In this document: piece by piece, positions 1-64,000 of the stretch
Position numbering within the stretch: position 1 is the stretch's first letter
Layout of the letters: each line of letters opens with the position of its first letter
Origin: Acidobacteriaceae bacterium
GTDB taxonomy: Bacteria; Acidobacteriota; Terriglobia; Terriglobales; Acidobacteriaceae
Assembly: GCA_003134995.1 (NCBI GenBank)
Contig: PLDC01000018.1
Location: forward strand, 124,001 to 188,000
Length of the DNA: 64,000 nt
Direction of reading: 5' to 3'
Made by a program: the position numbers and the translations under genes
The notes under the pieces: model-generated
Databases searched by the model: none
Told to the model about the DNA's origin: nothing
Seen by the model: the letters and a program-made list of their open reading frames with translations, nothing else

Positions 1-2835
1 GCGCCTAAGATCTCGCAACTCAATGGCGTTGGACTGGTAACCATCAGCGGCGGGCAAAAGCCTGCGGTTCGCATTCAAGCCAATCCTGAGGCGCTGTCAT
101 CCTACGGCATCAACCTGGAGGACCTGCGCACTGCGCTAACGCAGGCCAGCGTGAACGCGGCAAAGGGAAATTTCGACGGGCCGCGCCAAGATTATCAGAT
201 CGACGCCAACGATCAACTTGTGACGACCGACGACTATCGCAAGGTTGTCGTCGCCTACCGCAACGGCGCACCCGTGATGCTCACCGACGTTGCCAACATT
301 GTGAATGGCGTCGAGAACAATAATCAGGCCGCGTGGATGAACCAAACTCCAGCCGTGATTCTAAATGTCCAGCGCCAGCCGGGGGCAAACACGATCAGCG
401 TGGTCAAGAGTATCAAGCAATTGTTGCCGCAGCTTACGAATAGTCTGCCCAAGGGCATTCAGGTAACCACCCTTACTGACCTTACAACCGCCATTGAAGC
501 CTCGGTTTCCGACGTTAAGTTCGAATTGATGTTGACCGTCGGGCTCGTCGTGCTGGTTATCTTTCTTTTCTTGCGAAGTCTCTATGCCACAATCATCCCA
601 AGCGTCGCTGTGCCGCTGTCGCTGATCGGAACCTTCGCGGCGATGTACGTCCTCGGCTACAGCTTGGATAATTTATCGCTGATGGCGCTGACTATTTCCA
701 CCGGCTTCGTAGTGGACGATGCCATCGTGATGATCGAAAACATCGCGCGCTATATCGAAGCCGGCGACCCTCCCATGGAAGCGGCGCTCAAGGGCGCTGA
801 ACAAATTGGTTTCACCATTCTGTCGCTGACCGTCTCGCTAATCGCAGTATTGATTCCGCTCTTATTTATGGGAGACGTTGTTGGCCGCTTGTTTCGAGAA
901 TTCGCTGTAACCCTTGCCGTCACCATTCTCGTGTCGGCCGTTGTTTCGCTTACGCTCACACCAATGATGAGCGCGCGAATCCTGCGCCACCAGCCGAAAG
1001 ATCAGCAAGGACGCGTCTATAAAGCTTCCGAGCGCGTCTTCGAGAGCATGATTGCTTTCTACGGCCGCACGCTGAGTTTTGTCCTTAAATTCCAGACGAT
1101 CACGTTGTTGGTTGCGGTTGCCACGTTAATGCTCACAATTTTCCTTTACATCATTATTCCCAAAGGATTCTTCCCGGTCCAGGACACCGGAGTTATTCAA
1201 GCGATATCGCAGGCCCCGCAAACCATTGGCTCAAAGGCCATGGCGCTGAAGCAGCAGGAACTCGCAAAGCTGATACTGGAAGATCCGGCCGTCGAAAGTC
1301 TTTCGTCTTTTATTGGTGCGGACGGAACGAACACCACAACCAACAGCGGTCGAATGTCGATCAATTTAAAGCCGCTCGACCAGCGCAGCCTGAGCGCCGC
1401 AGAAGTCATCCGCCGGCTTACGTCAAAACTGGATCAGGTGCAGGGCATCGAACTCTACATGCAGCCAGTGCAGAACATTTCTGTGGATGATCGCGTCAGC
1501 CGCACGCAGTACCAATACACGCTAGAAGATCCCGACGCGAACGAACTCGACGACTGGACCAACCGCTTCGTGGGTCGTCTCAAGCAGTTGCCGGAACTGG
1601 AAGATGTCGCGACCGATCAGCAAACTGGAGGCCTTGCCGTATCACTAATCATCGATAGGGTCACGGCCTCGCGATTGGGCATTGCGCCCTCCACCATCGA
1701 TAACACTCTGTACGACGCCTTCGGCCAGCGGCAGATCAACACGATGTACACGCAAGTAAATCAGTACCATGTCGTTCTCGAGAGCGATCCGCAATTTCAA
1801 CTCGATCCCAACAAACTGAATCATCTCTATATCCAGTCCAACGCGTCGGCGAATGCGACTGGCACCGGAGCCTCCACCTCGTTTGCGGCCTCCGGAGCCT
1901 CCGCAGCGGGCTCGAATGCTCTGACTTCGTCGGCGCTCTACACTCCATCAGCAAATACTCTTGCTCCACCGGCCACTGCGCTTACGCCGACTACACCTTC
2001 AACGTCGAATAACGGAGCAAACTCCGCCGGCACGACTAGCTCGACTTTAAGTAGTGCCGTACCGCTAAGCGCTTTCTCCCACTTCGAAAAAACGACAGAG
2101 GCGCTCGCCATCACCCACCAGGGTCAATTTCCTGCGATCACCGTGTCGTTCAATCTAGCCCCGAACGCCGCGCTGGGCGAGGCTATTACGGCCGTCAACA
2201 AGGTGCAGAAAGATATGCACATGCCCGCCAGCCTGCAGGCCGGCTTTCAAGGCACGGCGGCCTCCTTCACGAACTCGCTGTCCAATGAACCTATTCTCAT
2301 TCTTGCCGCGCTGGTCACGGTGTACATCGTGCTAGGCGTTTTGTACGAAAGCTTTATCCACCCCATTACCATTCTCTCCACGCTCCCTTCCGCGGGTGTC
2401 GGCGCCTTTCTTGCGTTGATCCTCTTTCATCAGGATTTAAGCGTGGTCGCGATTATCGGCATCGTGCTACTGATCGGCATCGTGAAAAAGAACGGCATCA
2501 TGATGGTCGACTTCGCGCTCGAAGCCGAACGCCAGCATGGCAAGAGCGCGACCGATGCCATCTATGAGGCCTGCCTGCTTCGCTTCCGCCCCATTATGAT
2601 GACCACAATGGCCGCGCTGCTGGGCGGACTACCACTCGCTCTCGGAAGCGGTTTCGGCTCCGAGTTGCGCCGTCCGCTGGGCATCGCCATGGTCGGCGGA
2701 CTGCTCCTAAGCCAGGCGCTTACGCTCTACACCACGCCTGTCATCTATATCTTTTTCGATAATCTTGCGCACCGCTTTGCCCCCGGCCCAAAGAAAATAA
2801 AAACCGCCGAGGCAGAGCAGGCAGGGCCAGCATGA
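1..2835 (+). CDS. RND (HAE1-type) multidrug efflux permease, 5' end outside window
   Basis: Inner-membrane proton-driven efflux pump of the AcrB/MdtB-MdtC superfamily. The frame is open from base 1, so about 100 N-terminal residues lie outside. The paired aspartates of TM4 are visible in GFVVDDAIVMIEN (about nt 703-742), and C-terminal helices contain GIVLLIGIVKKNGIMMVDFAL-type RND sequence. A Ser/Thr/Ala/Gly-rich stretch of about 80 residues (nt 1840-2085) sits in the periplasmic docking region, where relatives are shorter. The stop overlaps the next start as ATGA, indicating translational coupling. Together with the next two genes this resembles an MdtBC-OMF operon; the membrane-fusion subunit would be upstream. 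Substrate unknown. Confidence 0.93.
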   Translation, partial: APKISQLNGVGLVTISGGQKPAVRIQANPEALSSYGINLEDLRTALTQASVNAAKGNFDGPRQDYQIDANDQLVTTDDYRKVVVAYRNGAPVMLTDVANIVNGVENNNQAAWMNQTPAVILNVQRQPGANTISVVKSIKQLLPQLTNSLPKGIQVTTLTDLTTAIEASVSDVKFELMLTVGLVVLVIFLFLRSLYATIIPSVAVPLSLIGTFAAMYVLGYSLDNLSLMALTISTGFVVDDAIVMIENIARYIEAGDPPMEAALKGAEQIGFTILSLTVSLIAVLIPLLFMGDVVGRLFREFAVTLAVTILVSAVVSLTLTPMMSARILRHQPKDQQGRVYKASERVFESMIAFYGRTLSFVLKFQTITLLVAVATLMLTIFLYIIIPKGFFPVQDTGVIQAISQAPQTIGSKAMALKQQELAKLILEDPAVESLSSFIGADGTNTTTNSGRMSINLKPLDQRSLSAAEVIRRLTSKLDQVQGIELYMQPVQNISVDDRVSRTQYQYTLEDPDANELDDWTNRFVGRLKQLPELEDVATDQQTGGLAVSLIIDRVTASRLGIAPSTIDNTLYDAFGQRQINTMYTQVNQYHVVLESDPQFQLDPNKLNHLYIQSNASANATGTGASTSFAASGASAAGSNALTSSALYTPSANTLAPPATALTPTTPSTSNNGANSAGTTSSTLSSAVPLSAFSHFEKTTEALAITHQGQFPAITVSFNLAPNAALGEAITAVNKVQKDMHMPASLQAGFQGTAASFTNSLSNEPILILAALVTVYIVLGVLYESFIHPITILSTLPSAGVGAFLALILFHQDLSVVAIIGIVLLIGIVKKNGIMMVDFALEAERQHGKSATDAIYEACLLRFRPIMMTTMAALLGGLPLALGSGFGSELRRPLGIAMVGGLLLSQALTLYTTPVIYIFFDNLAHRFAPGPKKIKTAEAEQAGPA

Positions 2836-5800
2836 ACCTGTCGTCGCCATTTATTCTCCGGCCAGTGGCTACCACGCTGCTCACCGTCGCGGTTGCCCTT
2901 GCCGGGGCGATTGCGTTTACAGTGTTGCCAGTCGCGCCGTTGCCCGAGGTCGACTTCCCCACGATCTCAGTCAGTGCAAGCCTGCCGGGAGGCAGCGCCG
3001 AGATTATGGCGTCATCTGTCGCAACGCCACTGGAGCGCCAGTTCGGTCACATGGCCGGCGTCACGGAGATGACCTCCTCCAGTACGCTCGGCAGCACATC
3101 CATCACGATTCAATTCGATCTTAGCCGAGACATCGATGGCGCGGCGCGCGATGTGGAAGCCGCCATCAACGCCGCACGCACCTATCTGCCTGCAAACCTG
3201 CCAGGCAATCCGACGTATCGCAAAGTCAATCCCGCAGATGCGCCGATTATGATTCTCGGACTGACCTCCGACAAGTTCGGCCCAGCGAAACTGTACGACG
3301 AAGCCTCGACTGTTCTTGAACAGAAGCTGTCGCAAATTCAAGGCGTAGGCCAGGTCACTGTGGGAGGCGGCGCGTTGCCTTCGGTGCGTGTGGAAGCAAA
3401 CCCCACACAGCTCGCCTCTTACGGACTTACGCTGGCAAATCTGCAATCTGTCCTAAGCCTGCAAAACGCCGACCTGGCTAAAGGCCAGATCACCGACGGC
3501 AATGTCACCGCGGACATTCTGGCCAACGATCAGATCTCGCTCGCCGCGGATTACAAGCCGCTCATCGTCGGCTACAAGAACGGCGCGGCCGTTCATCTTT
3601 CCGATGTTGCCGACGTAGTCGATTCCGTGCAGAATGTCCGGGCTGCGGGCTACTTGAACGGCAAGCGCTCGGTCACGGTCATCATTTTTCGTCAGCCCGG
3701 CGCCAACATCATTAACACGGTCGATCGCATCACGGCGCAACTGCCGTCAATCAAGGCATCGATTCCGCTCGGTATCGACACCACCGTCGTTCTTGATCGC
3801 ACCACAACCATCCGCGCCTCGGTCAGCGACGTCGAGCGCACGCTGATCATTTCCATCGCTCTCGTCATCGTTGTCGTGTTTGTTTTTCTGCGCAATGGCC
3901 GTGCCACGCTCATTCCCGCCGTCGCTGTTCCGGTTTCGCTGGTCGGCACGTTCGCAGTGATGTATCTGCTCAACTACAGTCTCGACAACCTCTCGCTGAT
4001 GGCACTGACAATCGCCACGGGATTTGTGGTCGACGATGCCATCGTGGTGATGGAAAACATTTCCCGCCATCTCGAAGATGGAATGAAGCCCTTCGCCGCG
4101 GCGCTGAAGGGCGCGGAGGAAATCGGATACACCGTCTTCACCATCAGCATTTCGCTCATCGCCGTTTTCATCCCTCTTCTGATGATGGGTGGAATCGTTG
4201 GCCGTCTCTTCCGCGAGTTTGCCGTCACTCTTTCGACGGCCGTCTTCGTGTCGATGATCATCTCTCTGACCACGACGCCGATGATGTGCGCGTACCTGCT
4301 GAAAGACGAGCGCAAGGAAAAGCATGGCCGCCTTTACATGGCCAGCGAAAAAGTCTTCGACGGCATGCTGTCGCTGTATAGCAGCAGCCTGCGCTGGGTG
4401 CTGGAACATCCCTGGCCTACCATCGTTGTGCTAATCATCACAATAGCGCTCAACGTGGTGCTGGGTTTCAAAATACCCAAGGGTTTTTTCCCGGTGGAGG
4501 ACACGGGAGCCATTCAGGGCAGCGTTCGCGGGCCACAGGATTCCTCTTTCCCGGCTATGAATGACTCCATTCGGCAGATTGGCGAAGTGATCAAGAAAGA
4601 CTCTGCTGTCGCCAACGTGATTGCGTTTACCGGCGGTGGCGGCGCAACCAATACCGGCTCCCTCTACATTGCGCTCAAGCCGCTGGCCGACCGCGACGTA
4701 AGCGCCACGCAGATCATTGCCCGCCTGCGCCCTCAATTGAACCATCTGCCGGTAGCTTCGGCATTCCTGCAAGCCGCGCAAGATCTCCGCATCGGTGGAC
4801 GTTCCAGCAATGCCATGTACCAGTACACGCTCCAATCCGACACGGTGCGCGGCCTTTCCAAGTGGGGACCAATCATCACCAGTGAAATGCAGCACCTGCC
4901 CGGCTTTCAGGATGTAAGTTCAGACCAGCAGAACGGCGGCCTCGATGAGTTGCTGACTTATGACCGCGTTACCGCAGCCAAGCTCGGCATCACCGCGCAG
5001 TCGCTGGATTCAACCCTCTACGGCGCATTCGGCCAGTCTGAAGTTTCCATCATCTACACGCAGTTGAATCAGTACTACGTGGTGCTCGAAGTTGCACCGA
5101 AGTATTGGGAAAGCCCGGAAGGACTGAAAGACATCTATCTTCACAGTAGTGCCGGCGGAAATATTCCGTTGCAGACCGTGGCCACGGGCAAAGCCAACAC
5201 GACCCCGCTCGCTATCAACCATACCGGGTTATTCCCGTCGGTCACTATATCGTTTAACCTCGCGCCGAACTTATCTCTGAGCGACGCTACGGACGCCATA
5301 GCCCAGATGCAGAAGCGTCTCGGCACGCCTTCCAGCCTGCAAGGTTTTTTTGCCGGAACCTTGCTGGCCTACCAGCAATCTCTGAGCACCGAGCCGTGGC
5401 TGATCGGCACCGCACTGATCGCCGTCTATATCATTCTGGGTATCTTGTACGAGAGCCTGGTCCATCCCTTGACGATCATCTCGAGTCTGTTTTCGGCCAG
5501 CGCAGGCGCTATGCTCGCCTTGATGCTCTTTAAGGAGGATTTGAATATCATTTCCATTATTGGGATCGTTCTGCTGATCGGAATCGTAAAAAAGAATGCG
5601 ATCATGATGATCGATTTCGCTCTTCAGGTGGAGCGGCAGGAAGGGAAGCGGCCCGTCGATTCGATTTTCGAAGCTTGCCTGCTGCGTTTCCGTCCTATCC
5701 TGATGACTACGATGGCAGCGTTATTGGGTGCACTGCCATTGGCTATGGGAACAGGCACGGGATCGGAACTTCGCCGCCCGCTCGGCATCACGATTGTGGG

Positions 5801-5927
5801 CGGACTGATCCTGAGCCAAATGCTTACACTTTATACAACTCCTGTTGTCTATCTCGAGTTCGACCGGCTGCGGCTGTGGGTGCAGAGGAAAACGCGACAT
5901 GCTTCACCGATTCCGGAGGCTGTCTAG
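2832..5927 (+). CDS. RND (HAE1-type) multidrug efflux permease, second of a tandem pair
   Basis: Full-length RND inner-membrane pump (1031 aa, the usual size) homologous to the gene before it. The N-terminus NLSSPFILRPVATTLLTVAVAL is the typical first helix. The proton-relay aspartates are in TGFVVDDAIVVMEN (about residues 395-410), and KGFFPVEDTG opens the second periplasmic half. It lacks the low-complexity insertion of its partner. Coupled to the upstream gene by a 4-nt overlap. Two unlike RND subunits in tandem suggest a heterotrimer of the MdtB/MdtC kind (inference). The outer-membrane channel gene follows within about 40 nt. Confidence 0.95.
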   Translation: MNLSSPFILRPVATTLLTVAVALAGAIAFTVLPVAPLPEVDFPTISVSASLPGGSAEIMASSVATPLERQFGHMAGVTEMTSSSTLGSTSITIQFDLSRDIDGAARDVEAAINAARTYLPANLPGNPTYRKVNPADAPIMILGLTSDKFGPAKLYDEASTVLEQKLSQIQGVGQVTVGGGALPSVRVEANPTQLASYGLTLANLQSVLSLQNADLAKGQITDGNVTADILANDQISLAADYKPLIVGYKNGAAVHLSDVADVVDSVQNVRAAGYLNGKRSVTVIIFRQPGANIINTVDRITAQLPSIKASIPLGIDTTVVLDRTTTIRASVSDVERTLIISIALVIVVVFVFLRNGRATLIPAVAVPVSLVGTFAVMYLLNYSLDNLSLMALTIATGFVVDDAIVVMENISRHLEDGMKPFAAALKGAEEIGYTVFTISISLIAVFIPLLMMGGIVGRLFREFAVTLSTAVFVSMIISLTTTPMMCAYLLKDERKEKHGRLYMASEKVFDGMLSLYSSSLRWVLEHPWPTIVVLIITIALNVVLGFKIPKGFFPVEDTGAIQGSVRGPQDSSFPAMNDSIRQIGEVIKKDSAVANVIAFTGGGGATNTGSLYIALKPLADRDVSATQIIARLRPQLNHLPVASAFLQAAQDLRIGGRSSNAMYQYTLQSDTVRGLSKWGPIITSEMQHLPGFQDVSSDQQNGGLDELLTYDRVTAAKLGITAQSLDSTLYGAFGQSEVSIIYTQLNQYYVVLEVAPKYWESPEGLKDIYLHSSAGGNIPLQTVATGKANTTPLAINHTGLFPSVTISFNLAPNLSLSDATDAIAQMQKRLGTPSSLQGFFAGTLLAYQQSLSTEPWLIGTALIAVYIILGILYESLVHPLTIISSLFSASAGAMLALMLFKEDLNIISIIGIVLLIGIVKKNAIMMIDFALQVERQEGKRPVDSIFEACLLRFRPILMTTMAALLGALPLAMGTGTGSELRRPLGITIVGGLILSQMLTLYTTPVVYLEFDRLRLWVQRKTRHASPIPEAV

Positions 5928-5967
5928 AGCGGTGTTGAAAATGAATTTGCTGGTTAAGCGGGACGTT

Positions 5968-7527
5968 ATGAATATCTTTGCGAGGAACTTAAGATTGCGA
6001 ACACGCGGGTGGATCATCGGGCTAGGTGCGGTCGCGCTCCTGTTTATTTTACCGGGCTGCGTGGTCGGACCGAAATATCACCCGCCCGCGCCCCAGGCCC
6101 CGGCTCCGGCCTATAAAGAATCCCCCACCAACGCGCAGGATAACGGTGACTGGACCGTGGCCCAGCCCGCCGACGCGAAGCTGCGCGGCAAGTGGTGGGA
6201 GATCTTCAACGACCCCGAACTGAACGCCCTCGAAGAACAACTGGATATCAACAATCAGAACATCAAGCAATACTTCGAGAACTACATGGAAGCTCGCGCC
6301 ATCGTTCGCGAAGCCCGTTCGCAATACTTTCCTACGCTGACCGCAGCGCCTGCGATCACTCACTCGCGAGCATCGGCGAATGTGGGCGCGCCGTCGAGCA
6401 CAACTGGCGGCACGACGACTACTTCTACTCCACAACTCCAGTCCACTCTGTACACTCTGCCGCTGGAAGCCTCATGGGAGCCCGATCTTTGGGGTAAGGT
6501 TCGCAACACTGTGCGCCAAGCGCAGTACGCTGCTCAAGTCAGCGCCGCCGAACTCGAGAACGAACGTCTGACTGAACAAGCCAGCCTGGCACAATATTTC
6601 TTCGAGATTCGCGGCCAGGATAAATTGCAGCAGATCTTTGACGAAACCGTTGCGGCCGATCAGAAAGCCTACGATCTGACCCGTTCGCTTTATGAAACCG
6701 GCATCGACGACGAAATCTCCGTGGTCGAATCCGAGACCACGCTGCGCAACGCGCAGGCCGGCGCAACTAATGTTGGAGTCGCCCGCGCGCAGTATGAGCA
6801 CGCAATTGCCGTTCTCATTGGCAAGGCCGCCACTAACTTCTCTATTCCCGCAAAGCCGATGACCGTCGCACCGCCGCCGATTCCAGTGGGCGTGCCTTCA
6901 GAATTGCTCGAGCGCCGGCCCGACGTTGCCGCCGCCGAACGCACCATGGCCGAAGCCAATGCATCCATCGGCATCGCGTATGCAGCTTATTATCCGAACC
7001 TGACTCTTACAGCCGAAGGTGGCTTTGAAAGTTCAGTTTTCCATCGCTGGTTCACCTGGCCGAGCCGTTTCTGGTCTGTAGGTTCGTCGCTCTCGGAAAC
7101 TCTTTTCGATGCCGGCCTGCGCCGCGCGACCGTCCAGCAATACGTCGCAACCTACAATTCTGATCTCGCCGCTTATCGTCAGACAGTGCTCTCGGCATTT
7201 CAACAGGTGGAGGATGGTCTTGCCGAAGTTCGCATCTTGTCGAAGGAAATTCAGCAAGAGCAGCAGGCCGTAGACTCCGCTCAAGTTTTCCTCAAGCTCG
7301 AACAGGCGCGATACGAAACTGGAGTCGATCCCTACATCGATGTGCTCATCGCGCAGACCACCGTGCTTTCCGATCAGCAGACTCTGAATAATCTTCAGGT
7401 GCAGCAGATGACCTACGCGGTAGCGCTGGTCGAGGCCCTTGGCGGCGGTTGGGATCGTTCGCAGTTGCCTACTCCGCACCAGGTGACAGAGAAACCTCCC
7501 GCGTCAGAAACCACCAAGCAAGAATAG
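5968..7527 (+). CDS. Outer-membrane efflux lipoprotein (OprM/NodT-type OMF)
   Basis: Outer-membrane channel of the RND tripartite pump. From the ATG at 5968 the protein (519 aa) starts with a basic region, a hydrophobic stretch and the lipobox LPGC (Cys31), followed by VVGPKYHPP, the hallmark of OprM/NodT lipoproteins. Two OEP repeats of about 200 residues follow (roughly 60-250 and 275-470), with the PSELLERRPDVAAAER motif between them. Upstream ATGs at 5845 and 5941 are in frame but would bury the signal peptide. It is the last gene of the efflux operon; a strong hairpin terminator begins three bases after the stop. Confidence 0.93.
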   Translation: MNIFARNLRLRTRGWIIGLGAVALLFILPGCVVGPKYHPPAPQAPAPAYKESPTNAQDNGDWTVAQPADAKLRGKWWEIFNDPELNALEEQLDINNQNIKQYFENYMEARAIVREARSQYFPTLTAAPAITHSRASANVGAPSSTTGGTTTTSTPQLQSTLYTLPLEASWEPDLWGKVRNTVRQAQYAAQVSAAELENERLTEQASLAQYFFEIRGQDKLQQIFDETVAADQKAYDLTRSLYETGIDDEISVVESETTLRNAQAGATNVGVARAQYEHAIAVLIGKAATNFSIPAKPMTVAPPPIPVGVPSELLERRPDVAAAERTMAEANASIGIAYAAYYPNLTLTAEGGFESSVFHRWFTWPSRFWSVGSSLSETLFDAGLRRATVQQYVATYNSDLAAYRQTVLSAFQQVEDGLAEVRILSKEIQQEQQAVDSAQVFLKLEQARYETGVDPYIDVLIAQTTVLSDQQTLNNLQVQQMTYAVALVEALGGGWDRSQLPTPHQVTEKPPASETTKQE

Positions 7528-7529
7528 AA

Positions 7530-7566
7530 AAAGCGAAGGACCCCGTTACTCGGGGTCCTTCGCTTT
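7530..7566. terminator. Bidirectional rho-independent terminator
   Basis: A perfect 15-bp stem (aaagcgaaggacccc / ggggtccttcgcttt) with a 7-nt loop. It is flanked by A residues on the left and T residues on the right, so it can work on both strands. It lies between the convergent efflux operon and the minor-pilin operon. Confidence 0.9.
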
Positions 7567-7579
7567 ATTCTGCGCAGCG

Positions 7580-10500
7580 TTAATTGGTGCGCGCGAACTG
7601 GTTCTGACGGTAACTCAGGTTGTCCACGTTCCGGAACATCGGAGTTCCGGGCGGCAGGTTCGACGGCAACGAGAACAACGGGTCGAACACATAATTACGG
7701 TTCGGCGGGTTGTAGACGGTGTTGCAGCACTTGAAAGTGCCAGTCGCGTAAGTCGCGTAGTAGAGGCTGACCAGAGAGCCTTTGTAATTCAACGTCTGCT
7801 GCGACGTCTGGCCGCCCCAATCCTCGAGGAAGCGGAGGAAGTTATGAATTCCACCGTCCATCCCGAAAGAAAACTCCGGATTCTGGGTCGTATTCAGGAA
7901 CGCGATATTCTTGCCGCCAGCAATCGCCACGCGATAGTGCGTGGTAACTGCAATTCTGTTATTCGGGACAGCGGGAACACTTTGGCCGCCCGGATTGATC
8001 GGGTTCACCAAACTTCCGGAATACAGCGCTCCGGTTTGTCCGGCATCCTGCCAGTTGTTTGAAAGCACCGTAACCGCGTCCGCAATCACGGCTGCAGCTG
8101 CGTGGTTAGGCTCTGCCCCAGGAGGAGTGTTCCACGTGGGATCATAAGTGGCATTGCCGGGAGTGCAGTCGGCAGTTCCAGCCGCGGTGCAGTTCGAATT
8201 GTAATTTCCCTGAATGTAGACCGGGTTTTCTGAGCCCACCGTAAAGCCGCCGCAAGCGGTTGGGCTCGCCACACTCTGCGCGCAATTGTTAGTCGCATTG
8301 CCCGGAGGCATCGTCGGCAAATTGCCCAGCGATCCATCCACCAGTTTTAGCGCGTGGCGCGCACCCGTCACACGGTTCGCGCGTCCCACCGTGAAAGTCT
8401 GAATCCGCGGAGAAAACGGGTTGTGCGGCAGCGTGACGTCTGTAGCTGTTGTAGTTAGGCTACCAAAAGCATCGCCCACTGTGACTGCGCCGTAGGTAGT
8501 GACCGTACCGTCGTTCCATTGTTCTGTGTCTTCCGGAGAAACGCCGTTGTAGTTGACCGGCTCCAGTGTTCCATTCGGAGCAAAGGGTGACCCGGCAGCG
8601 TAATTAACCACATCCTCGAAGCCGTAAGCGCCGAGCAAAATGTTGCTCGGATTGTGCGCGAGGTTGGGATCGTACTGCATGCCCCGCCGATCCGAGAAGT
8701 AAAGCACATATCCGTTCTGCGTGCTGAAGTTCACCGTGTTTCCGGTGGTGCCAGTCTGGCCGAGGAGCCAGCGCCTCAGGTTGCCCACATCCAATTCAAC
8801 GCAGTTGATGATGCCGTTGGCCGTACCTGTTCCAACAGGTTGGCTCACATCGTTATTCTCTCCCTCACGCGCGTCATAAAGGTTGATAGGGTACCAGTTG
8901 TATTGTGAATTTGCGCCGGAGTTCACTAGGGGCGTGGTGGTGATTGCTCCGTTGGCGACCGAGGTGAATGATATGGCATCCCCGGCGCTGATCGTTCCGT
9001 TGCCGTTGCGATCCGCGGTTTGCTGGAAGTACAGAATCGCGTTCTTGTGATCGGTCAGGAAGTTGCTTCCGGTTGTGCCGAGCGTGTTCGTGGCCTGCGC
9101 CGCGGCAGAGCCGGGTGCCATGGGCACCTGTAATCCTCGGGCAAAGCCCAGTTGCAGCCACTCCTTGGTGACGCCCGTCCACAAGCCAGTGCTGGAGTTC
9201 AGCACTTCGACCAGCAACCAGCCGTTGACGATCGGCCACTCGGCCTGAGTTGTATTGTGCGCGGCGGTAGTGCCTCCGGGCACCCACGGCGGCCAAATGA
9301 AATTGGTATCGCCATTCGTGCACGCGTGCCCGACAGAGCCGCCGCCTGTGGTTCCGCAAGCGCTTTCACCGAAGTAGTAGGTATTTCCGTTGACGAGGAT
9401 TCCGCTCTGCGCTCCACCCGTCGTCGCGAACGGTCCCGCCGTGTTTACGAACTCAGAGGCGGGAACCATGCTGGCTAATTCCACATCCTGAGTTGTGTCT
9501 CCATTCCATCCGGGCAGATGCAGATCGGCCTCTTTATCGCTGAGCAGGATGCGAATCTGAGCTTCGTTGGCTAAACGCGAACCGCCGAGCAAAGAAGTTG
9601 TGGATTCGCCCGGCGGCGGCCGTCGGATAATCTGAAAGGGAAACGTCGTTCCATTCACAAAGGGAAGCGTCAGATCGCTGGCGCCGGTTCCGTTGGGGCC
9701 ATTCGTGGTGCCCGGCGGAGTGCCGTTGCCATCGATGATGTAGCCGTTATATGGCGTACCGAGAGAAACGTTGTACCAGGGCGCGAACTGAGCTGAGGCG
9801 TGGCCGCCAGTGACGCTGCCATCGACCGAACCGAGACTTGTAGTAGCGATGTCAACGCAAGTAGCGCTGGGCGAGGCGGACGCGACGTTGCCCAACTGTG
9901 TCGCACAACCGCCGCTCGTGGTCGGAATCATGACCGTGCCGCCGTTATCGTTGCCCGCGGAAATTACTCCGTTATCCATCTGTTCGCGGATCACGTTGCC
10001 GAAGGCGCTGATCTTGTCGCCGAAAACCAGGTTGTAGCCATCCGCTACGCCTAAGTAGAGATCGCCATTCGTGTGCACGCGTCCGGCGAAGGCGAGGTTG
10101 GGACTGCGCCCGAAGAAACAATCTCCATCGCAAAACACACCGAACTGAAAGACCGGAATCAGCGCCACTTCAGCGGTGCGAGTCATGCTCACCGTTTCAG
10201 TGTTGCCCACAATGCGTTGCGCGGTGACGTTCATCGTCACCGGGATGATCTGCGCGTACAGGCCAGCGTCCGGTCCGGATTGGATTGGTCCCCACACAGG
10301 AGACAGCGGCGCAGTGCAAGGATTCGCCGCTCCCGGCGTGACTGGCGTTACGTTATAAGCTCCATCCGTACCGGTGAAGCTGATGGTCGGATCCCAGGTC
10401 GGAGGAGTGTTGCTCACGGCGCAAATTTGCGTGGCGGTCGGCGCCTGAATGTTCTGGAAAGTCGTCGCCAGGTCAGAGGTCATCTTTTCCATGGCGCCTT

Positions 10501-10663
10501 CGGCGGCACGATACGTGTAATTATTGCTGAGATCGGCCGAGCCGACCTTCTGCTCGGTATTCACCATCATCATCAGGCAGATGGCGAACCCGGACAACAG
10601 CAACGTCAATAGGAGGGCCGCGATCAGCGTGAATCCTCGTGAAGCGAATTTTGCGCCAGGCAT
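7580..10663 (-). CDS. Very large PilX-like minor pilin / type IV pilus assembly protein
   Basis: Predicted type IV pilus component (1027 aa). The start at 10663 is chosen because GAGGAG lies 7 nt upstream and gives a short leader: MPGAKFASR, then G^F cleavage and a class III prepilin helix (FTLIAALLLTLLLSG). The PilX-like part covers about residues 1-170 (MMMVNTEQKVGSADLSNNYTYR, AAEGAMEKM). The remaining ~850 residues are Gly/Asn/Thr-rich, with several possible disulfide cysteines, and match no domain I recognise. PilX proteins are normally under 250 aa. It is the last of four minor-pilin genes. The size suggests a fused tip adhesin or a PilY1-like role (inference). Confidence 0.8.
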   Translation of the reverse strand: MPGAKFASRGFTLIAALLLTLLLSGFAICLMMMVNTEQKVGSADLSNNYTYRAAEGAMEKMTSDLATTFQNIQAPTATQICAVSNTPPTWDPTISFTGTDGAYNVTPVTPGAANPCTAPLSPVWGPIQSGPDAGLYAQIIPVTMNVTAQRIVGNTETVSMTRTAEVALIPVFQFGVFCDGDCFFGRSPNLAFAGRVHTNGDLYLGVADGYNLVFGDKISAFGNVIREQMDNGVISAGNDNGGTVMIPTTSGGCATQLGNVASASPSATCVDIATTSLGSVDGSVTGGHASAQFAPWYNVSLGTPYNGYIIDGNGTPPGTTNGPNGTGASDLTLPFVNGTTFPFQIIRRPPPGESTTSLLGGSRLANEAQIRILLSDKEADLHLPGWNGDTTQDVELASMVPASEFVNTAGPFATTGGAQSGILVNGNTYYFGESACGTTGGGSVGHACTNGDTNFIWPPWVPGGTTAAHNTTQAEWPIVNGWLLVEVLNSSTGLWTGVTKEWLQLGFARGLQVPMAPGSAAAQATNTLGTTGSNFLTDHKNAILYFQQTADRNGNGTISAGDAISFTSVANGAITTTPLVNSGANSQYNWYPINLYDAREGENNDVSQPVGTGTANGIINCVELDVGNLRRWLLGQTGTTGNTVNFSTQNGYVLYFSDRRGMQYDPNLAHNPSNILLGAYGFEDVVNYAAGSPFAPNGTLEPVNYNGVSPEDTEQWNDGTVTTYGAVTVGDAFGSLTTTATDVTLPHNPFSPRIQTFTVGRANRVTGARHALKLVDGSLGNLPTMPPGNATNNCAQSVASPTACGGFTVGSENPVYIQGNYNSNCTAAGTADCTPGNATYDPTWNTPPGAEPNHAAAAVIADAVTVLSNNWQDAGQTGALYSGSLVNPINPGGQSVPAVPNNRIAVTTHYRVAIAGGKNIAFLNTTQNPEFSFGMDGGIHNFLRFLEDWGGQTSQQTLNYKGSLVSLYYATYATGTFKCCNTVYNPPNRNYVFDPLFSLPSNLPPGTPMFRNVDNLSYRQNQFARTN

Positions 10664-10727
10664 CGTGTTGCTCCTCATTATTTTCCTCAACAATTTCGGT
10701 CTTCCTTCTGGTGTTATGAAGTTCATG

Positions 10728-11912
10728 TCAGTATGACGATCCAGAAATCGGATACTCCTGTTGTGAAGTCAGATTTCGAGCTGCGATCGATGTCTGCAGA
10801 TCAAGCCCCTGGTAGCCAATACCCTGGTATTTCGCTTGCTGGCTGCGCATGCTCATGTGCAGGATATTGACCTTCGTGATCATGCCGGGGTTGGTGCCTG
10901 CAGGCATCGAGGACTGATTGGCGTCCACGACTCCGGCGTCGTAAACGTCATAACTGAACTTCAGGTAAACCACGTTTTCCGCCACTGGCGCCGGCGCCCT
11001 CCCGCTTTGCAGCCGCATCAAGGTGGGCAAGCCAGTCGCCGGGGGAATCGCCAGATAGTAGGTGACGGCGAGCAGCCGCACCGCAGACACGGGAATCGCC
11101 GTCGACGCCGGCGCTCCGGACCCAACGAACTGTTTGAGACTTCCAGTCACCGCGCCCGGCTGATTGATATGGCCAGGATCGGTCGCGGCGAAGTCGACTG
11201 TGTAACACGCGGTGTTGGTGCCAGTCGGCGCACAAGTGGTCACGACGCTTGTGACCACACCGACGGCGTTCGTGCCCCACAAAATCAGATCTCCCTGCTG
11301 CAAACCGATTACAGCCGCATTCAGAGCTTGGGGCGCGGCTACGCCCGTCGGCAAGATGCACGTACTGGGCAACGGGCTGGGCAACTGAAAAGTTACAACC
11401 GTGCCTGCGGCGTTGATAGAGGACGTGTAGCAGTTCAGAGCAAGACTAACGTCGGCTGAGACGATGGTGATAATGTCCGTCGCGCCCTGGGCCGCGTTGA
11501 TTGTGATTCCAAGATTTGGCCCGGGAATAATTGAATACAGGAAAGGGACGGTAGGAGCCCCGCTCGCAGTGGGATAGGCCACGGGGGCGCCGTTAATGTA
11601 GTTGCAAGTGGTTAAACCGCTGCATGGATAAACGGGCAAGGTTCCAGTGGAGGCGGGCAAGCCCACGGAACTGGTAGACAGCCCTTGTTGTCCCAGTGAG
11701 CCTGCGCCAGCCATGCTGATGTCGCGCTGCAAGATATTGCTGGCGGCGCGAAAGTCCTGCTGCAATTCCGATTTTTGCGAGGTGATCCAGCTGGCCTTCA
11801 TCGCCCGGCTAAACAAGTCTGCCGCCATGACGATCAGCACAGACCCGATGGCAGCGGAGATCATCAACTCCATCAGCGTGAAGCCTCGACTCGAATTGTG
11901 TGCGCGCGCCAT
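10728..11912 (-). CDS. PilW-like type IV pilus minor pilin
   Basis: 394-aa prepilin-like protein. The start at 11912 is preceded by GAGG at about 6 nt and gives the leader MARAHNSSR, G^F cleavage and the helix FTLMELMISAAIGSVLIV, with the conserved Glu at mature position 5. The body, with AASNILQRDISMAGAGSLG near residue 65, is typical of PilW (ILQRDIRMAG-type motif). Cysteine-containing loops follow. Minor pilins prime pilus assembly at the inner membrane and cap the fibre. It is the third gene of the operon, 10 nt after the PilV-like gene and 64 nt before the PilX-like gene. In-frame starts up to 11975 exist but overlap the upstream gene. Confidence 0.87.
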   Translation of the reverse strand: MARAHNSSRGFTLMELMISAAIGSVLIVMAADLFSRAMKASWITSQKSELQQDFRAASNILQRDISMAGAGSLGQQGLSTSSVGLPASTGTLPVYPCSGLTTCNYINGAPVAYPTASGAPTVPFLYSIIPGPNLGITINAAQGATDIITIVSADVSLALNCYTSSINAAGTVVTFQLPSPLPSTCILPTGVAAPQALNAAVIGLQQGDLILWGTNAVGVVTSVVTTCAPTGTNTACYTVDFAATDPGHINQPGAVTGSLKQFVGSGAPASTAIPVSAVRLLAVTYYLAIPPATGLPTLMRLQSGRAPAPVAENVVYLKFSYDVYDAGVVDANQSSMPAGTNPGMITKVNILHMSMRSQQAKYQGIGYQGLDLQTSIAARNLTSQQEYPISGSSY

Positions 11913-11922
11913 CAGTTCCTCT

Positions 11923-12534
11923 CTAGTGGTACGACGAAATCTCTTCTTCAAGTACATAAGATTTGGTCCCTGCATGATTGGGGACCGTGTAGTTGATCGT
12001 GATCGTTACGAGAACCAGCGTTGGGACAGTTGTGCCGTTCTCGAGGAGCGGCGTGATCGTGATCGTTCGCGTGAAGTTTTCGAGCGAGACAACTACGTCG
12101 TCGGCCGTGCCCATGATGCCATCGGGCCCAGGTTCGGTAAGGCACTCGATGCCTGCGTTAGGGCACTCGGCTCCCGCGGCGGTCAGACAAGCCACGTCGT
12201 CGGCGGTATCGAGAATGCCATCGGGCCCGGCACACTTCGGCGACTGGGCGTTAGGCAGAAAGACTCCCGGAGGAGACGCCGTGGTGTTGTTGATGGAAGC
12301 GAACCCAAGCTGCGATGTGTTACGCGCGTTGAAAATACTTTCCATCGCCTCGGATGCCAATTGCCGCGCCAGCATGTCCTCTTGCGAGGTTTGATTGGCG
12401 CCGATGGCATAGCCCAGCGAGGCCAGCGTAGCCAGCATGCCGACGGCAAGCAGCACCATGGCAAACATGGTTTCAATTAGCGAGAAACCCGACTGATCGA
12501 TTTTCCGCGATGACGCAGCCCGCTTGATCTTCAT
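11923..12534 (-). CDS. PilV-like minor pilin with two Asp-rich GPDGI..TADDV repeats
   Basis: 203-aa prepilin-like protein. The start at 12534 overlaps the previous stop as ATGA. The leader ends in QSG^FSLIETMFAMVLLAVG, the class III signal with Glu5 of the mature protein. The segment ANQTSQEDMLARQLASEAME is the usual PilV/GspI helix. The middle holds two near-identical motifs, GPDGILDTADDV and GPDGIMGTADDV, about 33 residues apart. These resemble the DPDGxxGTADD calcium-binding repeats of secreted proteins, so calcium binding is likely but inferred. Acts with the neighbouring minor pilins in pilus assembly. Confidence 0.87.
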   Translation of the reverse strand: MKIKRAASSRKIDQSGFSLIETMFAMVLLAVGMLATLASLGYAIGANQTSQEDMLARQLASEAMESIFNARNTSQLGFASINNTTASPPGVFLPNAQSPKCAGPDGILDTADDVACLTAAGAECPNAGIECLTEPGPDGIMGTADDVVVSLENFTRTITITPLLENGTTVPTLVLVTITINYTVPNHAGTKSYVLEEEISSYH

Positions 12535-13142
12535 GATTGCACCCAGCTCCATACTCCCGCGACCTCTATCAGCGTCCATCCCCGAATACGCCCCGTATAA
12601 CCCCATAAAGTTACGGCCCGTTGGGCCGGAAGCTGTCCTGGAGTTCCGAGATAAACCACGCCATTGTTGACATTGCCGGCGACATCTTGCGCGCTGCCGT
12701 CAGGCTGAAAATAGATCACGGTGCCTCCGCCGGCACCGCTCGGCGGCTGATCGAAATCGAAGATGCTGGTCGCCGTGCCGAAACCGTCTGGAGTCGTGGC
12801 CGAAGTATTCGGCAGGCCCGGCTCCAGATGATACGTAACCTGCGGAGGCAGAGTTGTGGTCAGCAAAACGGTACCTGCTGTCGTGCTTTCGGTGACCGTG
12901 ATGGTGCCTCCGTTTCCAGGTGTCGGGGCGGCAAAGCTTACTACGTAGACTCGCATGTCTGCCGCAGCCTGATCGCGTGCCCGTCGCAATGTAGTCAGCG
13001 TGGTGTTGTAGGCGTCGTTGACCAACTGCTGCTTGAATGTGGTTTGCATCGTCACCGTGACGGCCCCCGCCAGGATCAGCGAAACGCTGATGGCGATTGC
13101 CATCTCCAGCATGGAAAACCCGCTTTGTCTGCTCGATGCCAT
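12531..13142 (-). CDS. GspH/FimT-like minor pilin
   Basis: 203-aa prepilin-like protein, first gene of the minor-pilin operon. The start at 13142 has AGGA a few bases upstream and gives the leader MASSRQSG^FSMLEMAIAISVSLILAG, with Glu5 conserved. A GspH/FimT-type body follows, including TLRRARDQAAADMRVYVVSF and a C-terminal beta region ending VWSWVQS. The family contributes to the initiation complex at the pilus tip. The frame stays open upstream to 13337, but those starts would place about 65 residues before the prepilin leader. The stop overlaps the PilV-like start. Confidence 0.83.
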   Translation of the reverse strand: MASSRQSGFSMLEMAIAISVSLILAGAVTVTMQTTFKQQLVNDAYNTTLTTLRRARDQAAADMRVYVVSFAAPTPGNGGTITVTESTTAGTVLLTTTLPPQVTYHLEPGLPNTSATTPDGFGTATSIFDFDQPPSGAGGGTVIYFQPDGSAQDVAGNVNNGVVYLGTPGQLPAQRAVTLWGYTGRIRGWTLIEVAGVWSWVQS

Positions 13143-13723
13143 AGTTCCTGTCGACGGAGAAGAACTCGATTTCGCGTATTGCACCGCTCGCGATTCTGTA
13201 AATTCCACCCGATTTAAATTGCCGACTCTAAAGCTCATGCTCTCAGCGGCCCACATGGCCACCTGGCACCTCTGTCGAGTGCCGACATTCTTCATCGTAG
13301 GGAGGCGGGGAAGCACCGTCAAAGCACGGCAGTGCAACGCAAAACTATTGGCCTTTTGTAATAGGAATGGTGACTGAGGTCACTGTGTTGACCCCAGTGG
13401 GGTTAGTGGCATTTCAACCGCTTAGGCGGCGCGCCGGGGTGACTCTGGTAACCGCAGAGAGGTTCAAGTCGTAACGGGCGACTGATTCAACAATGGGTTC
13501 ACACGCGGACGAATATGCAAGGAGTGCTGGGAACTCTTCGGAAGTTTTCGCCGGATGACCAGGGTTTGAAGCTGGCGCAAAAGCGGCTGGCAAGGATGCG
13601 ACAGATGATTCTTCTAAAGCCTGCAGCGATCTTTCCCGCAACAGAAGACATTGTCGCCGCATCATAGCTTCGCACTGTGGGCGTCGAATCGCTCGACGCA
13701 AACATAAATCTTAGGAGGTTGAA
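13143..13723. other. Intergenic region between minor-pilin operon and small basic protein gene
   Basis: I see no convincing gene here. It must hold the promoter of the leftward pilin operon. It contains two short perfect dyads, gtgac-tgag-gtcac at 13370-13383 and cccc-agt-gggg at 13392-13402, which could be operators or small hairpins. No clear sigma-54 or sigma-70 promoter was found for the pilin operon. Confidence 0.5.
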
Positions 13724-13954
13724 ATGGCAGGTCGAAAGAGCACCGGTTCAGGCAAGAAATCGAGTGGCCGCAAATATGGCAAGGCGGCCGGTAAATCGGT
13801 TGAGAGTGCGGTGCGCCGCGAAAAGAAAGGTACGCTTCGCTCTGGAAAGGGAGGCAAAGGCGGCGCGGTAAAAAGCCGTAAGCAAGCGATAGCAATTGGT
13901 CTTTCCGAAGCTCGCAAGAAGGGCGCTAAGGTTCCGAAGAAGGCGCAAGCCTAA
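13724..13954 (+). CDS. Small basic Lys/Gly/Ser-rich protein (DUF6496-like)
   Basis: 76-aa very basic protein. A strong AGGAGG lies 6 nt upstream of the ATG. The N-terminal half is Lys/Gly/Ser-rich (AGRKSTGSGKKSSGRKYGKAAGK-like) and the C-terminal half reads SRKQAIAIGLSEARKKGAKVP, the conserved part of a small family I know as DUF6496. The composition resembles histone-H1-like or nucleic-acid-binding tails, but no function is established. It stands alone between the pilin operon and the sigma-54 activator gene, both of which have their own signals. Confidence 0.82.
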   Translation: MAGRKSTGSGKKSSGRKYGKAAGKSVESAVRREKKGTLRSGKGGKGGAVKSRKQAIAIGLSEARKKGAKVPKKAQA

Positions 13955-14022
13955 ATCCTGGCTTTAACGAAAGGGACGCCAGTCGCATCGCGGTGGACTT
14001 GCTGAGACACTCTTTAGCGCTA

Positions 14023-14052
14023 TTGACAGGCTGCCCGCGGGTCGCCTATCAT
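14023..14052 (+). promoter_or_regulatory. Sigma-70-type promoter of the sigma-54 activator gene
   Basis: TTGACA (14023-14028), an 18-bp spacer and TATCAT (14047-14052). Transcription would start near 14060, about 20 nt before the ATG at 14079. The -35 is perfect and the -10 differs in two positions from TATAAT. Confidence 0.7.
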
Positions 14053-14078
14053 GTCGATTGAAATACTAGGGTTTAGAT

Positions 14079-15158
14079 ATGTCTCTCTCGCCTGTTCCGA
14101 AGCCAATTCTAAGTTTTCCCGCCCCTCCTAACGTGCCATTTAGCTCGAGGGCCTCGGCTCTTGTGTTTGAGGACGTTAAATCCCGGGCGCTTCTTGAAAG
14201 GATGCATTTAATCGGGCCGAGCACCGCGAACGTGCTGGTGACTGGGGAAACAGGGACCGGCAAGGAACTCATTGCCCGGCACGTGCATAAGCTGAGCCCG
14301 CGCGCTGACAAACCTTTTGTGGCCGTGAATTGTGGCGCTTTTTCTGAAAGCCTCGTAGAGAGCGAGCTGTTTGGTCATGAGCGAGGCTCGTTTACCGGAG
14401 CGACAGTGTCCCGGGCGGGATGGTTCGAGGCAGCGCGGGGCGGCACGTTGTTCCTGGACGAAATCGGAGATTTACCCTTTGCGATGCAAGTGAAGTTGCT
14501 CCGCGTGCTGCAGGAGCGCCAGGTAGTCCGCCTGGGTTCGCGCACTCCGGTTACGATTGACGTTCGCCTGATCGCTGCGACCAATGTGAATCTGGAAGAC
14601 GCAGTTGCCGCGGGACGCTTCCGCGAGGACCTTTATTACCGGCTTCAGGTTGCCACGCTCCATATTCCTCCGTTGCGCGAACGGCCGGGGGACATTCTTC
14701 CCTTGGCGCAATACTTTCTCGGAATCTATGCAGAACGTTTGGGAATGAAGGATGCGCAACTGAGCGCGGAAGCGATCGACGTCCTGCTTAGCGGATATTC
14801 TTGGCCGGGCAATACGCGCGAACTGGAAAACGTTATTCATCACGCGCTGCTGGTTTGCCGCGAAAATGTAGTGCGATCGGAAGACTTGAGGCTTTCGACA
14901 CTGGGGCTCCGAGCGGCGACCAGCGGATCATCGCAGTCCCTGAAAGGGCTAAAGGACGCTTTACTCGCACTTTTTGAAGATGACCGTCCTAACCTTTACG
15001 GGGAGATCGAGACAGCAATCACGCAGACAGCGTATGAGTTCTGTCATCGCAACCAGGTTCAGACCGCCCGGTTGCTCGGCATTAGCCGGAACATTGTTCG
15101 TGCCAAGCTGATCCAGTGCGGTGAGTTGCCGGCTGGCCGGCAAAATAGCCTACCTTAG
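14079..15158 (+). CDS. Sigma-54-dependent transcriptional activator (AAA+/Fis type, no receiver domain)
   Basis: 359-aa bacterial enhancer-binding protein. It has a short N-terminus of about 30 residues with no receiver or GAF domain. The AAA+ domain carries Walker A GETGTGKE (about 56-63), the sigma-54 contact loop as GSFTGA rather than GAFTGA (about 103), Walker B GGTLFLDE (about 122), and the LRERPGDI sensor region. A C-terminal Fis-type helix-turn-helix ([14 protein letters not shown]) follows. The layout resembles SfnR-type regulators of sulfone/sulfonate use. It is convergent with ssuD, which has its own sigma-54 promoter, so control of the sulfur locus is likely (inference). Without a sensor domain, activity may be set by its amount. 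Confidence 0.93.
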
Positions 15159-15180
15159 CTCAGGCGTGAACGCCTCTTGA

Positions 15181-16344
15181 CTAGCTCTGTTGTACTGGCA
15201 CGGGTGCCGCTGTGGCCGTACTCGGCCGGTATTCATTGGCGACCAGTTCTCCGAACGGGCCGGTGACGTTTCCAACTGTTTTCTCCGATCTCGCTGACAC
15301 GGGCAAATGCGGAAACAGCAAGTCAGCCACGCGATACGCCTCTTCGAGGTGCGGATATCCGGAGAGAATGAAGGTTTCAATTCCGAGGTCGGCGTACTCC
15401 TGCATTCGCTTCGCAACCGTAACTGGATCGCCAACCAGTGCGGTGCCGGCGCCTCCGCGAACCAAACCAACGCCGGCCCAGAGATTAGGGCTTACTTCCA
15501 GTTTTTCGCGGCCGCCGCGATGCAGCTCCGCCATGCGGCGCTGTCCCTCGGAGTCGAACCGTGCAAATGTTTTTTGCGCTCTGGCGATTGTGTCGTCGTC
15601 GACATAGCGGATCAGATCATTCGCTGCCGCCCACGCTGCCTGCTCCGTTTCGCGAACAATGACGTGCAGGCGAATGCCGAACCGAACGGAGCGGCCCTGC
15701 TCCTCCGCCAGTCGACGCACGGTTTTAACCTTTTCTTCAACCGCCTGCGGTGGTTCACCCCAGGTGAGATAGACATCGACCTGCCGTGCGGCCAAGCCGT
15801 AAGCAACCTTGGACGATCCCCCGAAATAGAGCGGGGGGTGCGGCTTCTGCACCGACGGATATAAGACCTTTGCATTCTCTACATGAAGATGCTTGCCATT
15901 CAGCGTAATCGCCTTACCGGCCACGGCCTCGCGCCAGATCTGAAGAAATTCCTCCGTCACTTCATAGCGCTCATCGTGAGTGAGAAAAACTCCATCACCG
16001 AGTGCCTCGTCGGGATCGCCGCCCGTAACGACATTGATCAGCAGCCGCCCTTCGGAAAGACGATCGAACGTCGCTGCCATTCGTGCGGCGGACGTGGGCG
16101 AGGTGATGCCGGGACGAATCGCCACCAGAAATTTAAGCTTCGTCGTCGCCGGGACCAGTGTGGATGCCACAACCCACGCGTCTTCACACGACCTGCCAGT
16201 GGGCAACAGTACGCCGTGAAACCCAAGCTGGTCGGCGGCTTGAGCAATCTGCTTCAAATAGCCGTAGTTGACAGTGCGAGCCTGTTCGGAAGAGCCAAGA
16301 TAGCGGCCGTCTCCGTGCGTTGGTAAAAACCAGAACACTTCCAT
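15181..16344 (-). CDS. ssuD: FMNH2-dependent alkanesulfonate monooxygenase SsuD
   Basis: Luciferase-fold enzyme that cleaves the C-S bond of alkanesulfonates to an aldehyde and sulfite using FMNH2 and oxygen. The sequence tracks E. coli SsuD closely: [14 protein letters not shown] at the N-terminus, the active-site region [10 protein letters not shown] (Cys53), YLTWGEPP, and [20 protein letters not shown]. The start at 16344 gives 387 aa, close to the 381 aa of E. coli; an in-frame ATG at 16413 would add 23 residues and overlap the -24/-12 promoter at 16391-16405. No ssuE flavin reductase is seen nearby, so reduced flavin must come from elsewhere. Divergent from the flavoenzyme and ssuACB. 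Confidence 0.95.
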
Positions 16345-16390
16345 GGTTTCGATCTCTTTCCGGGGAGGACTAAGTTCCACATCAGCTTTG

Positions 16391-16405
16391 GCAATTGTCG
16401 TGCCA
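16391..16405 (-). promoter_or_regulatory. Sigma-54 (-24/-12) promoter for ssuD
   Basis: On the minus strand it reads TGGCACGACAATTGC, matching the sigma-54 consensus TGGCAC-N5-TTGC at every conserved base. Initiation near 16380 gives a leader of about 35 nt before the ssuD ATG at 16344. A sigma-54 activator is encoded next door. Confidence 0.85.
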
Positions 16406-16486
16406 ATAGACAAGTGCGCTCATGTCCATGAATTTCAACTTTTCACGCGGTTACGGGCAATGTCAGGTGGGTCCGTCAGCGGGCGT

Positions 16487-16534
16487 GTGTTGCTATAGCA
16501 ACACGAATTCAACAGGGGTGGTGCTGCAGCAACA
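16487..16534. promoter_or_regulatory. Tandem palindromic activator sites in the ssuD/flavoenzyme intergenic region
   Basis: An 18-bp perfect palindrome, gtgttgctatagcaacac, lies at 16487-16504. A related element with the core TGCT-GC-AGCA lies at 16522-16531. The cores TGCT-N2-AGCA are 31 bp apart centre to centre, close to three helical turns. They lie about 85-135 bp upstream of the ssuD -24/-12 promoter, the usual distance for enhancer-binding proteins. Binding by the adjacent activator is inferred. Confidence 0.65.
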
Positions 16535-16587
16535 ACCGTCGAGATGCGGAGCGCTGCGCAAGATATCCGGCAACACGGAGGGCGGTA

Positions 16588-17793
16588 GTGCTTTCTACAG
16601 TGAATCACATCGCAGTTAGTGTTCCGCCACGGCAGCATGCTTTCGAGATTGCGGATCAATTAGCCGCAACGTTTGCTCAAACCGCCGTGGAACGCGATAA
16701 GCGCGCTGGTACAGCGAAGACGGAGCGAGACTTGTTGCGCGCCAGCGGATTGCTGAACGTGACCATTCCCGCAGGTCTAGGGGGCTGGGGGATGGAATGG
16801 CCGGACACGATGAAGCTTGTGCGCCTCTTTGCCCGTGTCGACAGCTCCATCGCTCATCTGTTCGGTTTTCAACATCTCATGCTCGCGTCCGTGTCACTCT
16901 ACGGATCATGGGCGCAGACCGAAGGACTTTTTTCCGAGACTGTCCGGAACAAGTGGTTTTGGGGAAATGCGCTCAATCCGCTCGACAAGCGGACAAGCCT
17001 GACCTCTAAATGCGGCGTCGGATACCTTATCAACGGACGCAAGAGTTTTTGTTCCGGCGCGGTCGACTCGGACATGCTGATCGTTTCCGCGATTCGCTCG
17101 GTGGACGAGAAGTTCATGGTTGCCGCGATACCCTCGGACCGGCCGGGGATTCGCATTCTCGAGGATTGGGATGCGATGGGCCAGCGGCAAACCGATAGCG
17201 GGACTGTGGAGTTCTGTGAGGTTGCCGCCGGGGTTGAAGAGTTCTTGAAGACGCCGGGCCCACTTGGCAGCGTGAGAGCATCTTTACGCTCGTGCATCGC
17301 GCAGTTAATTCTCAGCAACATTTTCTTAGGAATCGCCGAAGGGGCGCTAGAGGAAGCGCGTAACTACACTTTAGCGCAAACCCGACCGTGGATTGCTTCC
17401 GCAGCGCAGAGCGCCACAGAAGATCCTTATATTCTGGCGAACTACGGCAGCTTCTTTGTGAACCTTCAGGCGGCGCAGGCTCTAATAGATATTGCGGGAG
17501 AGTCACTGCAGCGAGCATGGGAGAGTGGGGACGCGATCACTGAGAACCAGCGCGGCAAGTGCGCGTTGGATGTCGCGACCTCGAAGGTGACCACCACCAG
17601 GGTCGGCCTGGAAATCGCCAACCGCATGTTCGAAGTAATGGGAGCGCGCGCCGCTGCCGGTCCCGCCAGGATCGACCGCTTCTGGCGCAACCTGCGCACT
17701 CACACGCTGCATGATCCGGTCGACTATAAAGTTCGCGAGTTGGGAGACTGGGCCTTGAATCACCAGCTTCCAAAGCCCTCGTTTTATTCGTGA
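16588..17793 (+). CDS. Acyl-CoA dehydrogenase-fold flavin monooxygenase (SfnB/DszC-like), sulfur acquisition
   Basis: 401-aa flavoprotein of the acyl-CoA dehydrogenase fold. GTG start with GGAGGGCGG upstream. An N-terminal helical domain (about 1-120) is followed by a beta domain and a C-terminal helical bundle with DVATSKVTTTRVGLEIANRMFEVMGARA. This is the pattern of DszC/SfnB-type enzymes that use FMNH2 on organosulfur compounds rather than of true acyl-CoA dehydrogenases. Its place directly before ssuACB and opposite ssuD supports oxidation or desulfurisation of an imported organosulfur substrate (inference). The stop lies about 30 nt before the ssuA ATG. Confidence 0.85.
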   Translation: MLSTVNHIAVSVPPRQHAFEIADQLAATFAQTAVERDKRAGTAKTERDLLRASGLLNVTIPAGLGGWGMEWPDTMKLVRLFARVDSSIAHLFGFQHLMLASVSLYGSWAQTEGLFSETVRNKWFWGNALNPLDKRTSLTSKCGVGYLINGRKSFCSGAVDSDMLIVSAIRSVDEKFMVAAIPSDRPGIRILEDWDAMGQRQTDSGTVEFCEVAAGVEEFLKTPGPLGSVRASLRSCIAQLILSNIFLGIAEGALEEARNYTLAQTRPWIASAAQSATEDPYILANYGSFFVNLQAAQALIDIAGESLQRAWESGDAITENQRGKCALDVATSKVTTTRVGLEIANRMFEVMGARAAAGPARIDRFWRNLRTHTLHDPVDYKVRELGDWALNHQLPKPSFYS

Positions 17794-17822
17794 GCACCTC
17801 ACTTAATAAAGGACCTAGATTT

Positions 17823-18806
17823 ATGAGAAATCTTCTACAGGCCAAGTCTCACCGCGCGATCGTAATTGCGATCCTTATGCTGTTGGCTGCGGCGCCGCTC
17901 ACTTTGGCGCAGAACGCCGATAACGTCCTACGCATCGGATACCAGAAATACGGCACCCTCGTGCTGCTGAAAGCGCGCGGCAGTTTGGAGAAAAAGCTCG
18001 CGCCAATGCATGTTGAAGTCAAATGGACCGAATTTCCAGCGGGCCCGCAGTTGCTCGAAGGTTTGAACGTGGGCAGCATCGACTTCGGCATCGCAGGCGA
18101 AGCTCCGCCCATCTTCGCTCAGGCAGCCGGAGCGGATCTGGTTTACGTCGGAAACGAGCCACAGGCTTCCGCTGGTGAGGCCATTGTTGTTCCCAAGGAT
18201 TCACCCATCAAGACAGTTGCTGAACTGAAGGGCAAGAAAGTGGCACTCAACAAAGGCTCGAATGTTCACTTTCTGCTGGTCAAACTGCTGGAGAAAGCAG
18301 GGGTCAACTACAAAGATATCGATACGATTTTCCTGACGCCGGCTGATGCGCGAGCCGCCTTCGAGCGCGGCAGTGTCGATGCGTGGGTGATCTGGGAGCC
18401 GTTCCTGGCCGCGGCTCAGAGGCAAACCGGCGCTCGCATTCTTGCCGACGGCAATGGTGTTGTCAGCAATCACCAATTCTTTTTGGCTTCGCGATCTTAT
18501 GCGTCCAAGCGCGCAGATGTGGTCGCGATCGTTCTGCAAGAATTGGCCGCCGTGGATCAGTGGGCGAAGGCGAATCAGAAGGAGGCTGCCATCGCTCTGG
18601 AACCGCAGATGGGTTTGGATCGAGGCACGCTGGAACTGGCCCTGTCGCGAAACGGCTTCGGAGTAACGCCAGTGAGCGATGCCGTGCTGGCGGAACAACA
18701 AAGAATTGCGGACACTTTCTTCGATCTCAAGTTGATCCCCAAGCACATCAATGTGCGCGACGCGACGCTGCCGGGAATGTCGACCGGAACCCAGGCCCAG
18801 CGCTGA
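17823..18806 (+). CDS. ssuA: Aliphatic sulfonate ABC transporter substrate-binding protein SsuA
   Basis: Periplasmic binding protein (327 aa) of the SsuA/TauA family. The signal peptide is MRNLLQAKSHR followed by a hydrophobic core ending TLAQ. The mature start VLRIGYQKYGTLVLLKARG and the segments LEGLNVGSIDFGIAGEAPP and GSVDAWVIWEPF are characteristic. The ATG at 17823 has AAAGGA upstream; an in-frame GTG at 17790 would overlap the previous gene and weaken the signal peptide. Delivers sulfonates to SsuC/SsuB. Confidence 0.94.
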   Translation: MRNLLQAKSHRAIVIAILMLLAAAPLTLAQNADNVLRIGYQKYGTLVLLKARGSLEKKLAPMHVEVKWTEFPAGPQLLEGLNVGSIDFGIAGEAPPIFAQAAGADLVYVGNEPQASAGEAIVVPKDSPIKTVAELKGKKVALNKGSNVHFLLVKLLEKAGVNYKDIDTIFLTPADARAAFERGSVDAWVIWEPFLAAAQRQTGARILADGNGVVSNHQFFLASRSYASKRADVVAIVLQELAAVDQWAKANQKEAAIALEPQMGLDRGTLELALSRNGFGVTPVSDAVLAEQQRIADTFFDLKLIPKHINVRDATLPGMSTGTQAQR

Positions 18807-18816
18807 GCGAGGAATT

Positions 18817-19632
18817 ATGAACCAGGGACAGAAAAAATCCGCCGCGAAGAGCTCACTTCGGCCTGGCGTTCTGGCGAAGCGAGCGTTGCCATGGGTCGTG
18901 CCCATTTTGCTTTTGATCGTCTGGCAGTGGTCATCTTCCGCAGGAATTCTTCCGAGCCGTTTTCTGCCATCACCACGGGCGGTGGTGAGTTCGTTCATCG
19001 AACTGAGCGCCTCCGGCGAGTTGTGGATGCATGTGCGAGTCAGCACTCTGCGCGCATTAGCAGGTTTCGCTGTTGGTGGGGGCCTTGGTCTGCTGCTTGG
19101 TTTGCTCACCGGTTCATTGCATTGGGCTGAGACTCTGCTCGATACCACTATTCAGATGGTGCGCAACATCCCTCCCTTGGCTCTGATTCCTCTTGTTATT
19201 TTGTGGTTCGGCATCGATGAATCGGCCAAGCTCTTTCTGGTCGCGCTGGGTGTTTTCTTTCCTGTCTACATCAACACATTTCACGGGATTCGCTCAGTCG
19301 ATCGCGGACTTCTCGAGATGGGAAGAACTTACGGCCTGTCTGGTTGGGCGCTGTACCGGGAGATTATTCTGCCCGGAGCATTGCCTTCCATTCTCGTCGG
19401 CGTGCGCTTCTCTCTCGGGCTGATGTGGGTGATCTTGATCGTCGCTGAAACCATTTCAGCGCGCTCGGGCATCGGCTACATGACGATGAACGCCCGCGAA
19501 TTCATGCAGACCGACGTCATGGTGGTCGGCATTCTGCTGTACGCAATTTTGGGAAAACTCGCTGATCTTCTGGCGAAAGCACTTGAACGCTACTGGTTAC
19601 GCTGGAATCCGGCGTATCAAACAGCACGATAG
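18817..19632 (+). CDS. ssuC: Aliphatic sulfonate ABC transporter permease SsuC
   Basis: 271-aa inner-membrane permease. The start at 18817 follows GAGGAATT, 10 nt after ssuA. It has about six membrane helices. The cytoplasmic EAA-type loop reads EMGRTYGLSGWALYREIILPGALPSI, the site that couples to the ATPase. GIGYMTMNAREFMQTDVMVVGI is typical of SsuC/TauC. Part of the ssuACB transporter; the stop is 9 nt before ssuB. Confidence 0.94.
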   Translation: MNQGQKKSAAKSSLRPGVLAKRALPWVVPILLLIVWQWSSSAGILPSRFLPSPRAVVSSFIELSASGELWMHVRVSTLRALAGFAVGGGLGLLLGLLTGSLHWAETLLDTTIQMVRNIPPLALIPLVILWFGIDESAKLFLVALGVFFPVYINTFHGIRSVDRGLLEMGRTYGLSGWALYREIILPGALPSILVGVRFSLGLMWVILIVAETISARSGIGYMTMNAREFMQTDVMVVGILLYAILGKLADLLAKALERYWLRWNPAYQTAR

Positions 19633-19641
19633 GGGATCACT

Positions 19642-20421
19642 TTGCCTGCCACTTTCAGTTCGAAAGAGATCGCTGCCGCCGACGAGCGCTGCTCGCGCGG
19701 CGTGTCAGTCGAAATCAAGAGCGTGAGCATTGCCTTAGGCGGACGCACCGTCCTCGAGAACTTTGACGTTGAGATCTCCACCGGTGAATTTGTGGCCATC
19801 GTCGGCCGCAGCGGATGTGGCAAGAGCACTCTCCTGCGGTCCGTCGTTGGTTTGGAAACGCCGCAAGCCGGCGCTATCACTTTGGGCAACGTTGCCGAGC
19901 ACAATGGCAAGCCGGATATTCGGGTCATGTTCCAGGACTCTCGCTTGTTGCCCTGGCGAAGAATTCTTCCCAACGTTATGCTCGGCCTTGATCCGGCGCT
20001 CATTCCACACGCGCGCAAGGTCCTTGCACAAGTCGGTCTGGCAGAACGAGCCGACGATTGGCCGGCTGCTTTATCCGGCGGGCAGCGGCAAAGGGTAGCC
20101 TTGGCTCGCGCTCTCGTCCACGATCCGAACCTGTTGCTCCTGGATGAACCGCTTGGCTCACTCGACGCGCTAACCCGCATCGAGATGCAGCAACTGATCG
20201 AGGACATTTGGCGAAACCGTGGCTTTACCGCAATGCTCGTAACGCATGACGTCGCCGAAGCAGTAAGTCTGGCGGACCGCGTCATTTTAATTGAGGGGGG
20301 CCGCGTAGCATTGGACGAAGTCGTAAACCTGCCGCGACCACGAACCCGCGGCAGCGCTCGCTTCGCCGCGCTCGAAGAACGCATACTCGGCCGCGTGCTG
20401 CAGCGCCGCTCTGCGTTCTGA
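19642..20421 (+). CDS. ssuB: Aliphatic sulfonate ABC transporter ATP-binding protein SsuB
   Basis: 259-aa ABC ATPase. TTG start with AGGGGATCAC upstream. Walker A is GRSGCGKST (55-63), the Q-loop region [12 protein letters not shown] is typical of SsuB/TauB, the signature is LSGGQRQR, Walker [17 protein letters not shown], and the switch histidine lies in LVTHDVAEA. Energises sulfonate uptake with SsuA and SsuC. Last gene of this operon, convergent with the SulP transporter. Confidence 0.94.
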
Positions 20422-20488
20422 AAGAACGCCCGTAGAGTTGAAAAAGTTCGTTCGGCCGCCGGGATCAACGACGAGTCGCAGCGTCTCT

Positions 20489-22255
20489 CTAAACCAGATA
20501 ATACAGCGGCCGTTGGCCAGTTCCTGCGAACTCTGCCTGCACGCAATGGTCGCAAAAATTGTTTTCCAAGACGTCGTAAACATGGCGAACTGCCCTGAGT
20601 GTCGCCGAAAACTTTTCTGGCTCTTCCGGAAAAATCCGATCGGCAGGCAGCCAATCATAGAACCGCAGATTCACCATTCCCTTGGCAAAGCCAGGACGCA
20701 CGCCGCAAAGCAACACCGTTACTCCTCGCTCTTGCATGTCATGCAGAAAGTGGTCAAAGCGTTCCAGCGCCACCATGTCAGGATTGCGTGTACGCTTGAG
20801 GCGCAGTATGACGTGCCGAATATTTTCGGCCTCGGTGCGCAGCTTTAGATGGTCGAAGCAGCGGTCCAGTTCCGGAGCCGCACCGAAGAACAATTCGCCT
20901 TCCAGATCGTAAAGCAGCATAGCAGTACACGGTGGATCATCGGGCAAGCGTTCGCGTACCACCCGATCATTGCTGACAATCAACTCGGTCCAGCGAAGCG
21001 ATGCGGCACGGGGAACGAACATCAAAATCGATAACGCCACACCGATGAGGATGGAGAATTCGACACTGATGAAAATTGCCGAGAACGCAGTCACCAAAAC
21101 TAATCGAGAATCGTAGCGCGAAGCGCGCATAGCATAACTCAACCGTTTCCAATCGACTAGGCGGACGGCTGTGACACAAAGCAGACCGGCCAGGGCGGCC
21201 TTCGGAATGTAGCGGGCAAACGGCGCAAGCGCGACCATCGTAAGCGCGACCGTTCCTGCCGCGAACACTCCGGAGACGCGGCTCACGGCCCCAGCCTGAA
21301 AATTAATGGCCGAGCGCGTCAAAGAGCCGGAGCCGGGCAGGCACTGAAAAAAACCACCGGTAAGATTGGCCAAGCCCTCAGCGAGACACTGACGGTTGTA
21401 GTCGAGCGTCTGGCGCGTTGTGTTGGCAATCGATTTTGCAATGGCGAGCGCTTCCAGCAATCCGAGAAACGCAATGGCCAGTGCGCTTCCCGACATTTGT
21501 TTCACCCACCAGAGCTGAATCCGCGGGATATGCGGCATCGGCAGACTACGCGGGACGCTGCCAACGACCGATATTACGGTCGTGCCATCGTGCCCTGGTT
21601 TCGACCACCCGAAAGCGGCGGCCACAAGGGCGGCAATAATCAATGCCATCAGCATGTCCAACTGAGGCAGTTGATACTTGCGCGCCAATGTTCTGAGCAG
21701 GACGACGAGAACAATCGTTCCAAGTCCAATGCCAAGCGCCCGCGGATTCACGTGGCCGCCACTCAGCGTCAGCCAAATGCGGTAGAGCACATGCTGCTGG
21801 CCCGTTCCGCGATCGCGCAATCCGGTCAAGTTGCCAAGCTGAGTTAACCCGACCAGTGTGCCAGCCCCGGCCATAAAGCCAATCACTACGGATTCCGAGA
21901 TGTAGCGCGTTAAATCTCCGAGCTTGAATACCGCGATCAGGATCTGGATGCACCCAATCATGATTCCTAACAGAAACATGGCTTGGTAAGCTTCAAGACC
22001 ATTGCCGGAATTGAAGAAGCCGAGCGCACTGAAAACCACCAGCGAAATCGCATTCGTGGGACCATTGATCAGGTGAGAGGACGAACCGAAGATCGAGGCT
22101 ACCAGCGTTACGACAATGGCGGAATAAAGCCCAAATCGCGGATCGACGCCCGCAATGAGAGCATAAGCCATGGCTTGCGGTAAGGAGATCGCCGCGACAG
22201 TTACGCCGGCGAGCAAATCATTGCGCGTCTTTCCCCAGGAATAGTCGAACTTCAT
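20489..22255 (-). CDS. SulP-family inorganic anion (probably sulfate) transporter with STAS domain
   Basis: 588-aa SLC26/SulP transporter. About 10-12 membrane helices occupy residues 1-410, with the motifs GVTVAAISLPQAMAYALIAGV and GPTNAISL near the N-terminus and FFQCLPGSGSLTRSAINFQAGA in the middle. A cytoplasmic STAS domain follows (about 440-560). The start is preceded by AAGGGGAATCGGA. SulP proteins carry sulfate, bicarbonate or other anions. Lying next to the sulfonate locus, sulfate is the likely substrate here (inference). The extreme C-terminus, after the STAS domain, has a short Cys/His patch (FCDHC). Confidence 0.9.
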   Translation of the reverse strand: MKFDYSWGKTRNDLLAGVTVAAISLPQAMAYALIAGVDPRFGLYSAIVVTLVASIFGSSSHLINGPTNAISLVVFSALGFFNSGNGLEAYQAMFLLGIMIGCIQILIAVFKLGDLTRYISESVVIGFMAGAGTLVGLTQLGNLTGLRDRGTGQQHVLYRIWLTLSGGHVNPRALGIGLGTIVLVVLLRTLARKYQLPQLDMLMALIIAALVAAAFGWSKPGHDGTTVISVVGSVPRSLPMPHIPRIQLWWVKQMSGSALAIAFLGLLEALAIAKSIANTTRQTLDYNRQCLAEGLANLTGGFFQCLPGSGSLTRSAINFQAGAVSRVSGVFAAGTVALTMVALAPFARYIPKAALAGLLCVTAVRLVDWKRLSYAMRASRYDSRLVLVTAFSAIFISVEFSILIGVALSILMFVPRAASLRWTELIVSNDRVVRERLPDDPPCTAMLLYDLEGELFFGAAPELDRCFDHLKLRTEAENIRHVILRLKRTRNPDMVALERFDHFLHDMQERGVTVLLCGVRPGFAKGMVNLRFYDWLPADRIFPEEPEKFSATLRAVRHVYDVLENNFCDHCVQAEFAGTGQRPLYYLV

Positions 22256-22543
22256 TCCGATTCCCCTTCACCCTTCATGCGAGAACAACCCGGCGGTCTG
22301 GGACCGATAGCCTTCAAAATTGAAACGCACCAGTCCACTAGGTAAGTACTTGGGGGAGGGAACCGATCAAAAAGTCGTGCCCGCAAGGTGGCCTACCAGC
22401 CGGGCTTTTGCCAGTATACGATGGAGTCGATGGAAATACTAGACTTAATAGGAAATAGTCGGCCAGCGCCCTTCAAGCCGATTAGCCTAAGGTTCAGGCG
22501 GAAGTAGATTCGCAAACGGCGTCCTTCACGTTATAATCTCCGC

Positions 22544-22924
22544 ATGCCTCCTGCACCCGGCGCGACCAAAGCTGTCGGCATGGTTCCCGACGAGATGAAA
22601 GCTGAACCGAAGTCCAAGGGCCTCACCACGCCGCGCAAGAAGAAGCCGAAAGAATTGGCGGTGATCACCGAATGCTGCACGGGATGCGCCGGCTCGCCTG
22701 CGTGCGTGGAATATTGTCCGGTGGAAGATTGCATGTTCTGGGTGGCGGACGAGGACAGCACGCCCTTCGGCCGCATCGCGGTCGATCCCATTCTCTGCAT
22801 CGGCTGCAAGAAGTGCCTCAGCAAAGGTCCCGACGGCTGCTTTCTGGACGGTTGTCCATGGGACGCGATCGCGATGGTCGATACGGTTGAAGTGGAAAAA
22901 GAAGTCGGCGCAATGGCGATTTGA
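22544..22924 (+). CDS. 4Fe-4S ferredoxin-like protein
   Basis: 126-aa small iron-sulfur protein. A basic, Pro/Lys-rich N-terminus of about 40 residues is followed by two cysteine clusters: CCTGCAGSPACVEYCP and CIGCKKCLSKGPDGCFLDGCP. The spacing suits two [4Fe-4S] clusters, with an insertion in the second motif. It is cytoplasmic with no signal peptide. Redox partner unknown; it is a single gene, convergent with the small acidic-protein gene and separated from it by a large inverted repeat. Confidence 0.88.
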   Translation: MPPAPGATKAVGMVPDEMKAEPKSKGLTTPRKKKPKELAVITECCTGCAGSPACVEYCPVEDCMFWVADEDSTPFGRIAVDPILCIGCKKCLSKGPDGCFLDGCPWDAIAMVDTVEVEKEVGAMAI

Positions 22925-22929
22925 AAAAG

Positions 22930-23016
22930 CAGGGATTAGGGTTCAGGGGCTAGGGGCAGTCTCGGACGGCGGTTAAATCAGGATTTTCTGCCCTAAACCC
23001 TAGCCCCTAAACCCTG
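22930..23016. repeat. Imperfect inverted repeat with telomere-like GGGxTTA/GGGGCTA units
   Basis: Left arm 22930-22958 is built from GGGATTA, GGGTTCA and GGGGCTA units. Right arm 22989-23016 is the near-reverse complement, built from CCCTAAA, CCCTAGC and CCCCTAA units. The 30-nt spacer contains nothing recognisable. It lies between convergent genes and could act as a terminator, although it lacks a long T-run. Confidence 0.75.
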
Positions 23017-23018
23017 TT

Positions 23019-23213
23019 TCACCCCTTCTCTCCAGTATGTTCCGGACTTCCCCCAGGCTCGGGAAAATCTGAGTCAGCGCCCTTGATGCGCGGATCCTGA
23101 TCGCGGTGGCCTAGTTGTCCAGCCAGGCCTGCGTTGCCGTCGTGATCGCGCTCTTCACCCTCGGTCGCGCCCTTGGCTCCGTCGGGATCGTTATCCGAAA
23201 TCTTCTTCGACAT
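23019..23213 (-). CDS. Small acidic hypothetical protein
   Basis: 64-aa hydrophilic protein rich in Asp, Glu, Gly and Pro, likely disordered. A good ribosome-binding site (AAGGAG, 5 nt before ATG) supports translation. It begins SKKISDNDPDGAKGATEGEE and ends SPEHTGEKG. No membrane segment or known domain. It lies 42 nt after cpoB on the same strand and could be the last gene of the tol-pal operon. Function unknown. Confidence 0.65.
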   Translation of the reverse strand: MSKKISDNDPDGAKGATEGEERDHDGNAGLAGQLGHRDQDPRIKGADSDFPEPGGSPEHTGEKG

Positions 23214-23255
23214 AAATCTCCTTAACTTCGTCGAGCAAACATATTAGGAGCAAAA

Positions 23256-24104
23256 TTATTCGCCGGGCCGCACGCTTGTAGAAACTCCCAGTTTGCGCAG
23301 CCGTTCGCGAGCCTGCAGGGCTTCGTTGGATTTAGGATAGCGCTGGATCACGCGGCGCAGTTCCACGACTCCATCTTCCTGTTTACCCAACTCGATTAAC
23401 GAGAAGCCTTTTTTCAGCTGGGCTGAAGCTGCTTTGCTTCCAGTCGGAAAGGTTTGTAAAACCTGGTCATAGCTCTGCGCGGCTTGCTGAAAGTTTCCCT
23501 GGCGGAATTGAATTTCGCCGAGATAGAAGTAGCAGTTCCCGGCCAGATCGGTGTTGGGATAGTACTTGATGTAGTCGGAAAATTCCTGGATGGCAAGATC
23601 GTTTTTGTTGCCGTTGTAATCCCGCAAAGCATTGTTGTAGAGCACGTCTGGAGGCGGAGCAGCTTTCGCCGCGGCATCCTGTTGCGCCTGTGCTGACATC
23701 TGCGCCGCCTGACTCTGCTGCGACGACTGCATGTCCTCAAGCTGCTTGCTTACCTTGGCGAGGCGCGCCTTCAGTTCATCTAGCGTGTCGTTCAGCGATT
23801 GAAGTTGACCGGCAAGCTGATCGATGTGCGAGGCGGAATCTCCCTGCTGTTTTTGCAGGGTTGCCTGCAGGCCGTTAATCGCGCCGGTCACTTTGTTGAT
23901 GGCGTCGGTGTCCTGCTCGACCAGGTTTTTCATCACGCCCATGCGCTCGTCGAAGCTGCGCTGCATGGCGGTCATCTGCTCCTGCAGTTGCTGTACCTGA
24001 GTTTGCAGTTGGATCATTTCTTTGCTGGCGCCCCAAGCCGGAGCGGCGGTCAGCCAAAGCGTTGAGAGCAGAGCGAGAACCGCAGAGAAGCGTCGTAGTG
24101 TCAT
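23256..24104 (-). CDS. cpoB: Tol-Pal system coiled-coil/TPR protein CpoB (YbgF)
   Basis: 282-aa periplasmic protein. The signal peptide ends AAPAWGA. A long coiled coil (about 30-125, with QLQTQVQQLQEQM and LQSLNDTLDELKARL) is followed by a Gln/Ala linker and C-terminal TPR repeats (about 155-275, LYNNALRDYNGNKNDLAIQEFSDY and YFYLGEIQFRQGNFQQA). CpoB coordinates peptidoglycan synthesis and outer-membrane constriction by binding TolA. It closes the Tol-Pal gene set, separated from pal by one outer-membrane protein gene. Confidence 0.9.
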   Translation of the reverse strand: MTLRRFSAVLALLSTLWLTAAPAWGASKEMIQLQTQVQQLQEQMTAMQRSFDERMGVMKNLVEQDTDAINKVTGAINGLQATLQKQQGDSASHIDQLAGQLQSLNDTLDELKARLAKVSKQLEDMQSSQQSQAAQMSAQAQQDAAAKAAPPPDVLYNNALRDYNGNKNDLAIQEFSDYIKYYPNTDLAGNCYFYLGEIQFRQGNFQQAAQSYDQVLQTFPTGSKAASAQLKKGFSLIELGKQEDGVVELRRVIQRYPKSNEALQARERLRKLGVSTSVRPGE

Positions 24105-24281
24105 AGGAGAAGGTTCCTGGAACCATTCTAGGGCAGATTGTCTAGATTATGAAACGAGACTTTTGGGAAATCAGCAAAATTTCATTTTCTCCCGCAAGCG
24201 AATGCCTTCCGCAGGGGCAATTGTCAAACTGACAGCCGGATGGCCACCAGACTCCGAGTCGGCGAAGAGGAGAACGATGCG

Positions 24282-24857
24282 CTATGCCCGGCCGAACCGA
24301 AAAACTACGCCGGTGCTAAGCCGGAAATTGTTTTGCCGGTTGTCAAGGCCATCGGGGATCGTTGTCATGAAGTACTCGGCCTGCACGGGACGAACGGAGA
24401 GGAGCTTGGATACCTTGAAATCAATGCCTCCTCCCACCGTCATCGCAAAATGATTTTCAGGCCCCGAATGGATAATGCCGTCGGTTGTGCGAACGCCTCC
24501 GAACAGGGCCTGAGCGAACGGCACAACCTTGCCGTGCCGGAAATTCACTCTGGGCCCAAAGAGATAGGTAAGCACTCCGCCCACCAATGCACCGTTTGTT
24601 GCGCTCGTCACGCCAAAGCCACCCAGCTCTGCCACCGTACCGAGCCAGTGGTTCGCGTTGTACTCGAGCTGGCCACCTCCGCCGTTTCCGTTGAATGTTT
24701 CCGCGGACGAGACGCCGTTGATCCGGTCATTTACATTAAAGCGCGCGTAGTCGTACCCGCCAGATGCCTCGAATCTACTGATGTCATCCTGCGCGACCGC
24801 GGGCAGGGCGGGAGCCAACAGCACAGCCAGTACCGTCAGCACAAACAGGTTCTTCAT
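24282..24857 (-). CDS. Small outer-membrane beta-barrel protein (porin/OmpA-like fold)
   Basis: 191-aa exported protein. The signal peptide MKNLFVLTVLAVLLAPALPAVAQ is followed by FEASGGYDYARFNVN, alternating strands such as LEYNANHWLGTVAELGGFGV, and a C-terminal FRLSTGVVFRFGRA ending close to an aromatic-terminated barrel. The pattern fits eight-stranded outer-membrane barrels. It lies inside the tol-pal operon between pal and cpoB, suggesting an envelope role. Exact function unknown. Confidence 0.82.
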   Translation of the reverse strand: MKNLFVLTVLAVLLAPALPAVAQDDISRFEASGGYDYARFNVNDRINGVSSAETFNGNGGGGQLEYNANHWLGTVAELGGFGVTSATNGALVGGVLTYLFGPRVNFRHGKVVPFAQALFGGVRTTDGIIHSGPENHFAMTVGGGIDFKVSKLLSVRPVQAEYFMTTIPDGLDNRQNNFRLSTGVVFRFGRA

Positions 24858-24986
24858 CTCGGCCTCCCTAGTCAGGAGTTATTTCAAATTTGGATGAATC
24901 CCACCACGACGTGGTTGTACAAGGTGGGCGGCAACCGTAAGAGAGCAGGGGCGGAGACTTCTCCGCCCCTGGCGGTCAACACTCCA

Positions 24987-25724
24987 CTACTTCTGGTAAA
25001 CAAAGTGGCCGCGGCGGTTCTGCTGCCAACACGACTCATTCGATTCCATGCAGAAGGGCTTCTCCTTGCCGTAGCTGATGGTCTTGATGCGGCTGGCATT
25101 GACTCCCGCCGAAACCAAGGCGCTTTTCACGGAAGAAGCGCGCTGGTCGCCCAGGGCGAGATTGTATTCCGTGGAACCACGCTCGTCGCAATGCCCCTCA
25201 ACCGTAAAGCCTATGTTGGAATGTTGATTGAGGAACTGCGCGTCTGTACGGATCGCGGATTGCTGATCGCCGCGAATGTCGGACTTGTCGTACTCGAAGT
25301 AAATGTCCTTGACGCTGCGGCCGAAGAGATCTTCTTCCGTAGCCGAAGTTTGTGGAGGAGCTTCTGCCACTGGCGCCGGCGTTACCGTGAGGCGTGTGGT
25401 GGCTTCCTGCGTTCCGCCTGAACTCTTGGCCACGAGGTGATACGTGGTGGAATCGTTGGGGTTGACCTGCTGCGTCCCGCTAGGCTGGACCGCGCCGATG
25501 CCGTCGATGGAAACGTCGGTGGCATTCGAAGTCTGCCAGGTCAGCGTCGCGGATTGCCCCGGCTGAATCGTATCGGGACTTACGGAGATGGAAGCGGTGG
25601 GCGCTGCTGGTGGCGGCGGCGGTGGCGGCGGTGGCGGGGCTGTCTTCTTGTGGCACGCGCCGAGCATAACAACGGCGGCCAGAGCGATAGTGGTTGCGAG
25701 ACCTTTCAAACTTTGATGTTTCAT
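24987..25724 (-). CDS. pal: Peptidoglycan-associated lipoprotein Pal with Pro-rich linker and Ig-like insert
   Basis: 245-aa outer-membrane lipoprotein. The start at 25724 has AGGAAG just upstream. The lipobox is LGAC (about Cys24). A run of ten prolines and an Ig/PKD-like beta domain follow (about 40-115, SISVSPDTIQPGQSATLTW). The OmpA-like peptidoglycan-binding domain is C-terminal (about 140-245), with IYFEYDKSDIR, VEGHCDERGSTEYNLALGDQRA and NRRGHF. The usual Pal lacks the Ig-like insert. Pal anchors the outer membrane to peptidoglycan and binds TolB, encoded just upstream. Confidence 0.92.
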   Translation of the reverse strand: MKHQSLKGLATTIALAAVVMLGACHKKTAPPPPPPPPPPAAPTASISVSPDTIQPGQSATLTWQTSNATDVSIDGIGAVQPSGTQQVNPNDSTTYHLVAKSSGGTQEATTRLTVTPAPVAEAPPQTSATEEDLFGRSVKDIYFEYDKSDIRGDQQSAIRTDAQFLNQHSNIGFTVEGHCDERGSTEYNLALGDQRASSVKSALVSAGVNASRIKTISYGKEKPFCMESNESCWQQNRRGHFVYQK

Positions 25725-25789
25725 GTTCTTCCTTTTCACCTTTGATCCTCCTGCGAATTCCGAAATAGTTCGAGTTCAGACGAAGTGTT

Positions 25790-27175
25790 TTATTTCCAAC
25801 TCCAGTTTGGTTGCGTGTTACGTCCAGTAAAAGTTAGCTGATGAAGCTTGGTTCCATCGGCGAGTATCATCCACAGTTCCTCTTTGCCCGAGCGTTTCGA
25901 CTCAAACACAATGTGGCGGCCATCCGGCGACCATGAGGGATAATCGTTGCGCCCGCCATCATGCGTAAGCTGAACCCATTGTTTGCTTGCGATATCCATC
26001 AGGTAGATATCGGAAGAACCGGGCTCGCCCGGACCGTACTTGCGAATCCAGGCCAGAGTAAGGAACTGGCCGTTGGGCGACCAGTTGGGTGAGACGGCAT
26101 AGCCCTGATCGGTCATGCGCTGCTCGTTGGTGCCGTCTGCCTCCATGGTATAAACCTGCGGCAATCCGGTGCTACCGCTGACAAAAGCGATCTGAGCGCC
26201 GGTCTTGCGATTCCAGACCGGGCCAACGTCCGGACCTTTGTTGGATGTTAGCCGGTGAAGATTGGCGCCGGAGGAATCGCACACATAAATTTGCGGATTG
26301 CCGCCGCGCGAGGACGAAACAGCAAGGTGAAGACCGTCTGGCGCCCACGCCGGCGAAAGATTCGTGCCGCCAAAATGCGGAAAGCTAACCACGCGGTTGA
26401 GATCGATTGAGTACATCAGAATGTCCCAACCACTCTTGGTTAAGGAACTGAAAGCGAGACGCGAACCATCGGGCGAGATGCGCGGCGAAAGCGACACGGA
26501 ACCGAGGTGAGTGAGTTGGCGCTGATTCGAGCCGTCGTAATCCATCACCCAGATTTCTTTGTGGCCGGAGCGGTCGCTGACAAAATAAATCTTGCTCTCC
26601 GCAATGCCGGGAATGCCTCCGCCCAAGCGAAAGATGATCTCATCGGCAAACCTGTGCGCGATCACGCGGACCGCGTCGCCAGTGGGAACGTCAGTGTACT
26701 GTTTGCCGAGAACTTCGGGCGAGGCTGTATTCTTGACGTCATATAACCAGCCTTGCACGGTGACTTTACCTGCGGCCACGGCGAGATTGCCGAAGGTCAG
26801 CATAGCGGCGTTCGGCGGAGGCGAGTTCCACACTCCAAAAGTCACCTCAGGCGGCTGGCCGGGCACCTGTAGAGGATAGAAGCTCTTGGAGATCAGTTCG
26901 ACCACACCGGAATTATCCAGATCATTCCAGAACGTGTCGTTGAAAGTTTTCAGCAACTCAGCGTTCTGCGAATCGCCGTTGGAAGGTTTGAAGTCGGGAA
27001 CCGCAAGGCGGACCTTATCCACGCCCAGCCCGGACCCAGTGCGAACCCAATCTTGCGCAAATGATCTGGCAGGGAAGAGCGAACAGACCAAAATCAGGAG
27101 GCTCAAGGCGCTGAGAAGCTGTGCGCGAGATGTAAAGCGCGTAAAGCGCGAGACTGGTCGATGTATGTCGTCCAT
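25790..27175 (-). CDS. tolB: Tol-Pal system periplasmic propeller protein TolB
   Basis: About 461-aa periplasmic protein. The signal peptide ends ARSFAQ. The N-terminal alpha/beta domain (about 40-170) includes LAVPDF and DNSGVVELISKSFYP. A WD40-like six-bladed propeller follows, with repeats such as FVSDRSGHKEIWVMDYDGSNQ, LSPRISPDGSRLAFSS and YPSWSPDGRHIVFESKR. TolB links Pal to the TolQRA motor. The start is uncertain: 27175 gives the best signal peptide, but in-frame ATGs at 27250 and 27283 exist and none has a clear ribosome-binding site. Lies 65 nt before pal. Confidence 0.93.
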   Translation of the reverse strand: MDDIHRPVSRFTRFTSRAQLLSALSLLILVCSLFPARSFAQDWVRTGSGLGVDKVRLAVPDFKPSNGDSQNAELLKTFNDTFWNDLDNSGVVELISKSFYPLQVPGQPPEVTFGVWNSPPPNAAMLTFGNLAVAAGKVTVQGWLYDVKNTASPEVLGKQYTDVPTGDAVRVIAHRFADEIIFRLGGGIPGIAESKIYFVSDRSGHKEIWVMDYDGSNQRQLTHLGSVSLSPRISPDGSRLAFSSLTKSGWDILMYSIDLNRVVSFPHFGGTNLSPAWAPDGLHLAVSSSRGGNPQIYVCDSSGANLHRLTSNKGPDVGPVWNRKTGAQIAFVSGSTGLPQVYTMEADGTNEQRMTDQGYAVSPNWSPNGQFLTLAWIRKYGPGEPGSSDIYLMDIASKQWVQLTHDGGRNDYPSWSPDGRHIVFESKRSGKEELWMILADGTKLHQLTFTGRNTQPNWSWK

Positions 27176-27414
27176 CCGTTTGGAGACGTCAGGCAACTCA
27201 GTGCAAGAAGATACGGTTGAAGACAATATCGTACTCCGATATTTTTTCATCTGCAAGTTCAAGTTAAGGAGAATCATTACCATCCATCATAGTGAACTGC
27301 CCCCGGCCTCAGGAATAATCAGCCGGATGCGTTAGCATTTTCTCATCCTGCGTAGATCGAGACCCTGCCGCGAACTACAGTATGGATGCAGCGACTGGGG
27401 CACAAGGACACAAG

Positions 27415-28206
27415 TTATTTCCTCGAGTAATCGAACCAATACTCCACTGAGATCTTGCTGCCGCTGTAATCCGGGGGCAGTGGGCCGAAGGTGTCGATGC
27501 GCTGCAGGGCGCGGACGGCCGATATATCGAGCGAGGGCACGCCGCTCGACTGCTCAACCTTTACATTAAGCGGATGGCCGTCGCGGGCAACGTCAAAGGT
27601 GATGTAGACGCGCGACGCGCTGTTGATCCGCGGATCGACTTCGTACTTCAACCAGTTCTCCGAGACCTTTTTTTGGATGACTTGCACGTACCAGCCGAAC
27701 CTTGTGCCGAAATCTCCTCCACCGCCGGTGACTCCGAAGCCGCCTTTCGCGCCGCCGGCGTCGAATGTGCCATAGGGGCCGCTGACCGGGCCGCCTTCGC
27801 CGAAGGCAACCTGATTGGTTTGTTGCTCGGGCGCTGGCTTCGTTTTCTCTTTGGTTGGCGTGGTCTCTTTTTTCGGCTTGATCTTGGAATTCTTGCCCTG
27901 GATCTCGATGGCGTCGGGCTCTTTTTCTTCTTCAACCTTCGGTTCGGATTTGGTCAGGCCCTTGGATTCGTTGGCCAGAACATTTTGCGTCGGTGCAGGC
28001 GTTGCGGGCAGAGGAACAGAACTGACTAAGGTGACGCCGATTGCCGAACCTCCGCCGCCGGAACCCCAGCCCTCACCTCGGCTCCCTGTGAAAACGACCG
28101 AGTAGAGCAGGATTACGCCAGTGATCGCGAGGTGAAATCCCGCAGACCAACTGAGGGAGCGTCCCCAATTGTCGTGTTCGAAAAAGATCTCAGCGTTTTG
28201 TGCCAT
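27415..28206 (-). CDS. tolA: TolA/TonB-like energy-transducing protein
   Basis: 263-aa protein with one N-terminal membrane helix (about 22-40, AGFHLAITGVILLYSVVF). A Lys/Glu/Pro-rich periplasmic stalk (about 85-130) and a glycine-rich segment follow. The C-terminal TonB/TolA domain (about 165-260) includes YVQVIQKKVSENW, VYITFDVARDGHPLNVKVEQSSG and ALQRIDTFGPLP. The stalk is shorter than in E. coli TolA. Its position after tolR and before tolB identifies it as the TolA subunit carrying proton-motive force to the outer membrane. Overlaps the tolR 3' end by 17 nt. Confidence 0.88.
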   Translation of the reverse strand: MAQNAEIFFEHDNWGRSLSWSAGFHLAITGVILLYSVVFTGSRGEGWGSGGGGSAIGVTLVSSVPLPATPAPTQNVLANESKGLTKSEPKVEEEKEPDAIEIQGKNSKIKPKKETTPTKEKTKPAPEQQTNQVAFGEGGPVSGPYGTFDAGGAKGGFGVTGGGGDFGTRFGWYVQVIQKKVSENWLKYEVDPRINSASRVYITFDVARDGHPLNVKVEQSSGVPSLDISAVRALQRIDTFGPLPPDYSGSKISVEYWFDYSRK

Positions 28207-28630
28207 TTTGTTGCCGGTTTTCTTCGAGGGGCTGAGTGACGATGCTGATGTTGGTGATGCCTGATTGCTTTACCGAATCCATGACCGTAGCGAATGCGCC
28301 GAACGGCACATTCTCATCGGCGCGGATAAAGATGGACTGGTTGCGCGGGTCGCGAATCTTCTGCCGCAGCTTGGCAGCGATCTCGTTGATATTGACCGCG
28401 TCGTTGCCCATAAAGACCCGCTGATCTTTATTGATAGTGATCACGACGCGCTCTTCGGTGATTTCTTTGACCGTGCGCGTTTTGGGCACGCTCACTTCAA
28501 TGCCCGATTGCAGTACCGGCGCGGTCACCATGAAAATAATCAGCAGGACGAGAACCACATCGACCAGCGGAGTGATGTTGATATCGGCGAGAGCTGTTTG
28601 CGTGCGGCCGTTGGGAGTCGTGAAAGCCAT
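28190..28630 (-). CDS. tolR: Biopolymer transport protein TolR/ExbD
   Basis: 146-aa inner-membrane stator subunit. One N-terminal helix bears the essential aspartate in INITPLVDVVLVLLIIFMV (about residue 24). A periplasmic ExbD/TolR domain follows, including VVITINKDQRVFMG and IFIRADENVPFGAFATVMD. Forms the proton channel with TolQ. The start overlaps the tolQ stop by one base and the stop lies inside tolA, indicating tight coupling. Confidence 0.93.
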   Translation of the reverse strand: MAFTTPNGRTQTALADINITPLVDVVLVLLIIFMVTAPVLQSGIEVSVPKTRTVKEITEERVVITINKDQRVFMGNDAVNINEIAAKLRQKIRDPRNQSIFIRADENVPFGAFATVMDSVKQSGITNISIVTQPLEENRQQNGTKR

Positions 28631-29337
28631 CAGCGCCTCACTTCGGCAGCGGGTTGTGCCTGCATGCTCTCGATCGCGTTCAGCACTTCGAGATTGAAAT
28701 CGTCGCTGCGCGCGGCCAACTCGCGAATCGAATTGCCGATGAGGTTGTAGGCAATCACGGCCGGGATGGCAGCGGCGAGGCCGGCCGCGGTGGTGATGAG
28801 AGCTTCCGAAATGCCGGGCGCGACCGCTCGCAGTGTCGCTCCACCGGCGGTCCCGAGGCCGTGGAAGGCGTCAATAATTCCCCAGACGGTTCCGAATAGG
28901 CCGATGAATGGAGTGACGGCGGCAGTAATTGCGAGCCACGGCACGTTGCGTTCGAGTCGCGTGATTTCTTCCGAGGCTCCGATCTGCATGCCGCGCTGCA
29001 CCGCGTTGATGCGTAGCGCGGCGGCGGGAGAAGCGAGTTGGCGCTTGAACTCCTGGAATCCGCCTTCGAAGACGCCGACCAGCGGGCTGGGACGAAACTG
29101 CTCGGCCACGGCGGCGATGTCTTGCAGTCGTTGCGCTTTGCGAAAGGCGCGGACGAAGCGTCCACTCTGAACCCGGGCGCGCCGGAGCAAGCTCCATTTG
29201 GTCAGAATGATCGCCCAGGAGATCAAGCTGAACGCGAGCAAAGTGAGCAGAACAAACTTGGCGACAGCCCCGGTACTGGTAAAAAGGTCGAGAATTTCGC
29301 CGCCGATAAGAACTGCAGAGTAGGGAAGAAGATGCAT
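28630..29337 (-). CDS. tolQ: Proton-channel protein TolQ/ExbB
   Basis: 235-aa inner-membrane protein of the MotA/TolQ/ExbB family, with three membrane helices (about 20-45, 135-155 and 170-200). The conserved core LAITAAVTPFIGLFGTVWGIIDAF and the segment ISEALITTAAGLAAAIPAVIAYN are characteristic. With TolR it harvests the proton gradient to drive TolA. First gene of the tol-pal operon; no strong Shine-Dalgarno sequence precedes the ATG. Confidence 0.94.
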   Translation of the reverse strand: MHLLPYSAVLIGGEILDLFTSTGAVAKFVLLTLLAFSLISWAIILTKWSLLRRARVQSGRFVRAFRKAQRLQDIAAVAEQFRPSPLVGVFEGGFQEFKRQLASPAAALRINAVQRGMQIGASEEITRLERNVPWLAITAAVTPFIGLFGTVWGIIDAFHGLGTAGGATLRAVAPGISEALITTAAGLAAAIPAVIAYNLIGNSIRELAARSDDFNLEVLNAIESMQAQPAAEVRR

Positions 29338-29363
29338 TGTGATTTGCGGGATACCTGAACGTG

Positions 29364-29369
29364 ATTATA
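29364..29369 (-). promoter_or_regulatory. Candidate -10 element of the tol-pal promoter
   Basis: TATAAT on the minus strand, about 27 nt upstream of the tolQ start. No good -35 hexamer is seen at 16-18 bp, so this is a weak promoter call based mainly on position. Confidence 0.4.
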
Positions 29370-29478
29370 GATGATTGCGGCGCAGGCCTCGGCGGAGGTA
29401 TCGCAAGGATAACCCGCTGACCTGCGCAGCCTGGACTTGCTTCGATGTGATCTATAAGTTACAATCGATTTTGCGGTC

Positions 29479-29556
29479 ATAGAAGTTCGCCGCTATCTCA
29501 CGACCGCCGGGAAAAATGTCTTCAAGGATTACCTGCAGAGGACACGCATACAATGA
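29479..29556 (+). pseudogene. Remnant of HigB/RelE-type toxin gene
   Basis: In frame 1 the sequence reads IEVRRYLTTAGKNVF, the start of HigB-type mRNA-interferase toxins (typically MIEVREYLT..G.SPF), then KDYLQRTRIQ and a TGA. The expected ~75-residue catalytic core is missing and the initiating ATG is ATA. The TGA overlaps the ATG of the antitoxin remnant (29553) as ATGA, the normal toxin-antitoxin arrangement. An inactive deletion derivative is the best explanation. Confidence 0.6.
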
Positions 29557-29871
29557 AACGCAAAAAGAAAGATATAACGAGGCGTATCGCATGACGAGTG
29601 CATAATTCGCGAATTACGCGAGGACCCTAAGTTTGCTGCGGAATACCTCAAGGTCGCATTGGAAGACACCGAAGAGCCCGCCGTGCTGTTGATCGCGCTG
29701 CGCCGCATTGCGGAGGCCAGAGGTGGCATTGCCAAAGTGGCCAAGGCTGCCGGCATTGAGCGCGAGAGCCTTTATCGTGCGTTGTCGGCGCGAGGAAACC
29801 CTCGGCTCTCTACACTGGTTGCCGTGACCAAGGCAGTGGGATTGAAGCTTACGGTCGAGCCGGCGGGGTAG
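29553..29871 (+). pseudogene. HigA-type antitoxin, frameshifted near its N-terminus
   Basis: Antitoxin of the HigA-like XRE family paired with HigB toxins. The ATG at 29553 gives MKRKKKDITRRIA and then stops. One base out of frame the protein continues as SHDECIIRELREDPKFAAEYLKVALED, followed by a helix-turn-helix (GIAKVAKAAGIERESLYRALSARGNPRLSTL) and VEPAG. The break lies near 29580-29590. The DNA-binding part could still be made from a TTG at 29659. The partner toxin is deleted, so this is probably an orphan or dead antitoxin. Confidence 0.65.
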
Positions 29872-30121
29872 GGGCTGAGGAGTCGGGAGTTTTGAAAGAT
29901 GATTTGTGTGTCTTCTGAGTTTATGCCCCAAAGCATTGGCGATGGAGCGGTGCACAGCGTGAAGGAAAGAGATATAACGAGCGATTAACGCGATCATCAA
30001 GGCGTGTGTTACAAACGCCGATCAACTGCTCAGTTCGGCGAAGGATGTTCGCAAACCCGGACGGAATCACGTCGCCTACCACCTTGCGGCCTTAGCGCTC
30101 GAGGAGATCGGGAAGGCTACG

Positions 30122-31543
30122 ATGATCGTGATGGGATCGCTGACCCCGGAGTGGCGGCTTGCGGATGAGGAACACCGATCGCCTGCAGATGCTATCGAGG
30201 ATCACGAAAAAAAATTGTTCTGGGCATTATGGACGCCAGCATTCATGGCCGAGAAAATCTCGGTCGAAGAATTCCGTCGCCACCAAGACATTGCTAGGCA
30301 GATACATGAGACCCGCCTCAGAACTCTTTACGTAGACCCCAGGACCGCTGGAATTGCCCAACCTACGGACGAAGCACTGGATGCTCTTCTGCAGCTAGCG
30401 GAGGCCAGGCTGGAAATGGACCGACTAAAGGAGGTCCGCGAGTTGGACGACGAGGGCCGGGAGGAGATCCATTGGCTCTTTCAGGCTACCGAAAGTCCTC
30501 AGTTGTCGCCCATTATGTTCAGCTCAGGGAGCCTGGCGAAATTGGCGGAGCTCCAAGGCAACGCCAAACTATGGGTTGGTTGGCTGCGAGACACAATCAG
30601 CGCAATGGAACGAGCAAGTCGCGAAATGCTGGAGCGCGAAGTCAATCGCGCGGAGCCTAAGGGTGCAGAAGCTCGAATCCCGAAATGGCAGATCAACATT
30701 CGCCTGAAATCTTGGTCCCATTCCATGAGGGCCAAGCCGCTGTCGGCGTGGAATAAGAAATCTGCTTGGATCAAGTTGTTTCCAAATGGCTCGAACAAGA
30801 GCGAAATCCTCGTCCAGTTCACCCTGCTCAAGACAATTCCCTTAGCGCTCCTTTGGCAATCTGGGATGCAGATGTCCTGGATGATCGTCCTAGCGTTCAA
30901 CATCGGCACCGTTGGGTTCTTCTGGTGGTACCTGCCGTCATTCGTCTCAAGGTTCTACGAGCAGATTCTGGACCTTGAGAGCAGGGCCAAAGTATTCGTC
31001 GAGCGGAGCCCAGAGCTGGTAATAGCGTGGCCCCATCAAGCACTTAAAGAGGCTCAGCTTTCCACCATTTCACTGGTGCTTGCGCATCTCGTACACATTG
31101 ATGATAAGGATCAAGCCGCTGCATACAGCAGGTACTTTCAGGCCCTCGGTATGCTCGCTAAGAACGATATCTTTGGGCAGATTGAGCACGCTATTGTTAT
31201 TGGATTCTATGAGGCCCTTCGCTCCGCGATGACTGCATACCATGATTGGGACGGTGACGCCGCGACGTTCGAGGCCGCAGCTGAAGGCTGCATCACGAGC
31301 TCTCTAACGGAAGGGCGGATGCATGGTGACCTTCGCGAGATCCTCCGCCTCGGCGGGGAGTTGGCCAATCAGCGTACCGCTAATCCAAGTATCACGCTTA
31401 ATGAGGTTGCTAAAATGAAAGTTTACTGCGATGTCTATTTCGTGAAGAAGGCTCATGAGTGGATGGCGGATCAGCAGAGGAGGGATCGGGTACAGCCAGG
31501 CACCGCAGAGAGCACTGCCCCTAAAAACGTCGGGGAGCGTTAG
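30122..31543 (+). CDS. AbiV-like (abortive infection) N-terminal domain joined to a membrane protein
   Basis: 473 aa from the ATG at 30122. The same frame is open from 29978, and that extension encodes ACVTNADQLLSSAKDV and VAYHLAALALEEIGKAT, the signature of AbiV-family abortive-infection proteins. The real protein is therefore probably about 520 aa and starts upstream, from a non-ATG codon or after a frameshift. After the AbiV region comes a helical segment, two membrane helices (about 235-280: LLWQSGMQMSWMIVLAFNIG, FFWWYLPSF) and a helical C-terminal domain. AbiV in Lactococcus blocks phage translation and is much shorter. Function here is inferred as defence-related. Confidence 0.65.
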   Translation: MIVMGSLTPEWRLADEEHRSPADAIEDHEKKLFWALWTPAFMAEKISVEEFRRHQDIARQIHETRLRTLYVDPRTAGIAQPTDEALDALLQLAEARLEMDRLKEVRELDDEGREEIHWLFQATESPQLSPIMFSSGSLAKLAELQGNAKLWVGWLRDTISAMERASREMLEREVNRAEPKGAEARIPKWQINIRLKSWSHSMRAKPLSAWNKKSAWIKLFPNGSNKSEILVQFTLLKTIPLALLWQSGMQMSWMIVLAFNIGTVGFFWWYLPSFVSRFYEQILDLESRAKVFVERSPELVIAWPHQALKEAQLSTISLVLAHLVHIDDKDQAAAYSRYFQALGMLAKNDIFGQIEHAIVIGFYEALRSAMTAYHDWDGDAATFEAAAEGCITSSLTEGRMHGDLREILRLGGELANQRTANPSITLNEVAKMKVYCDVYFVKKAHEWMADQQRRDRVQPGTAESTAPKNVGER

Positions 31544-31834
31544 AACGAGGGTCCACCGGCAGCCTCGGCGGCCCGTTCTGCCTTGATTCTCGCCCCGGGT
31601 CAGGGAACAGCGAATCCTTTTGGGATCGCAAACTTCACGTGCTTGATTCCGAGCGGTGATTCGAGGGGAAAGTGGGCCGGACAGGCGGCATCCTAAGGAG
31701 CTCTTACAATGTTGTCCGGCTTCGGGTCGCCGTTTACGCGATTTCGCCGAGGCTCTTGTAAAGCCCGGCGACGGCGATTGTTGGGGTATGTGATTGATTC
31801 GTTATGCACCATAATGGTGTATACTGGTGCTACG
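31544..31834 (+). other. Intergenic region with operator upstream of RHH gene
   Basis: No gene recognised in the first 260 bases. The last part carries the palindrome annotated separately. An in-frame extension of the RHH gene back to 31709 is open but looks non-coding. Confidence 0.5.
31807..31819. promoter_or_regulatory. Palindromic operator before ribbon-helix-helix gene
   Basis: Perfect dyad CACCAT-A-ATGGTG, centred 22 bp before the ATG at 31835. Ribbon-helix-helix antitoxins usually bind such short palindromes to repress their own operon, so autoregulation is likely (inference). Confidence 0.6.
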
Positions 31835-32119
31835 ATGGCACAGGCGAAGAGATCCCGCGCGCAATCAGCTAGGCTCAAGCATGTCAGGCGGAGCGTAACT
31901 TTGCCGCCCAAAATCGCGAGGCAGGTTGAAGCGCTGGCGAAGGAACGCGACCTCAGCGATAACCGGGTGTTGATAGAACTGATCGAGCAGGGAATCGAAG
32001 CGCGTCAGCAGAAGGAAAAGGCATTCTTCCAGTTGGCCGAGCGCTTCCGCGCCGCTGACGATCCGGAGCAGGTCAAGCAGTTGGGCGACCAACTGGGTCG
32101 CTTCGTCTTTGGGGAGTAA
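31835..32119 (+). CDS. Ribbon-helix-helix (CopG/Arc-like) DNA-binding protein, probable antitoxin
   Basis: 94-aa protein. A basic N-terminus is followed by the RHH core RRSVTLPPKIARQVEALAKERDLSDNRVLIELIEQGIE (about 20-57) and an acidic helical tail. The start at 31835 is chosen because the frame upstream runs through the operator. The family regulates its own operon and, in toxin-antitoxin pairs, neutralises the partner. A small unknown gene follows after 13 nt, which fits that layout. Confidence 0.78.
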   Translation: MAQAKRSRAQSARLKHVRRSVTLPPKIARQVEALAKERDLSDNRVLIELIEQGIEARQQKEKAFFQLAERFRAADDPEQVKQLGDQLGRFVFGE

Positions 32120-32132
32120 AGCCGGGTGAGCA

Positions 32133-32378
32133 ATGCCGCAGATCGAGACATGGTCGGGGCTGCCCACCGCCGTTCGAGACCATCTGATCGAGCGCATGCA
32201 CGACCGCCATATCGGACTCGCTGACCTGAATCAGCTGCGCCTTTGGACGGAGTCAAAGCCAGAAGTTCCTGAAGGACCGTGGTACAAGGATTTCGGCTCG
32301 TTCAAACTGTGCGGCGACGGACGGTATCCGAAAACGTTCCTTCTGCCTCATCAAGTGGCACACGGTCAAAAGCTTTAG
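32133..32378 (+). CDS. Small conserved-looking protein, candidate toxin partner of the RHH protein
   Basis: 81-aa protein starting MPQIETWSGLPTAVRDHLIER and containing GLADLNQLRLWTESKPEVPEGPWYKDFGSFKLCGDG, with a C-terminal FLLPHQVAHGQKL. I believe similar small proteins occur next to RHH genes, but I cannot name a domain with certainty. It lies 13 nt after the RHH gene and appears co-transcribed. The WYKDFGSFKLCG segment looks like the conserved core. Toxin, or partner of unknown kind. Confidence 0.6.
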   Translation: MPQIETWSGLPTAVRDHLIERMHDRHIGLADLNQLRLWTESKPEVPEGPWYKDFGSFKLCGDGRYPKTFLLPHQVAHGQKL

Positions 32379-32766
32379 TTCGCTTCCTTCGGCAGGAGGG
32401 AGATGATCTGGGAAAAACGCCGCCTTCGCCCTTCTGCCAAAATCTTGTCAAGCCCCCGCGAAGCCGTTATTGGAACTATGTTGTTGATTCGCTGGGAGAA
32501 ATAAGGGTGAAAATATAGTTGACTAACCATGCGTTGGTTAGTCAACTATATTCGTACCGAAATAAGTTTGCTAATTTGTCCCATTTGCCCTATGCCGTAT
32601 GATATACTGGTTGCGAGAGTAGAAACATCGGCGCAGGCCTTCGGGTTTGCGCCGTTTGTGTTTGTGGCGAGGGAAACCAAGATCCCTCGCTTTGCTCGGG
32701 ATGACAATGTAAATATTGAGAAGGAGTGCTTTCAGGCGCGGCTTACTGGCTGCGCCTTTTCTATTT
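32379..32766. other. Intergenic region rich in inverted repeats
   Basis: Contains the perfect 16-bp inverted repeat annotated at 32513-32551, a ggcgca...tgcgcc hairpin near 32630-32660, a CCCTCGC-tttgct-CGGGATGACA repeat segment, and a hairpin aggcgc...gcgcc followed by tttt at 32734-32760. That last one sits just before the next ATG and may be an attenuator or terminator. No gene recognised. Confidence 0.5.
32513..32551. repeat. Perfect 16-bp inverted repeat
   Basis: atatagttgactaacc (32513-32528), a 7-nt loop atgcgtt, then its exact reverse complement (32536-32551). It is AT-rich compared with its surroundings and has no T-run. Could be an operator or a remnant of a small palindromic mobile element. 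Confidence 0.8.
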
Positions 32767-33567
32767 ATGGACGAGAAAAACGAGAATGCAGTTACGGGGC
32801 CTGACTACATTTGTGGTCGGGCGGATGAGGTCAAAAGCAACTTCAAAGGCGTCGGACAGGAGTGTCCGACCCACATGGGCAGTCCCAGGATCAAAAGCGA
32901 CGGACAGGAGTGTCCGACCCACACGAGCAACCCCAAGATCAAAAGCGACGGACCCTTCGGCGGCGCTCAGGGCAAGCAGGGGTGTTCGTCCCACACGAGC
33001 GAGGAGGAAGGGATCGACTTACAGGCGGTTGCCGATGAGAACCCAAAGCGGAAAGGAGAAATCATCGAGGCCGCGTTTCTGGCCAGGGTTTGCAAGCTCA
33101 GGATCCCGGTGTGCAAGCCGTGGGGAGACAGCGAGCGCTACGATTTTGTGGTGGATTGGGGCAAAGGATTCTGGAGCGTGCAGGTGAAAGGCGGGACGAG
33201 TCACAAGAGGTCGGGCTATAAAGTTGAATCGGGGCGCGACGGGAGGGTATTCACGAAGGACGACATGGATTTCGTGGTTGTGTATATCGTCCCGGAGGAT
33301 TTGTGGTACGTGGTGCCCGTCGAGATCGCGGAGGGGGCAAGTTCGTTGTGGTTCACTCCGCGATCGGCGCGGGCCCGGCTTGCAAAATACCGGGAGGCCT
33401 GGTGTTTGCTGGATTGTGGGTTGGAGGAGCGGGGGCTGGAGGATATTCCAGTGCGGTGCCGGAGCGAAGCGGTCAACGTGAGGTGCGCGGTTTGTCCGTT
33501 GCAGCAGGACGTGCCTTCACAGAAGCTCGCTTGTCCCGTAAAAATACGGCCGCGGCGATTGAAGTGA
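32767..33567 (+). CDS. PD-(D/E)XK endonuclease-like protein with repeat-derived N-terminus
   Basis: 266 aa from the ATG at 32767 (no clear ribosome-binding site). Residues about 35-80 are encoded by hairpin repeats and read as repeated KSDGQECPTH-type units. The nuclease-like core is about 95-215: KRKGEIIEAAFLARVCKLRI, then YDFVVD and FWSVQVKGG, fitting E...D...QxK active-site spacing of the PD-(D/E)XK superfamily. The YVVPVEIAEGASSLWF region is typical of the intron-associated PDDEXK group. No intron is visible. DNA target unknown; the repeats suggest repeat insertion into the 5' end. Confidence 0.72.
   Translation: MDEKNENAVTGPDYICGRADEVKSNFKGVGQECPTHMGSPRIKSDGQECPTHTSNPKIKSDGPFGGAQGKQGCSSHTSEEEGIDLQAVADENPKRKGEIIEAAFLARVCKLRIPVCKPWGDSERYDFVVDWGKGFWSVQVKGGTSHKRSGYKVESGRDGRVFTKDDMDFVVVYIVPEDLWYVVPVEIAEGASSLWFTPRSARARLAKYREAWCLLDCGLEERGLEDIPVRCRSEAVNVRCAVCPLQQDVPSQKLACPVKIRPRRLK
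32851..32920. repeat. Two tandem CGGACA-GGAG-TGTCCG hairpin repeats
   Basis: Stem-loops at 32851-32870 (8-bp stem gtcggaca/tgtccgac, loop ggag) and 32901-32916 (6-bp stem, same loop), each in the context tcaaaagc...cccaca. A degenerate third copy follows near 32945-32995. Related to the copy at 58.7 kb. Confidence 0.8.
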
Positions 33568-33650
33568 TTTTGTCGGTAACCCCGGCGTCGTCGCTGACAT
33601 CCAAACTACGCGTGATCGTTATCTCACTTTTTCAACGGGAGGACAAATCC

Positions 33651-34322
33651 ATGGCACGTTATGGAATGCTGCGAGACTATCGTTTTCAAGAGGCCGCCGA
33701 GGACATTCGGGGCTCCAAGTTGTATGGCGTGAACGATGAGAAGCTGGGCAAGATCGACGACGTGATTTTCGACCACTTCACGGGAGTGATCAGCTATATC
33801 GTGGTCGATACCGGCTGGCTGACGACCAAGAAATTTATCGTTCCGGCGGATCGGCTTCGCGCCTCGACGGAGCATAAGGACGACTTCGCCGTCGATTTGA
33901 CTAAAGATCAGGTTGAGGCTTTGCCTCCGTATGACGAGACCAACCTGGAATCAGAACAGCAGTGGGCCGACTATGAAGGCCGCTACCGCTCGAAGTGGGA
34001 AGCGGACCCCATAATGCACCGGGTGGGGACGGATCGGAATATCACTCCGACGACGCAGCAGATGGAGGGGAATTCGACTCCGGTGCGGCCGGTGGATTCG
34101 GCGGCAGGAAGAGTGGCGGCAGATATCGACGGCACAGATACGGATGCATTGACTCAGGGTGGATTCGCGGCCAGCACCGACTCAGTTGTGATCAGCCAGG
34201 GTGCAATGGGCATCGGACCGCGCTGGGACACTTTCCAGGATCGGTTGCGCGAGCGCCGCAAGGAAGTGATCAACACAGGGTCGACTGAAGAGGGCGCGGA
34301 TAAGTACCGCAAAGCCGGCTAG
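33651..34322 (+). CDS. PRC-barrel domain protein
   Basis: 223-aa soluble protein. The start at 33651 is preceded by GGGAGGACAAATCC. The PRC-barrel lies at about 10-80 (LRDYRFQEAAEDIRGSKLYGVNDEKLGKIDDVIFDHFTGVISYIVVDTG), and the remainder is polar and probably disordered, with WDTFQDRLRERRKEV near the C-terminus. PRC-barrels occur in RNA-processing, photosynthetic and stress proteins; here the role is unknown. Followed by a strong terminator, so transcribed separately from recN. Confidence 0.88.
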   Translation: MARYGMLRDYRFQEAAEDIRGSKLYGVNDEKLGKIDDVIFDHFTGVISYIVVDTGWLTTKKFIVPADRLRASTEHKDDFAVDLTKDQVEALPPYDETNLESEQQWADYEGRYRSKWEADPIMHRVGTDRNITPTTQQMEGNSTPVRPVDSAAGRVAADIDGTDTDALTQGGFAASTDSVVISQGAMGIGPRWDTFQDRLRERRKEVINTGSTEEGADKYRKAG

Positions 34323-34352
34323 TTCGCTTCGTGAGCAAAACCTGTTGTGCAG

Positions 34353-34381
34353 AGCCATGGCTTCGGCCGTGGCTTTTTTTG
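34353..34381 (+). terminator. Rho-independent terminator with UUCG tetraloop
   Basis: Stem agccatggc/gccgtggct (9 bp, one G-T pair) with the stable TTCG loop, followed by seven T residues. Ends the PRC-barrel transcript. Confidence 0.92.
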
Positions 34382-34529
34382 TTGTAAGAAGCGTGACGGT
34401 TTCTCAGGTTCGCTGAAGGGCAGACCGCCAAAATCTTTCCGAAGCAACCTGACCATTGATCACTGCCCCCCACCACTGCCTTTCATGCTATGCTGCGCAA
34501 AACTTCGTCATCGTCAGCGAGGGCGGCCT

Positions 34530-36233
34530 GTGCTGGTGGAATTGCGTCTGGAGAATTACGCGGTCATCGACAACGCGGCGGTGGAGTTCGCCTCCGGTCT
34601 AAATCTGCTCACCGGGGAAACGGGAGCGGGCAAATCCATTCTGATCGATGCGTTGGCTTTGTTGCTCGGCGAAAAGGCGTCGAGTGACGTGATTAGCACT
34701 GGAGCGGAGCGCGCAGTAGTGTCTGCGGTTTTCGAGTGCGAAGGCAGCGCCGGAGCCGCGATTGAAAAGGTGCTGGAGCACAACGGCCTCGACGTATCGG
34801 AGGACGGCTCGCTGATTGTTCGGCGCGAAATTGCGGCTGGAGGCAAGGGCCGCGTCTTCGTGAACAACCAGCCGGCAACGGTCGCGGTGCTGCGGCAGCT
34901 TGCGCCGCAACTGGCGATCATCCATGCGCAGAATGAATCGATTTTGTCGTTTGATGGTCCGGAGCGGCTGGCGCTGCTCGACGGATTTGCCGGAAGCCAG
35001 ATCGATTCGGTTGCGGCGGCGTTTGAAGCATGGAAGGGAATTCGCAGCCGCATCGAAGATCTGGAACAAGGCGAGCAGGATCGGTTGCGGCTGGTGGATT
35101 TGTGGACGTTTCAAAAGCGCGAAATCGAAGAAGCCAAGCTGGAGGCGGGCGAGGACGAGCGCCTGGAAACGGAAAAACGCGTGCTCGCGAACGCGGAGAA
35201 AATTTACAACGCAGCAATGCAGGCCTTCGATCTGCTGTATGAAGGCGATGGTTCGACGTCTTCCTCGATGCGAGCTGCGCAGAAGCAGATCGAAGAATTG
35301 GCACGATATGAACCCAAGTTCCAGGAAGCTCTGGCTGCGCTCGAAACCGCGCGCATCAGCGTGGAGGATGTTGGGGCCACCGTGCGCGATTACGCGGGCG
35401 GAATCCACGCTTCGCCGGAACATCTGGCGGAGGTGGAGGACCGGCTCGCGTCGCTCGATCGACTGAAGCGGAAGTACGGACCGGCTCTCGATGATGTGAT
35501 CTCGTTCGGCGCGGATGCAGCCCGCAAGCTTTCTGAGGTCGAGAATAAAGACGAAATCCTGCGCGAGCTGCGGGCTGATCTGGCGAAGGCCGGTACCGAG
35601 TATCTGAGCACAGCGCGCACACTGTCGAAAAAGCGCGAAGACGCGGCGCGCAAACTCGAGAAGCTGGTCGAAGCCGAGATCAATGATCTGGCGATGAAGT
35701 CGGCATTCCGCATCGAGATAACAACGGTAGAACAAGAAGGGAACTGGACGACGGCCGGAATAGACGAGGTCGTTTATATGATTGCGACGAATCCGGGCGA
35801 GCCGATGCGCCAGTTGGAACACATTGCGTCCGGAGGAGAATTGTCGCGAGTGATGCTGGCGCTGAAAGTGAGCGTGCAAGCGGGAGGCGATCCTGCTCCT
35901 CGAAAGAAACATCAAAGCGCACAGCGCACGATGGTCTTCGACGAAATCGACACCGGCATTGGAGGCCGCGCCGCCGAGGCAGTGGGAAAGAAACTGAAGC
36001 AACTAGCGCGGGTGAACCAGGTTCTGTGCGTTACTCATCTCCCGCAAATCGCCACGTTTGCCGATCATCATTACGTCATCGAAAAGAAGGCTTGGGGGGG
36101 GCGCACGCGGACAACGATCCGCGCGGTCGTGGGCGAGGAGCGGACCGAAGAAGTCGCACGCATGTTAAGCGGGGCCAAGCTGACTGATACTTCGCGCAAG
36201 CACGCGGAGCAGATGATCAAGGCGAACGGGTGA
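34530..36233 (+). CDS. recN: DNA repair ATPase RecN
   Basis: 567-aa SMC-like protein acting early in double-strand-break repair. The GTG at 34530 (GAGGGCGGCC upstream) gives the canonical N-terminus LVELRLENYAVIDNAAVEF; an in-frame ATG at 34485 is possible. Walker A is GETGAGKS (29-36). Coiled-coil arms run from about 150 to 400. The C-terminal half has the signature HIASGGELSRVMLALK and Walker B TMVFDEIDTGIGGRAA, then LCVTHLPQIATFADHHY. The length is normal. Housekeeping gene embedded in an otherwise accessory stretch. Confidence 0.95.
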   Translation: MLVELRLENYAVIDNAAVEFASGLNLLTGETGAGKSILIDALALLLGEKASSDVISTGAERAVVSAVFECEGSAGAAIEKVLEHNGLDVSEDGSLIVRREIAAGGKGRVFVNNQPATVAVLRQLAPQLAIIHAQNESILSFDGPERLALLDGFAGSQIDSVAAAFEAWKGIRSRIEDLEQGEQDRLRLVDLWTFQKREIEEAKLEAGEDERLETEKRVLANAEKIYNAAMQAFDLLYEGDGSTSSSMRAAQKQIEELARYEPKFQEALAALETARISVEDVGATVRDYAGGIHASPEHLAEVEDRLASLDRLKRKYGPALDDVISFGADAARKLSEVENKDEILRELRADLAKAGTEYLSTARTLSKKREDAARKLEKLVEAEINDLAMKSAFRIEITTVEQEGNWTTAGIDEVVYMIATNPGEPMRQLEHIASGGELSRVMLALKVSVQAGGDPAPRKKHQSAQRTMVFDEIDTGIGGRAAEAVGKKLKQLARVNQVLCVTHLPQIATFADHHYVIEKKAWGGRTRTTIRAVVGEERTEEVARMLSGAKLTDTSRKHAEQMIKANG

Positions 36234-36708
36234 GGACTGGAAGGGCACGGGCCACCATTACTAACGGGGTACCTGTCACCGTTCCCTTGGCCCGACACAA
36301 GTGATCGCCGGACTACCATCTTCCAAGACGGTATGGAGAAGGCTCGGATACTGGAATTTAAAGCGGAGATCAAAGAACTCGGTCCAGTTACGATTAAGGC
36401 GGATCAAAACGAAGTTCACGCATCATTTGACCGTCAAGACTGGGGCGCGGTGAGGTGCCCTGCTGCCCTGATAAGTTTTTCATCGGCGGACCTCATCCGG
36501 CGTTTCCGACTCGATTCACGAAGGAGCAGGTGACGAAGGATGTGCGCCCCGTACTGGCCGAGGACCATAGCTGCGGCCGGATTCATCAAAATAGCTATGC
36601 ATCTTGGGGCTAACTGGTGGACGAATGTTAAGGATTTGATTCAAGGCTGGAAACGCTGGCTACGGGAAAGCGATCAAACTGATTGTAGCGTCAAATGAAA
36701 GCGAAAGG
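36234..36708. other. Low-information stretch between recN and a DUF5677-like gene
   Basis: Mostly without convincing coding signal. A short open frame at 36540-36698 (52 codons, Trp-rich, stop overlapping ATG as ATGA-like context) and an unrelated frame at 36333-36533 are possible but unsupported. The reading frame of the next gene is already open from 36640 with plausible protein sequence, so its true start may lie here. Confidence 0.4.
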
Positions 36709-37422
36709 GTGTTCCGGCTGGCGAAGAAGGTGCTTGCCGTAGAGCGAGGTTGCCCACACTTTCGGGCCGTGCAGGCTCAATGCGCATTTGCTATCGAGGC
36801 TTACACTGGAGTTCTTCAGTTGGTGGATGCCCAGAATGGCGTTGCGGCAGTCTCGTTGGGGCGTACTTTGCTCGAAGCTGTTGTGAGTGCGGTCATCCTA
36901 GCGAAACACCAAGAGAAGCTTGACGATTTCAAGAATCACGGGAAGCTGACAACATTCCAAATGGCACAATCCATTCCGTCTGGCTCGCGTTTCGATTCTC
37001 CGGGGTTGAAGAAATTCAGAGACGACACCAGATCCGAATGCGATGCCCTTAAAGACCACTTCAAACCTACGAGAAACTGGCACCTTCTCAACAATTCGGA
37101 TGCGTTCGCCGAGGCGGAACTGCCAGAGGACTTCCGGGGCAGATACTACATCCGCGTGTCAGCCATTGCGCACGGGCACCCATTTCCGGTTGTCCAACAA
37201 TTCGACAAGGAAGGCAAAGATTGGAAAATCCAGGCGGAGCCCGAGGAATGGAAGAAATGGGCCAAGAAAGAACGCGTGATGAGTATGCTTCTGATGCTTC
37301 ACATGATCGGACGACTATCAAGGGTTTTCGCACTGGGTTTGGAATCAGAAATCGCGCGGGTGAGTCAACAAATCTGGGGGACCGCGCAGCAGCAGATGCA
37401 GACTTTGCGTCCATCCGGCTAG
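36709..37422 (+). CDS. DUF5677-like helical protein
   Basis: 237 aa from the GTG at 36709. Mostly helical: HFRAVQAQCAFAIEAYTGVLQLV, then VSLGRTLLEAVVSAVILAKH (about 45-65), a pattern I associate with DUF5677 proteins, which look HEPN-like. The central region carries NWHLLNNSDAF and SAIAHGHP. HEPN-like proteins are often RNases in toxin-antitoxin or defence loci, but no catalytic R-x4-H motif is obvious. The frame is open to 36640 and reads plausibly (KAIKLIVASNESERVF), so the N-terminus may be longer. Function unknown. Confidence 0.62.
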   Translation: MFRLAKKVLAVERGCPHFRAVQAQCAFAIEAYTGVLQLVDAQNGVAAVSLGRTLLEAVVSAVILAKHQEKLDDFKNHGKLTTFQMAQSIPSGSRFDSPGLKKFRDDTRSECDALKDHFKPTRNWHLLNNSDAFAEAELPEDFRGRYYIRVSAIAHGHPFPVVQQFDKEGKDWKIQAEPEEWKKWAKKERVMSMLLMLHMIGRLSRVFALGLESEIARVSQQIWGTAQQQMQTLRPSG

Positions 37423-37473
37423 ATAATACGGAATTAATTCTTCGACCACCGGATGCGTAGCTATGATGAACCT

Positions 37474-37713
37474 ATGCCAACAGTCACAATCAAAGTGGCA
37501 AAAGCTCAGCTCTCGCAGTTGATCGCCAAGGTCTGCCGGGGCGAGGAGATCATCATAGCGCGAGGGAAGAAACCAGTCGTGAAGCTGGTAGCCTTGCCGG
37601 TCGTGCAAAAGGGCCCGCGGACTCCAGGAGCTTGGAAGGGAAAAATCTCTTGGACCGCTGATGCCTTCGATCCATTGACTGACCAAGAATTGAAAGACTT
37701 GGGATGGGAGTAA
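37474..37713 (+). CDS. Phd/YefM-family antitoxin, apparently orphan
   Basis: 79-aa protein starting MPTVTIKVAKAQLSQLIAKVCRGEEIIIARGKKPVVKLV, the typical Phd/YefM fold that represses its own promoter and blocks a toxin through its C-terminal tail. Toxins of the PIN/VapC, Doc or RelE type normally follow at once. Here the following 210 nt to ispH show no such gene, so the antitoxin seems solitary or serves a toxin elsewhere. An upstream in-frame ATG at 37453 is less likely. Confidence 0.8.
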   Translation: MPTVTIKVAKAQLSQLIAKVCRGEEIIIARGKKPVVKLVALPVVQKGPRTPGAWKGKISWTADAFDPLTDQELKDLGWE

Positions 37714-37923
37714 GGCCGTTCCGTTCACTGGTCCAGAATCCCCATCCACTGCTAATCCCCGCCGTTTCTTTGGCTTACGTTGACCAGCCGGGTTCTTTCC
37801 AGTAGCTTATTAATATCGCCTCAATAAGGTTCGTGTAGGCTAACCGTAGTGATTTCGAGCCGATTTTTGCATCTTACATAGTTCAGGGATTATCAGAAGG
37901 TTATAGGAATCAGGAGCCTGAGA

Positions 37924-38901
37924 TTGCCAAACAGCCAGGGAAAGACCGTGCTTTTGCTGAAGCCGCGAGGGTTCTGTGCCGGGGTGGTGCGGGCAATTGA
38001 TGTAGTCCGCATCGCGCTCGAGGCCTTTGGTCCGCCGATCTACGTCCGCAAAGAGATTGTCCACAACAGCTTTGTCGTGGATGAACTGCGCGGCAAGGGC
38101 GCCATCTTCGTCGACAGCGAAGATGAAGTTCCGAATGGCGAGCGCGTCATCTACAGCGCTCACGGCGTTTCGCCGGAGGTGCGCGAACACAGCGCCCGGC
38201 GCGGCTTGCGCGTCATCGATGCCACCTGCCCGCTAGTCACCAAGGTGCACGTAGAAGCCGTCAAGTTTGCCAAGGAAGGCTATTCGCTTATCCTCATCGG
38301 CCACCACGATCACGACGAAGTGATTGGGACGCTGGGCGAAGCTCCGCTAGTCACGCAGGTCGTGGGGAATCCCGAGCAGGTGAAGTCCCTCTCTGTGCCT
38401 GATCCGAATCGCGTGGCGTATCTTACGCAGACCACGCTGAGCCTTGATGAGACCAAAGACATCATCGCCGCACTGAAGAAGAAGTTTCCCAACATCAAAG
38501 GCCCGGCAGCGCAGGATATCTGCTATGCCACCGAGAATCGTCAGGTGGCCGTCAAGCAGGTCGCATCGGAAGCTGATCTGCTACTGGTAGTGGGGTCGGA
38601 AAACAGTTCAAACTCGAATCGTCTGGTGGAGGTGGCGCGCAACCTGGGCACCAACTCCCACCTCATCGACAGCTACAAAGATATCGAGGCCGAGTGGCTG
38701 ACAAACGTGAAGACGGTCGCCCTGACAGCTGGCGCTTCTGCGCCAGAATGTTTAGTGGAAGAAACGATGAGGTTTCTAGCCAGCAAAGGTTTCGACAACG
38801 TTCAGGAACTCGAAGTGATGCCGGAAAACGTTCGCTTCGGTCTGCCGCCGGAGATTGTCGAGGCCATCGCCGCCGCTCCGGTCAGCGCTACCGCCGATTA
38901 A
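37924..38901 (+). CDS. ispH: 4-hydroxy-3-methylbut-2-enyl diphosphate reductase IspH (LytB)
   Basis: Last enzyme of the MEP isoprenoid pathway, reducing HMBPP to IPP and DMAPP with a [4Fe-4S] cluster. 325 aa. Cluster cysteines are in PRGFCAG (Cys18), DATCP (Cys102) and DICYATENRQ (Cys200). YSAHGVSPEVRE and GSENSSNSNRLVEVA are conserved substrate-binding segments. TTG start with AGGAG 8 nt upstream. It opens the hopanoid region and lies 72 nt before shc, so precursor supply and hopanoid synthesis are probably co-expressed. Confidence 0.96.
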   Translation: MPNSQGKTVLLLKPRGFCAGVVRAIDVVRIALEAFGPPIYVRKEIVHNSFVVDELRGKGAIFVDSEDEVPNGERVIYSAHGVSPEVREHSARRGLRVIDATCPLVTKVHVEAVKFAKEGYSLILIGHHDHDEVIGTLGEAPLVTQVVGNPEQVKSLSVPDPNRVAYLTQTTLSLDETKDIIAALKKKFPNIKGPAAQDICYATENRQVAVKQVASEADLLLVVGSENSSNSNRLVEVARNLGTNSHLIDSYKDIEAEWLTNVKTVALTAGASAPECLVEETMRFLASKGFDNVQELEVMPENVRFGLPPEIVEAIAAAPVSATAD

Positions 38902-38973
38902 TGGAGCCATGTTCGACAGAGCATGTTCGACGGACATGATTAATGGAGCGACGACTAACGGAGCCAAATATTG

Positions 38974-40953
38974 ATGGATACAAACTCCCCTGATGCGAAT
39001 TTAGCCTCCGCACCCCAACTTCGCTTTGGCAAGATCGATGGTCTGGCCGGCCGCGTGGCTGCCGCGATGAACGCAGCCCGCAAATTTCTTTTCTCCGAGA
39101 TGCATGAGGATGGCTACTGGTGCGGAGAACTCGAAGCCGACACCACGCTCGAATCCGACTATCTTGTTCTGCACACCCTGCTCGGCACCGTCGATCCTGA
39201 GCGCTTCCAGAAGGCGGCCAACTGGATCATTCAGCATCAGCATGAAGACGGCGGGTGGAATACCTATCCAGGCGGCCCTTCGAACATCAGCGTTTCAGTG
39301 AAAGCGTATTTCGGGCTGAAGCTAGCGGGATACACGGCGGATCATCCCGTGATGCAGCGCGCCCGCAAGAGAATTCTCGAGCTCGGCGGCGTCACCGAGG
39401 TCAATACATTTACCAAGATCTATCTCTGCTTCTTCGGCCAGTACGATTACGATGCAGTGCCTGCGATTCCGCCGGAGATCGTGCTGTTTCCCAACTGGTT
39501 CTGGTTCAACATCTACGAGATTTCATCGTGGTCCCGCGCCATCCTGGTGCCGCTTTCCATCTGCTACGCCAAAAAGCCGTTCAAAAAGATTCCGCGCGAA
39601 ATGGGTGTTGAAGAATTGTTTGTAGGGGGGATGACCAAGTCGCGCATGCACCTGCGCTGGTCGAAGAAGCTGGTCTCGTGGCGGAATTTCTTTCTCTGCA
39701 TCGACCGCATGACGCACTGGTTTGAGCGCGTTCACATTCGTCCCCTGCGCTCGATCGCACTGAAGAGCGCGGAGAAGTGGGTGCTTGATCGAGTCGAGAT
39801 GAGCGATGGTCTCTGCGGCATTTACCCTTCGATCATGAACACGGTCATCGCCCTGCGTTGTCAGGGATATTCTCTCGATGATCCGCAGGTGATTCGCGCA
39901 CTGGATGAGTTCGAGAAGCTCGGCATCGAAGAGCGCGTGAACGGAGAAGAGACCTTCCGCATGCAGCCCTGCATGTCGCCGGTGTGGGATACGGCGTATG
40001 CGATGTTCGCCCTCGCCGAGGCGGGAATTCCGGCGAGTGATCCGCGCATGGTGAAGTGCGCCGACTGGATTTTGCAGAAGCAAGTGCGTAATCCTGGCGA
40101 CTGGCAGTTCAAAAACAAAAAGGGCAAGCCCGGCGGATGGTACTTCGAGTTTAACAATGAGTTTTATCCCGATGTAGATGACACCGCGATGGTTTGCCTC
40201 GCGCTGAGCCGCGTTGAGCACCCCAATGGGCGCTACCAGCGCGAGTCGGTGCAGCGCGCCATCGACTGGGTTTTGTCGATGCAATGCAAGAATGGCGGCT
40301 GGGCATCCTTCGACAAAGATAACGACCGCATGGTCTTCGAGCAAGTGCCCTTCGCCGATCACAACGCCATGCTCGATCCCGCGACCGTGGATATCACCGG
40401 GCGCACGCTCGAGATGCTGGCTGCCTACGGTTACGACAAGAAGCATCCGGCGGTGCAGCGCGCGATTGAGTTCGTCCGCAAAGAACAAGAACCGGATGGA
40501 AGCTGGTTCGGCCGTTGGGGCGTGAATTACATCTACGGTACGGCGCTGGTGCTGCGCGGGCTCGAAGCGATTGGCATGGATAACCACGAGCCCTGCATGC
40601 AGCAGGCAGCCGAGTGGTTGCGCATGGTGCAAAATCCGGATGGCGGCTGGGGTGAGAGCTGCGGCTCGTACGATGATGTGAGCACTCATGGAGTGGGCCC
40701 AAGCACGCCATCACAAACGGCGTGGGCAATTCTGGGCATACTTGCAGTCGGCGATACGCGCAGTGATTCGGTGGCTCGCGGAATTGCGTACCTATTGCGC
40801 ACGCAGAAAGAAGACGGCTCGTGGGATGAGCCTTACTGCACGGGCACCGGCTTTCCGCGAGTTTTCTATTTGCAGTATCACCTCTACCGCGAATACTTTC
40901 CGCTGCTCGCGCTGACGACGTACGCGAAGGTGATGGAGAAAAACGGAAACTAA
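38974..40953 (+). CDS. shc: Squalene-hopene cyclase
   Basis: Membrane-associated class II terpene cyclase converting squalene to hopene/hopanol. 659 aa, the normal length. The catalytic acid motif DVDD is at residues 400-403. QW repeats are abundant, for example QHEDGGWNTY, QCKNGGWASFDKDNDR, EPDGSWFGRWGVNYIYG, NPDGGWGESCGSYDD and KEDGSWDEPYCTGTGFPRVFYLQYHLYREYFP. The start is the ATG at 38974 (GGAG about 10 nt upstream), with a TTG one codon earlier. Central enzyme of the cluster. Confidence 0.97.
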   Translation: MDTNSPDANLASAPQLRFGKIDGLAGRVAAAMNAARKFLFSEMHEDGYWCGELEADTTLESDYLVLHTLLGTVDPERFQKAANWIIQHQHEDGGWNTYPGGPSNISVSVKAYFGLKLAGYTADHPVMQRARKRILELGGVTEVNTFTKIYLCFFGQYDYDAVPAIPPEIVLFPNWFWFNIYEISSWSRAILVPLSICYAKKPFKKIPREMGVEELFVGGMTKSRMHLRWSKKLVSWRNFFLCIDRMTHWFERVHIRPLRSIALKSAEKWVLDRVEMSDGLCGIYPSIMNTVIALRCQGYSLDDPQVIRALDEFEKLGIEERVNGEETFRMQPCMSPVWDTAYAMFALAEAGIPASDPRMVKCADWILQKQVRNPGDWQFKNKKGKPGGWYFEFNNEFYPDVDDTAMVCLALSRVEHPNGRYQRESVQRAIDWVLSMQCKNGGWASFDKDNDRMVFEQVPFADHNAMLDPATVDITGRTLEMLAAYGYDKKHPAVQRAIEFVRKEQEPDGSWFGRWGVNYIYGTALVLRGLEAIGMDNHEPCMQQAAEWLRMVQNPDGGWGESCGSYDDVSTHGVGPSTPSQTAWAILGILAVGDTRSDSVARGIAYLLRTQKEDGSWDEPYCTGTGFPRVFYLQYHLYREYFPLLALTTYAKVMEKNGN

Positions 40954-40984
40954 GTTGCCAGTTGCCAGTCCCCAGTTGCCAGCC
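40953..40984. repeat. Left arm of inverted repeat flanking P-loop gene
   Basis: Three GTTGCCA-type units directly after the shc stop codon. Nearly the reverse complement of 41451-41477. Confidence 0.8.
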
Positions 40985-41002
40985 AGCGCGCGTTCAGTTC
41001 TT

Positions 41003-41443
41003 ATGAACAAGGAAGTCGTGCTTCTGACAGGCCTCCCGGGATGTGGCAAAACGACCTATCTGTGTCAGATGTGTCGAGACGGCTGGCTAGTCTTCGACGA
41101 TTTCAAAGCCCTGGCTTTTGAGGACTGTTCGAAGTTCCGCAGCTCGCGGAAATTTAGCGCACTTATCGCTGCACTTCAAGACGGCCTCAGGTGCGCCGTG
41201 GCAGACATCGACTTCTGCGATACGAATGCTCGTAACGAGGCGGAGAGTATCCTGCACGCGGAAATTGCTGGTTTGGCCGTCAGGTGGGAGTTTTTTGCGA
41301 ACGACCGCTCAGCGTGCGAGGCAAACATAAGAACCCGAAGCCGCTCGTGTCTTCAGCGCGAACTGGACTGTCTGGCGAAGTACTCACACTCGTACAATAT
41401 TCCCGAGGGTGCGGTAGTTCTACCCGTTTGGCAGAAAATATGA
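41003..41443 (+). CDS. Small P-loop NTPase/kinase-like protein in an inverted-repeat cassette
   Basis: 146-aa soluble protein beginning MNKEVVLLTGLPGCGKTTYL, with Walker A GLPGCGKT (about 10-17). WLVFDDFKAL and VADIDFCD provide possible Walker B-type acidic residues. The size and layout resemble small predicted kinases of the AAA_33 type; the substrate is unknown. It interrupts the hopanoid operon between shc and hpnA and is bounded by inverted GTTGCCA/TGGCAAC repeats, so it may be an acquired cassette rather than a pathway gene. Confidence 0.75.
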   Translation: MNKEVVLLTGLPGCGKTTYLCQMCRDGWLVFDDFKALAFEDCSKFRSSRKFSALIAALQDGLRCAVADIDFCDTNARNEAESILHAEIAGLAVRWEFFANDRSACEANIRTRSRSCLQRELDCLAKYSHSYNIPEGAVVLPVWQKI

Positions 41444-41450
41444 GAACTGA

Positions 41451-41477
41451 CAGCTGGCAACTGGCAACTGGCAACTG
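41451..41477. repeat. Right arm of inverted repeat flanking P-loop gene
   Basis: Three TGGCAAC-type units ending 3 nt before the hpnA TTG start, so they occupy the place where its ribosome-binding site would be. Pairs with 40953-40984. Confidence 0.8.
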
Positions 41478-41480
41478 CCT

Positions 41481-42467
41481 TTGAGAGCCTTCGTCACAGG
41501 CGCCACCGGATTTCTGGGCTCGCATGTCGCGCGAGTTCTCGCCGAGCAGGGAGCCGATCTGCGGCTATTGGTGCGTCCCTCCAGCAATCTGAAGAATCTT
41601 GAAGGCTTGAAGGCGGAAACGGCAATCGGCGATCTGCGCGATCCAGCATCGCTGGAAAAGGCGATGGCTTGCTGCGAGGTTGTATTTCACGTCGCCGCCG
41701 ACTACCGGCTCTGGGTGCGCGATCCCAACGAGATGTACCGTTCCAACGTCGAAGGCACGCGCGCCATCATCGAAGCCGCGCGCAAGAATGCAGTGCGATG
41801 CGTAGTCTACACATCGAGCGTCGCGACCATGGGATTTACTGGCAACGGGCACCCAGCCGACGAAGATTCTCCAGTCGCTCTCGCCGATATGATCGGCCAC
41901 TACAAGCGGTCGAAATTTATGGCGGAACAAGTTGCGCTCGAAGCCGGCCGCGGCGCGATGCGGGTGGTAACGGTGAATCCCACAACGCCAGTCGGCGAGC
42001 AGGATGTAAAACCGACTCCAACGGGACGCATCGTCGTCGACTTCCTGAAAGGAAAATTCCCGGCGTACGTGGATACAGGCTTGAACCTGGTTGACGTTCG
42101 CGAATGTGCGCGCGGACACGTGGCGGCGCTGGAAAAAGGCAAGAGCGGCGAGCGCTACATTCTGGGCGGAGAGAACCTGACGCTAAAGCAGATTCTCGAC
42201 AAGCTGGGCGCGATCGCTGGCCTGCCTTCGCCGAAAGTGAAGCTGCCATACTTTGTCGCCTACTTAGCCGGAGCAGTCGATGAGACGGTATCCGGTCGCA
42301 TGCTCGGCCGCGAGCCGCGTGCGACCATCGAGACGGTACGCATGGGAAAGAAAAAGATGTGGGCTAGTTCGAGCAAGGCCGAGAGGGAACTGGGCTGGAA
42401 GACCCTACCCGCCGATGCAGCCTTGCGCCGTGCGGTAGAGTGGTTCCGGGCCAACGGCTATGCCTAA
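41481..42467 (+). CDS. hpnA: Hopanoid-associated NAD-dependent epimerase/dehydratase HpnA
   Basis: 328-aa short-chain dehydrogenase/epimerase. Rossmann motif GATGFLGSHVA at the N-terminus, then DLRDPASLEKAM and FHVAADYRLWVRDPNEMYRSNVEGTR. The catalytic Ser-Tyr-Lys is in TSSVA and GHYKRSKFMAE. PTTPVGEQDVKPTPTGRIVVDFL is typical of HpnA. Likely modifies a sugar-derived hopanoid side chain (family inference). The TTG start has no Shine-Dalgarno sequence because the inverted repeat abuts it. Overlaps hpnG by 8 nt. Confidence 0.92.
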   Translation: MRAFVTGATGFLGSHVARVLAEQGADLRLLVRPSSNLKNLEGLKAETAIGDLRDPASLEKAMACCEVVFHVAADYRLWVRDPNEMYRSNVEGTRAIIEAARKNAVRCVVYTSSVATMGFTGNGHPADEDSPVALADMIGHYKRSKFMAEQVALEAGRGAMRVVTVNPTTPVGEQDVKPTPTGRIVVDFLKGKFPAYVDTGLNLVDVRECARGHVAALEKGKSGERYILGGENLTLKQILDKLGAIAGLPSPKVKLPYFVAYLAGAVDETVSGRMLGREPRATIETVRMGKKKMWASSSKAERELGWKTLPADAALRRAVEWFRANGYA

Positions 42468-43275
42468 AGTCGCCATCGCCATTATTGCCGCCCTCGAACG
42501 CGAAGTCAGCGGCCTGACTAAGAACTGGGTTCGCGTCGAACGCGAGCACCAAGGCCGTAACTTTCTTTTCCTTCGTCGCGAAGAGCATGAGCGCGAGCAG
42601 ATGATTGTGGTGTGCGGCGGCATTGGCCCGGAAGCAGCACGCCGCGCCGCCGAGGCGGTGATCGCATTGTATCGCCCGAGCCAAGTTCAGTCCGTCGGAT
42701 TCGCAGGCGCGCTCGATGCGAGCTTGCACGTCGGCGATGTTTTCGTCCCGGCGGTGGTGATTGATGCCGGCGATGGCAGTCGCACCCAGATCGAAGGGAC
42801 GCACAATCGCGGAGGAAGTAATCAAGGAACTCTGGTGACCTTCATGGATATAGCCGGAGTCGATCAGAAAGCCAACCTGGCGCAGGCCTACGGAGCGCAA
42901 GCGGTCGACATGGAAGCCTCAGCGGTTGCCGCAGCAGCGCGAGCCCACGGCATTCCCTTCGCCGCGATCAAAGCGATCTCCGACGAATCAAATTTCGAAA
43001 TGCCGCAAACCGCGCGCTTCATTGATTCACAAGGCCGGTTCAGGACAGCCAGCTTTGCATACTACGCCGCCCTGCGTCCATGGCTGTGGCCGCGAGTTGC
43101 ACAACTCGCCGGAAACAGCCGCAAAGCCGCGAACGCGCTAGGCCAGCATTTGCAGCGCCTCCACCAAGAACTTGGCCAAGCACCAGGAGAGGCAACAAAA
43201 AATATTGCCGCGACTTCAGCATCATCCAGTCCGGAAATAACAGCGAGCGGATCGCGTCTTGGAGGTCGCGAATAA
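42460..43275 (+). CDS. hpnG: Adenosylhopane nucleosidase-like phosphorylase HpnG
   Basis: 271-aa protein of the PNP/UDP phosphorylase fold. Conserved segments are IIAALEREV (N-terminus), VVCGGIGPEAARRAAEAVI, VGFAGALDASLHVGDVFVP and the catalytic VDMEASAVAAAARAHGIPF, then AISDESNFEMP. In hopanoid clusters HpnG removes adenine from adenosylhopane to give ribosylhopane. Assignment rests on fold plus the neighbouring hpnA and shc. The C-terminal ~40 residues are low-complexity. The HpnH partner is not in the window. Confidence 0.83.
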   Translation: MPKVAIAIIAALEREVSGLTKNWVRVEREHQGRNFLFLRREEHEREQMIVVCGGIGPEAARRAAEAVIALYRPSQVQSVGFAGALDASLHVGDVFVPAVVIDAGDGSRTQIEGTHNRGGSNQGTLVTFMDIAGVDQKANLAQAYGAQAVDMEASAVAAAARAHGIPFAAIKAISDESNFEMPQTARFIDSQGRFRTASFAYYAALRPWLWPRVAQLAGNSRKAANALGQHLQRLHQELGQAPGEATKNIAATSASSSPEITASGSRLGGRE

Positions 43276-43277
43276 GA

Positions 43278-43862
43278 ATGCGTATAAATTTACAGCTTAA
43301 GACGCTGCTGCTTTCGATTGCTCTATGCATGGCGTCGCGCCTCTCCGCGCAATCGCCCAGCTCCACAGTCTATGCGGAAAGCTTTCGACAGGGCACAGGC
43401 CACGTAGTAGAAGAAACTTTCGAAGCGAGACTCAACCTGCAAGACGCAACCTACCGCGAGCGCATCAAAGATTCCCGTGGCGCAGATCGCTACACCTTCT
43501 CGATCGTTCCGCACATCCCGCCCGGGGACAATAAAGTCACAGCCTGGTATGTGAAGCTCGGCGACCTGCGCCATACGATTTACGACAACGTGCTCCTGTC
43601 GTCGCCCGCGCCTTCCGATGATCCCGCGGGGACAACGAAAGGTTCACTATGGCAGCTTGACCCCAGCCGTTTCGCCTTTGTTCCCGTGGGCGCCGTACGA
43701 GTGATTAAAGTAGAAAGTTTTTACGTGGTGCTGCAAGTGAAGGCGTATCACTTCACGCCGCCGGACTCGCCTTATCTGGACTCGATGACCGTCTCGGTGG
43801 ATTTCCGCAACACGGATCCGAGGCAATCCGATCCCAGGCAGGCGGACCCTCCCGCAAAATAG
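43278..43862 (+). CDS. Exported hypothetical protein in hopanoid operon
   Basis: 194-aa protein with a signal peptide (MRINLQLKTLLLSIALCMASRLSAQ). The mature part is mainly beta with no known domain: VYAESFRQGTGHVVEETFEARL, DRYTFSIVPHIPPGDNKVTAW and VPVGAVRVIKVESFYVVLQVKAYHFTP. It ends in a short repeated tail (DPRQSDPRQADPP). Starts 3 nt after hpnG, hence probably co-expressed. Could act in periplasmic hopanoid handling, but nothing in the sequence proves this. Confidence 0.75.
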   Translation: MRINLQLKTLLLSIALCMASRLSAQSPSSTVYAESFRQGTGHVVEETFEARLNLQDATYRERIKDSRGADRYTFSIVPHIPPGDNKVTAWYVKLGDLRHTIYDNVLLSSPAPSDDPAGTTKGSLWQLDPSRFAFVPVGAVRVIKVESFYVVLQVKAYHFTPPDSPYLDSMTVSVDFRNTDPRQSDPRQADPPAK

Positions 43863-43902
43863 CGCGTGAAGCCAAGACAAAGTAAACTTCATCTAACTAC
43901 TG

Positions 43903-45015
43903 ATGGGGATTGCCGGACAACTCGAAATCGAGCAGCGCAGCCAGTCGATTCCCGCAACCATGCTCGCAGCCGTTTACCGCGGCGTCAACGACGTCCGTAT
44001 GGAAACTGTTCCCGTCCCTGAGATTGCCGCCAGAGAATTGCTGGTCCGAGTGCATACCTGCGGCGTTTGCGGCACCGACCTGAAAAAGATCGCCACCGGC
44101 TCCCATTCCGCGCCCCGCATTTTCGGCCATGAAACCTCGGGCGTAGTAGCGGCCCTCGGCGCGGGAGTAACCAAATTCGCCCGTGGAGATCGCGTCGTAG
44201 TCTTCCATCACATCCCCTGCCGCACTTGTTATTACTGCCGCCACAAAACTTTTGCGCAATGTACGAGTTATAAAAAGGTAGGATGCACCGCCGGCTTCGA
44301 ACCTTCTGGTGGAGGCTTCGCCGAGTATGTTCGCGTGATGGATTGGATCGTCGAGCAAGGCACGGTGAAGATCCCGCATGGCGTTTCCTTCGAACAAGCA
44401 TGTTTTGTAGAGCCGGTGAACACCTGCATGAAGGGAATCGAAGCCCTGGGCCTGCAACCTGGCGAAACCGTCCTGGCCATCGGGCAGGGTCCAATCGGCA
44501 TCATATTAAGTGTCCTGGCACGTCGGGTGGGGGTCACGGTTATTACTTCCGATTTGTATCCCGAGAGGCTTAGAATAAGTGAAAGCCTTGGTTTCGAGAA
44601 TCTGATCGACGCATCGCAGCAGGACGCGGTTCGCTCTGTGCGGGAGCAGACTGAAGGACGGGGTGCCGACGCTGTAATCTTAGCGGTAGGCAGCAACGGC
44701 CTGATTCGTCCCGCGATGGATGCGGTTCGCCCGGGCGGGCGTGTGCTGTTATTTGCGCAGACGCAGCGGGGCGAAGTGGTCGTGGATCCGGCTGCGATTT
44801 GCGTCGACGAAAAGACGCTGGTCGGCTCTTATAGCGCGTCTGTAGATTTGCAGGAAGAATCGGTGCAATTTGTGATGAATAAAGAAATGGATCTGGAACA
44901 GCTGATCAGCCACCGGTTCCCGCTGCAAGAAAGTGCGAAAGCATTGGAACTGGCAGCTCATCCGCAGCCCGCATCCATGAAGATCGTAATTCAGCCCGGG
45001 ATGGCCTGGGCATGA
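43903..45015 (+). CDS. Zinc-dependent medium-chain alcohol dehydrogenase (first of pair)
   Basis: 370-aa MDR-family oxidoreductase. The catalytic zinc site is in HTCGVCGTDLKK and FGHETSGVV. The structural-zinc loop is C-x2-C-x2-C-x7-C (CRTCYYCRHKTFAQC). The NAD(P)-binding Rossmann motif is AIGQGPIGIILSVLA. An internal ATG at 43960 gives a more family-like N-terminus (MLAAVYRGVNDVRMETVPVP). About 30% similar by eye to the next gene. The pair lies between hpnG and hpnC, so action on hopanoid side chains or polyols is plausible but inferred. Confidence 0.88.
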   Translation: MGIAGQLEIEQRSQSIPATMLAAVYRGVNDVRMETVPVPEIAARELLVRVHTCGVCGTDLKKIATGSHSAPRIFGHETSGVVAALGAGVTKFARGDRVVVFHHIPCRTCYYCRHKTFAQCTSYKKVGCTAGFEPSGGGFAEYVRVMDWIVEQGTVKIPHGVSFEQACFVEPVNTCMKGIEALGLQPGETVLAIGQGPIGIILSVLARRVGVTVITSDLYPERLRISESLGFENLIDASQQDAVRSVREQTEGRGADAVILAVGSNGLIRPAMDAVRPGGRVLLFAQTQRGEVVVDPAAICVDEKTLVGSYSASVDLQEESVQFVMNKEMDLEQLISHRFPLQESAKALELAAHPQPASMKIVIQPGMAWA

Positions 45016-45061
45016 ACGCAGACCGCACTGTAAACACGGTTCCAAAGCAAGGAAGCAACAC

Positions 45062-46111
45062 GTGAATGGAAAAATGACAGCAGCCGTCCTGTACGGCAAA
45101 GAAGACATAAAAATTGAGCGAGTGCCCATCCCTCGCGTCGAAAAAGGCGAAGTTCTGGTCAAAGTACAGGTGGCGCTCACCTGCGGCACCGATCTTAAGG
45201 TTTACCAGCGCGGCTATCACGCCCGCATGATCGTTCCTCCCGCGCTCTTCGGCCACGAACTTGCTGGAGTGATCGAGGAAGTCGGCGAAGGCGTCGTCAG
45301 CTTCAAGAAAGGCCAGCGCGTGGTAGCGCTTAATTCCGCGCCGTGCCAGATGTGTTTCTACTGCTCCAAGCATCAGGAAAATCTCTGCGAAGATCTGCTC
45401 TTCAACAACGGAGCCTATGCCGAATACATCCGCGTCCCGCGCCGCATCGTGGAAGCGAATATGCTCGTCATCCCGTCCGGCGTAAGTTTTGAAGACGCTG
45501 CCATGACCGAGCCTCTGGCCTGCGTGTTGCGCGGCCTGCACGAAACCGGAGTCGAAATCGGCGACACCGTGACCATCATCGGCGGCGGCCCCATCGGCCT
45601 GATGTTCGTTCAGGTAGCCCGCGCCATCGGCTGCAACGTCATCTCAGTGGTAAAGCGCGATGAACAGGTAGTAGCCGCAAAGCACATGGGCGCTCACGAA
45701 ATCGTGCAGACCACCAAAGTTCAAAATGTAGTCGAGGCCGTGCGCGCGCTCACTCCGCAAAAGCGCGGCTGCGATGTCGTGATCGAAGCCGTAGGCCGTC
45801 CCGAAGCATGGGAGTGGACGGTCGAGATGGTCCGCAAAGGCGGTACCGTAAATTTCTTCGGCGGATGCTCCAGCGGATCGAAAGTGCAGCTCGACACCAA
45901 TCGGCTGCACTATGGCGAGATCACGCTCAAGGCTACGTTCCATCACACGCCGGAAACAGTGCGCCGCGCCTTTGGCCTGATCGCGGCTAAGAAAATCCGT
46001 CCCACAGACTACATCACTGGCGAAGCGCCTCTTTCAAGTTTGCAAAAAGTGCTGCGCCACATGCTGAACCGCGGCGGCGACATCAAGACCGCAATCATTC
46101 CCGGCCACTGA
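45062..46111 (+). CDS. Zinc-dependent medium-chain alcohol dehydrogenase (second of pair)
   Basis: 349-aa MDR-family enzyme. GTG start with AAGGA 8 nt upstream (ATG four codons later is an alternative). Catalytic zinc region ALTCGTDLKVYQRGYHARM and FGHELAGVI; structural-zinc cysteines in CQMCFYCSKHQENLC; Rossmann motif GGGPIGLMFVQVARAIG. RKGGTVNFFGGCSSGSKVQLDTNRLHY resembles sorbitol/threonine-dehydrogenase-like proteins. It lies 46 nt after its paralogue. A hairpin repeat separates it from hpnC. Confidence 0.88.
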   Translation: MNGKMTAAVLYGKEDIKIERVPIPRVEKGEVLVKVQVALTCGTDLKVYQRGYHARMIVPPALFGHELAGVIEEVGEGVVSFKKGQRVVALNSAPCQMCFYCSKHQENLCEDLLFNNGAYAEYIRVPRRIVEANMLVIPSGVSFEDAAMTEPLACVLRGLHETGVEIGDTVTIIGGGPIGLMFVQVARAIGCNVISVVKRDEQVVAAKHMGAHEIVQTTKVQNVVEAVRALTPQKRGCDVVIEAVGRPEAWEWTVEMVRKGGTVNFFGGCSSGSKVQLDTNRLHYGEITLKATFHHTPETVRRAFGLIAAKKIRPTDYITGEAPLSSLQKVLRHMLNRGGDIKTAIIPGH

Positions 46112-46124
46112 TGTTTTTGGGTGG

Positions 46125-46186
46125 CGCAGCGCTTCAGCGCTGCCATTAAGAGGATTAATTCTCAGCCGGCTTTAGCCGCTGAGGTA
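46125..46186 (+). repeat. Paired-hairpin dispersed repeat, copy 1
   Basis: Hairpin 1: GCAGCGC-TTCA-GCGCTGC (46126-46143). Hairpin 2: CGGC-TTTA-GCCG (46167-46178), followed by CTGAGG. Same order and loops as the copy inside hpnE. Confidence 0.8.
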
Positions 46187-46231
46187 TGTCTCGGCTCCGA
46201 GCAATTCCTGAACGTAACGATTTCTTGATGC

Positions 46232-47227
46232 ATGACCCTAACCACCGCCACTACTGATTCCAGCGCCGCGCTCACCCCCGCCACAAACGGCTGGAGCCGC
46301 CTGCCCGCCGCCTACGCGATCCCCAACACCGCCCCCTCGCTCGAACAATCCCAAGAATACTGCCGTCAGCTCGCCCGCACCCACTACGAAAACTTTTCCG
46401 TAGCCACCTGGTTCCTACCCAAAAAACTCCGCCAGGATTTCCTCAACGTCTATGCCTACTGCCGCATCTCCGACGATCTCGGCGACGAAGTCGGAGACGC
46501 AGACGCATCTCTAACCCTGCTCGACGAATGGCAACAGCAGCTTGACGCCTGCTACGAAGGCAATCCGCGTCATCCAGTTTTTGTAGCTCTAAGAGAAACG
46601 GTAAGGAAGTTCAAAATCCCCAAGCACGAATTCTCCGATCTGCTGATCGCTTTCCGCCAGGACCAAACCGTAGCCCGCTTCGAAACCTTCAACGATGTGT
46701 TGGCCTATTGCCGCTATTCGGCGAATCCCGTAGGCCATCTCGTGCTCTATCTTTGTGGATATAGCGATGCCGAACGCCAGCAGCTTTCCGACTACACCTG
46801 CACTGCATTGCAATTGGCAAATTTCTGGCAGGACGTAACCATCGACTACGCCAAAGGCCGCATCTACCTTCCGCTCGAAGACCTGCGCCATTACTCGGTA
46901 ACCGAGGAAGACATCCAGCAGAACCGCAACGCACCGGCATTCTGCGAGATGATGAAGTTTGAAGTCGAACGCGCTCGCGAATGGTTCGACCACGGCCTTC
47001 CGCTGATCGGCAAAGTAGACAAGGAATTAGCGGTAGACCTGGAACTCTTCAGCCGCGGCGGTCAGGAAATATTAAACGCCATCGAACGCCAGAATTATGC
47101 GGTACTAGGTCGTCGCCCAGTCATCTCGAAGTCTCGAAAACTGGCGCTGGTAGCCCGAGCCGCGCTGGGCAAGCTGCGAGGAGCCGCATCCGGAAGCCCG
47201 AGGCGGGAAAGGGGACGCCGGCAATGA
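46232..47227 (+). CDS. hpnC: Hydroxysqualene synthase HpnC
   Basis: 331-aa squalene/phytoene synthase-fold enzyme. HpnC converts presqualene diphosphate to hydroxysqualene. Motifs are SLEQSQEYCRQLARTHYENFSVATWFLP, the first Asp-rich motif RISDDLGDEVGD (about 78-88), and FWQDVTIDYAKGRIYLP as the second. VGHLVLYLCGY is conserved. The stop overlaps the hpnD start (ATGA). The C-terminal 30 residues are basic and Gly/Arg-rich. Confidence 0.93.
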   Translation: MTLTTATTDSSAALTPATNGWSRLPAAYAIPNTAPSLEQSQEYCRQLARTHYENFSVATWFLPKKLRQDFLNVYAYCRISDDLGDEVGDADASLTLLDEWQQQLDACYEGNPRHPVFVALRETVRKFKIPKHEFSDLLIAFRQDQTVARFETFNDVLAYCRYSANPVGHLVLYLCGYSDAERQQLSDYTCTALQLANFWQDVTIDYAKGRIYLPLEDLRHYSVTEEDIQQNRNAPAFCEMMKFEVERAREWFDHGLPLIGKVDKELAVDLELFSRGGQEILNAIERQNYAVLGRRPVISKSRKLALVARAALGKLRGAASGSPRRERGRRQ

Positions 47228-48174
47228 GTGCCAAAGCCCAGCCAGTTCCCATCCCGTGGAGCCCGGCTCCCGCGCAGCTCACCATGGCGTATTCCGTGTG
47301 CCGAGGCATCACCCGCACCAACGCAAAGAATTTTTATTATGGATTCCTCGTTCTGCCTAAGCACAAACGCCAGGCCCTCTCCGCCGTCTACGCTTTTATG
47401 CGGCGCTGCGATGACATTGCCGACGATCCAAGCCTGAGCCTCGAAGAGCGCCGCTTCAAGCTGACTACTTGGCTCGACGCGCTCCACCGCGTGCAGCAGG
47501 GCGATCCCAGCGACGATCCAATTCTGCTCGCGCTCAACGACGCGCAACGCCGCTACAACATCCCCGCTGGCTTGCTCGACGAACTGGCGATGGGCACAGC
47601 CATGGACCTGGAACAGGGGACTCTGAGTGAATTATCGCCTGTGTCCGCAACCTCCAGCCTCACCGTGCAGTACCGCAACTTCGACGATCTAAAACAATAT
47701 TGCTACAAAGTAGCCTCGGTAGTGGGCCTGGTCTGCATCCACATCTTCGGATATCGCGACCCCGCCGCCGAGCCGCTGGCCGAGCAGTGCGGCCTGGCCT
47801 TCCAGCTAACGAACATCATTCGCGACGTGAAGGAAGACGCCGCCATGGGCCGCGTTTATTTGCCGGAAGAAGATCTGGCAAAGTTCGGCTTGTCAGCCGG
47901 GGATCTGCTCGCAACGCCAGATCCAGCCCGGTTCCGTCCGCTACTAGAGCTGGAAGCCGACCGAGCCCGCGAGTTCTATCAGGCTGGCGACAAACTGATC
48001 CCATTTATTTCGGAAGACAGCCAGCCAGCGCTGTGGGTGCTGGTAAACATCTATCGCAAGCTGCTGGAAAAAATCGCCGCCCGCCAGTACGACGTCTTCA
48101 CCGGCAAGGTAACGCTGACAATAAGCGAAAAACTCCGCGTCCTGGGCAAGGGCTTCCTGCAGCGCATCACCTAA
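47224..48174 (+). CDS. hpnD: Presqualene diphosphate synthase HpnD
   Basis: 316-aa squalene/phytoene synthase-fold enzyme that condenses two farnesyl diphosphates. The Asp-rich motifs are RRCDDIADD (about 60-68) and NIIRDVKEDAAMGRVYLP (about 196-213). YCYKVASVVGLVCIHIFGY lies between. The start at 47224 is fixed by overlap with hpnC. Works with HpnC and HpnE to supply squalene to Shc. Confidence 0.93.
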   Translation: MSAKAQPVPIPWSPAPAQLTMAYSVCRGITRTNAKNFYYGFLVLPKHKRQALSAVYAFMRRCDDIADDPSLSLEERRFKLTTWLDALHRVQQGDPSDDPILLALNDAQRRYNIPAGLLDELAMGTAMDLEQGTLSELSPVSATSSLTVQYRNFDDLKQYCYKVASVVGLVCIHIFGYRDPAAEPLAEQCGLAFQLTNIIRDVKEDAAMGRVYLPEEDLAKFGLSAGDLLATPDPARFRPLLELEADRAREFYQAGDKLIPFISEDSQPALWVLVNIYRKLLEKIAARQYDVFTGKVTLTISEKLRVLGKGFLQRIT

Positions 48175-48200
48175 CCAGCCCGAAGGGCGCCATGCGAAAG

Positions 48201-48220
48201 CCCGGCACGGCAGTGCCGGG
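48201..48220. repeat. GC-rich hairpin after hpnD
   Basis: Perfect 8-bp stem CCCGGCAC/GTGCCGGG with a GGCA loop, 26 nt after the hpnD stop. No T-run; likely another small dispersed hairpin rather than a terminator. Confidence 0.65.
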
Positions 48221-48310
48221 TAGAAGTGGGAGAACGAAGCGAGTCCCGTAGGGACGGCACTCACCTATCAGCTCCGTGTTAGTGGTTGAGCGGTATTCTG
48301 TAGCCATGCA

Positions 48311-48778
48311 ATGAGCCTGCCGAGGAACTCAATGAACGCAACATTCGGTGGCCGGAACCTGCGCGAGTGGATCAGCCTCATAGCGGCAATCGCTGTTGGG
48401 CCGGTATTTCTCTTAGTCGGATACCGAGCGCGCCTTGTATTCGCGCCGGCTGCCGCCGCCTATATCCTTGTTTGCGTTCTCATCGTGCCGTTGCTGACAG
48501 TTGCCGCTGGCCGTTTTAGATTTCCCGCCTGGCAGCTTGCAATCATTTCCGTGGACTTGTCGGTAATCGGAGATAACCTTCGACTTAACGCCATTCATCG
48601 AAGCGAAATTCCTTCGACGGCCTTCGTGCTGTGGGCTGGAGGCACTCTTCTTTCTTCGCCACTGCCCGTTTATTTTCTGCTAAAGCCCTTGGCGCCACGT
48701 CGGCGCTGGATAGTGGGTATCATGATTACTCTGACCGTCCTTCTGCTCTGGCTTACGATCAAGAGGATTACCGGGTAG
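48311..48778 (+). CDS. Small four-helix membrane protein
   Basis: 155-aa hydrophobic protein with about four membrane helices (about 20-40, 48-65, 103-122 and 132-150) and a basic end (KRITG). No recognised family. It lies between hpnD and hpnE on the same strand. A second in-frame ATG at 48332 would remove seven residues. Might be operon-linked, but its composition gives no hint of function. Confidence 0.65.
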   Translation: MSLPRNSMNATFGGRNLREWISLIAAIAVGPVFLLVGYRARLVFAPAAAAYILVCVLIVPLLTVAAGRFRFPAWQLAIISVDLSVIGDNLRLNAIHRSEIPSTAFVLWAGGTLLSSPLPVYFLLKPLAPRRRWIVGIMITLTVLLLWLTIKRITG

Positions 48779-48818
48779 GCGGAGACTGAGTGTCAGTGTT
48801 AGAAGCTAACCCTTCCCC

Positions 48819-50357
48819 ATGCCAACGCCAAACCGACCCACCGTAGCCATAGCCGGAGGCGGCCTCGCCGGCCTGGCCGCAGCCTGCGCCCTCTCCGACA
48901 CCGGCTTCGACGTCACCCTATTCGAACGCCGCCCCTACTTAGGCGGACGCGCGTCCTCCTACGAACATCCCGGCACCGGCGAAGTAGTCGACAATTGCCA
49001 GCACGTGCTCTTCCGCGTATGCACCAACCTCGTCGAGTTCTACAAACGAATCGGAGTAGAGGACAAAATCCGCTGGTATGACGAAATGACGTTCATCGAG
49101 CCCGGAGGCCGCACCAGCGTGATGCGAGCCTCGCCGCTCCCAGCGCCGCTTCACACCGCGCCAAGTTTCCTGCGGTTTCCGTTTCTAAACGCAAAAGACA
49201 AGCTGGTAATTTCGCAAGCGATCGCGGCGCTAGCCCTAACGAAGCAACCAGACACCGGCCGTTCGTTCCAGGACTGGTGCCGCCAACACCACCAAACCGA
49301 AAACGCCATCGAACGTTTCTGGAAGCCGATCCTGGTAAGCGCTCTAAGTGAAGACCTCGACCTGATCTCGATTTCCTACGCAGCCCAGGTAGTGCGCGAA
49401 TCCATGAAGTCGCCCGAAGCCCGCCACATGGGTGTTCCAAGCATTCCACTGACCGACCTCTACAACCGCGCCGGAGACTACATCCGCGCCCGCAACGGCA
49501 AGATAAAGTTCCGTACCTCGCTCGAAAAGTTTTCCCCCGAGCCATCGCAAGTGAGAGTTCGAGTCGGAGACGCAGAAGAACTCTTCGACTATCTAGTCCT
49601 GGCACTCCCGTTCGAAAACCTGGAACGCGTCCTCCCGCAAACTCCAGAATCATCCGCACTGCGCGAAAAGCTAACCCACTTCGAATCCGCTCCAATAACC
49701 GGAATCCACCTCTGGTTCGACCGCCAAATCACCGACCTGGACCACGCTGTCCTACTAGACCGAACAATTCAATGGATGTTCCACAAGTCGCGCCTCTTGG
49801 AAAGAGATCGGCGGAACGAACACAACCGGGAAGGGAACGACTTCAATTCTGAGCCTGCGCTGAGCAAGCGAAGCGCGACGAGGAGTGCCGTAAACGATTC
49901 GTATCAGGGCACGGCTTCAGCCGTGCCGCAAGGCGGCAAAATCGCCGGGGCTTTAGCCCCTGAGGGCAGCTACATCGAGCTAGTAGTAAGCGCCTCAAAG
50001 AATCTAATCGACAAATCCCGTGCCGAAATCGTCGACCTGGCTCTAAAAGAAGTCCGCGAATTTTTCCCCGAAGCAAGAACAGCAAACTTAATAAAGTCAA
50101 CCGTAATCAAAGAAGTTCGCGCGACCTATTCTCCGCGCCCCGGCATCGATCCTTACCGGCCCTCGCAAATTACAGCGTGGCCCCGAGTCTTCCTCGCCGG
50201 CGATTGGACTGCCACCGACTGGCCCGCCACCATGGAAGGCGCGGTCCGCAGCGGCTATCTAGCCGCCGAAGCCCTAACCCGCGCCGCAGGGAAGAAAGGC
50301 TCCCACTTCCTCGCGCCCGATCTCCCAGCAGCAGGCCTGATGCGACTCTTCAGCTAG
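48819..50357 (+). CDS. hpnE: Squalene desaturase/dehydrosqualene reductase-type FAD enzyme HpnE with repeat-derived insertion
   Basis: 512-aa FAD-dependent amine-oxidase/desaturase-fold enzyme; HpnE reduces hydroxysqualene to squalene. The N-terminal FAD motif is VAIAGGGLAGLAAACAL, followed by FERRPYLGGRASSYEHPGTG. The C-terminal FAD site is FLAGDWTATDWPATMEGAVRSGYLAAEAL. Between KSRLLERD and YIELVVSAS there is an extra ~55-residue segment (about nt 49800-49968) encoded by hairpin repeats; relatives join these regions with only a few residues. The frame is kept, so the gene is probably functional. Confidence 0.92.
   Translation: MPTPNRPTVAIAGGGLAGLAAACALSDTGFDVTLFERRPYLGGRASSYEHPGTGEVVDNCQHVLFRVCTNLVEFYKRIGVEDKIRWYDEMTFIEPGGRTSVMRASPLPAPLHTAPSFLRFPFLNAKDKLVISQAIAALALTKQPDTGRSFQDWCRQHHQTENAIERFWKPILVSALSEDLDLISISYAAQVVRESMKSPEARHMGVPSIPLTDLYNRAGDYIRARNGKIKFRTSLEKFSPEPSQVRVRVGDAEELFDYLVLALPFENLERVLPQTPESSALREKLTHFESAPITGIHLWFDRQITDLDHAVLLDRTIQWMFHKSRLLERDRRNEHNREGNDFNSEPALSKRSATRSAVNDSYQGTASAVPQGGKIAGALAPEGSYIELVVSASKNLIDKSRAEIVDLALKEVREFFPEARTANLIKSTVIKEVRATYSPRPGIDPYRPSQITAWPRVFLAGDWTATDWPATMEGAVRSGYLAAEALTRAAGKKGSHFLAPDLPAAGLMRLFS
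49800..49968 (+). repeat. Paired-hairpin dispersed repeat, copy 2, inserted in hpnE
   Basis: Hairpin 1: GGCACGGC-TTCA-GCCGTGCC (49908-49927). Hairpin 2: GGGGC-TTTA-GCCCC (49947-49960), followed by TGAGG. The preceding ~100 bases also look repeat-like. The insert keeps the hpnE frame. Confidence 0.8.
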
Positions 50358-50440
50358 ACCCTCGCAGAATTGTGTCTTCGACGCACCCGACCACATGGTA
50401 AGATTGCGCTCTCCCCCAAACCCAGCCGGAGGCGTACCCC

Positions 50441-50920
50441 ATGTACAAAACCCTGTGTGTGGCAGTTCTGTTGTTGGCAACTATCGTGTTTACTTCAGGC
50501 AGCAAGCCCGCCGACGCCTCAGCGACCGGTTTGCCCTCGCCCGTGGTTGTGGCGAAAGGCAAATTGTTTAATCAGACAACGTCTATTACGACAACGACGC
50601 TTTTCACGCCTGCCAGTACGGGACTCTATCGCTTGACGGTCTATGCCACCGTTAGCAGCGCTGATCAATCGAGTTTTCAGGGATGGAACTACGTCCTAAA
50701 CTGGGCGGACGACGCAGGGGCGGAGTCGTCGAACAACATACTTGCAGTTAACGCGAATGCGACGCCGCCGAATGCGTGGGGGTCATCCACGTTCCTTTCG
50801 CCGGGGTGCGTTAGCACATTTGAAGCAATTGCAAATTCTCCCGTCACGTACTCGTTCGAGCAAACCGGCCCAAGCAGCACCGCAATCTCCTTGTATTGGG
50901 TGGTCGAGCGACTTGAGTAA
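50441..50920 (+). CDS. Small exported hypothetical protein
   Basis: 159-aa protein with a signal peptide (MYKTLCVAVLLLATIVFTSGSKPADA) and a beta-rich mature region: LFTPASTGLYRLTVYATV, WNYVLNWADDAGAESSN and a C-terminal PVTYSFEQTGPSSTAISLYWVVERLE. GGAGG lies 9 nt before the ATG. The pattern suggests a C1q/TNF-like or phage-tail-like beta sandwich, but I cannot name it. Single gene after hpnE. Confidence 0.72.
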   Translation: MYKTLCVAVLLLATIVFTSGSKPADASATGLPSPVVVAKGKLFNQTTSITTTTLFTPASTGLYRLTVYATVSSADQSSFQGWNYVLNWADDAGAESSNNILAVNANATPPNAWGSSTFLSPGCVSTFEAIANSPVTYSFEQTGPSSTAISLYWVVERLE

Positions 50921-51067
50921 CTCCCTTGCTCATTCCGCCCCCCGGCTCTTCGACTGCTTCGGCGCGTGCGTGCGGGTTCGTTTTTTGCGTCTCGCCGCTG
51001 ACTTCCACATTTGCTTCAAAGACCCTGCAGTCTAGAATGGCCACCAGCGCGGCATCTGAGAGGAACA

Positions 51068-52222
51068 ATGAATCGAATCAAGCTCCTGCTATTGACGAGC
51101 ACAATCTTCCTAACCGCACTCCCCGCGTTCTCTCAATGCACGCTCCCCGCATCTCCATCGCCAGCCACCGAAGACACCACCTTCGACACTTTCTTCCAGC
51201 AAAACGGTCCAGGATGGACCGGCGGCGACGGCACCTACTCTCTTCTTCTCCCCGACGGCACCGATCTCTGGATGTGGTCCGACTCCTACATCGGCACCGT
51301 CAACCCCACAACCCGCTTGCGTTCCAACGATCTCTTCAGCGCGCACAATTCGCTGACCATCCAAGATCAAACCGCCAACACGTTAACCACAGTTGGCTAT
51401 CCTCCGAAAACCAGTTCGTACTTCGTGCCCACAACCAAAAGCGACTGGTTCTGGCAAGGAGCCAGCCTTCTGGTCGAGCCCACTCCCGGAACCTACCAGA
51501 TCGAAATCATGCTGCTGCAGTTCACTCCCACCCTCAAGTTCGTAGGCGAATCAGTAGCGATAGTCGACTGGCCGAGCTACACGATTCAGTCAATCACGCC
51601 CGTAGCTCTTACGAGCACTACGATTCAGTGGGGCAGCGACATCATGCTAGCCGACGACGGCTATTACTACATCTACGGAATCAAGAATCCCTCCAGCGAC
51701 TACAAACAACCCTACGTCGCCCGCACCACCTCCGTCAGCTACCTCACAACGCCTTCGCAGTGGACCTACTGGAACGCCACCACCAGCGCGTGGGTAACCT
51801 CGCAATCCAGCGCCACGCCGCTAAGCGGAGTCGCCGCTATCACTCCCGAATACTCCGTGAACCAGATGACGGCGACCACCGGCACGTTCTATTTGATGAC
51901 CGGAATGAATCCCGTCAAGCCCGCCTATCCTGACTGGAACCAGGTCACCACCTATTACTCCTGCAACCCGCAAGGCCCGTGGACAAATAAAACGGTTGTC
52001 TACACCACGCCCGAAGCCGGTGCTCCCGGCTGCAAAGAAGGCAATCTCGTAACCTACAATCCCAAAGCCCATCCCGAATTCACCGACGACACCGGAATTC
52101 TCCTCAGCTACAACGTGAACGCCCTCGAGTCCGGCGATCTGGTCTGCGCAAACGATTACATCCCTCGCTTCGTCCGCATCACAATCCCCGGCGTGACCGA
52201 CAAAGCCCGACATGTTCGCTGA
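51068..52222 (+). CDS. Exported beta-propeller protein (DUF5005/DUF4185-like)
   Basis: 384-aa exported protein. The start at 51068 follows GAGAGGAACA; the signal peptide ends ALPAFSQ. Repeats such as GGDGTYSLLLPDGTDLWMWSDSYIG, LRSNDLFSAHNSLTIQD and DDGYYYIYGIKNP resemble five-bladed propeller proteins related to glycosyl hydrolases (DUF4185/DUF5005 type). It ends in DLVCANDYIPRFVRITIPG. Probably a secreted carbohydrate-active or -binding protein; no catalytic residues can be assigned with confidence. Confidence 0.78.
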   Translation: MNRIKLLLLTSTIFLTALPAFSQCTLPASPSPATEDTTFDTFFQQNGPGWTGGDGTYSLLLPDGTDLWMWSDSYIGTVNPTTRLRSNDLFSAHNSLTIQDQTANTLTTVGYPPKTSSYFVPTTKSDWFWQGASLLVEPTPGTYQIEIMLLQFTPTLKFVGESVAIVDWPSYTIQSITPVALTSTTIQWGSDIMLADDGYYYIYGIKNPSSDYKQPYVARTTSVSYLTTPSQWTYWNATTSAWVTSQSSATPLSGVAAITPEYSVNQMTATTGTFYLMTGMNPVKPAYPDWNQVTTYYSCNPQGPWTNKTVVYTTPEAGAPGCKEGNLVTYNPKAHPEFTDDTGILLSYNVNALESGDLVCANDYIPRFVRITIPGVTDKARHVR

Positions 52223-52319
52223 ATCGCTCTGCGCCAATGCGGGTTAACGAGAGACATGGCGATCTTTCAACATTCGGGCCCGAGTTTAGAGTAGTTACAT
52301 TAAATAACGAGGTACGGGC

Positions 52320-52526
52320 GTGGACACGACGGCGCTGATGGTTGGTCAAGAGGTTTGGGTAGCGAGCGGACCTTACGGTTACAAGGGCAAGGTGAGTGAG
52401 GTTGGACCGGGGGGCGTGAGAGTGGAAACTCAAGCTGGACCTTTTTGGTTCGATACCGACGGCAATAGTGAAAGGGAGCCGACTCGTGAGGGTGGCCCTT
52501 GGTGCATAGACATAGGATTAGACTGA
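52320..52526 (+). CDS. Small KOW/SH3-like hypothetical protein
   Basis: 68-aa protein, GTG start with GAGGTACGGGC upstream. The N-terminal part VGQEVWVASGPYGYKGKVSEVGPGGVRVET resembles a KOW or SH3-like barrel, and the C-terminus GGPWCIDIGLD is acidic. No partners are obvious; it lies alone in a low-density region. Likely real by start signal and composition. Confidence 0.6.
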   Translation: MDTTALMVGQEVWVASGPYGYKGKVSEVGPGGVRVETQAGPFWFDTDGNSEREPTREGGPWCIDIGLD

Positions 52527-52804
52527 AAGAGCACCCCCGCTCTCTCTATGAAGAACTTCAGGGCGGGCGACACAGTCTCCTGAGAGGCAAGCTCTTCGAA
52601 ATGGGAACCCACGGTAGTCCATAAGGCGACATTATGCGGCCACACAACTGTTGCTAACAGGCGTAGCGCTCACTGAGTCGTCGATAAGTGATAGGGAGAT
52701 TTCTCCCCAAGCACCGAGTTCGCTGAGCGAAATTAACTATTTTTCTTTGTGCGAATTGCCGCATAATAGAAACCCATGATGAAGCCCTCTCTCGCCGATC
52801 CCAT
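52527..52804. other. Intergenic region
   Basis: No supported gene. A minus-strand open frame at 52430-52645 overlaps the small KOW-like gene and has no start signal. I see nothing else notable. Confidence 0.4.
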
Positions 52805-53209
52805 ATGAGAAGAATCGGCGCGTTCTTGCTGCCACTCAGTTCGCTTCTGCTCGCATTGATCGTCTTCCAATCTTGCAACGCGCTCAATCCTTTGTGTGGT
52901 AGCGCTCGACCGGCCCCGATCATCGGATCTCTTTCGGCGACCACGATTACTCTCGCTCAAGTTCAGACGGGATTTGTTCTGAACGTGTACGGCTCTCAGT
53001 TTGTTTCATCTTCCGTCGTGGTCATCAACGGGACGACCCTAACCACCGTGGTCACAAACAGTACCGAGTTGCAGGTCACGATCACTACCGCCCTGATCTC
53101 CGCTCCTGGAACTGCGAGTGTAACGGTAAACACTCCAAGCGGAAACTCGGGAGATTTGGGCTGTACGAGCGGTGGAACCAGCGCCGCCCTAGTCTTGACC
53201 ATCACCTAG
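52805..53209 (+). CDS. IPT/TIG-domain lipoprotein
   Basis: 134-aa exported protein with a lipoprotein signal (LIVFQSC, Cys at about 24). A single IPT/TIG-like Ig domain follows: IIGSLSATTITLAQVQTGFVLNVYGSQFVSSSVVVINGTT, TNSTELQVTITTALI and PGTASVTVNTPSG. Such proteins are common on the surface of acidobacteria and bind or scaffold other extracellular proteins. No ribosome-binding site of note. Function unknown. Confidence 0.8.
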   Translation: MRRIGAFLLPLSSLLLALIVFQSCNALNPLCGSARPAPIIGSLSATTITLAQVQTGFVLNVYGSQFVSSSVVVINGTTLTTVVTNSTELQVTITTALISAPGTASVTVNTPSGNSGDLGCTSGGTSAALVLTIT

Positions 53210-53403
53210 CGGACAACGATTCCCAAAGCCAAGCTTCGATAGAAAACCGAATGCCGCAATCAATAGGTAGAAGCGGATCAGAACTGAGGAGACGCAAGGC
53301 CGGAAATCATCAGGAAGGAAGAATCAATTCAGAAGAAGTAGCAGTACTGTCACCACTCGCGTTCTTCTGCAACACAGAAACTCTCAAGGAAGAGTTCGAA
53401 CCC

Positions 53404-54027
53404 CTACTTTTTCCCCACGTGAGCCTGAATCCTCGACACAAATTTCGGAGTGTGCTTAACCACTACGTGTCCAATCCCGGGCGCAAACGCGTGCCACAAA
53501 TTCAAACCAGCGTCGTTGCCCACCATCGAACCAAAATCGCCGGCCGAATCCACGGCATGCCGTCTCCAGTAAGGAGTCGACCCCGCATCCGCCGCCACCG
53601 CAGTCAGCGTCCGCAACAAATATCCAGTATTGAGCTTGGCGCTGCCCGACTCGGTATGTGCCACAAGCGCGCGAAGAGACGCGTGCATCCCTCGGCCTAT
53701 CAGGCTTCCATCGTCCGCCGAACTCGAAGGCTGCCTCACCATCGCCGGATACAGAATCTTGTGCAGCCGTGCGTCGAAATCCTGACCATGCTGTGTCGGC
53801 GCGCCGTCAGAAACCAGCCCAGCCTGTCGCATTTCCGCAGCATGAACATCCGCCTCCGCAACCTGCAAAGGCGCGCGTGCCTCATCCACAAACTCGTTCA
53901 ACGTATGGGTATCAGTCGAAACCAGCGCCGAAGGCGCATCTGGAAGGGTTTGCAAATCCTGGCATACTGCACTGCACGAAGCCAGCAGCAAGAAACCAAC
54001 GGCGGCCGATGCAATTCGTTTCACCAT
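53404..54027 (-). CDS. Exported hypothetical protein with LPDAPS motif
   Basis: 207-aa protein with a signal peptide from M at 54027 (MVKRIASAAVGFLLLASCSAVCQ). The mature region starts DLQTLPDAPSAL, an LPDAPS motif I associate with exported acidobacterial proteins. It continues through helical sequence and YWRRHAVDSAGDFGSMVGNDAGLNLWHAFAPG to a basic C-terminus. No enzymatic motif. The in-frame ATG at 54054 adds nine residues and is less likely. Confidence 0.75.
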   Translation of the reverse strand: MVKRIASAAVGFLLLASCSAVCQDLQTLPDAPSALVSTDTHTLNEFVDEARAPLQVAEADVHAAEMRQAGLVSDGAPTQHGQDFDARLHKILYPAMVRQPSSSADDGSLIGRGMHASLRALVAHTESGSAKLNTGYLLRTLTAVAADAGSTPYWRRHAVDSAGDFGSMVGNDAGLNLWHAFAPGIGHVVVKHTPKFVSRIQAHVGKK

Positions 54028-54633
54028 ACCCAGCCCCACCTCGCCAGGCCCCACTGCGTGCCTGACGTCTATTAGAAGCTAGCACTCAACATGCCATTCA
54101 TACTGAGCAAGAACACAAGCACATACAGTAAGTTGCGCGAACCCGCGTCCCGGTTGTGTTTAAATCGCCTAACACAGCCGTCAACCACGCTACTCTTAGA
54201 GGATTTTTATGTAGAACTTACGTACGTTTCCGGGATTTGAGCCTACAGAGAATGCCCTAATGAACCACCCAAACTAACGTGGAGAGCTTCACCCCAGCCC
54301 CCCTAGGCGCAACCCTCGAACAGCGAGAGTGCAAACTTTGGTCCCAAGCTGGGAAAAATCTTTCACTGAGGGTGGTTGGGTTTGGATTCGTAAATGAGAC
54401 GATGGACAAAGGCCGAGTCTGGGCACTCGGGTGTACGAATGTCCGACAACGCGTCTTAATCGTCTGGTGGTGGCTCGAACCACCCTAGCCCAGGGGCAAG
54501 CCTTTCGCGTTCTTTGCAAGAGGTTCCCGCCCCAGACGGACGAAAACCCCGGAAGTCATCCGGGGCTCAATGTTGTACTGGCCACTGCCTGCGAAGCAAC
54601 CCTAGAATAACGCCACCAACGGCATTGTCAAGA
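54028..54633. other. Intergenic region before EamA pair
   Basis: Six hundred bases with no convincing gene; overlapping open frames on both strands at 54279-54519 have poor codon and protein character. The last part holds the terminator annotated at 54546-54567. Confidence 0.4.
54546..54567 (-). terminator. Terminator downstream of EamA-like genes
   Basis: On the minus strand, CCCCGG, a 7-nt loop and CCGGGG followed by TTTTCG. It lies about 70 nt after the stop of the second EamA-like gene. Confidence 0.65.
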
Positions 54634-55014
54634 TCACCCCGCCAGCAACGCCACTCCCGCAGCCACCAGCGAAGCAGCAATCCATCGTCGCCGATCCACT
54701 TTTTCATGCAAAAAGATCTTCGCTGCCACAGCGTTCGCGATGAAGGTAAGCGAAGCGGCCGCAGGAGCGACCAGGCTAACGTCTCCCCAGGAAAGCGCAA
54801 ACAGCAAACTGAAAAAAGCCGCAGCCATGCTCGCCACGGCAAAGAAAAAATTGGGATTGCTGAGCGTCCGCACAATCACGTGCAGAAGCCCGGCGCGCCG
54901 GCGCAACTCGCCGACATCCCCAACCTGTTTCATTGCGTGCGAGAGAAGCACATCGCCAACGACCGAAGCGAAAACGATCACAAGAATCGCGCTCCAGGTG
55001 TAAAGAGTTCTCAT
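54634..55014 (-). CDS. EamA/SMR-like half-size transporter (second of pair)
   Basis: 126-aa membrane protein with four helices: a half-size drug/metabolite transporter resembling EmrE/EamA units. SHAMKQVG lies in the first loop, ALSWGDVSLVAPAAASLTFIANAVAAKIFLHEKVDRRRWIAA forms helices 3-4. The start overlaps the previous stop (ATGA). Close in sequence to its neighbour, suggesting a heterodimer from a duplicated gene. It lies downstream of hpnJ; a hopanoid or envelope role is speculative. Confidence 0.8.
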   Translation of the reverse strand: MRTLYTWSAILVIVFASVVGDVLLSHAMKQVGDVGELRRRAGLLHVIVRTLSNPNFFFAVASMAAAFFSLLFALSWGDVSLVAPAAASLTFIANAVAAKIFLHEKVDRRRWIAASLVAAGVALLAG

Positions 55015-55508
55015 ATTTTGCCCGTTACTCCGACCTGGGGTGCCCCATTTCTCGCGTCTTTTGCGAGAAGTGGGGATTTTGCTGCCGCAATAACGTGACC
55101 TTCACCCGTGTCCGCCTCAGGGAGCGCGTTATGTTCCGTAAGCGCCGGACCGCCAGCGACAAATCCCACGCCGCTGGTAATCAGCACAATCCCAAGCCAG
55201 CGCAGCAGGCTAATCTGCTCGTGCAATACGAACCGCGCAACCAGAGCCAGCAGCACATATCCCAGAGCAGTAGCGGGCATCACATAGGTAAGATCGGCCC
55301 AGGAAAGCGCGGTCGTATATGTCGCAAAAAAACCCAGCAGAAAAAGAATGCCAAGCGCGACCCAGGGATTGGTCACAGCAGGGAACACACTCTGTAAATG
55401 ATGAATCGAGATAGTGCCAACCTGCTTCATCCCATGCGACAGCATGGAATCTCCAGCCACGGCAAACACCGTAACCCCCGCCAGCACAAGATACTTGCGA
55501 AAATTCAC
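55011..55508 (-). CDS. EamA/SMR-like half-size transporter (first of pair)
   Basis: 165-aa membrane protein with four helices and a polar C-terminal tail of about 40 residues (HNALPEADTGEGHVIAAAKS). SMLSHGMKQVGTISIHHLQ and ALSWADLTYVMPATALGYVLLALVARFVLHEQISLLRWLGI parallel the next gene, indicating duplication. Probable heterodimeric drug/metabolite transporter; substrate unknown. Confidence 0.8.
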   Translation of the reverse strand: MNFRKYLVLAGVTVFAVAGDSMLSHGMKQVGTISIHHLQSVFPAVTNPWVALGILFLLGFFATYTTALSWADLTYVMPATALGYVLLALVARFVLHEQISLLRWLGIVLITSGVGFVAGGPALTEHNALPEADTGEGHVIAAAKSPLLAKDARNGAPQVGVTGKI

Positions 55509-55540
55509 GAAAAGTTTAGCCCGTCAGTTATAAGAATTAT

Positions 55541-55628
55541 TCACCACAGAGACACAGAGGCACAGAGAAGGCAAAGAAAAGAACAAGACAATAAAGGTTT
55601 TCTCTGAGTCTCTGTGCCTCTGTGGTGA
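55541..55628. repeat. Imperfect inverted repeat of CACAGAG units
   Basis: Arms at 55541-55569 and 55600-55628, about 29 bp with a few mismatches, built from CACAGAG/CTCTGTG units. The spacer is A-rich. It lies between hpnJ and the EamA genes. Highly similar CACAGAGRCACAGAG sequences are familiar as dispersed repeats in several bacterial phyla (recollection, not checked). Confidence 0.75.
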
Positions 55629-55642
55629 TTTGATCTTCGTTC

Positions 55643-57109
55643 TTACGCCTTGGCCAGCTCCGCAGCAGCCTCGTCGCTATGCTTCTTAACCAGCTTGTTG
55701 CGCTGCGACCGCAGCTTCAGAAAAGTCTTCGCTTCCTTGTAAAGCCGCTTGCGATCCGCGCTGTTAAATGCGGCTTTCCTCAAGATGCGGAACGCAGCCT
55801 TGGGACGGAAGTAGTACTCATCGTAAAAACGGTGCACCGCGGAAAGAATGTCATCGGCCGGTAGTCCGGGATACTGAATGTGCGCCAACTGATGGCCGCC
55901 TTCATCCACCATCTTGTTGTCGCCTACCATGAATCCGTTCTTCACCGCGTAATCGTAAAGCTCGGTGCCGGGATAGGCATGGGCCACGGAGACCTGAATG
56001 GTCTCGACATCCAGCTCTTTGGCGAACTTGATCGTGTTATTGATGGTCTCGTGCGTCTCACCCGGCAGCCCCATGATGAAGTCGCCGTGAATGACCAGCC
56101 CGAGCTTGTGGCAGTTCTTGGTGAATTGGCGCGCGTGCTCAAGAGTCGCGCCCTTCTTGATGTTCTTCAGGATCTGCTGATCGCCGGACTCATAACCCAC
56201 GATGAGCAGCCGGCAGCCGGCTTCCTTCATCGCCTTGAGCGTCTCGTAACTGGTTGTGACTCGCGACGTGCAGGACCACGTTAAACCGAGCGGCTTAAGC
56301 TTGGCGCACAACTCGATGGTGCGAGCCGCCTGGATGTTGAAGGTGTCGTCGTCAAAGAAAAATTCCTTTACTTCCGGCCAGTACTGTTTGACCTTCGCCA
56401 TCTCCGCCGCCACGTCGTCAGTCGACCGCTTGCGCCAAGGATGTCCGCTCAAAGTCTGCGGCCACAAACAGAACGTGCACTGCGCCGGGCAACCACGCGT
56501 GGTGTAAAGAGAAACGTAAGGATTCAACAGGAAGGGAACGTTGTAACGCGTGACGTCAAGATCGCGCTTGTAGACGTCCGTGACGTGAGGCAAAGCATCC
56601 AGATCCTGAATCTGCGGCGCATCCGGATTGTGCACCACTTTGTCGTCTTTCAAAAATGAAATGCCGGCAATGTCAGACAAAGGCTTGCCCTTGGCAAAGT
56701 CAACCACCGCGTAGTCGAACTCCTTGCGCGCCACAAAATCAATCGAAGGACAATCGCGCAAAGATTTCTCCGGCAGCACGCTGACATGCGGCCCCACAAA
56801 AGCAATCTTGATGCGAGGATTCGCAGCCTTGATGGCCTTAGCCAGCCCAATGTCCCCCGGAAATCCGGGCGTAGACGTGAACAGCACAAGAAATTCGTAG
56901 TCCTTGGCAATCTCAATAGTCTGCTCAGCCGAAACGTGATGAGGCGGCGCATCCAAAAGCCGCGCCCCCTCCAGCATCCCCGCCGGATAAGCCAACCACA
57001 CCGGGTACCAATAACTTTCTATCTCGCGGGTGGCGGGCCAACGGGAACCGGCGCCGCCGTCGAAGTTTTCGAAAGACGGGGGGTTTAAGAACAATGTTTT
57101 AAGAGGCAT
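55643..57109 (-). CDS. hpnJ: B12-binding radical SAM enzyme HpnJ (hopanoid biosynthesis)
   Basis: 488-aa protein. The N-terminus LKTLFLNPPSFENFDGGAGSRWPATREIESYWYPVWLAYPAGML is distinctive of HpnJ. A B12-binding domain covers about 1-150. The radical SAM motif is CPAQCTFC (CxxxCxxC, about residues 207-214), followed by FFFDDDTFNI and GDFIMGLPGET. HpnJ is implicated in cyclitol-ether formation on bacteriohopanetetrol. Start at 57109 (MPLKTLF); an ATG 4 codons earlier is possible. On the opposite strand from the main cluster. Confidence 0.93.
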   Translation of the reverse strand: MPLKTLFLNPPSFENFDGGAGSRWPATREIESYWYPVWLAYPAGMLEGARLLDAPPHHVSAEQTIEIAKDYEFLVLFTSTPGFPGDIGLAKAIKAANPRIKIAFVGPHVSVLPEKSLRDCPSIDFVARKEFDYAVVDFAKGKPLSDIAGISFLKDDKVVHNPDAPQIQDLDALPHVTDVYKRDLDVTRYNVPFLLNPYVSLYTTRGCPAQCTFCLWPQTLSGHPWRKRSTDDVAAEMAKVKQYWPEVKEFFFDDDTFNIQAARTIELCAKLKPLGLTWSCTSRVTTSYETLKAMKEAGCRLLIVGYESGDQQILKNIKKGATLEHARQFTKNCHKLGLVIHGDFIMGLPGETHETINNTIKFAKELDVETIQVSVAHAYPGTELYDYAVKNGFMVGDNKMVDEGGHQLAHIQYPGLPADDILSAVHRFYDEYYFRPKAAFRILRKAAFNSADRKRLYKEAKTFLKLRSQRNKLVKKHSDEAAAELAKA

Positions 57110-57179
57110 AGTTTGTATCAACTATTTTAGCATTCAGGAGCGGTTGATGCGCGAGAAAGCAGTGTTTATGCAGGTTCAT

Positions 57180-58499
57180 TTATTTCGTCCCTAGCGCCCA
57201 ACTTTCGAGGTTGCCGGTAGCGCGAAGCAACGTTACCTGGGAGCGTTCTAGTTCGAAAGTTACGTCCTGCAGGGTGATGAGGCGTTCGCTGGCTTGGGCT
57301 TGGGCGTTGTCCAGATCATGGAGGTTGGCGGTGGAGGAATCCATGCGGGTGCGAACTGCTTCTACGTTTTTCTGGGCTAGTTCATATTCGAGTTCGGCTA
57401 CGTCGCGGGCGGCTTGCATCTGGGTTACGGAGCGCTGCAGGCGCAGCGTTTCTTCGGAGGCCTGGTCGCGCGCGGCTTCGGCCTGCTTGGTGGCTTTGCG
57501 CGCTTCCGACTCGGCTTCCTGGACTCGGGCGTGCTGGGCGTAGTTCAGGAAAGGAAAGTGGATCGCCAGACCGACGGTGCCGTTGTTGATCTGAAAGCTG
57601 TGTGGGGCATAGAAGCGCTGATAGTCGTTAATAGAATTGTCGAACACGGCATACTGGCCGGCAAAATCTACGCTAGGCCACAAACTTCGGTGTTCTCCCT
57701 TTACCTTCAAGTATTGTGCGCGCGCGTGTTCTACGGCTGCCTGTACTGCTGGATTTGCATCTGCGGCACTAACGGCGAATCCCTCAGTCGCGTCCTCTGA
57801 TTTGACTACGGGCAGATCGGGTAGCGAATCGGGATCGATTTCGAAGGAGGCAGCGGACAGGCCCGTCAGCTTGGAGAGATGTTCGCGGAGAACGTCGGCT
57901 GCGCCCGCGGCTTCGGAGTGACGTAAACGGATTCGGGCGATCGAGAGGCGGGCTTTGGTGTTGTCGACTTCGCTGTCGATCCCTTCTTTCACGCGCTGGG
58001 TTACGGCTGCTTCCATCTGCTCGGCTGCGGATTGTGCTTCGCGGAGGCGGCTTAGACGAAGTTCCCATTTCGCCAATTCGGCGTAGCTCAAAACCGTGTC
58101 CTGGATGACTTGATTGCGCTGGTCTTTAATTTTCAGGTTGCTGACGGCGACGTCGGATTGGGCAGCACGAATGAAGTCCTTCAAGGCGGGATTAATTAGC
58201 GCTGATTGCGCGTTCACGTTGAACAGCGATGGAGCAGCGCCTTCGAGGCTTAGCGGGAAACCATCGGACCAGCCGATTCCAGCTCCCGCGGTGAGTTGTG
58301 GGATGTAGCTGTTGCGGAGTTCGCGGTAGCTGGCGGAGGCGTGCTGTTGGTCGGCGGTAGCGATGCTGATGCCGGTGGCGTGGTTCAGCGCGAGTTCGAC
58401 TGCGCGATGGAGGGTGATGGGCTCCGCGAGAAGGGAAGTGGGCAGCAGAAGCAGCGCCAATAAGAATTTATGAATGCGCACGCCGGACTTTGTTTTCAT
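57180..58499 (-). CDS. TolC-family outer-membrane protein
   Basis: 439-aa outer-membrane efflux protein. The start at 58499 follows AAGGTGAAAAGA; the signal peptide ends SLLAEP. Two OEP units of long helices occur: LHRAVELALNHATGISIATADQQ and QVIQDTVLSYAELAKWELRLSRLREAQ in the first, ARKATKQAEAARDQASEETLRLQRSVTQ in the second. It lacks a lipobox, unlike the OMF at 6 kb. No pump genes are adjacent, so it may serve a distant exporter. Single gene. Confidence 0.88.
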   Translation of the reverse strand: MKTKSGVRIHKFLLALLLLPTSLLAEPITLHRAVELALNHATGISIATADQQHASASYRELRNSYIPQLTAGAGIGWSDGFPLSLEGAAPSLFNVNAQSALINPALKDFIRAAQSDVAVSNLKIKDQRNQVIQDTVLSYAELAKWELRLSRLREAQSAAEQMEAAVTQRVKEGIDSEVDNTKARLSIARIRLRHSEAAGAADVLREHLSKLTGLSAASFEIDPDSLPDLPVVKSEDATEGFAVSAADANPAVQAAVEHARAQYLKVKGEHRSLWPSVDFAGQYAVFDNSINDYQRFYAPHSFQINNGTVGLAIHFPFLNYAQHARVQEAESEARKATKQAEAARDQASEETLRLQRSVTQMQAARDVAELEYELAQKNVEAVRTRMDSSTANLHDLDNAQAQASERLITLQDVTFELERSQVTLLRATGNLESWALGTK

Positions 58500-58604
58500 T
58501 CTTTTCACCTTTGTGACATCTGGAAAGATTCTACGGAGAATCTGATGCGAGAGAAATGATAAGGATGGGTCGGAGAGGAGTTTCAAGGGTTGGGTAGCGG
58601 AGGG

Positions 58605-58672
58605 GCCGTTAACTCAGCGGCTGAAGCCGGGCTCTCGTTGAGGGCGAATTGCGGCACGGCTGAAGCCGTGCC
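58605..58672 (-). repeat. Paired-hairpin dispersed repeat, copy 3 (reverse orientation)
   Basis: Read on the minus strand: hairpin 1 GGCACGGC-TTCA-GCCGTGCC, a spacer of about 25 nt, then hairpin 2 CGGC-TTCA-GCCG followed by CTGAG. Same order as copies at 46.1 and 49.9 kb. Confidence 0.8.
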
Positions 58673-58707
58673 CTTCCCGGTCAACATCAAAGTCAAAGTC
58701 AAAAGCA

Positions 58708-58725
58708 GCGGGCAAGAGTGCCCGC
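58708..58725. repeat. GCGGGCA-AGAG-TGCCCGC hairpin repeat
   Basis: 7-bp perfect stem with an AGAG loop, preceded by tcaaaagca and followed by tccaca, matching the flanks of the hairpins at 32.85-32.92 kb. Stem bases differ in a compensatory way. Confidence 0.75.
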
Positions 58726-58929
58726 TCCACACTGGCAAAGGCAAACAGCAGGTTCCTCACCGGGCTTTCAGCCCGATTCGGAATGACATTGCTTTGGTGG
58801 ATGGTCTTATCTCACGGTGGCTTTCACGGCGGCTGAAGTCGGCGTGCTGTTGCTTGCCTGACGGAACCTGATCATCTTCCGGTGTGAGCAAGGCGCGGTA
58901 CAATCTTCAGCAAGCGTAAAGGAGGCCGC

Positions 58930-59451
58930 GTGAGGAAGGATATTGTTGCGAGCCTGGCTCGGACGGGCGACGTGGAAGCGATGGCCTCTGTTTTGCAGGA
59001 GACAGCGCACGAGGTAAACGTAGCGCTTCCGCGGGATGTGGCGTTCTACCTTGCGCAGAATGTTTGCTCGAATGAGCGTGAGCTGCGCGGTGCGCTCGTA
59101 CGTCTCGCGGCTCATTTCTCGGTGACGGGAACCGAGATTACGCTAGCATCCACGCAACGCGTACTGAAGAAATTTATCGACGCGGAGGCTCGTAAGAGTA
59201 CCGTCGATCCTACCCAGAAGCTGCTGTATCAAAATAGCAGCGCTAAAGAAGCCAAGGTCAGGCCCGAGCATTGCGTCGCTGAGGGTCGCAATTTCGTTTT
59301 ATGCTTGAAAACGCGAGATGGAAAAAAGGCCAGCGGAGTCAAACTCGAATTGGAAGTAAACATGCGCGAGAGTGAACGTAACGGACTGGCGCGCCGGGAT
59401 GCGTATGAGCGCGATTTGGAACGCCGTGCCAGGAAGCGAAATCAAAGCTGA
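58930..59451 (+). CDS. Stand-alone DnaA-lid-like protein with unknown C-terminal region
   Basis: 173 aa, GTG start with AAAGGAGG just upstream. Residues about 12-85 match the C-terminal helical (lid) part of the DnaA AAA+ domain: SVLQETAHEVNVALPRDVAFYLAQNV and SNERELRGALVRLAAHFSVTGTEITLASTQRVLKKFI. The Walker A/B core and the DnaA domain IV DNA-binding helix-turn-helix are absent. The C-terminal ~90 residues (VRPEHCVAEGRNFVLCLKTRDGK, basic RRARKRNQS end) are unrecognised. Possibly a DnaA/Hda modulator or a decayed paralogue. Not an operon member. Confidence 0.7.
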   Translation: MRKDIVASLARTGDVEAMASVLQETAHEVNVALPRDVAFYLAQNVCSNERELRGALVRLAAHFSVTGTEITLASTQRVLKKFIDAEARKSTVDPTQKLLYQNSSAKEAKVRPEHCVAEGRNFVLCLKTRDGKKASGVKLELEVNMRESERNGLARRDAYERDLERRARKRNQS

Positions 59452-59743
59452 GAGTTGTGCCGACGGCTCCAAGCCCGGCTGCTCATCAGGGACGCTAAGG
59501 AAGTCTGCGGCTGAGATGGCCCGCAGAAAGCCGCTTCTGGCTTGACAATCATTTCTTCATGTGAAAATATTCCGGCGTTCGGTCGTGCCTCCTTGCCGTC
59601 TCCCCCAACCCGACTGAATGCTTCAGGGGCCAACCACGACCTATCGAAACCAGGTCGTTTGGGACGATTGTCCCAAAGCGACGATTCGGCTTCGCGTAAC
59701 GTTTGAGTGCTGCCATTTTTGAACACAACGAGGAATCCGGAAT
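59452..59743. other. Intergenic region
   Basis: No gene recognised. It includes a perfect 8-bp hairpin TTTGGGAC-GATT-GTCCCAAA at 59658-59677, some 65 nt before the next ATG, which could be regulatory. No known riboswitch could be matched. Confidence 0.45.
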
Positions 59744-61774
59744 ATGAAGACCACTGCGCTTGTTTCTTGGGCTCTCATCGTCACCATCGGACTCGTCTTG
59801 GTAATAGTGGCGATCCAGCAGCCAGCACAAAGCGCTTCGAAGGATGTCACAGCGAATGTCACCCTGCTGCCAGTGTCCGCCTCCAGCGCGGCCGCCGGCC
59901 GGGAACCGAGCGCCGGCAGCTCGAAGCGGCTTAATGGGAGCACTCAGGATGGCGGTATTGTGGTTGCGGTACATCCCCTGTCCGCGCCGATCACCTCGAT
60001 GGTGAAGCAGCAATTCACGGCTACGGTCACAGGCACGACGAACACGGCGGTGACCTGGTATGTCGATGCAGTCTTGGGCGGCAATCAAACGGTGGGACGA
60101 ATCGACGGAAACGGGCTCTATACTCCGTCCGCAAACTTTGCGGTGGGCAAGCATACGGTCACGGCAGTCAGCCAGGCGGACAAGACCAAATCTGGGTCTG
60201 CAACGGGCGACCTGGTAGGTTATGCGGGACTGTACACGAACAAGAACGACAACTCCCGCACCGGGCAAAACTTGCAAGAAACGGCATTGACTCCGCAAAA
60301 CGTAAGAGTAGCGACCTTCGGGAAATTGTTTTCCTATGCCATCGACGCATCCGTCACGGCACAACCGCTCTATGTCGCAAATGTGTACGTTCCCAATCCG
60401 CTGCACGGAACCGCCGGCTACTACAACGTTATATATATTGCTACGTCCAACGACAGTGTGTACGCCTACGACGCCGACGGAAACGTCACAGGCATGCTCT
60501 GGTACGACAGTTTCATTAATCCTCCCACTGTGGTAGCCGTGCCCGGATCGTGTGTCGTGGTCGGTGTGCCGACCATTGGCATTATGCCGACTCCAGTCAT
60601 AGACCCCACGACAAACACAATGTATGTGGAAGCGCGAACGCTGGAGGGTCAAACCACAGCGTGTACCGGAACCTATGTGTACCGGATGCATGCCCTGGAC
60701 ATCACCACCGGCCTGGAAAAATTCGGTGGGCCCGTCGAGATCCAGGCCTCGATTCCGGGAACAGGGATCGGAAGTGTGAACGGCACACTGGCGTTCGATC
60801 CGCGATGGGAGAACGCGAGGGCAAGTTTGCTGCTTTCCCAAGCCCCTGGGGAAACAGACAGCACTGTATATCTGGCCACGGCATCGCCTGAAGACACGGA
60901 ACCGTATCACGGCTGGATTCTTGGTTACGATTCTCAAACTCTGGCTCTGAAGTATGCCTTTTGTAGCACGCCGAACGGCATACAAGGCGGCATATGGCAT
61001 AGGGGTGGTGGGCTCGCCGCGGATGCGAATGGCAACATTTTTGTGCAGACAGGAAACGGGACATTCGACACGAACGGCGATTATGGGCAGTCGGTGCTGA
61101 AGTTAACTCCCAGCAATGGCAATCTGGGGGTCGCGGATTCCTACACTCCGAGCAATTACTCGATTCTCAATCAGCAGGATTGGGATCTTTCCTCGGGCGG
61201 GCTTCTGCTGTTACCGGACCAGCCGGGAAAATATCCGCACCTGATGGTGGGTGGCGGCAAGGAAGGAACGATTTATTTGATCAACCGTGACAACCTGGGC
61301 GGCTATCATGCAAACGGCAACAATATCGTGCAGCACATCGTTGGCGCCATTAGACCATCTGTTCCAAAATACGAGCCCTTCTTTGGCATCTGGAATACGT
61401 CCAGCTATTTCAACGGTAACGTATACATTTTTGGACAGTACGACTATCCGAAGATGTTCACTCTAAATAACGGTTTGCTGCCCACCACGGCAACTTCCGC
61501 GGGCGCGGTCATAATGCGTGGACCGAACCCCGTTATCTCGGCAAACGGGAGCACAAACGGCATTGTGTGGGCGTTACAGTATGATACGGTTCCGCCCGTG
61601 CTTTGGGCGTTTAACCCCAACGATCTGGCGCAGGTTTACTACAACACAAACCAGGATCCGCAGCGTGATAAGGTCGATTCCAAGGCCGTCGAACGAGTGA
61701 ATCCCACGGTTGCCAACGGCCGGGTGTATGTGCCGGCCAACACCAAGGTGCAGGTCTACGGCCTCTTGCAGTGA
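59744..61774 (+). CDS. Exported PQQ-like beta-propeller protein with Ig-like N-terminal domain
   Basis: 676-aa exported protein. N-terminal hydrophobic helix (about 7-25), a Ser/Ala-rich linker, an Ig-like domain (about 70-160, VVAVHPLSAPITSMVKQQFTATVTG) and then propeller blades: VIYIATSNDSVYAYDADGN, TVYLATASPEDTEPYHGWILGYDSQT, GNIFVQTGNGTFDTNGDYGQSVLKL and TIYLINRDNLGGYH. The blade pattern resembles PQQ-dependent dehydrogenase propellers, but cofactor-binding residues cannot be confirmed. Likely surface-associated. Single gene. Confidence 0.82.
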   Translation: MKTTALVSWALIVTIGLVLVIVAIQQPAQSASKDVTANVTLLPVSASSAAAGREPSAGSSKRLNGSTQDGGIVVAVHPLSAPITSMVKQQFTATVTGTTNTAVTWYVDAVLGGNQTVGRIDGNGLYTPSANFAVGKHTVTAVSQADKTKSGSATGDLVGYAGLYTNKNDNSRTGQNLQETALTPQNVRVATFGKLFSYAIDASVTAQPLYVANVYVPNPLHGTAGYYNVIYIATSNDSVYAYDADGNVTGMLWYDSFINPPTVVAVPGSCVVVGVPTIGIMPTPVIDPTTNTMYVEARTLEGQTTACTGTYVYRMHALDITTGLEKFGGPVEIQASIPGTGIGSVNGTLAFDPRWENARASLLLSQAPGETDSTVYLATASPEDTEPYHGWILGYDSQTLALKYAFCSTPNGIQGGIWHRGGGLAADANGNIFVQTGNGTFDTNGDYGQSVLKLTPSNGNLGVADSYTPSNYSILNQQDWDLSSGGLLLLPDQPGKYPHLMVGGGKEGTIYLINRDNLGGYHANGNNIVQHIVGAIRPSVPKYEPFFGIWNTSSYFNGNVYIFGQYDYPKMFTLNNGLLPTTATSAGAVIMRGPNPVISANGSTNGIVWALQYDTVPPVLWAFNPNDLAQVYYNTNQDPQRDKVDSKAVERVNPTVANGRVYVPANTKVQVYGLLQ

Positions 61775-61815
61775 TCGGTGCCACACCGGTCTCAGTGTCC
61801 GGAATCGCCATGCAG

Positions 61816-61831
61816 TGTCCTGAAACGGACA
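61816..61831. promoter_or_regulatory. Palindromic activator site TGTCC-N6-GGACA
   Basis: Perfect 5-bp arms around tgaaac, with an additional TGTCC half site 20 bp upstream at 61796-61800. Lies 52 bp before a sigma-54-type promoter. Binding protein unknown. Confidence 0.6.
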
Positions 61832-61882
61832 GCGCGAACTCACTTGCTGCATATTAAGTCGTTTGGAATGTGACGCTGATAT

Positions 61883-61898
61883 TGGCAAGCATGATGCT
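61883..61898 (+). promoter_or_regulatory. Sigma-54-type promoter of ADOP permease gene
   Basis: TGGCAAGCATGATGCT keeps the invariant GG and GC with the correct 10-bp separation of the -24/-12 class. Initiation near 61909 would leave about 18 nt of leader containing the ribosome-binding site AGGAAGGGG. Confidence 0.65.
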
Positions 61899-61926
61899 GA
61901 TACCCCCGGCAGGAAGGGGTAAGCAA

Positions 61927-64000
61927 ATGTCATTCGTTCGCGATCTGAGAGTTGCAGCGCACTCGCTACTTCGGACCCCAGGGCTGGCGATCGCTGTGGT
62001 GCTCACGCTGGCACTCGGCATCGGCGCGAACTCTGCCATTTTCACCCTCGTGCGAGGGGTGCTGCTCAAGCCTCTGGTGAATCGCGATGAGGACCGGCTG
62101 ATCTATATCCGGCAGAGCGCTCCCGGCATCGGCGACGAGAATGCTACGTTTTCCGTACCCGAGCTGCAGGACTTGCGGGCCAGCGTGAAAACTGTGAGCG
62201 CCTTTGGCGACTTCTCCGCCATGGATTTCACCATGATCGGCCTGGGTGAGCCTCGTTCCATTCAAGGTGGCGTTGTCGGTGGCAGCTATTTCGATGTGAT
62301 GGGGCTTCGTCCGGTGCTCGGTCGCCTGATCGGACCTCAGGACGACGGTCCCAATGCCGCCGGCGTCGTCGTTCTCACCTACCGTTTCTGGACGACCGCT
62401 CTGCACAAGGATCCTTCGGTTCTCGGGAAAACCGTTCGCCTCGGTAGCATCGGTGATCGCTCCGCGACCGTCATTGGCGTCCTCGAACCCTGCGTTCCAT
62501 ATCCGCAAGATACTGAAATCATCTCTAACATCGTGACCAGCCCGCATCATCTTTCCGCAACCATGGTCACGGGCCGCATCCATCGCATGACTGAGCTTTT
62601 CGGCCGTCTCGCTCCCGGAGTCAGCGTCGATCAGGCTCGCGCCGAGTTGGGCTCGGCCTATGCCGCGATGAAGAAGGACCATCCCGAAGCCTATTCGCGG
62701 GAAGCGGACTTCCAGATCGGGACCAAGTTGCTTCGTGACCAGATCACGTCGGGCGCCCGGACCGTGCTGCTGGTGCTGCTTGCAGCGTCAGGGCTCGTCT
62801 TCATCATCGCGTGCTCCAATGTCGCCAATCTGATTCTGGCGCGGACGGTTCGCCGCGAAGGTGAGTTGGCGGTGCGCGTGGCGCTTGGTGCAAGCAAGGG
62901 CGCATTGCGCCGCATGCTGCTGGCAGAAAGCCTTCTGCTTTGCGGCGCGGGCGCGGCGCTCGGCGTAATGAGCGCGCAGCCGATGGTGGCCGTGCTGGCG
63001 CGCTACGCCTCGCGCTTCTCCGTGCGTGCGCTCGACTTCAGAGTGGATTCGAGCTTGCTTTGGGCGGGAGCAGTTCTGGCTGTTGTCGCCGCCGTGATTC
63101 TTGCCTTCGTCCCGCGCCTGCCCGCTTCCGGCACATCTTCCGGCACCCAGAGTGGGCTGGGCTCATCCAGCGGCAGTGTGCGGATCACCGGCAGCTCGAA
63201 TCGCCGCCAGCGAATCTTCGCGGTGACGCAAATTGCCGCGTCGTTTGTGTTGCTGGCCGGCGCAAGTACGTTGATCACCACGCTGATCGCACTGCAAAAG
63301 GCGGAGACGGGTCTGGACACGCAACACGTTCTCGCTGTCGACGTTCCGCCTATGTCCTATGGGAAGACGCCAGCGCAGGTCGTCGATTTCTACAAGGAAG
63401 CGATACGTCGCATTGATACCCTACCGGGCGTAAGTAAGACCGCCTTCGGCAATGTCGTACCGTGGCGCGATGCCGGCGGCCCCACCGCTCCTGGTCTGCA
63501 ATTTTCCGGCGACGGACATGTCCATGCCCCCGGTGTAGAGGATCCGCGGGCGCAGTGGCGTGCCATCTCTCCGGGATTTTTTGCGGCGCTTGGCGTTCCT
63601 ATCATTGCCGGCCGCGATTTCAATGCGCTTGATCGTCAGAATAGTGACGGCCAAAGTAACAATAACAACGACCAGAATCAGAAAAACGTAGAGCCTGTGG
63701 TGATCGTCAGCCAGACCCTGGCCCAGCGAATGTTTCCCAATCAGGATGCGGTCAATCGGCATGTCTATTGGACCGACCCCGTGCTGCAATTTTTCGGCGG
63801 GACCGATCTCGAAAAGGCGCACATTCTCGCGCCTCACCGCATCATCGGTGTCACGGCCGATATTGACGACGAGCACGTCGTTCCTGAGCCGATGGTCACG
63901 GTCTATAGCCCGTTCGAAGACGCTCCGTTATTTGGCGGCCGCCTTTTCATTCACACCACTGCAAATCCGTATTCGCTAGTCACACCCGTGACGCGAATCA
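61927..64000 (+). CDS. ADOP-family ABC transporter permease (MacB-like core/FtsX domains), 3' end outside window
   Basis: Acidobacterial duplicated orphan permease; the frame is open from ATG 61927 to the window end (691 aa visible of about 800). The N-terminus FVRDLRVAAHSLLRTPGLAIAVVLTLALGIGANSAIF is characteristic. A MacB-like periplasmic core (about 50-240), an FtsX domain with SNVANLILARTVRREGELAVRVALGASK (about 295-325) and a second helix-plus-core half (from about 420: VTQIAASFVLLAGASTL) are present. AGGAAGGGG lies 8 nt before the start. These permeases lack their own ATPase gene; cargo is unknown. No PadR regulator nearby. Confidence 0.9.
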   Translation, partial: MSFVRDLRVAAHSLLRTPGLAIAVVLTLALGIGANSAIFTLVRGVLLKPLVNRDEDRLIYIRQSAPGIGDENATFSVPELQDLRASVKTVSAFGDFSAMDFTMIGLGEPRSIQGGVVGGSYFDVMGLRPVLGRLIGPQDDGPNAAGVVVLTYRFWTTALHKDPSVLGKTVRLGSIGDRSATVIGVLEPCVPYPQDTEIISNIVTSPHHLSATMVTGRIHRMTELFGRLAPGVSVDQARAELGSAYAAMKKDHPEAYSREADFQIGTKLLRDQITSGARTVLLVLLAASGLVFIIACSNVANLILARTVRREGELAVRVALGASKGALRRMLLAESLLLCGAGAALGVMSAQPMVAVLARYASRFSVRALDFRVDSSLLWAGAVLAVVAAVILAFVPRLPASGTSSGTQSGLGSSSGSVRITGSSNRRQRIFAVTQIAASFVLLAGASTLITTLIALQKAETGLDTQHVLAVDVPPMSYGKTPAQVVDFYKEAIRRIDTLPGVSKTAFGNVVPWRDAGGPTAPGLQFSGDGHVHAPGVEDPRAQWRAISPGFFAALGVPIIAGRDFNALDRQNSDGQSNNNNDQNQKNVEPVVIVSQTLAQRMFPNQDAVNRHVYWTDPVLQFFGGTDLEKAHILAPHRIIGVTADIDDEHVVPEPMVTVYSPFEDAPLFGGRLFIHTTANPYSLVTPVTRI

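What the first reader, a model, noticed from the sequence alone, without database searches (positions are those of the whole stretch)
46125..46186. Paired-hairpin repeat family with covarying stems
Copies at 46.1 kb, 49.9 kb and 58.6 kb (reverse) share hairpin order, the TTCA loop of hairpin 1, the TTTA or TTCA loop of hairpin 2 and a trailing CTGAGG. Stems differ in sequence (GCAGCGC against GGCACGGC; CGGC against GGGGC) but always pair. This points to a structured dispersed element of unknown role, comparable to REP/BIME elements.
Basis: seen in the sequence. Interest (0 to 1): 0.65.

Follow-up and report, generated by a model that had tools for sequence, protein, structure and literature searches.

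The report
Transposase-paired double-hairpin repeats in acidobacteria
The three paired hairpins are copies of about 70-base mobile DNA elements that occur a hundred or more times in this soil acidobacterium, come in at least five kinds that each track their own small transposase (RAYT), and sometimes land inside genes without breaking the reading frame.

Summary
Copies lie at 46117-46186 (+), 49900-49967 (+) and 58610-58680 (-). They are three subtypes (C, A1, A2) of one roughly 68-70 nt two-hairpin element, not three drifted copies. A covariance model finds 145 matches at E<=1 in this genome. In the genus, all 37 genomes searched carry 12 to >=82 copies; the sister family is nearly empty. Stems covary.

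The element belongs to RAYT transposases (NF047646). RAYT genes of this clade are bracketed by inverted, complete elements with hairpin 1 outward. Foot plus hairpin-1 sequence tracks RAYT phylogeny (5 changes for 6 states; Mantel r 0.73); hairpin 2 does not. The 49.9 kb copy sits in frame inside a squalene-pathway oxidoreductase gene. The same loop is filled by different elements, or empty, in related species; a methyltransferase gene shows the same pattern.

A two-hairpin unit with five coexisting transposase-matched subtypes is an unusual variant; acidobacterial TIRYT repeats described in 2013 are probably relatives. Side result: Rfam's Acido-Lenti-1 'sRNA' flanks another Y1 transposase.

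The parts
46117..46186 (+). Two-hairpin element, subtype C (foot GGGTGG). Hairpin 1 at 46126-46143, hairpin 2 at 46167-46178. Starts 6 nt after the stop codon of the zinc alcohol dehydrogenase gene (45062-46111), before the squalene/phytoene synthase gene (46232-47227).
   Evidence: R1 65.6 bits.
49900..49967 (+). Two-hairpin element, subtype A1 (foot GTATCAG). Hairpin 1 at 49908-49927, hairpin 2 at 49947-49960. Lies in frame inside ORF 48819-50357.
   Evidence: R1 69.0 bits.
58610..58680 (-). Two-hairpin element, subtype A2 (foot GGGAAG). Hairpin 1 at 58653-58672, hairpin 2 at 58618-58629. Upstream of an outer-membrane efflux protein gene (57180-58586, -).
   Evidence: R1 68.8 bits.
48819..50357 (+). 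Host gene: flavin amine oxidoreductase (HpnE-like by context with two squalene/phytoene synthases). Residues about 329-379 are an insertion that many related species lack or fill with other elements.
   Evidence: PF01593 163 bits; split alignments in relatives; inserts read out.
49825..49845 (+). Truncated remnant of an A2 element (ACCGGGAAGGGAACGACTTCA: foot, 5' arm and loop), an earlier insert in the same loop of the same gene.
   Evidence: 90% match to 58661-58681 (I6); read.

Best explanation
Each copy is a non-autonomous mobile DNA element of about 68-70 nt: a 4-9 nt foot, a strong hairpin (7-8 bp, TTYA-type loop), a loosely conserved spacer of about 19-23 nt, a weaker hairpin and a CTGAGG-like tail. 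It is read as single-stranded DNA by a RAYT (HUH-Y1 transposase) that recognises the foot plus hairpin 1; the RAYT cuts and rejoins it, so copies spread to intergenic sites and occasionally into permissive loops of genes, where only insertions that keep the frame open survive. Five or more subtypes coexist, each evolving with its own RAYT lineage; the window holds one each of subtypes C, A1 and A2. In this genome only the B RAYT looks intact, the C RAYT is degenerate, and no A1/A2/A3 RAYT was found, so the window's three copies are probably relics. Shown: dispersed copies, structure, RAYT bracketing, subtype-RAYT matching, in-frame inserts with empty orthologues. Inferred: ssDNA cutting, recognition by foot plus hairpin 1, movement in trans. 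Not shown: movement, exact cut sites, any role for the host.
For: Copies: 145 matches at E<=1 in the genome; all 37 genus genomes have 12 to >=82; the sister family has 0 in 13 of 14 genomes. RAYT: NF047646 113.7 bits, HxH and Tyr invariant in 7 aligned RAYTs. Bracketing: 101 matches in 97 kb around 30 RAYT loci; 215 matches in 255 kb around 80 RAYT loci fetched by protein only, against about 0.02-0.03 per kb genome-wide. Among the best 150 of those matches, 47 of 80 loci have an outward-facing inverted pair and 65 have at least one element within 160 bp; the other 15 have weaker or differently placed matches. The downstream element overlaps the RAYT 3' end, so many of these RAYTs end in ...PQGLKP, encoded by hairpin 2. 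Specificity: on a RAYT tree without the element-encoded end, 6 subtype labels need 5 changes, the minimum, against >=12 in 500 shuffles. RAYT distance against foot+hairpin 1 Mantel r 0.726 (999 permutations, highest 0.174); hairpin 2 r 0.153 (highest 0.194). Genomes with a B RAYT hold more B copies (median 39 against 6, Mann-Whitney p 0.0003, phylogeny not corrected). Sharp ends: conservation starts about 8 nt before hairpin 1 and stops after the tail. Two B copies on different contigs share 90% of the spacer, so hairpins and spacer probably move as one unit. Inserts: two genes have a loop filled by different subtypes in different species.
Against: No transposition event between near-identical genomes was seen: relatives are separate species, so empty sites are known to the codon region, not the base. 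No cut site is defined, and only subtype C has the classical GTGG/GTAG foot right before the stem. Spacers are poorly conserved (31-54% identity within subtypes), so old or assembled-in-place copies cannot be excluded for A subtypes. Two genomes with no Y1 gene found still hold 19-24 copies, though both assemblies are incomplete.
Confidence: 0.87

Rival explanations
1. A structured RNA (trans-acting sRNA or cis-regulatory mRNA element) in many copies; the covariation reflects RNA function.
For: Covarying stems; two of the window copies abut gene ends or starts.
Against: No Rfam family matches the three copies even at E<=5. Copies bracket transposase genes, subtype tracks the transposase rather than host genes, and copies occur inside coding loops in both orientations.
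Confidence: 0.06
2. Classical BIME/REPIN: the mobile unit is an inverted pair of elements (about 140 nt), and the single elements in the window are decayed halves.
For: In G001, 13 type-B + then - pairs with start distances 104-136 against one - then + pair; the RAYT gene sits between such a pair.
Against: Most copies in this genome stand alone: 5 adjacent pairs among the 100 strongest, only 2 of them + then -. The complete two-hairpin unit is what recurs in the protein inserts.
Confidence: 0.25
3. Intrinsic transcription terminators that look alike because of composition.
For: Strong GC hairpins, one 6 nt after a stop codon.
Against: No T-run follows either hairpin in the three copies; the sequence is far too conserved between unrelated loci, and one copy is inside a gene.
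Confidence: 0.02
4. The RAYT and its elements are domesticated, kept for a host function such as chromosome maintenance, and no longer spread.
For: RAYT literature calls these domesticated transposases (PMC8266576); spread across the genus and within-subtype divergence fit slow turnover.
Against: Subtype content varies strongly between species, and different inserts occupy the same loop in different species.
Confidence: 0.3

Closest known systems
REP/RAYT systems (REPtrons; TnpA-REP of E. coli, Pseudomonas, Stenotrophomonas)
   Same: HUH-Y1 RAYT flanked by hairpin repeats that occur in many, mostly intergenic copies; repeat and RAYT coevolve; short foot 5' of the hairpin.
   Different: Unit has two dissimilar hairpins in direct order with a spacer of about 20 nt; only subtype C has GTGG next to the stem; five or more subtypes coexist in one genus.
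TIRYT/TIRtron of Acidobacteria (Di Nocera 2013, PMC3733652)
   Same: RAYT-like genes in Acidobacteria flanked by inverted, partly double-palindromic repeats, one a dispersed family in Koribacter versatilis.
   Different: That paper gives few examples without subtype-transposase matching or coding inserts for them. Whether its acidobacterial group is this RAYT clade could not be tested here.
BIME/REPIN doublets
   Same: Type B forms + then - doublets 104-136 bp apart in G001.
   Different: Most copies here are single two-hairpin units.
Rickettsia palindromic elements and intragenic REPs (PMC3733652)
   Same: Palindromic repeats inserted in frame in protein genes, sometimes at the same site with different elements.
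   Different: Different sequences; here the matching transposase lineages are identified.
IS200/IS605 ends (IS608)
   Same: Hairpin with a 5' foot and a second hairpin followed by a tail resembles left end plus right end.
   Different: No transposase inside the unit; cut sites unknown; the resemblance is mechanistic inference only.

Membership tests
REP/RAYT system | A RAYT of the NF047646/PF01797 kind with HUH and Y motifs | tested here: met
   113.7 bits against cut-off 80; motifs in alignment A6.
REP/RAYT system | Repeats flank the RAYT gene on both sides | tested here: met
REP/RAYT system | GTAG or GTGG 0-2 nt 5' of a stem of 7-20 bp with a loop of 2-5 nt | tested here: inconclusive
   Met by subtype C (foot GTGG in 21 of 23). 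Not met by B/A2 (GAAG), A3 (AAAG), A1 (TCAG).
REP/RAYT system | Many copies per genome, mostly extragenic | tested here: met
   145 matches; of 54 matches sampled, one passed an internal-gene test and the window's 49.9 kb copy is a second.
REP/RAYT system | Repeat type coevolves with RAYT | tested here: met
REP/RAYT system | RAYT binds and cleaves the single-stranded repeat | not testable with these tools
   Needs biochemistry.
BIME/REPIN | Inverted REP pair as the repeating unit | tested here: inconclusive
   Common for type B in G001, rare in the window's genome.
TIRYT/TIRtron (acidobacterial group) | Terminal inverted repeats flank the gene | tested here: met
   Inverted complete elements.
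TIRYT/TIRtron (acidobacterial group) | Same protein group as Koribacter ORF 1552 | not tested
   The paper's sequences were not at hand.
Rfam structured RNA | Match to a known family | tested here: not met
   No match at the three copies.
Intrinsic terminator | T-run after the hairpin | tested here: not met
   Sequences.

The most novel reading that the evidence does not exclude
The single two-hairpin unit is a self-sufficient minimal transposon: hairpin 1 with its foot works as the left end and hairpin 2 with its tail as the right end, moved as about 70 nt of single-stranded DNA by RAYTs whose recognition has diversified into five or more orthogonal foot/hairpin codes in one bacterial genus.
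Probability: 0.3. Interest if true: 0.7.

Novelty: new variant of a known kind. Interest (0 to 1): 0.52.

Why it matters
How RAYTs choose and spread REP sequences is still poorly understood. Here one genus offers at least five transposase-repeat pairs side by side, with the RAYT-matched variation concentrated in the foot and first hairpin, which makes the recognition code directly testable by swaps. The in-frame inserts at the same protein loop show small DNA repeats repeatedly feeding new peptide segments into conserved enzymes. The link between Acido-Lenti-1 and a Y1 transposase suggests that a listed small-RNA family is a transposase-associated DNA repeat.

Tried and rejected
Rfam at gathering and permissive thresholds: nothing at the three copies; miRNA models at 55.5 kb are below cut-off and due to a long hairpin. 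sRNA and terminator readings rejected (see rivals). Simple guide rule (foot AG pairs with CT after hairpin 2): subtypes A1-A3 have CT there but so does C with foot GTGG, so no rule could be claimed. Codon-score test for internal copies missed the 49.9 kb copy because its neighbourhood is itself inserted sequence. The AlphaFold model of the host enzyme was weak (mean pLDDT 60); residues 336-384 come out without secondary structure at pLDDT about 25-45, consistent with a loop but no more. Exact empty sites could not be fixed because relatives are separate species.

Full report
WHAT IS THERE. Each is a foot, a 7-8 bp hairpin with loop TTCA, a spacer of 19-23 nt, a 4-5 bp hairpin with loop TTTA or TTCA, and a tail CTGAGG (CTGAGT in the 58.6 kb copy). 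A covariance model R1 (22 sequences) gives 145 matches at E<=1 in the 5.62 Mb genome, a lower bound since 150 candidates were scored. The model's sequences were chosen partly by having hairpins, so the cleaner covariation evidence is from loci fetched by transposase protein alone: 12 of 12 pairs with double changes, 96.1% of cells paired, score 0.496 against 0.123 shuffled; that alignment is still fitted to the model.

THE TRANSPOSASE. The genome has eight PF01797 genes. Two belong to one RAYT clade: C16:9563-10024, intact, and C29:330494-330919, whose HUH motif reads DHFY. The first matches NF047646 REP-associated tyrosine transposase. This clade was found in 28 of 45 genus genomes; in most of the 30 loci fetched, complete two-hairpin elements lie upstream in + and downstream in - orientation, hairpin 1 outward, the downstream one often overlapping the RAYT 3' end by about 19-37 nt, so that the protein often ends in PQGLKP encoded by hairpin 2. 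A scan of GTDB genomes with the RAYT alignment kept 80 loci, all titled as Acidobacteria or subgroups. They hold 215 matches in 255 kb. Using the best 150, 47 of 80 have the outward inverted pair and 65 have at least one element within 160 bp; the other 15 have weaker or differently placed matches. Control loci around two other genes give 24 matches in 206 kb, mostly at the insertion loops for which they were chosen.

SUBTYPES. Foot and hairpin-1 stem define types B (GTGGAAGA-GCGGCGC), A1 (GTATCAG-GGCACGGC), A2 (GGGAAG-GGCACGAC), A2b (-GGCACGAG), A3 (TTGAAAG-GGCGCGSC) and C (GGGTGG-CGCAGCGC). On a RAYT tree with the element-encoded end removed, six labels need five changes, the minimum; 500 shuffles needed at least 12. 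Across 63 loci, RAYT distance correlates with foot+hairpin 1 (Mantel r 0.726) and not with hairpin 2 (0.153; both against 999 permutations). Up and down elements of one locus differ by 8% in foot+hairpin 1, those of different loci by 33%. So the transposase most likely reads the foot and first hairpin (inference; in known RAYTs both matter, PMC8266576). The window's copies are C, A1 and A2. No A1, A2 or A3 RAYT was found in this genome at E<=1e-20, so these copies are probably orphans; B copies, with an intact RAYT, are the most uniform large group (core identity 0.91 in 17). Genomes with a B RAYT hold more B copies (median 39 against 6, p 0.0003, not corrected for phylogeny).

THE UNIT. Conservation begins about 8 nt before hairpin 1 and ends after the tail. 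Two B copies on different contigs share 90% of the spacer, so the unit probably includes both hairpins; A-type spacers are only slightly more alike than shuffled ones. Most copies in this genome are single; in G001 type B also forms + then - pairs 104-136 bp apart, which look like the RAYT locus without the RAYT.

INSIDE GENES. The 49.9 kb copy is in frame in a PF01593 enzyme next to two squalene/phytoene synthase genes. Between HKSRLL and GSYIELV, about half of the relatives have only a short linker and others carry A2, A3 or other repeats, or nested ones; the window's gene holds a truncated A2 copy and the A1 copy. A PF02636 methyltransferase shows the same at residues about 142-175, with A2, C, another repeat family, and Acido-Lenti-1 copies at places falling in that gap in G001 and G002. 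Thus different elements entered the same permissive loops; whether by site preference or by survival cannot be told.

KNOWN CONTEXT. RAYTs and REPs are well known; Di Nocera 2013 (PMC3733652) described acidobacterial TIRYT genes with double-palindromic flanking repeats, and intragenic REPs in other phyla. This is therefore a new variant of a known kind: a two-hairpin unit, several RAYT-matched subtypes in a genus, and repeated coding insertion.

Noticed in passing
window 48177-48220 (-); L098, L101, L106, L108, L010: Rfam Acido-Lenti-1 (RF01687, listed as sRNA) flanks Y1 genes; in the one read in full (L010) the Tyr motif is Y...Q..HH as in subclass 1.2, and several loci have inverted copies on both sides. 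Genomes with strong Y1 genes of that kind have 17-66 copies; G005, G006 and G008 have 0-3. It is probably a transposase-associated repeat rather than an sRNA.
   Followed up: partly
L039, L040, L042, L065, L182, L185: Another repeat family (GCCGCGGAGCGGCG..AATGCAGCCCACGGCGCAAGCCGTGGG) occupies the same two protein loops in other species.
   Followed up: no
L035, L082, L087, L092, L095, L096 around the element: Type B copies often sit inside a longer imperfect inverted repeat (GCGGAAAAACTCACAAACGCATGC ... GCGCAAAGAGTTTTCCGC); it may be an extended form or an older target repeat.
   Followed up: no
window about 58745-58790 and L025 about 9150-9190: Dispersed repeat GGTTCCTCNCCGGGCTTTCAGCCCGATTCGGAATGACA, a different hairpin family.
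   Followed up: no
window 55532-55637: Long inverted repeat (38 nt arms, 82% complementary) of CACAGAG-like units; eukaryotic miRNA models hit it below cut-off by chance.
   Followed up: no
window 32843-32953: 48 bp tandem repeat, 2.3 copies, containing the palindrome GGACAGGAGTGTCC.
   Followed up: no
genome-wide sample, L017-L036: Dispersed GCGAGAAATGGGGCACC / GCGAGAAGTGGGG repeats; one such copy also lies in the HpnE-like loop of L060.
   Followed up: no
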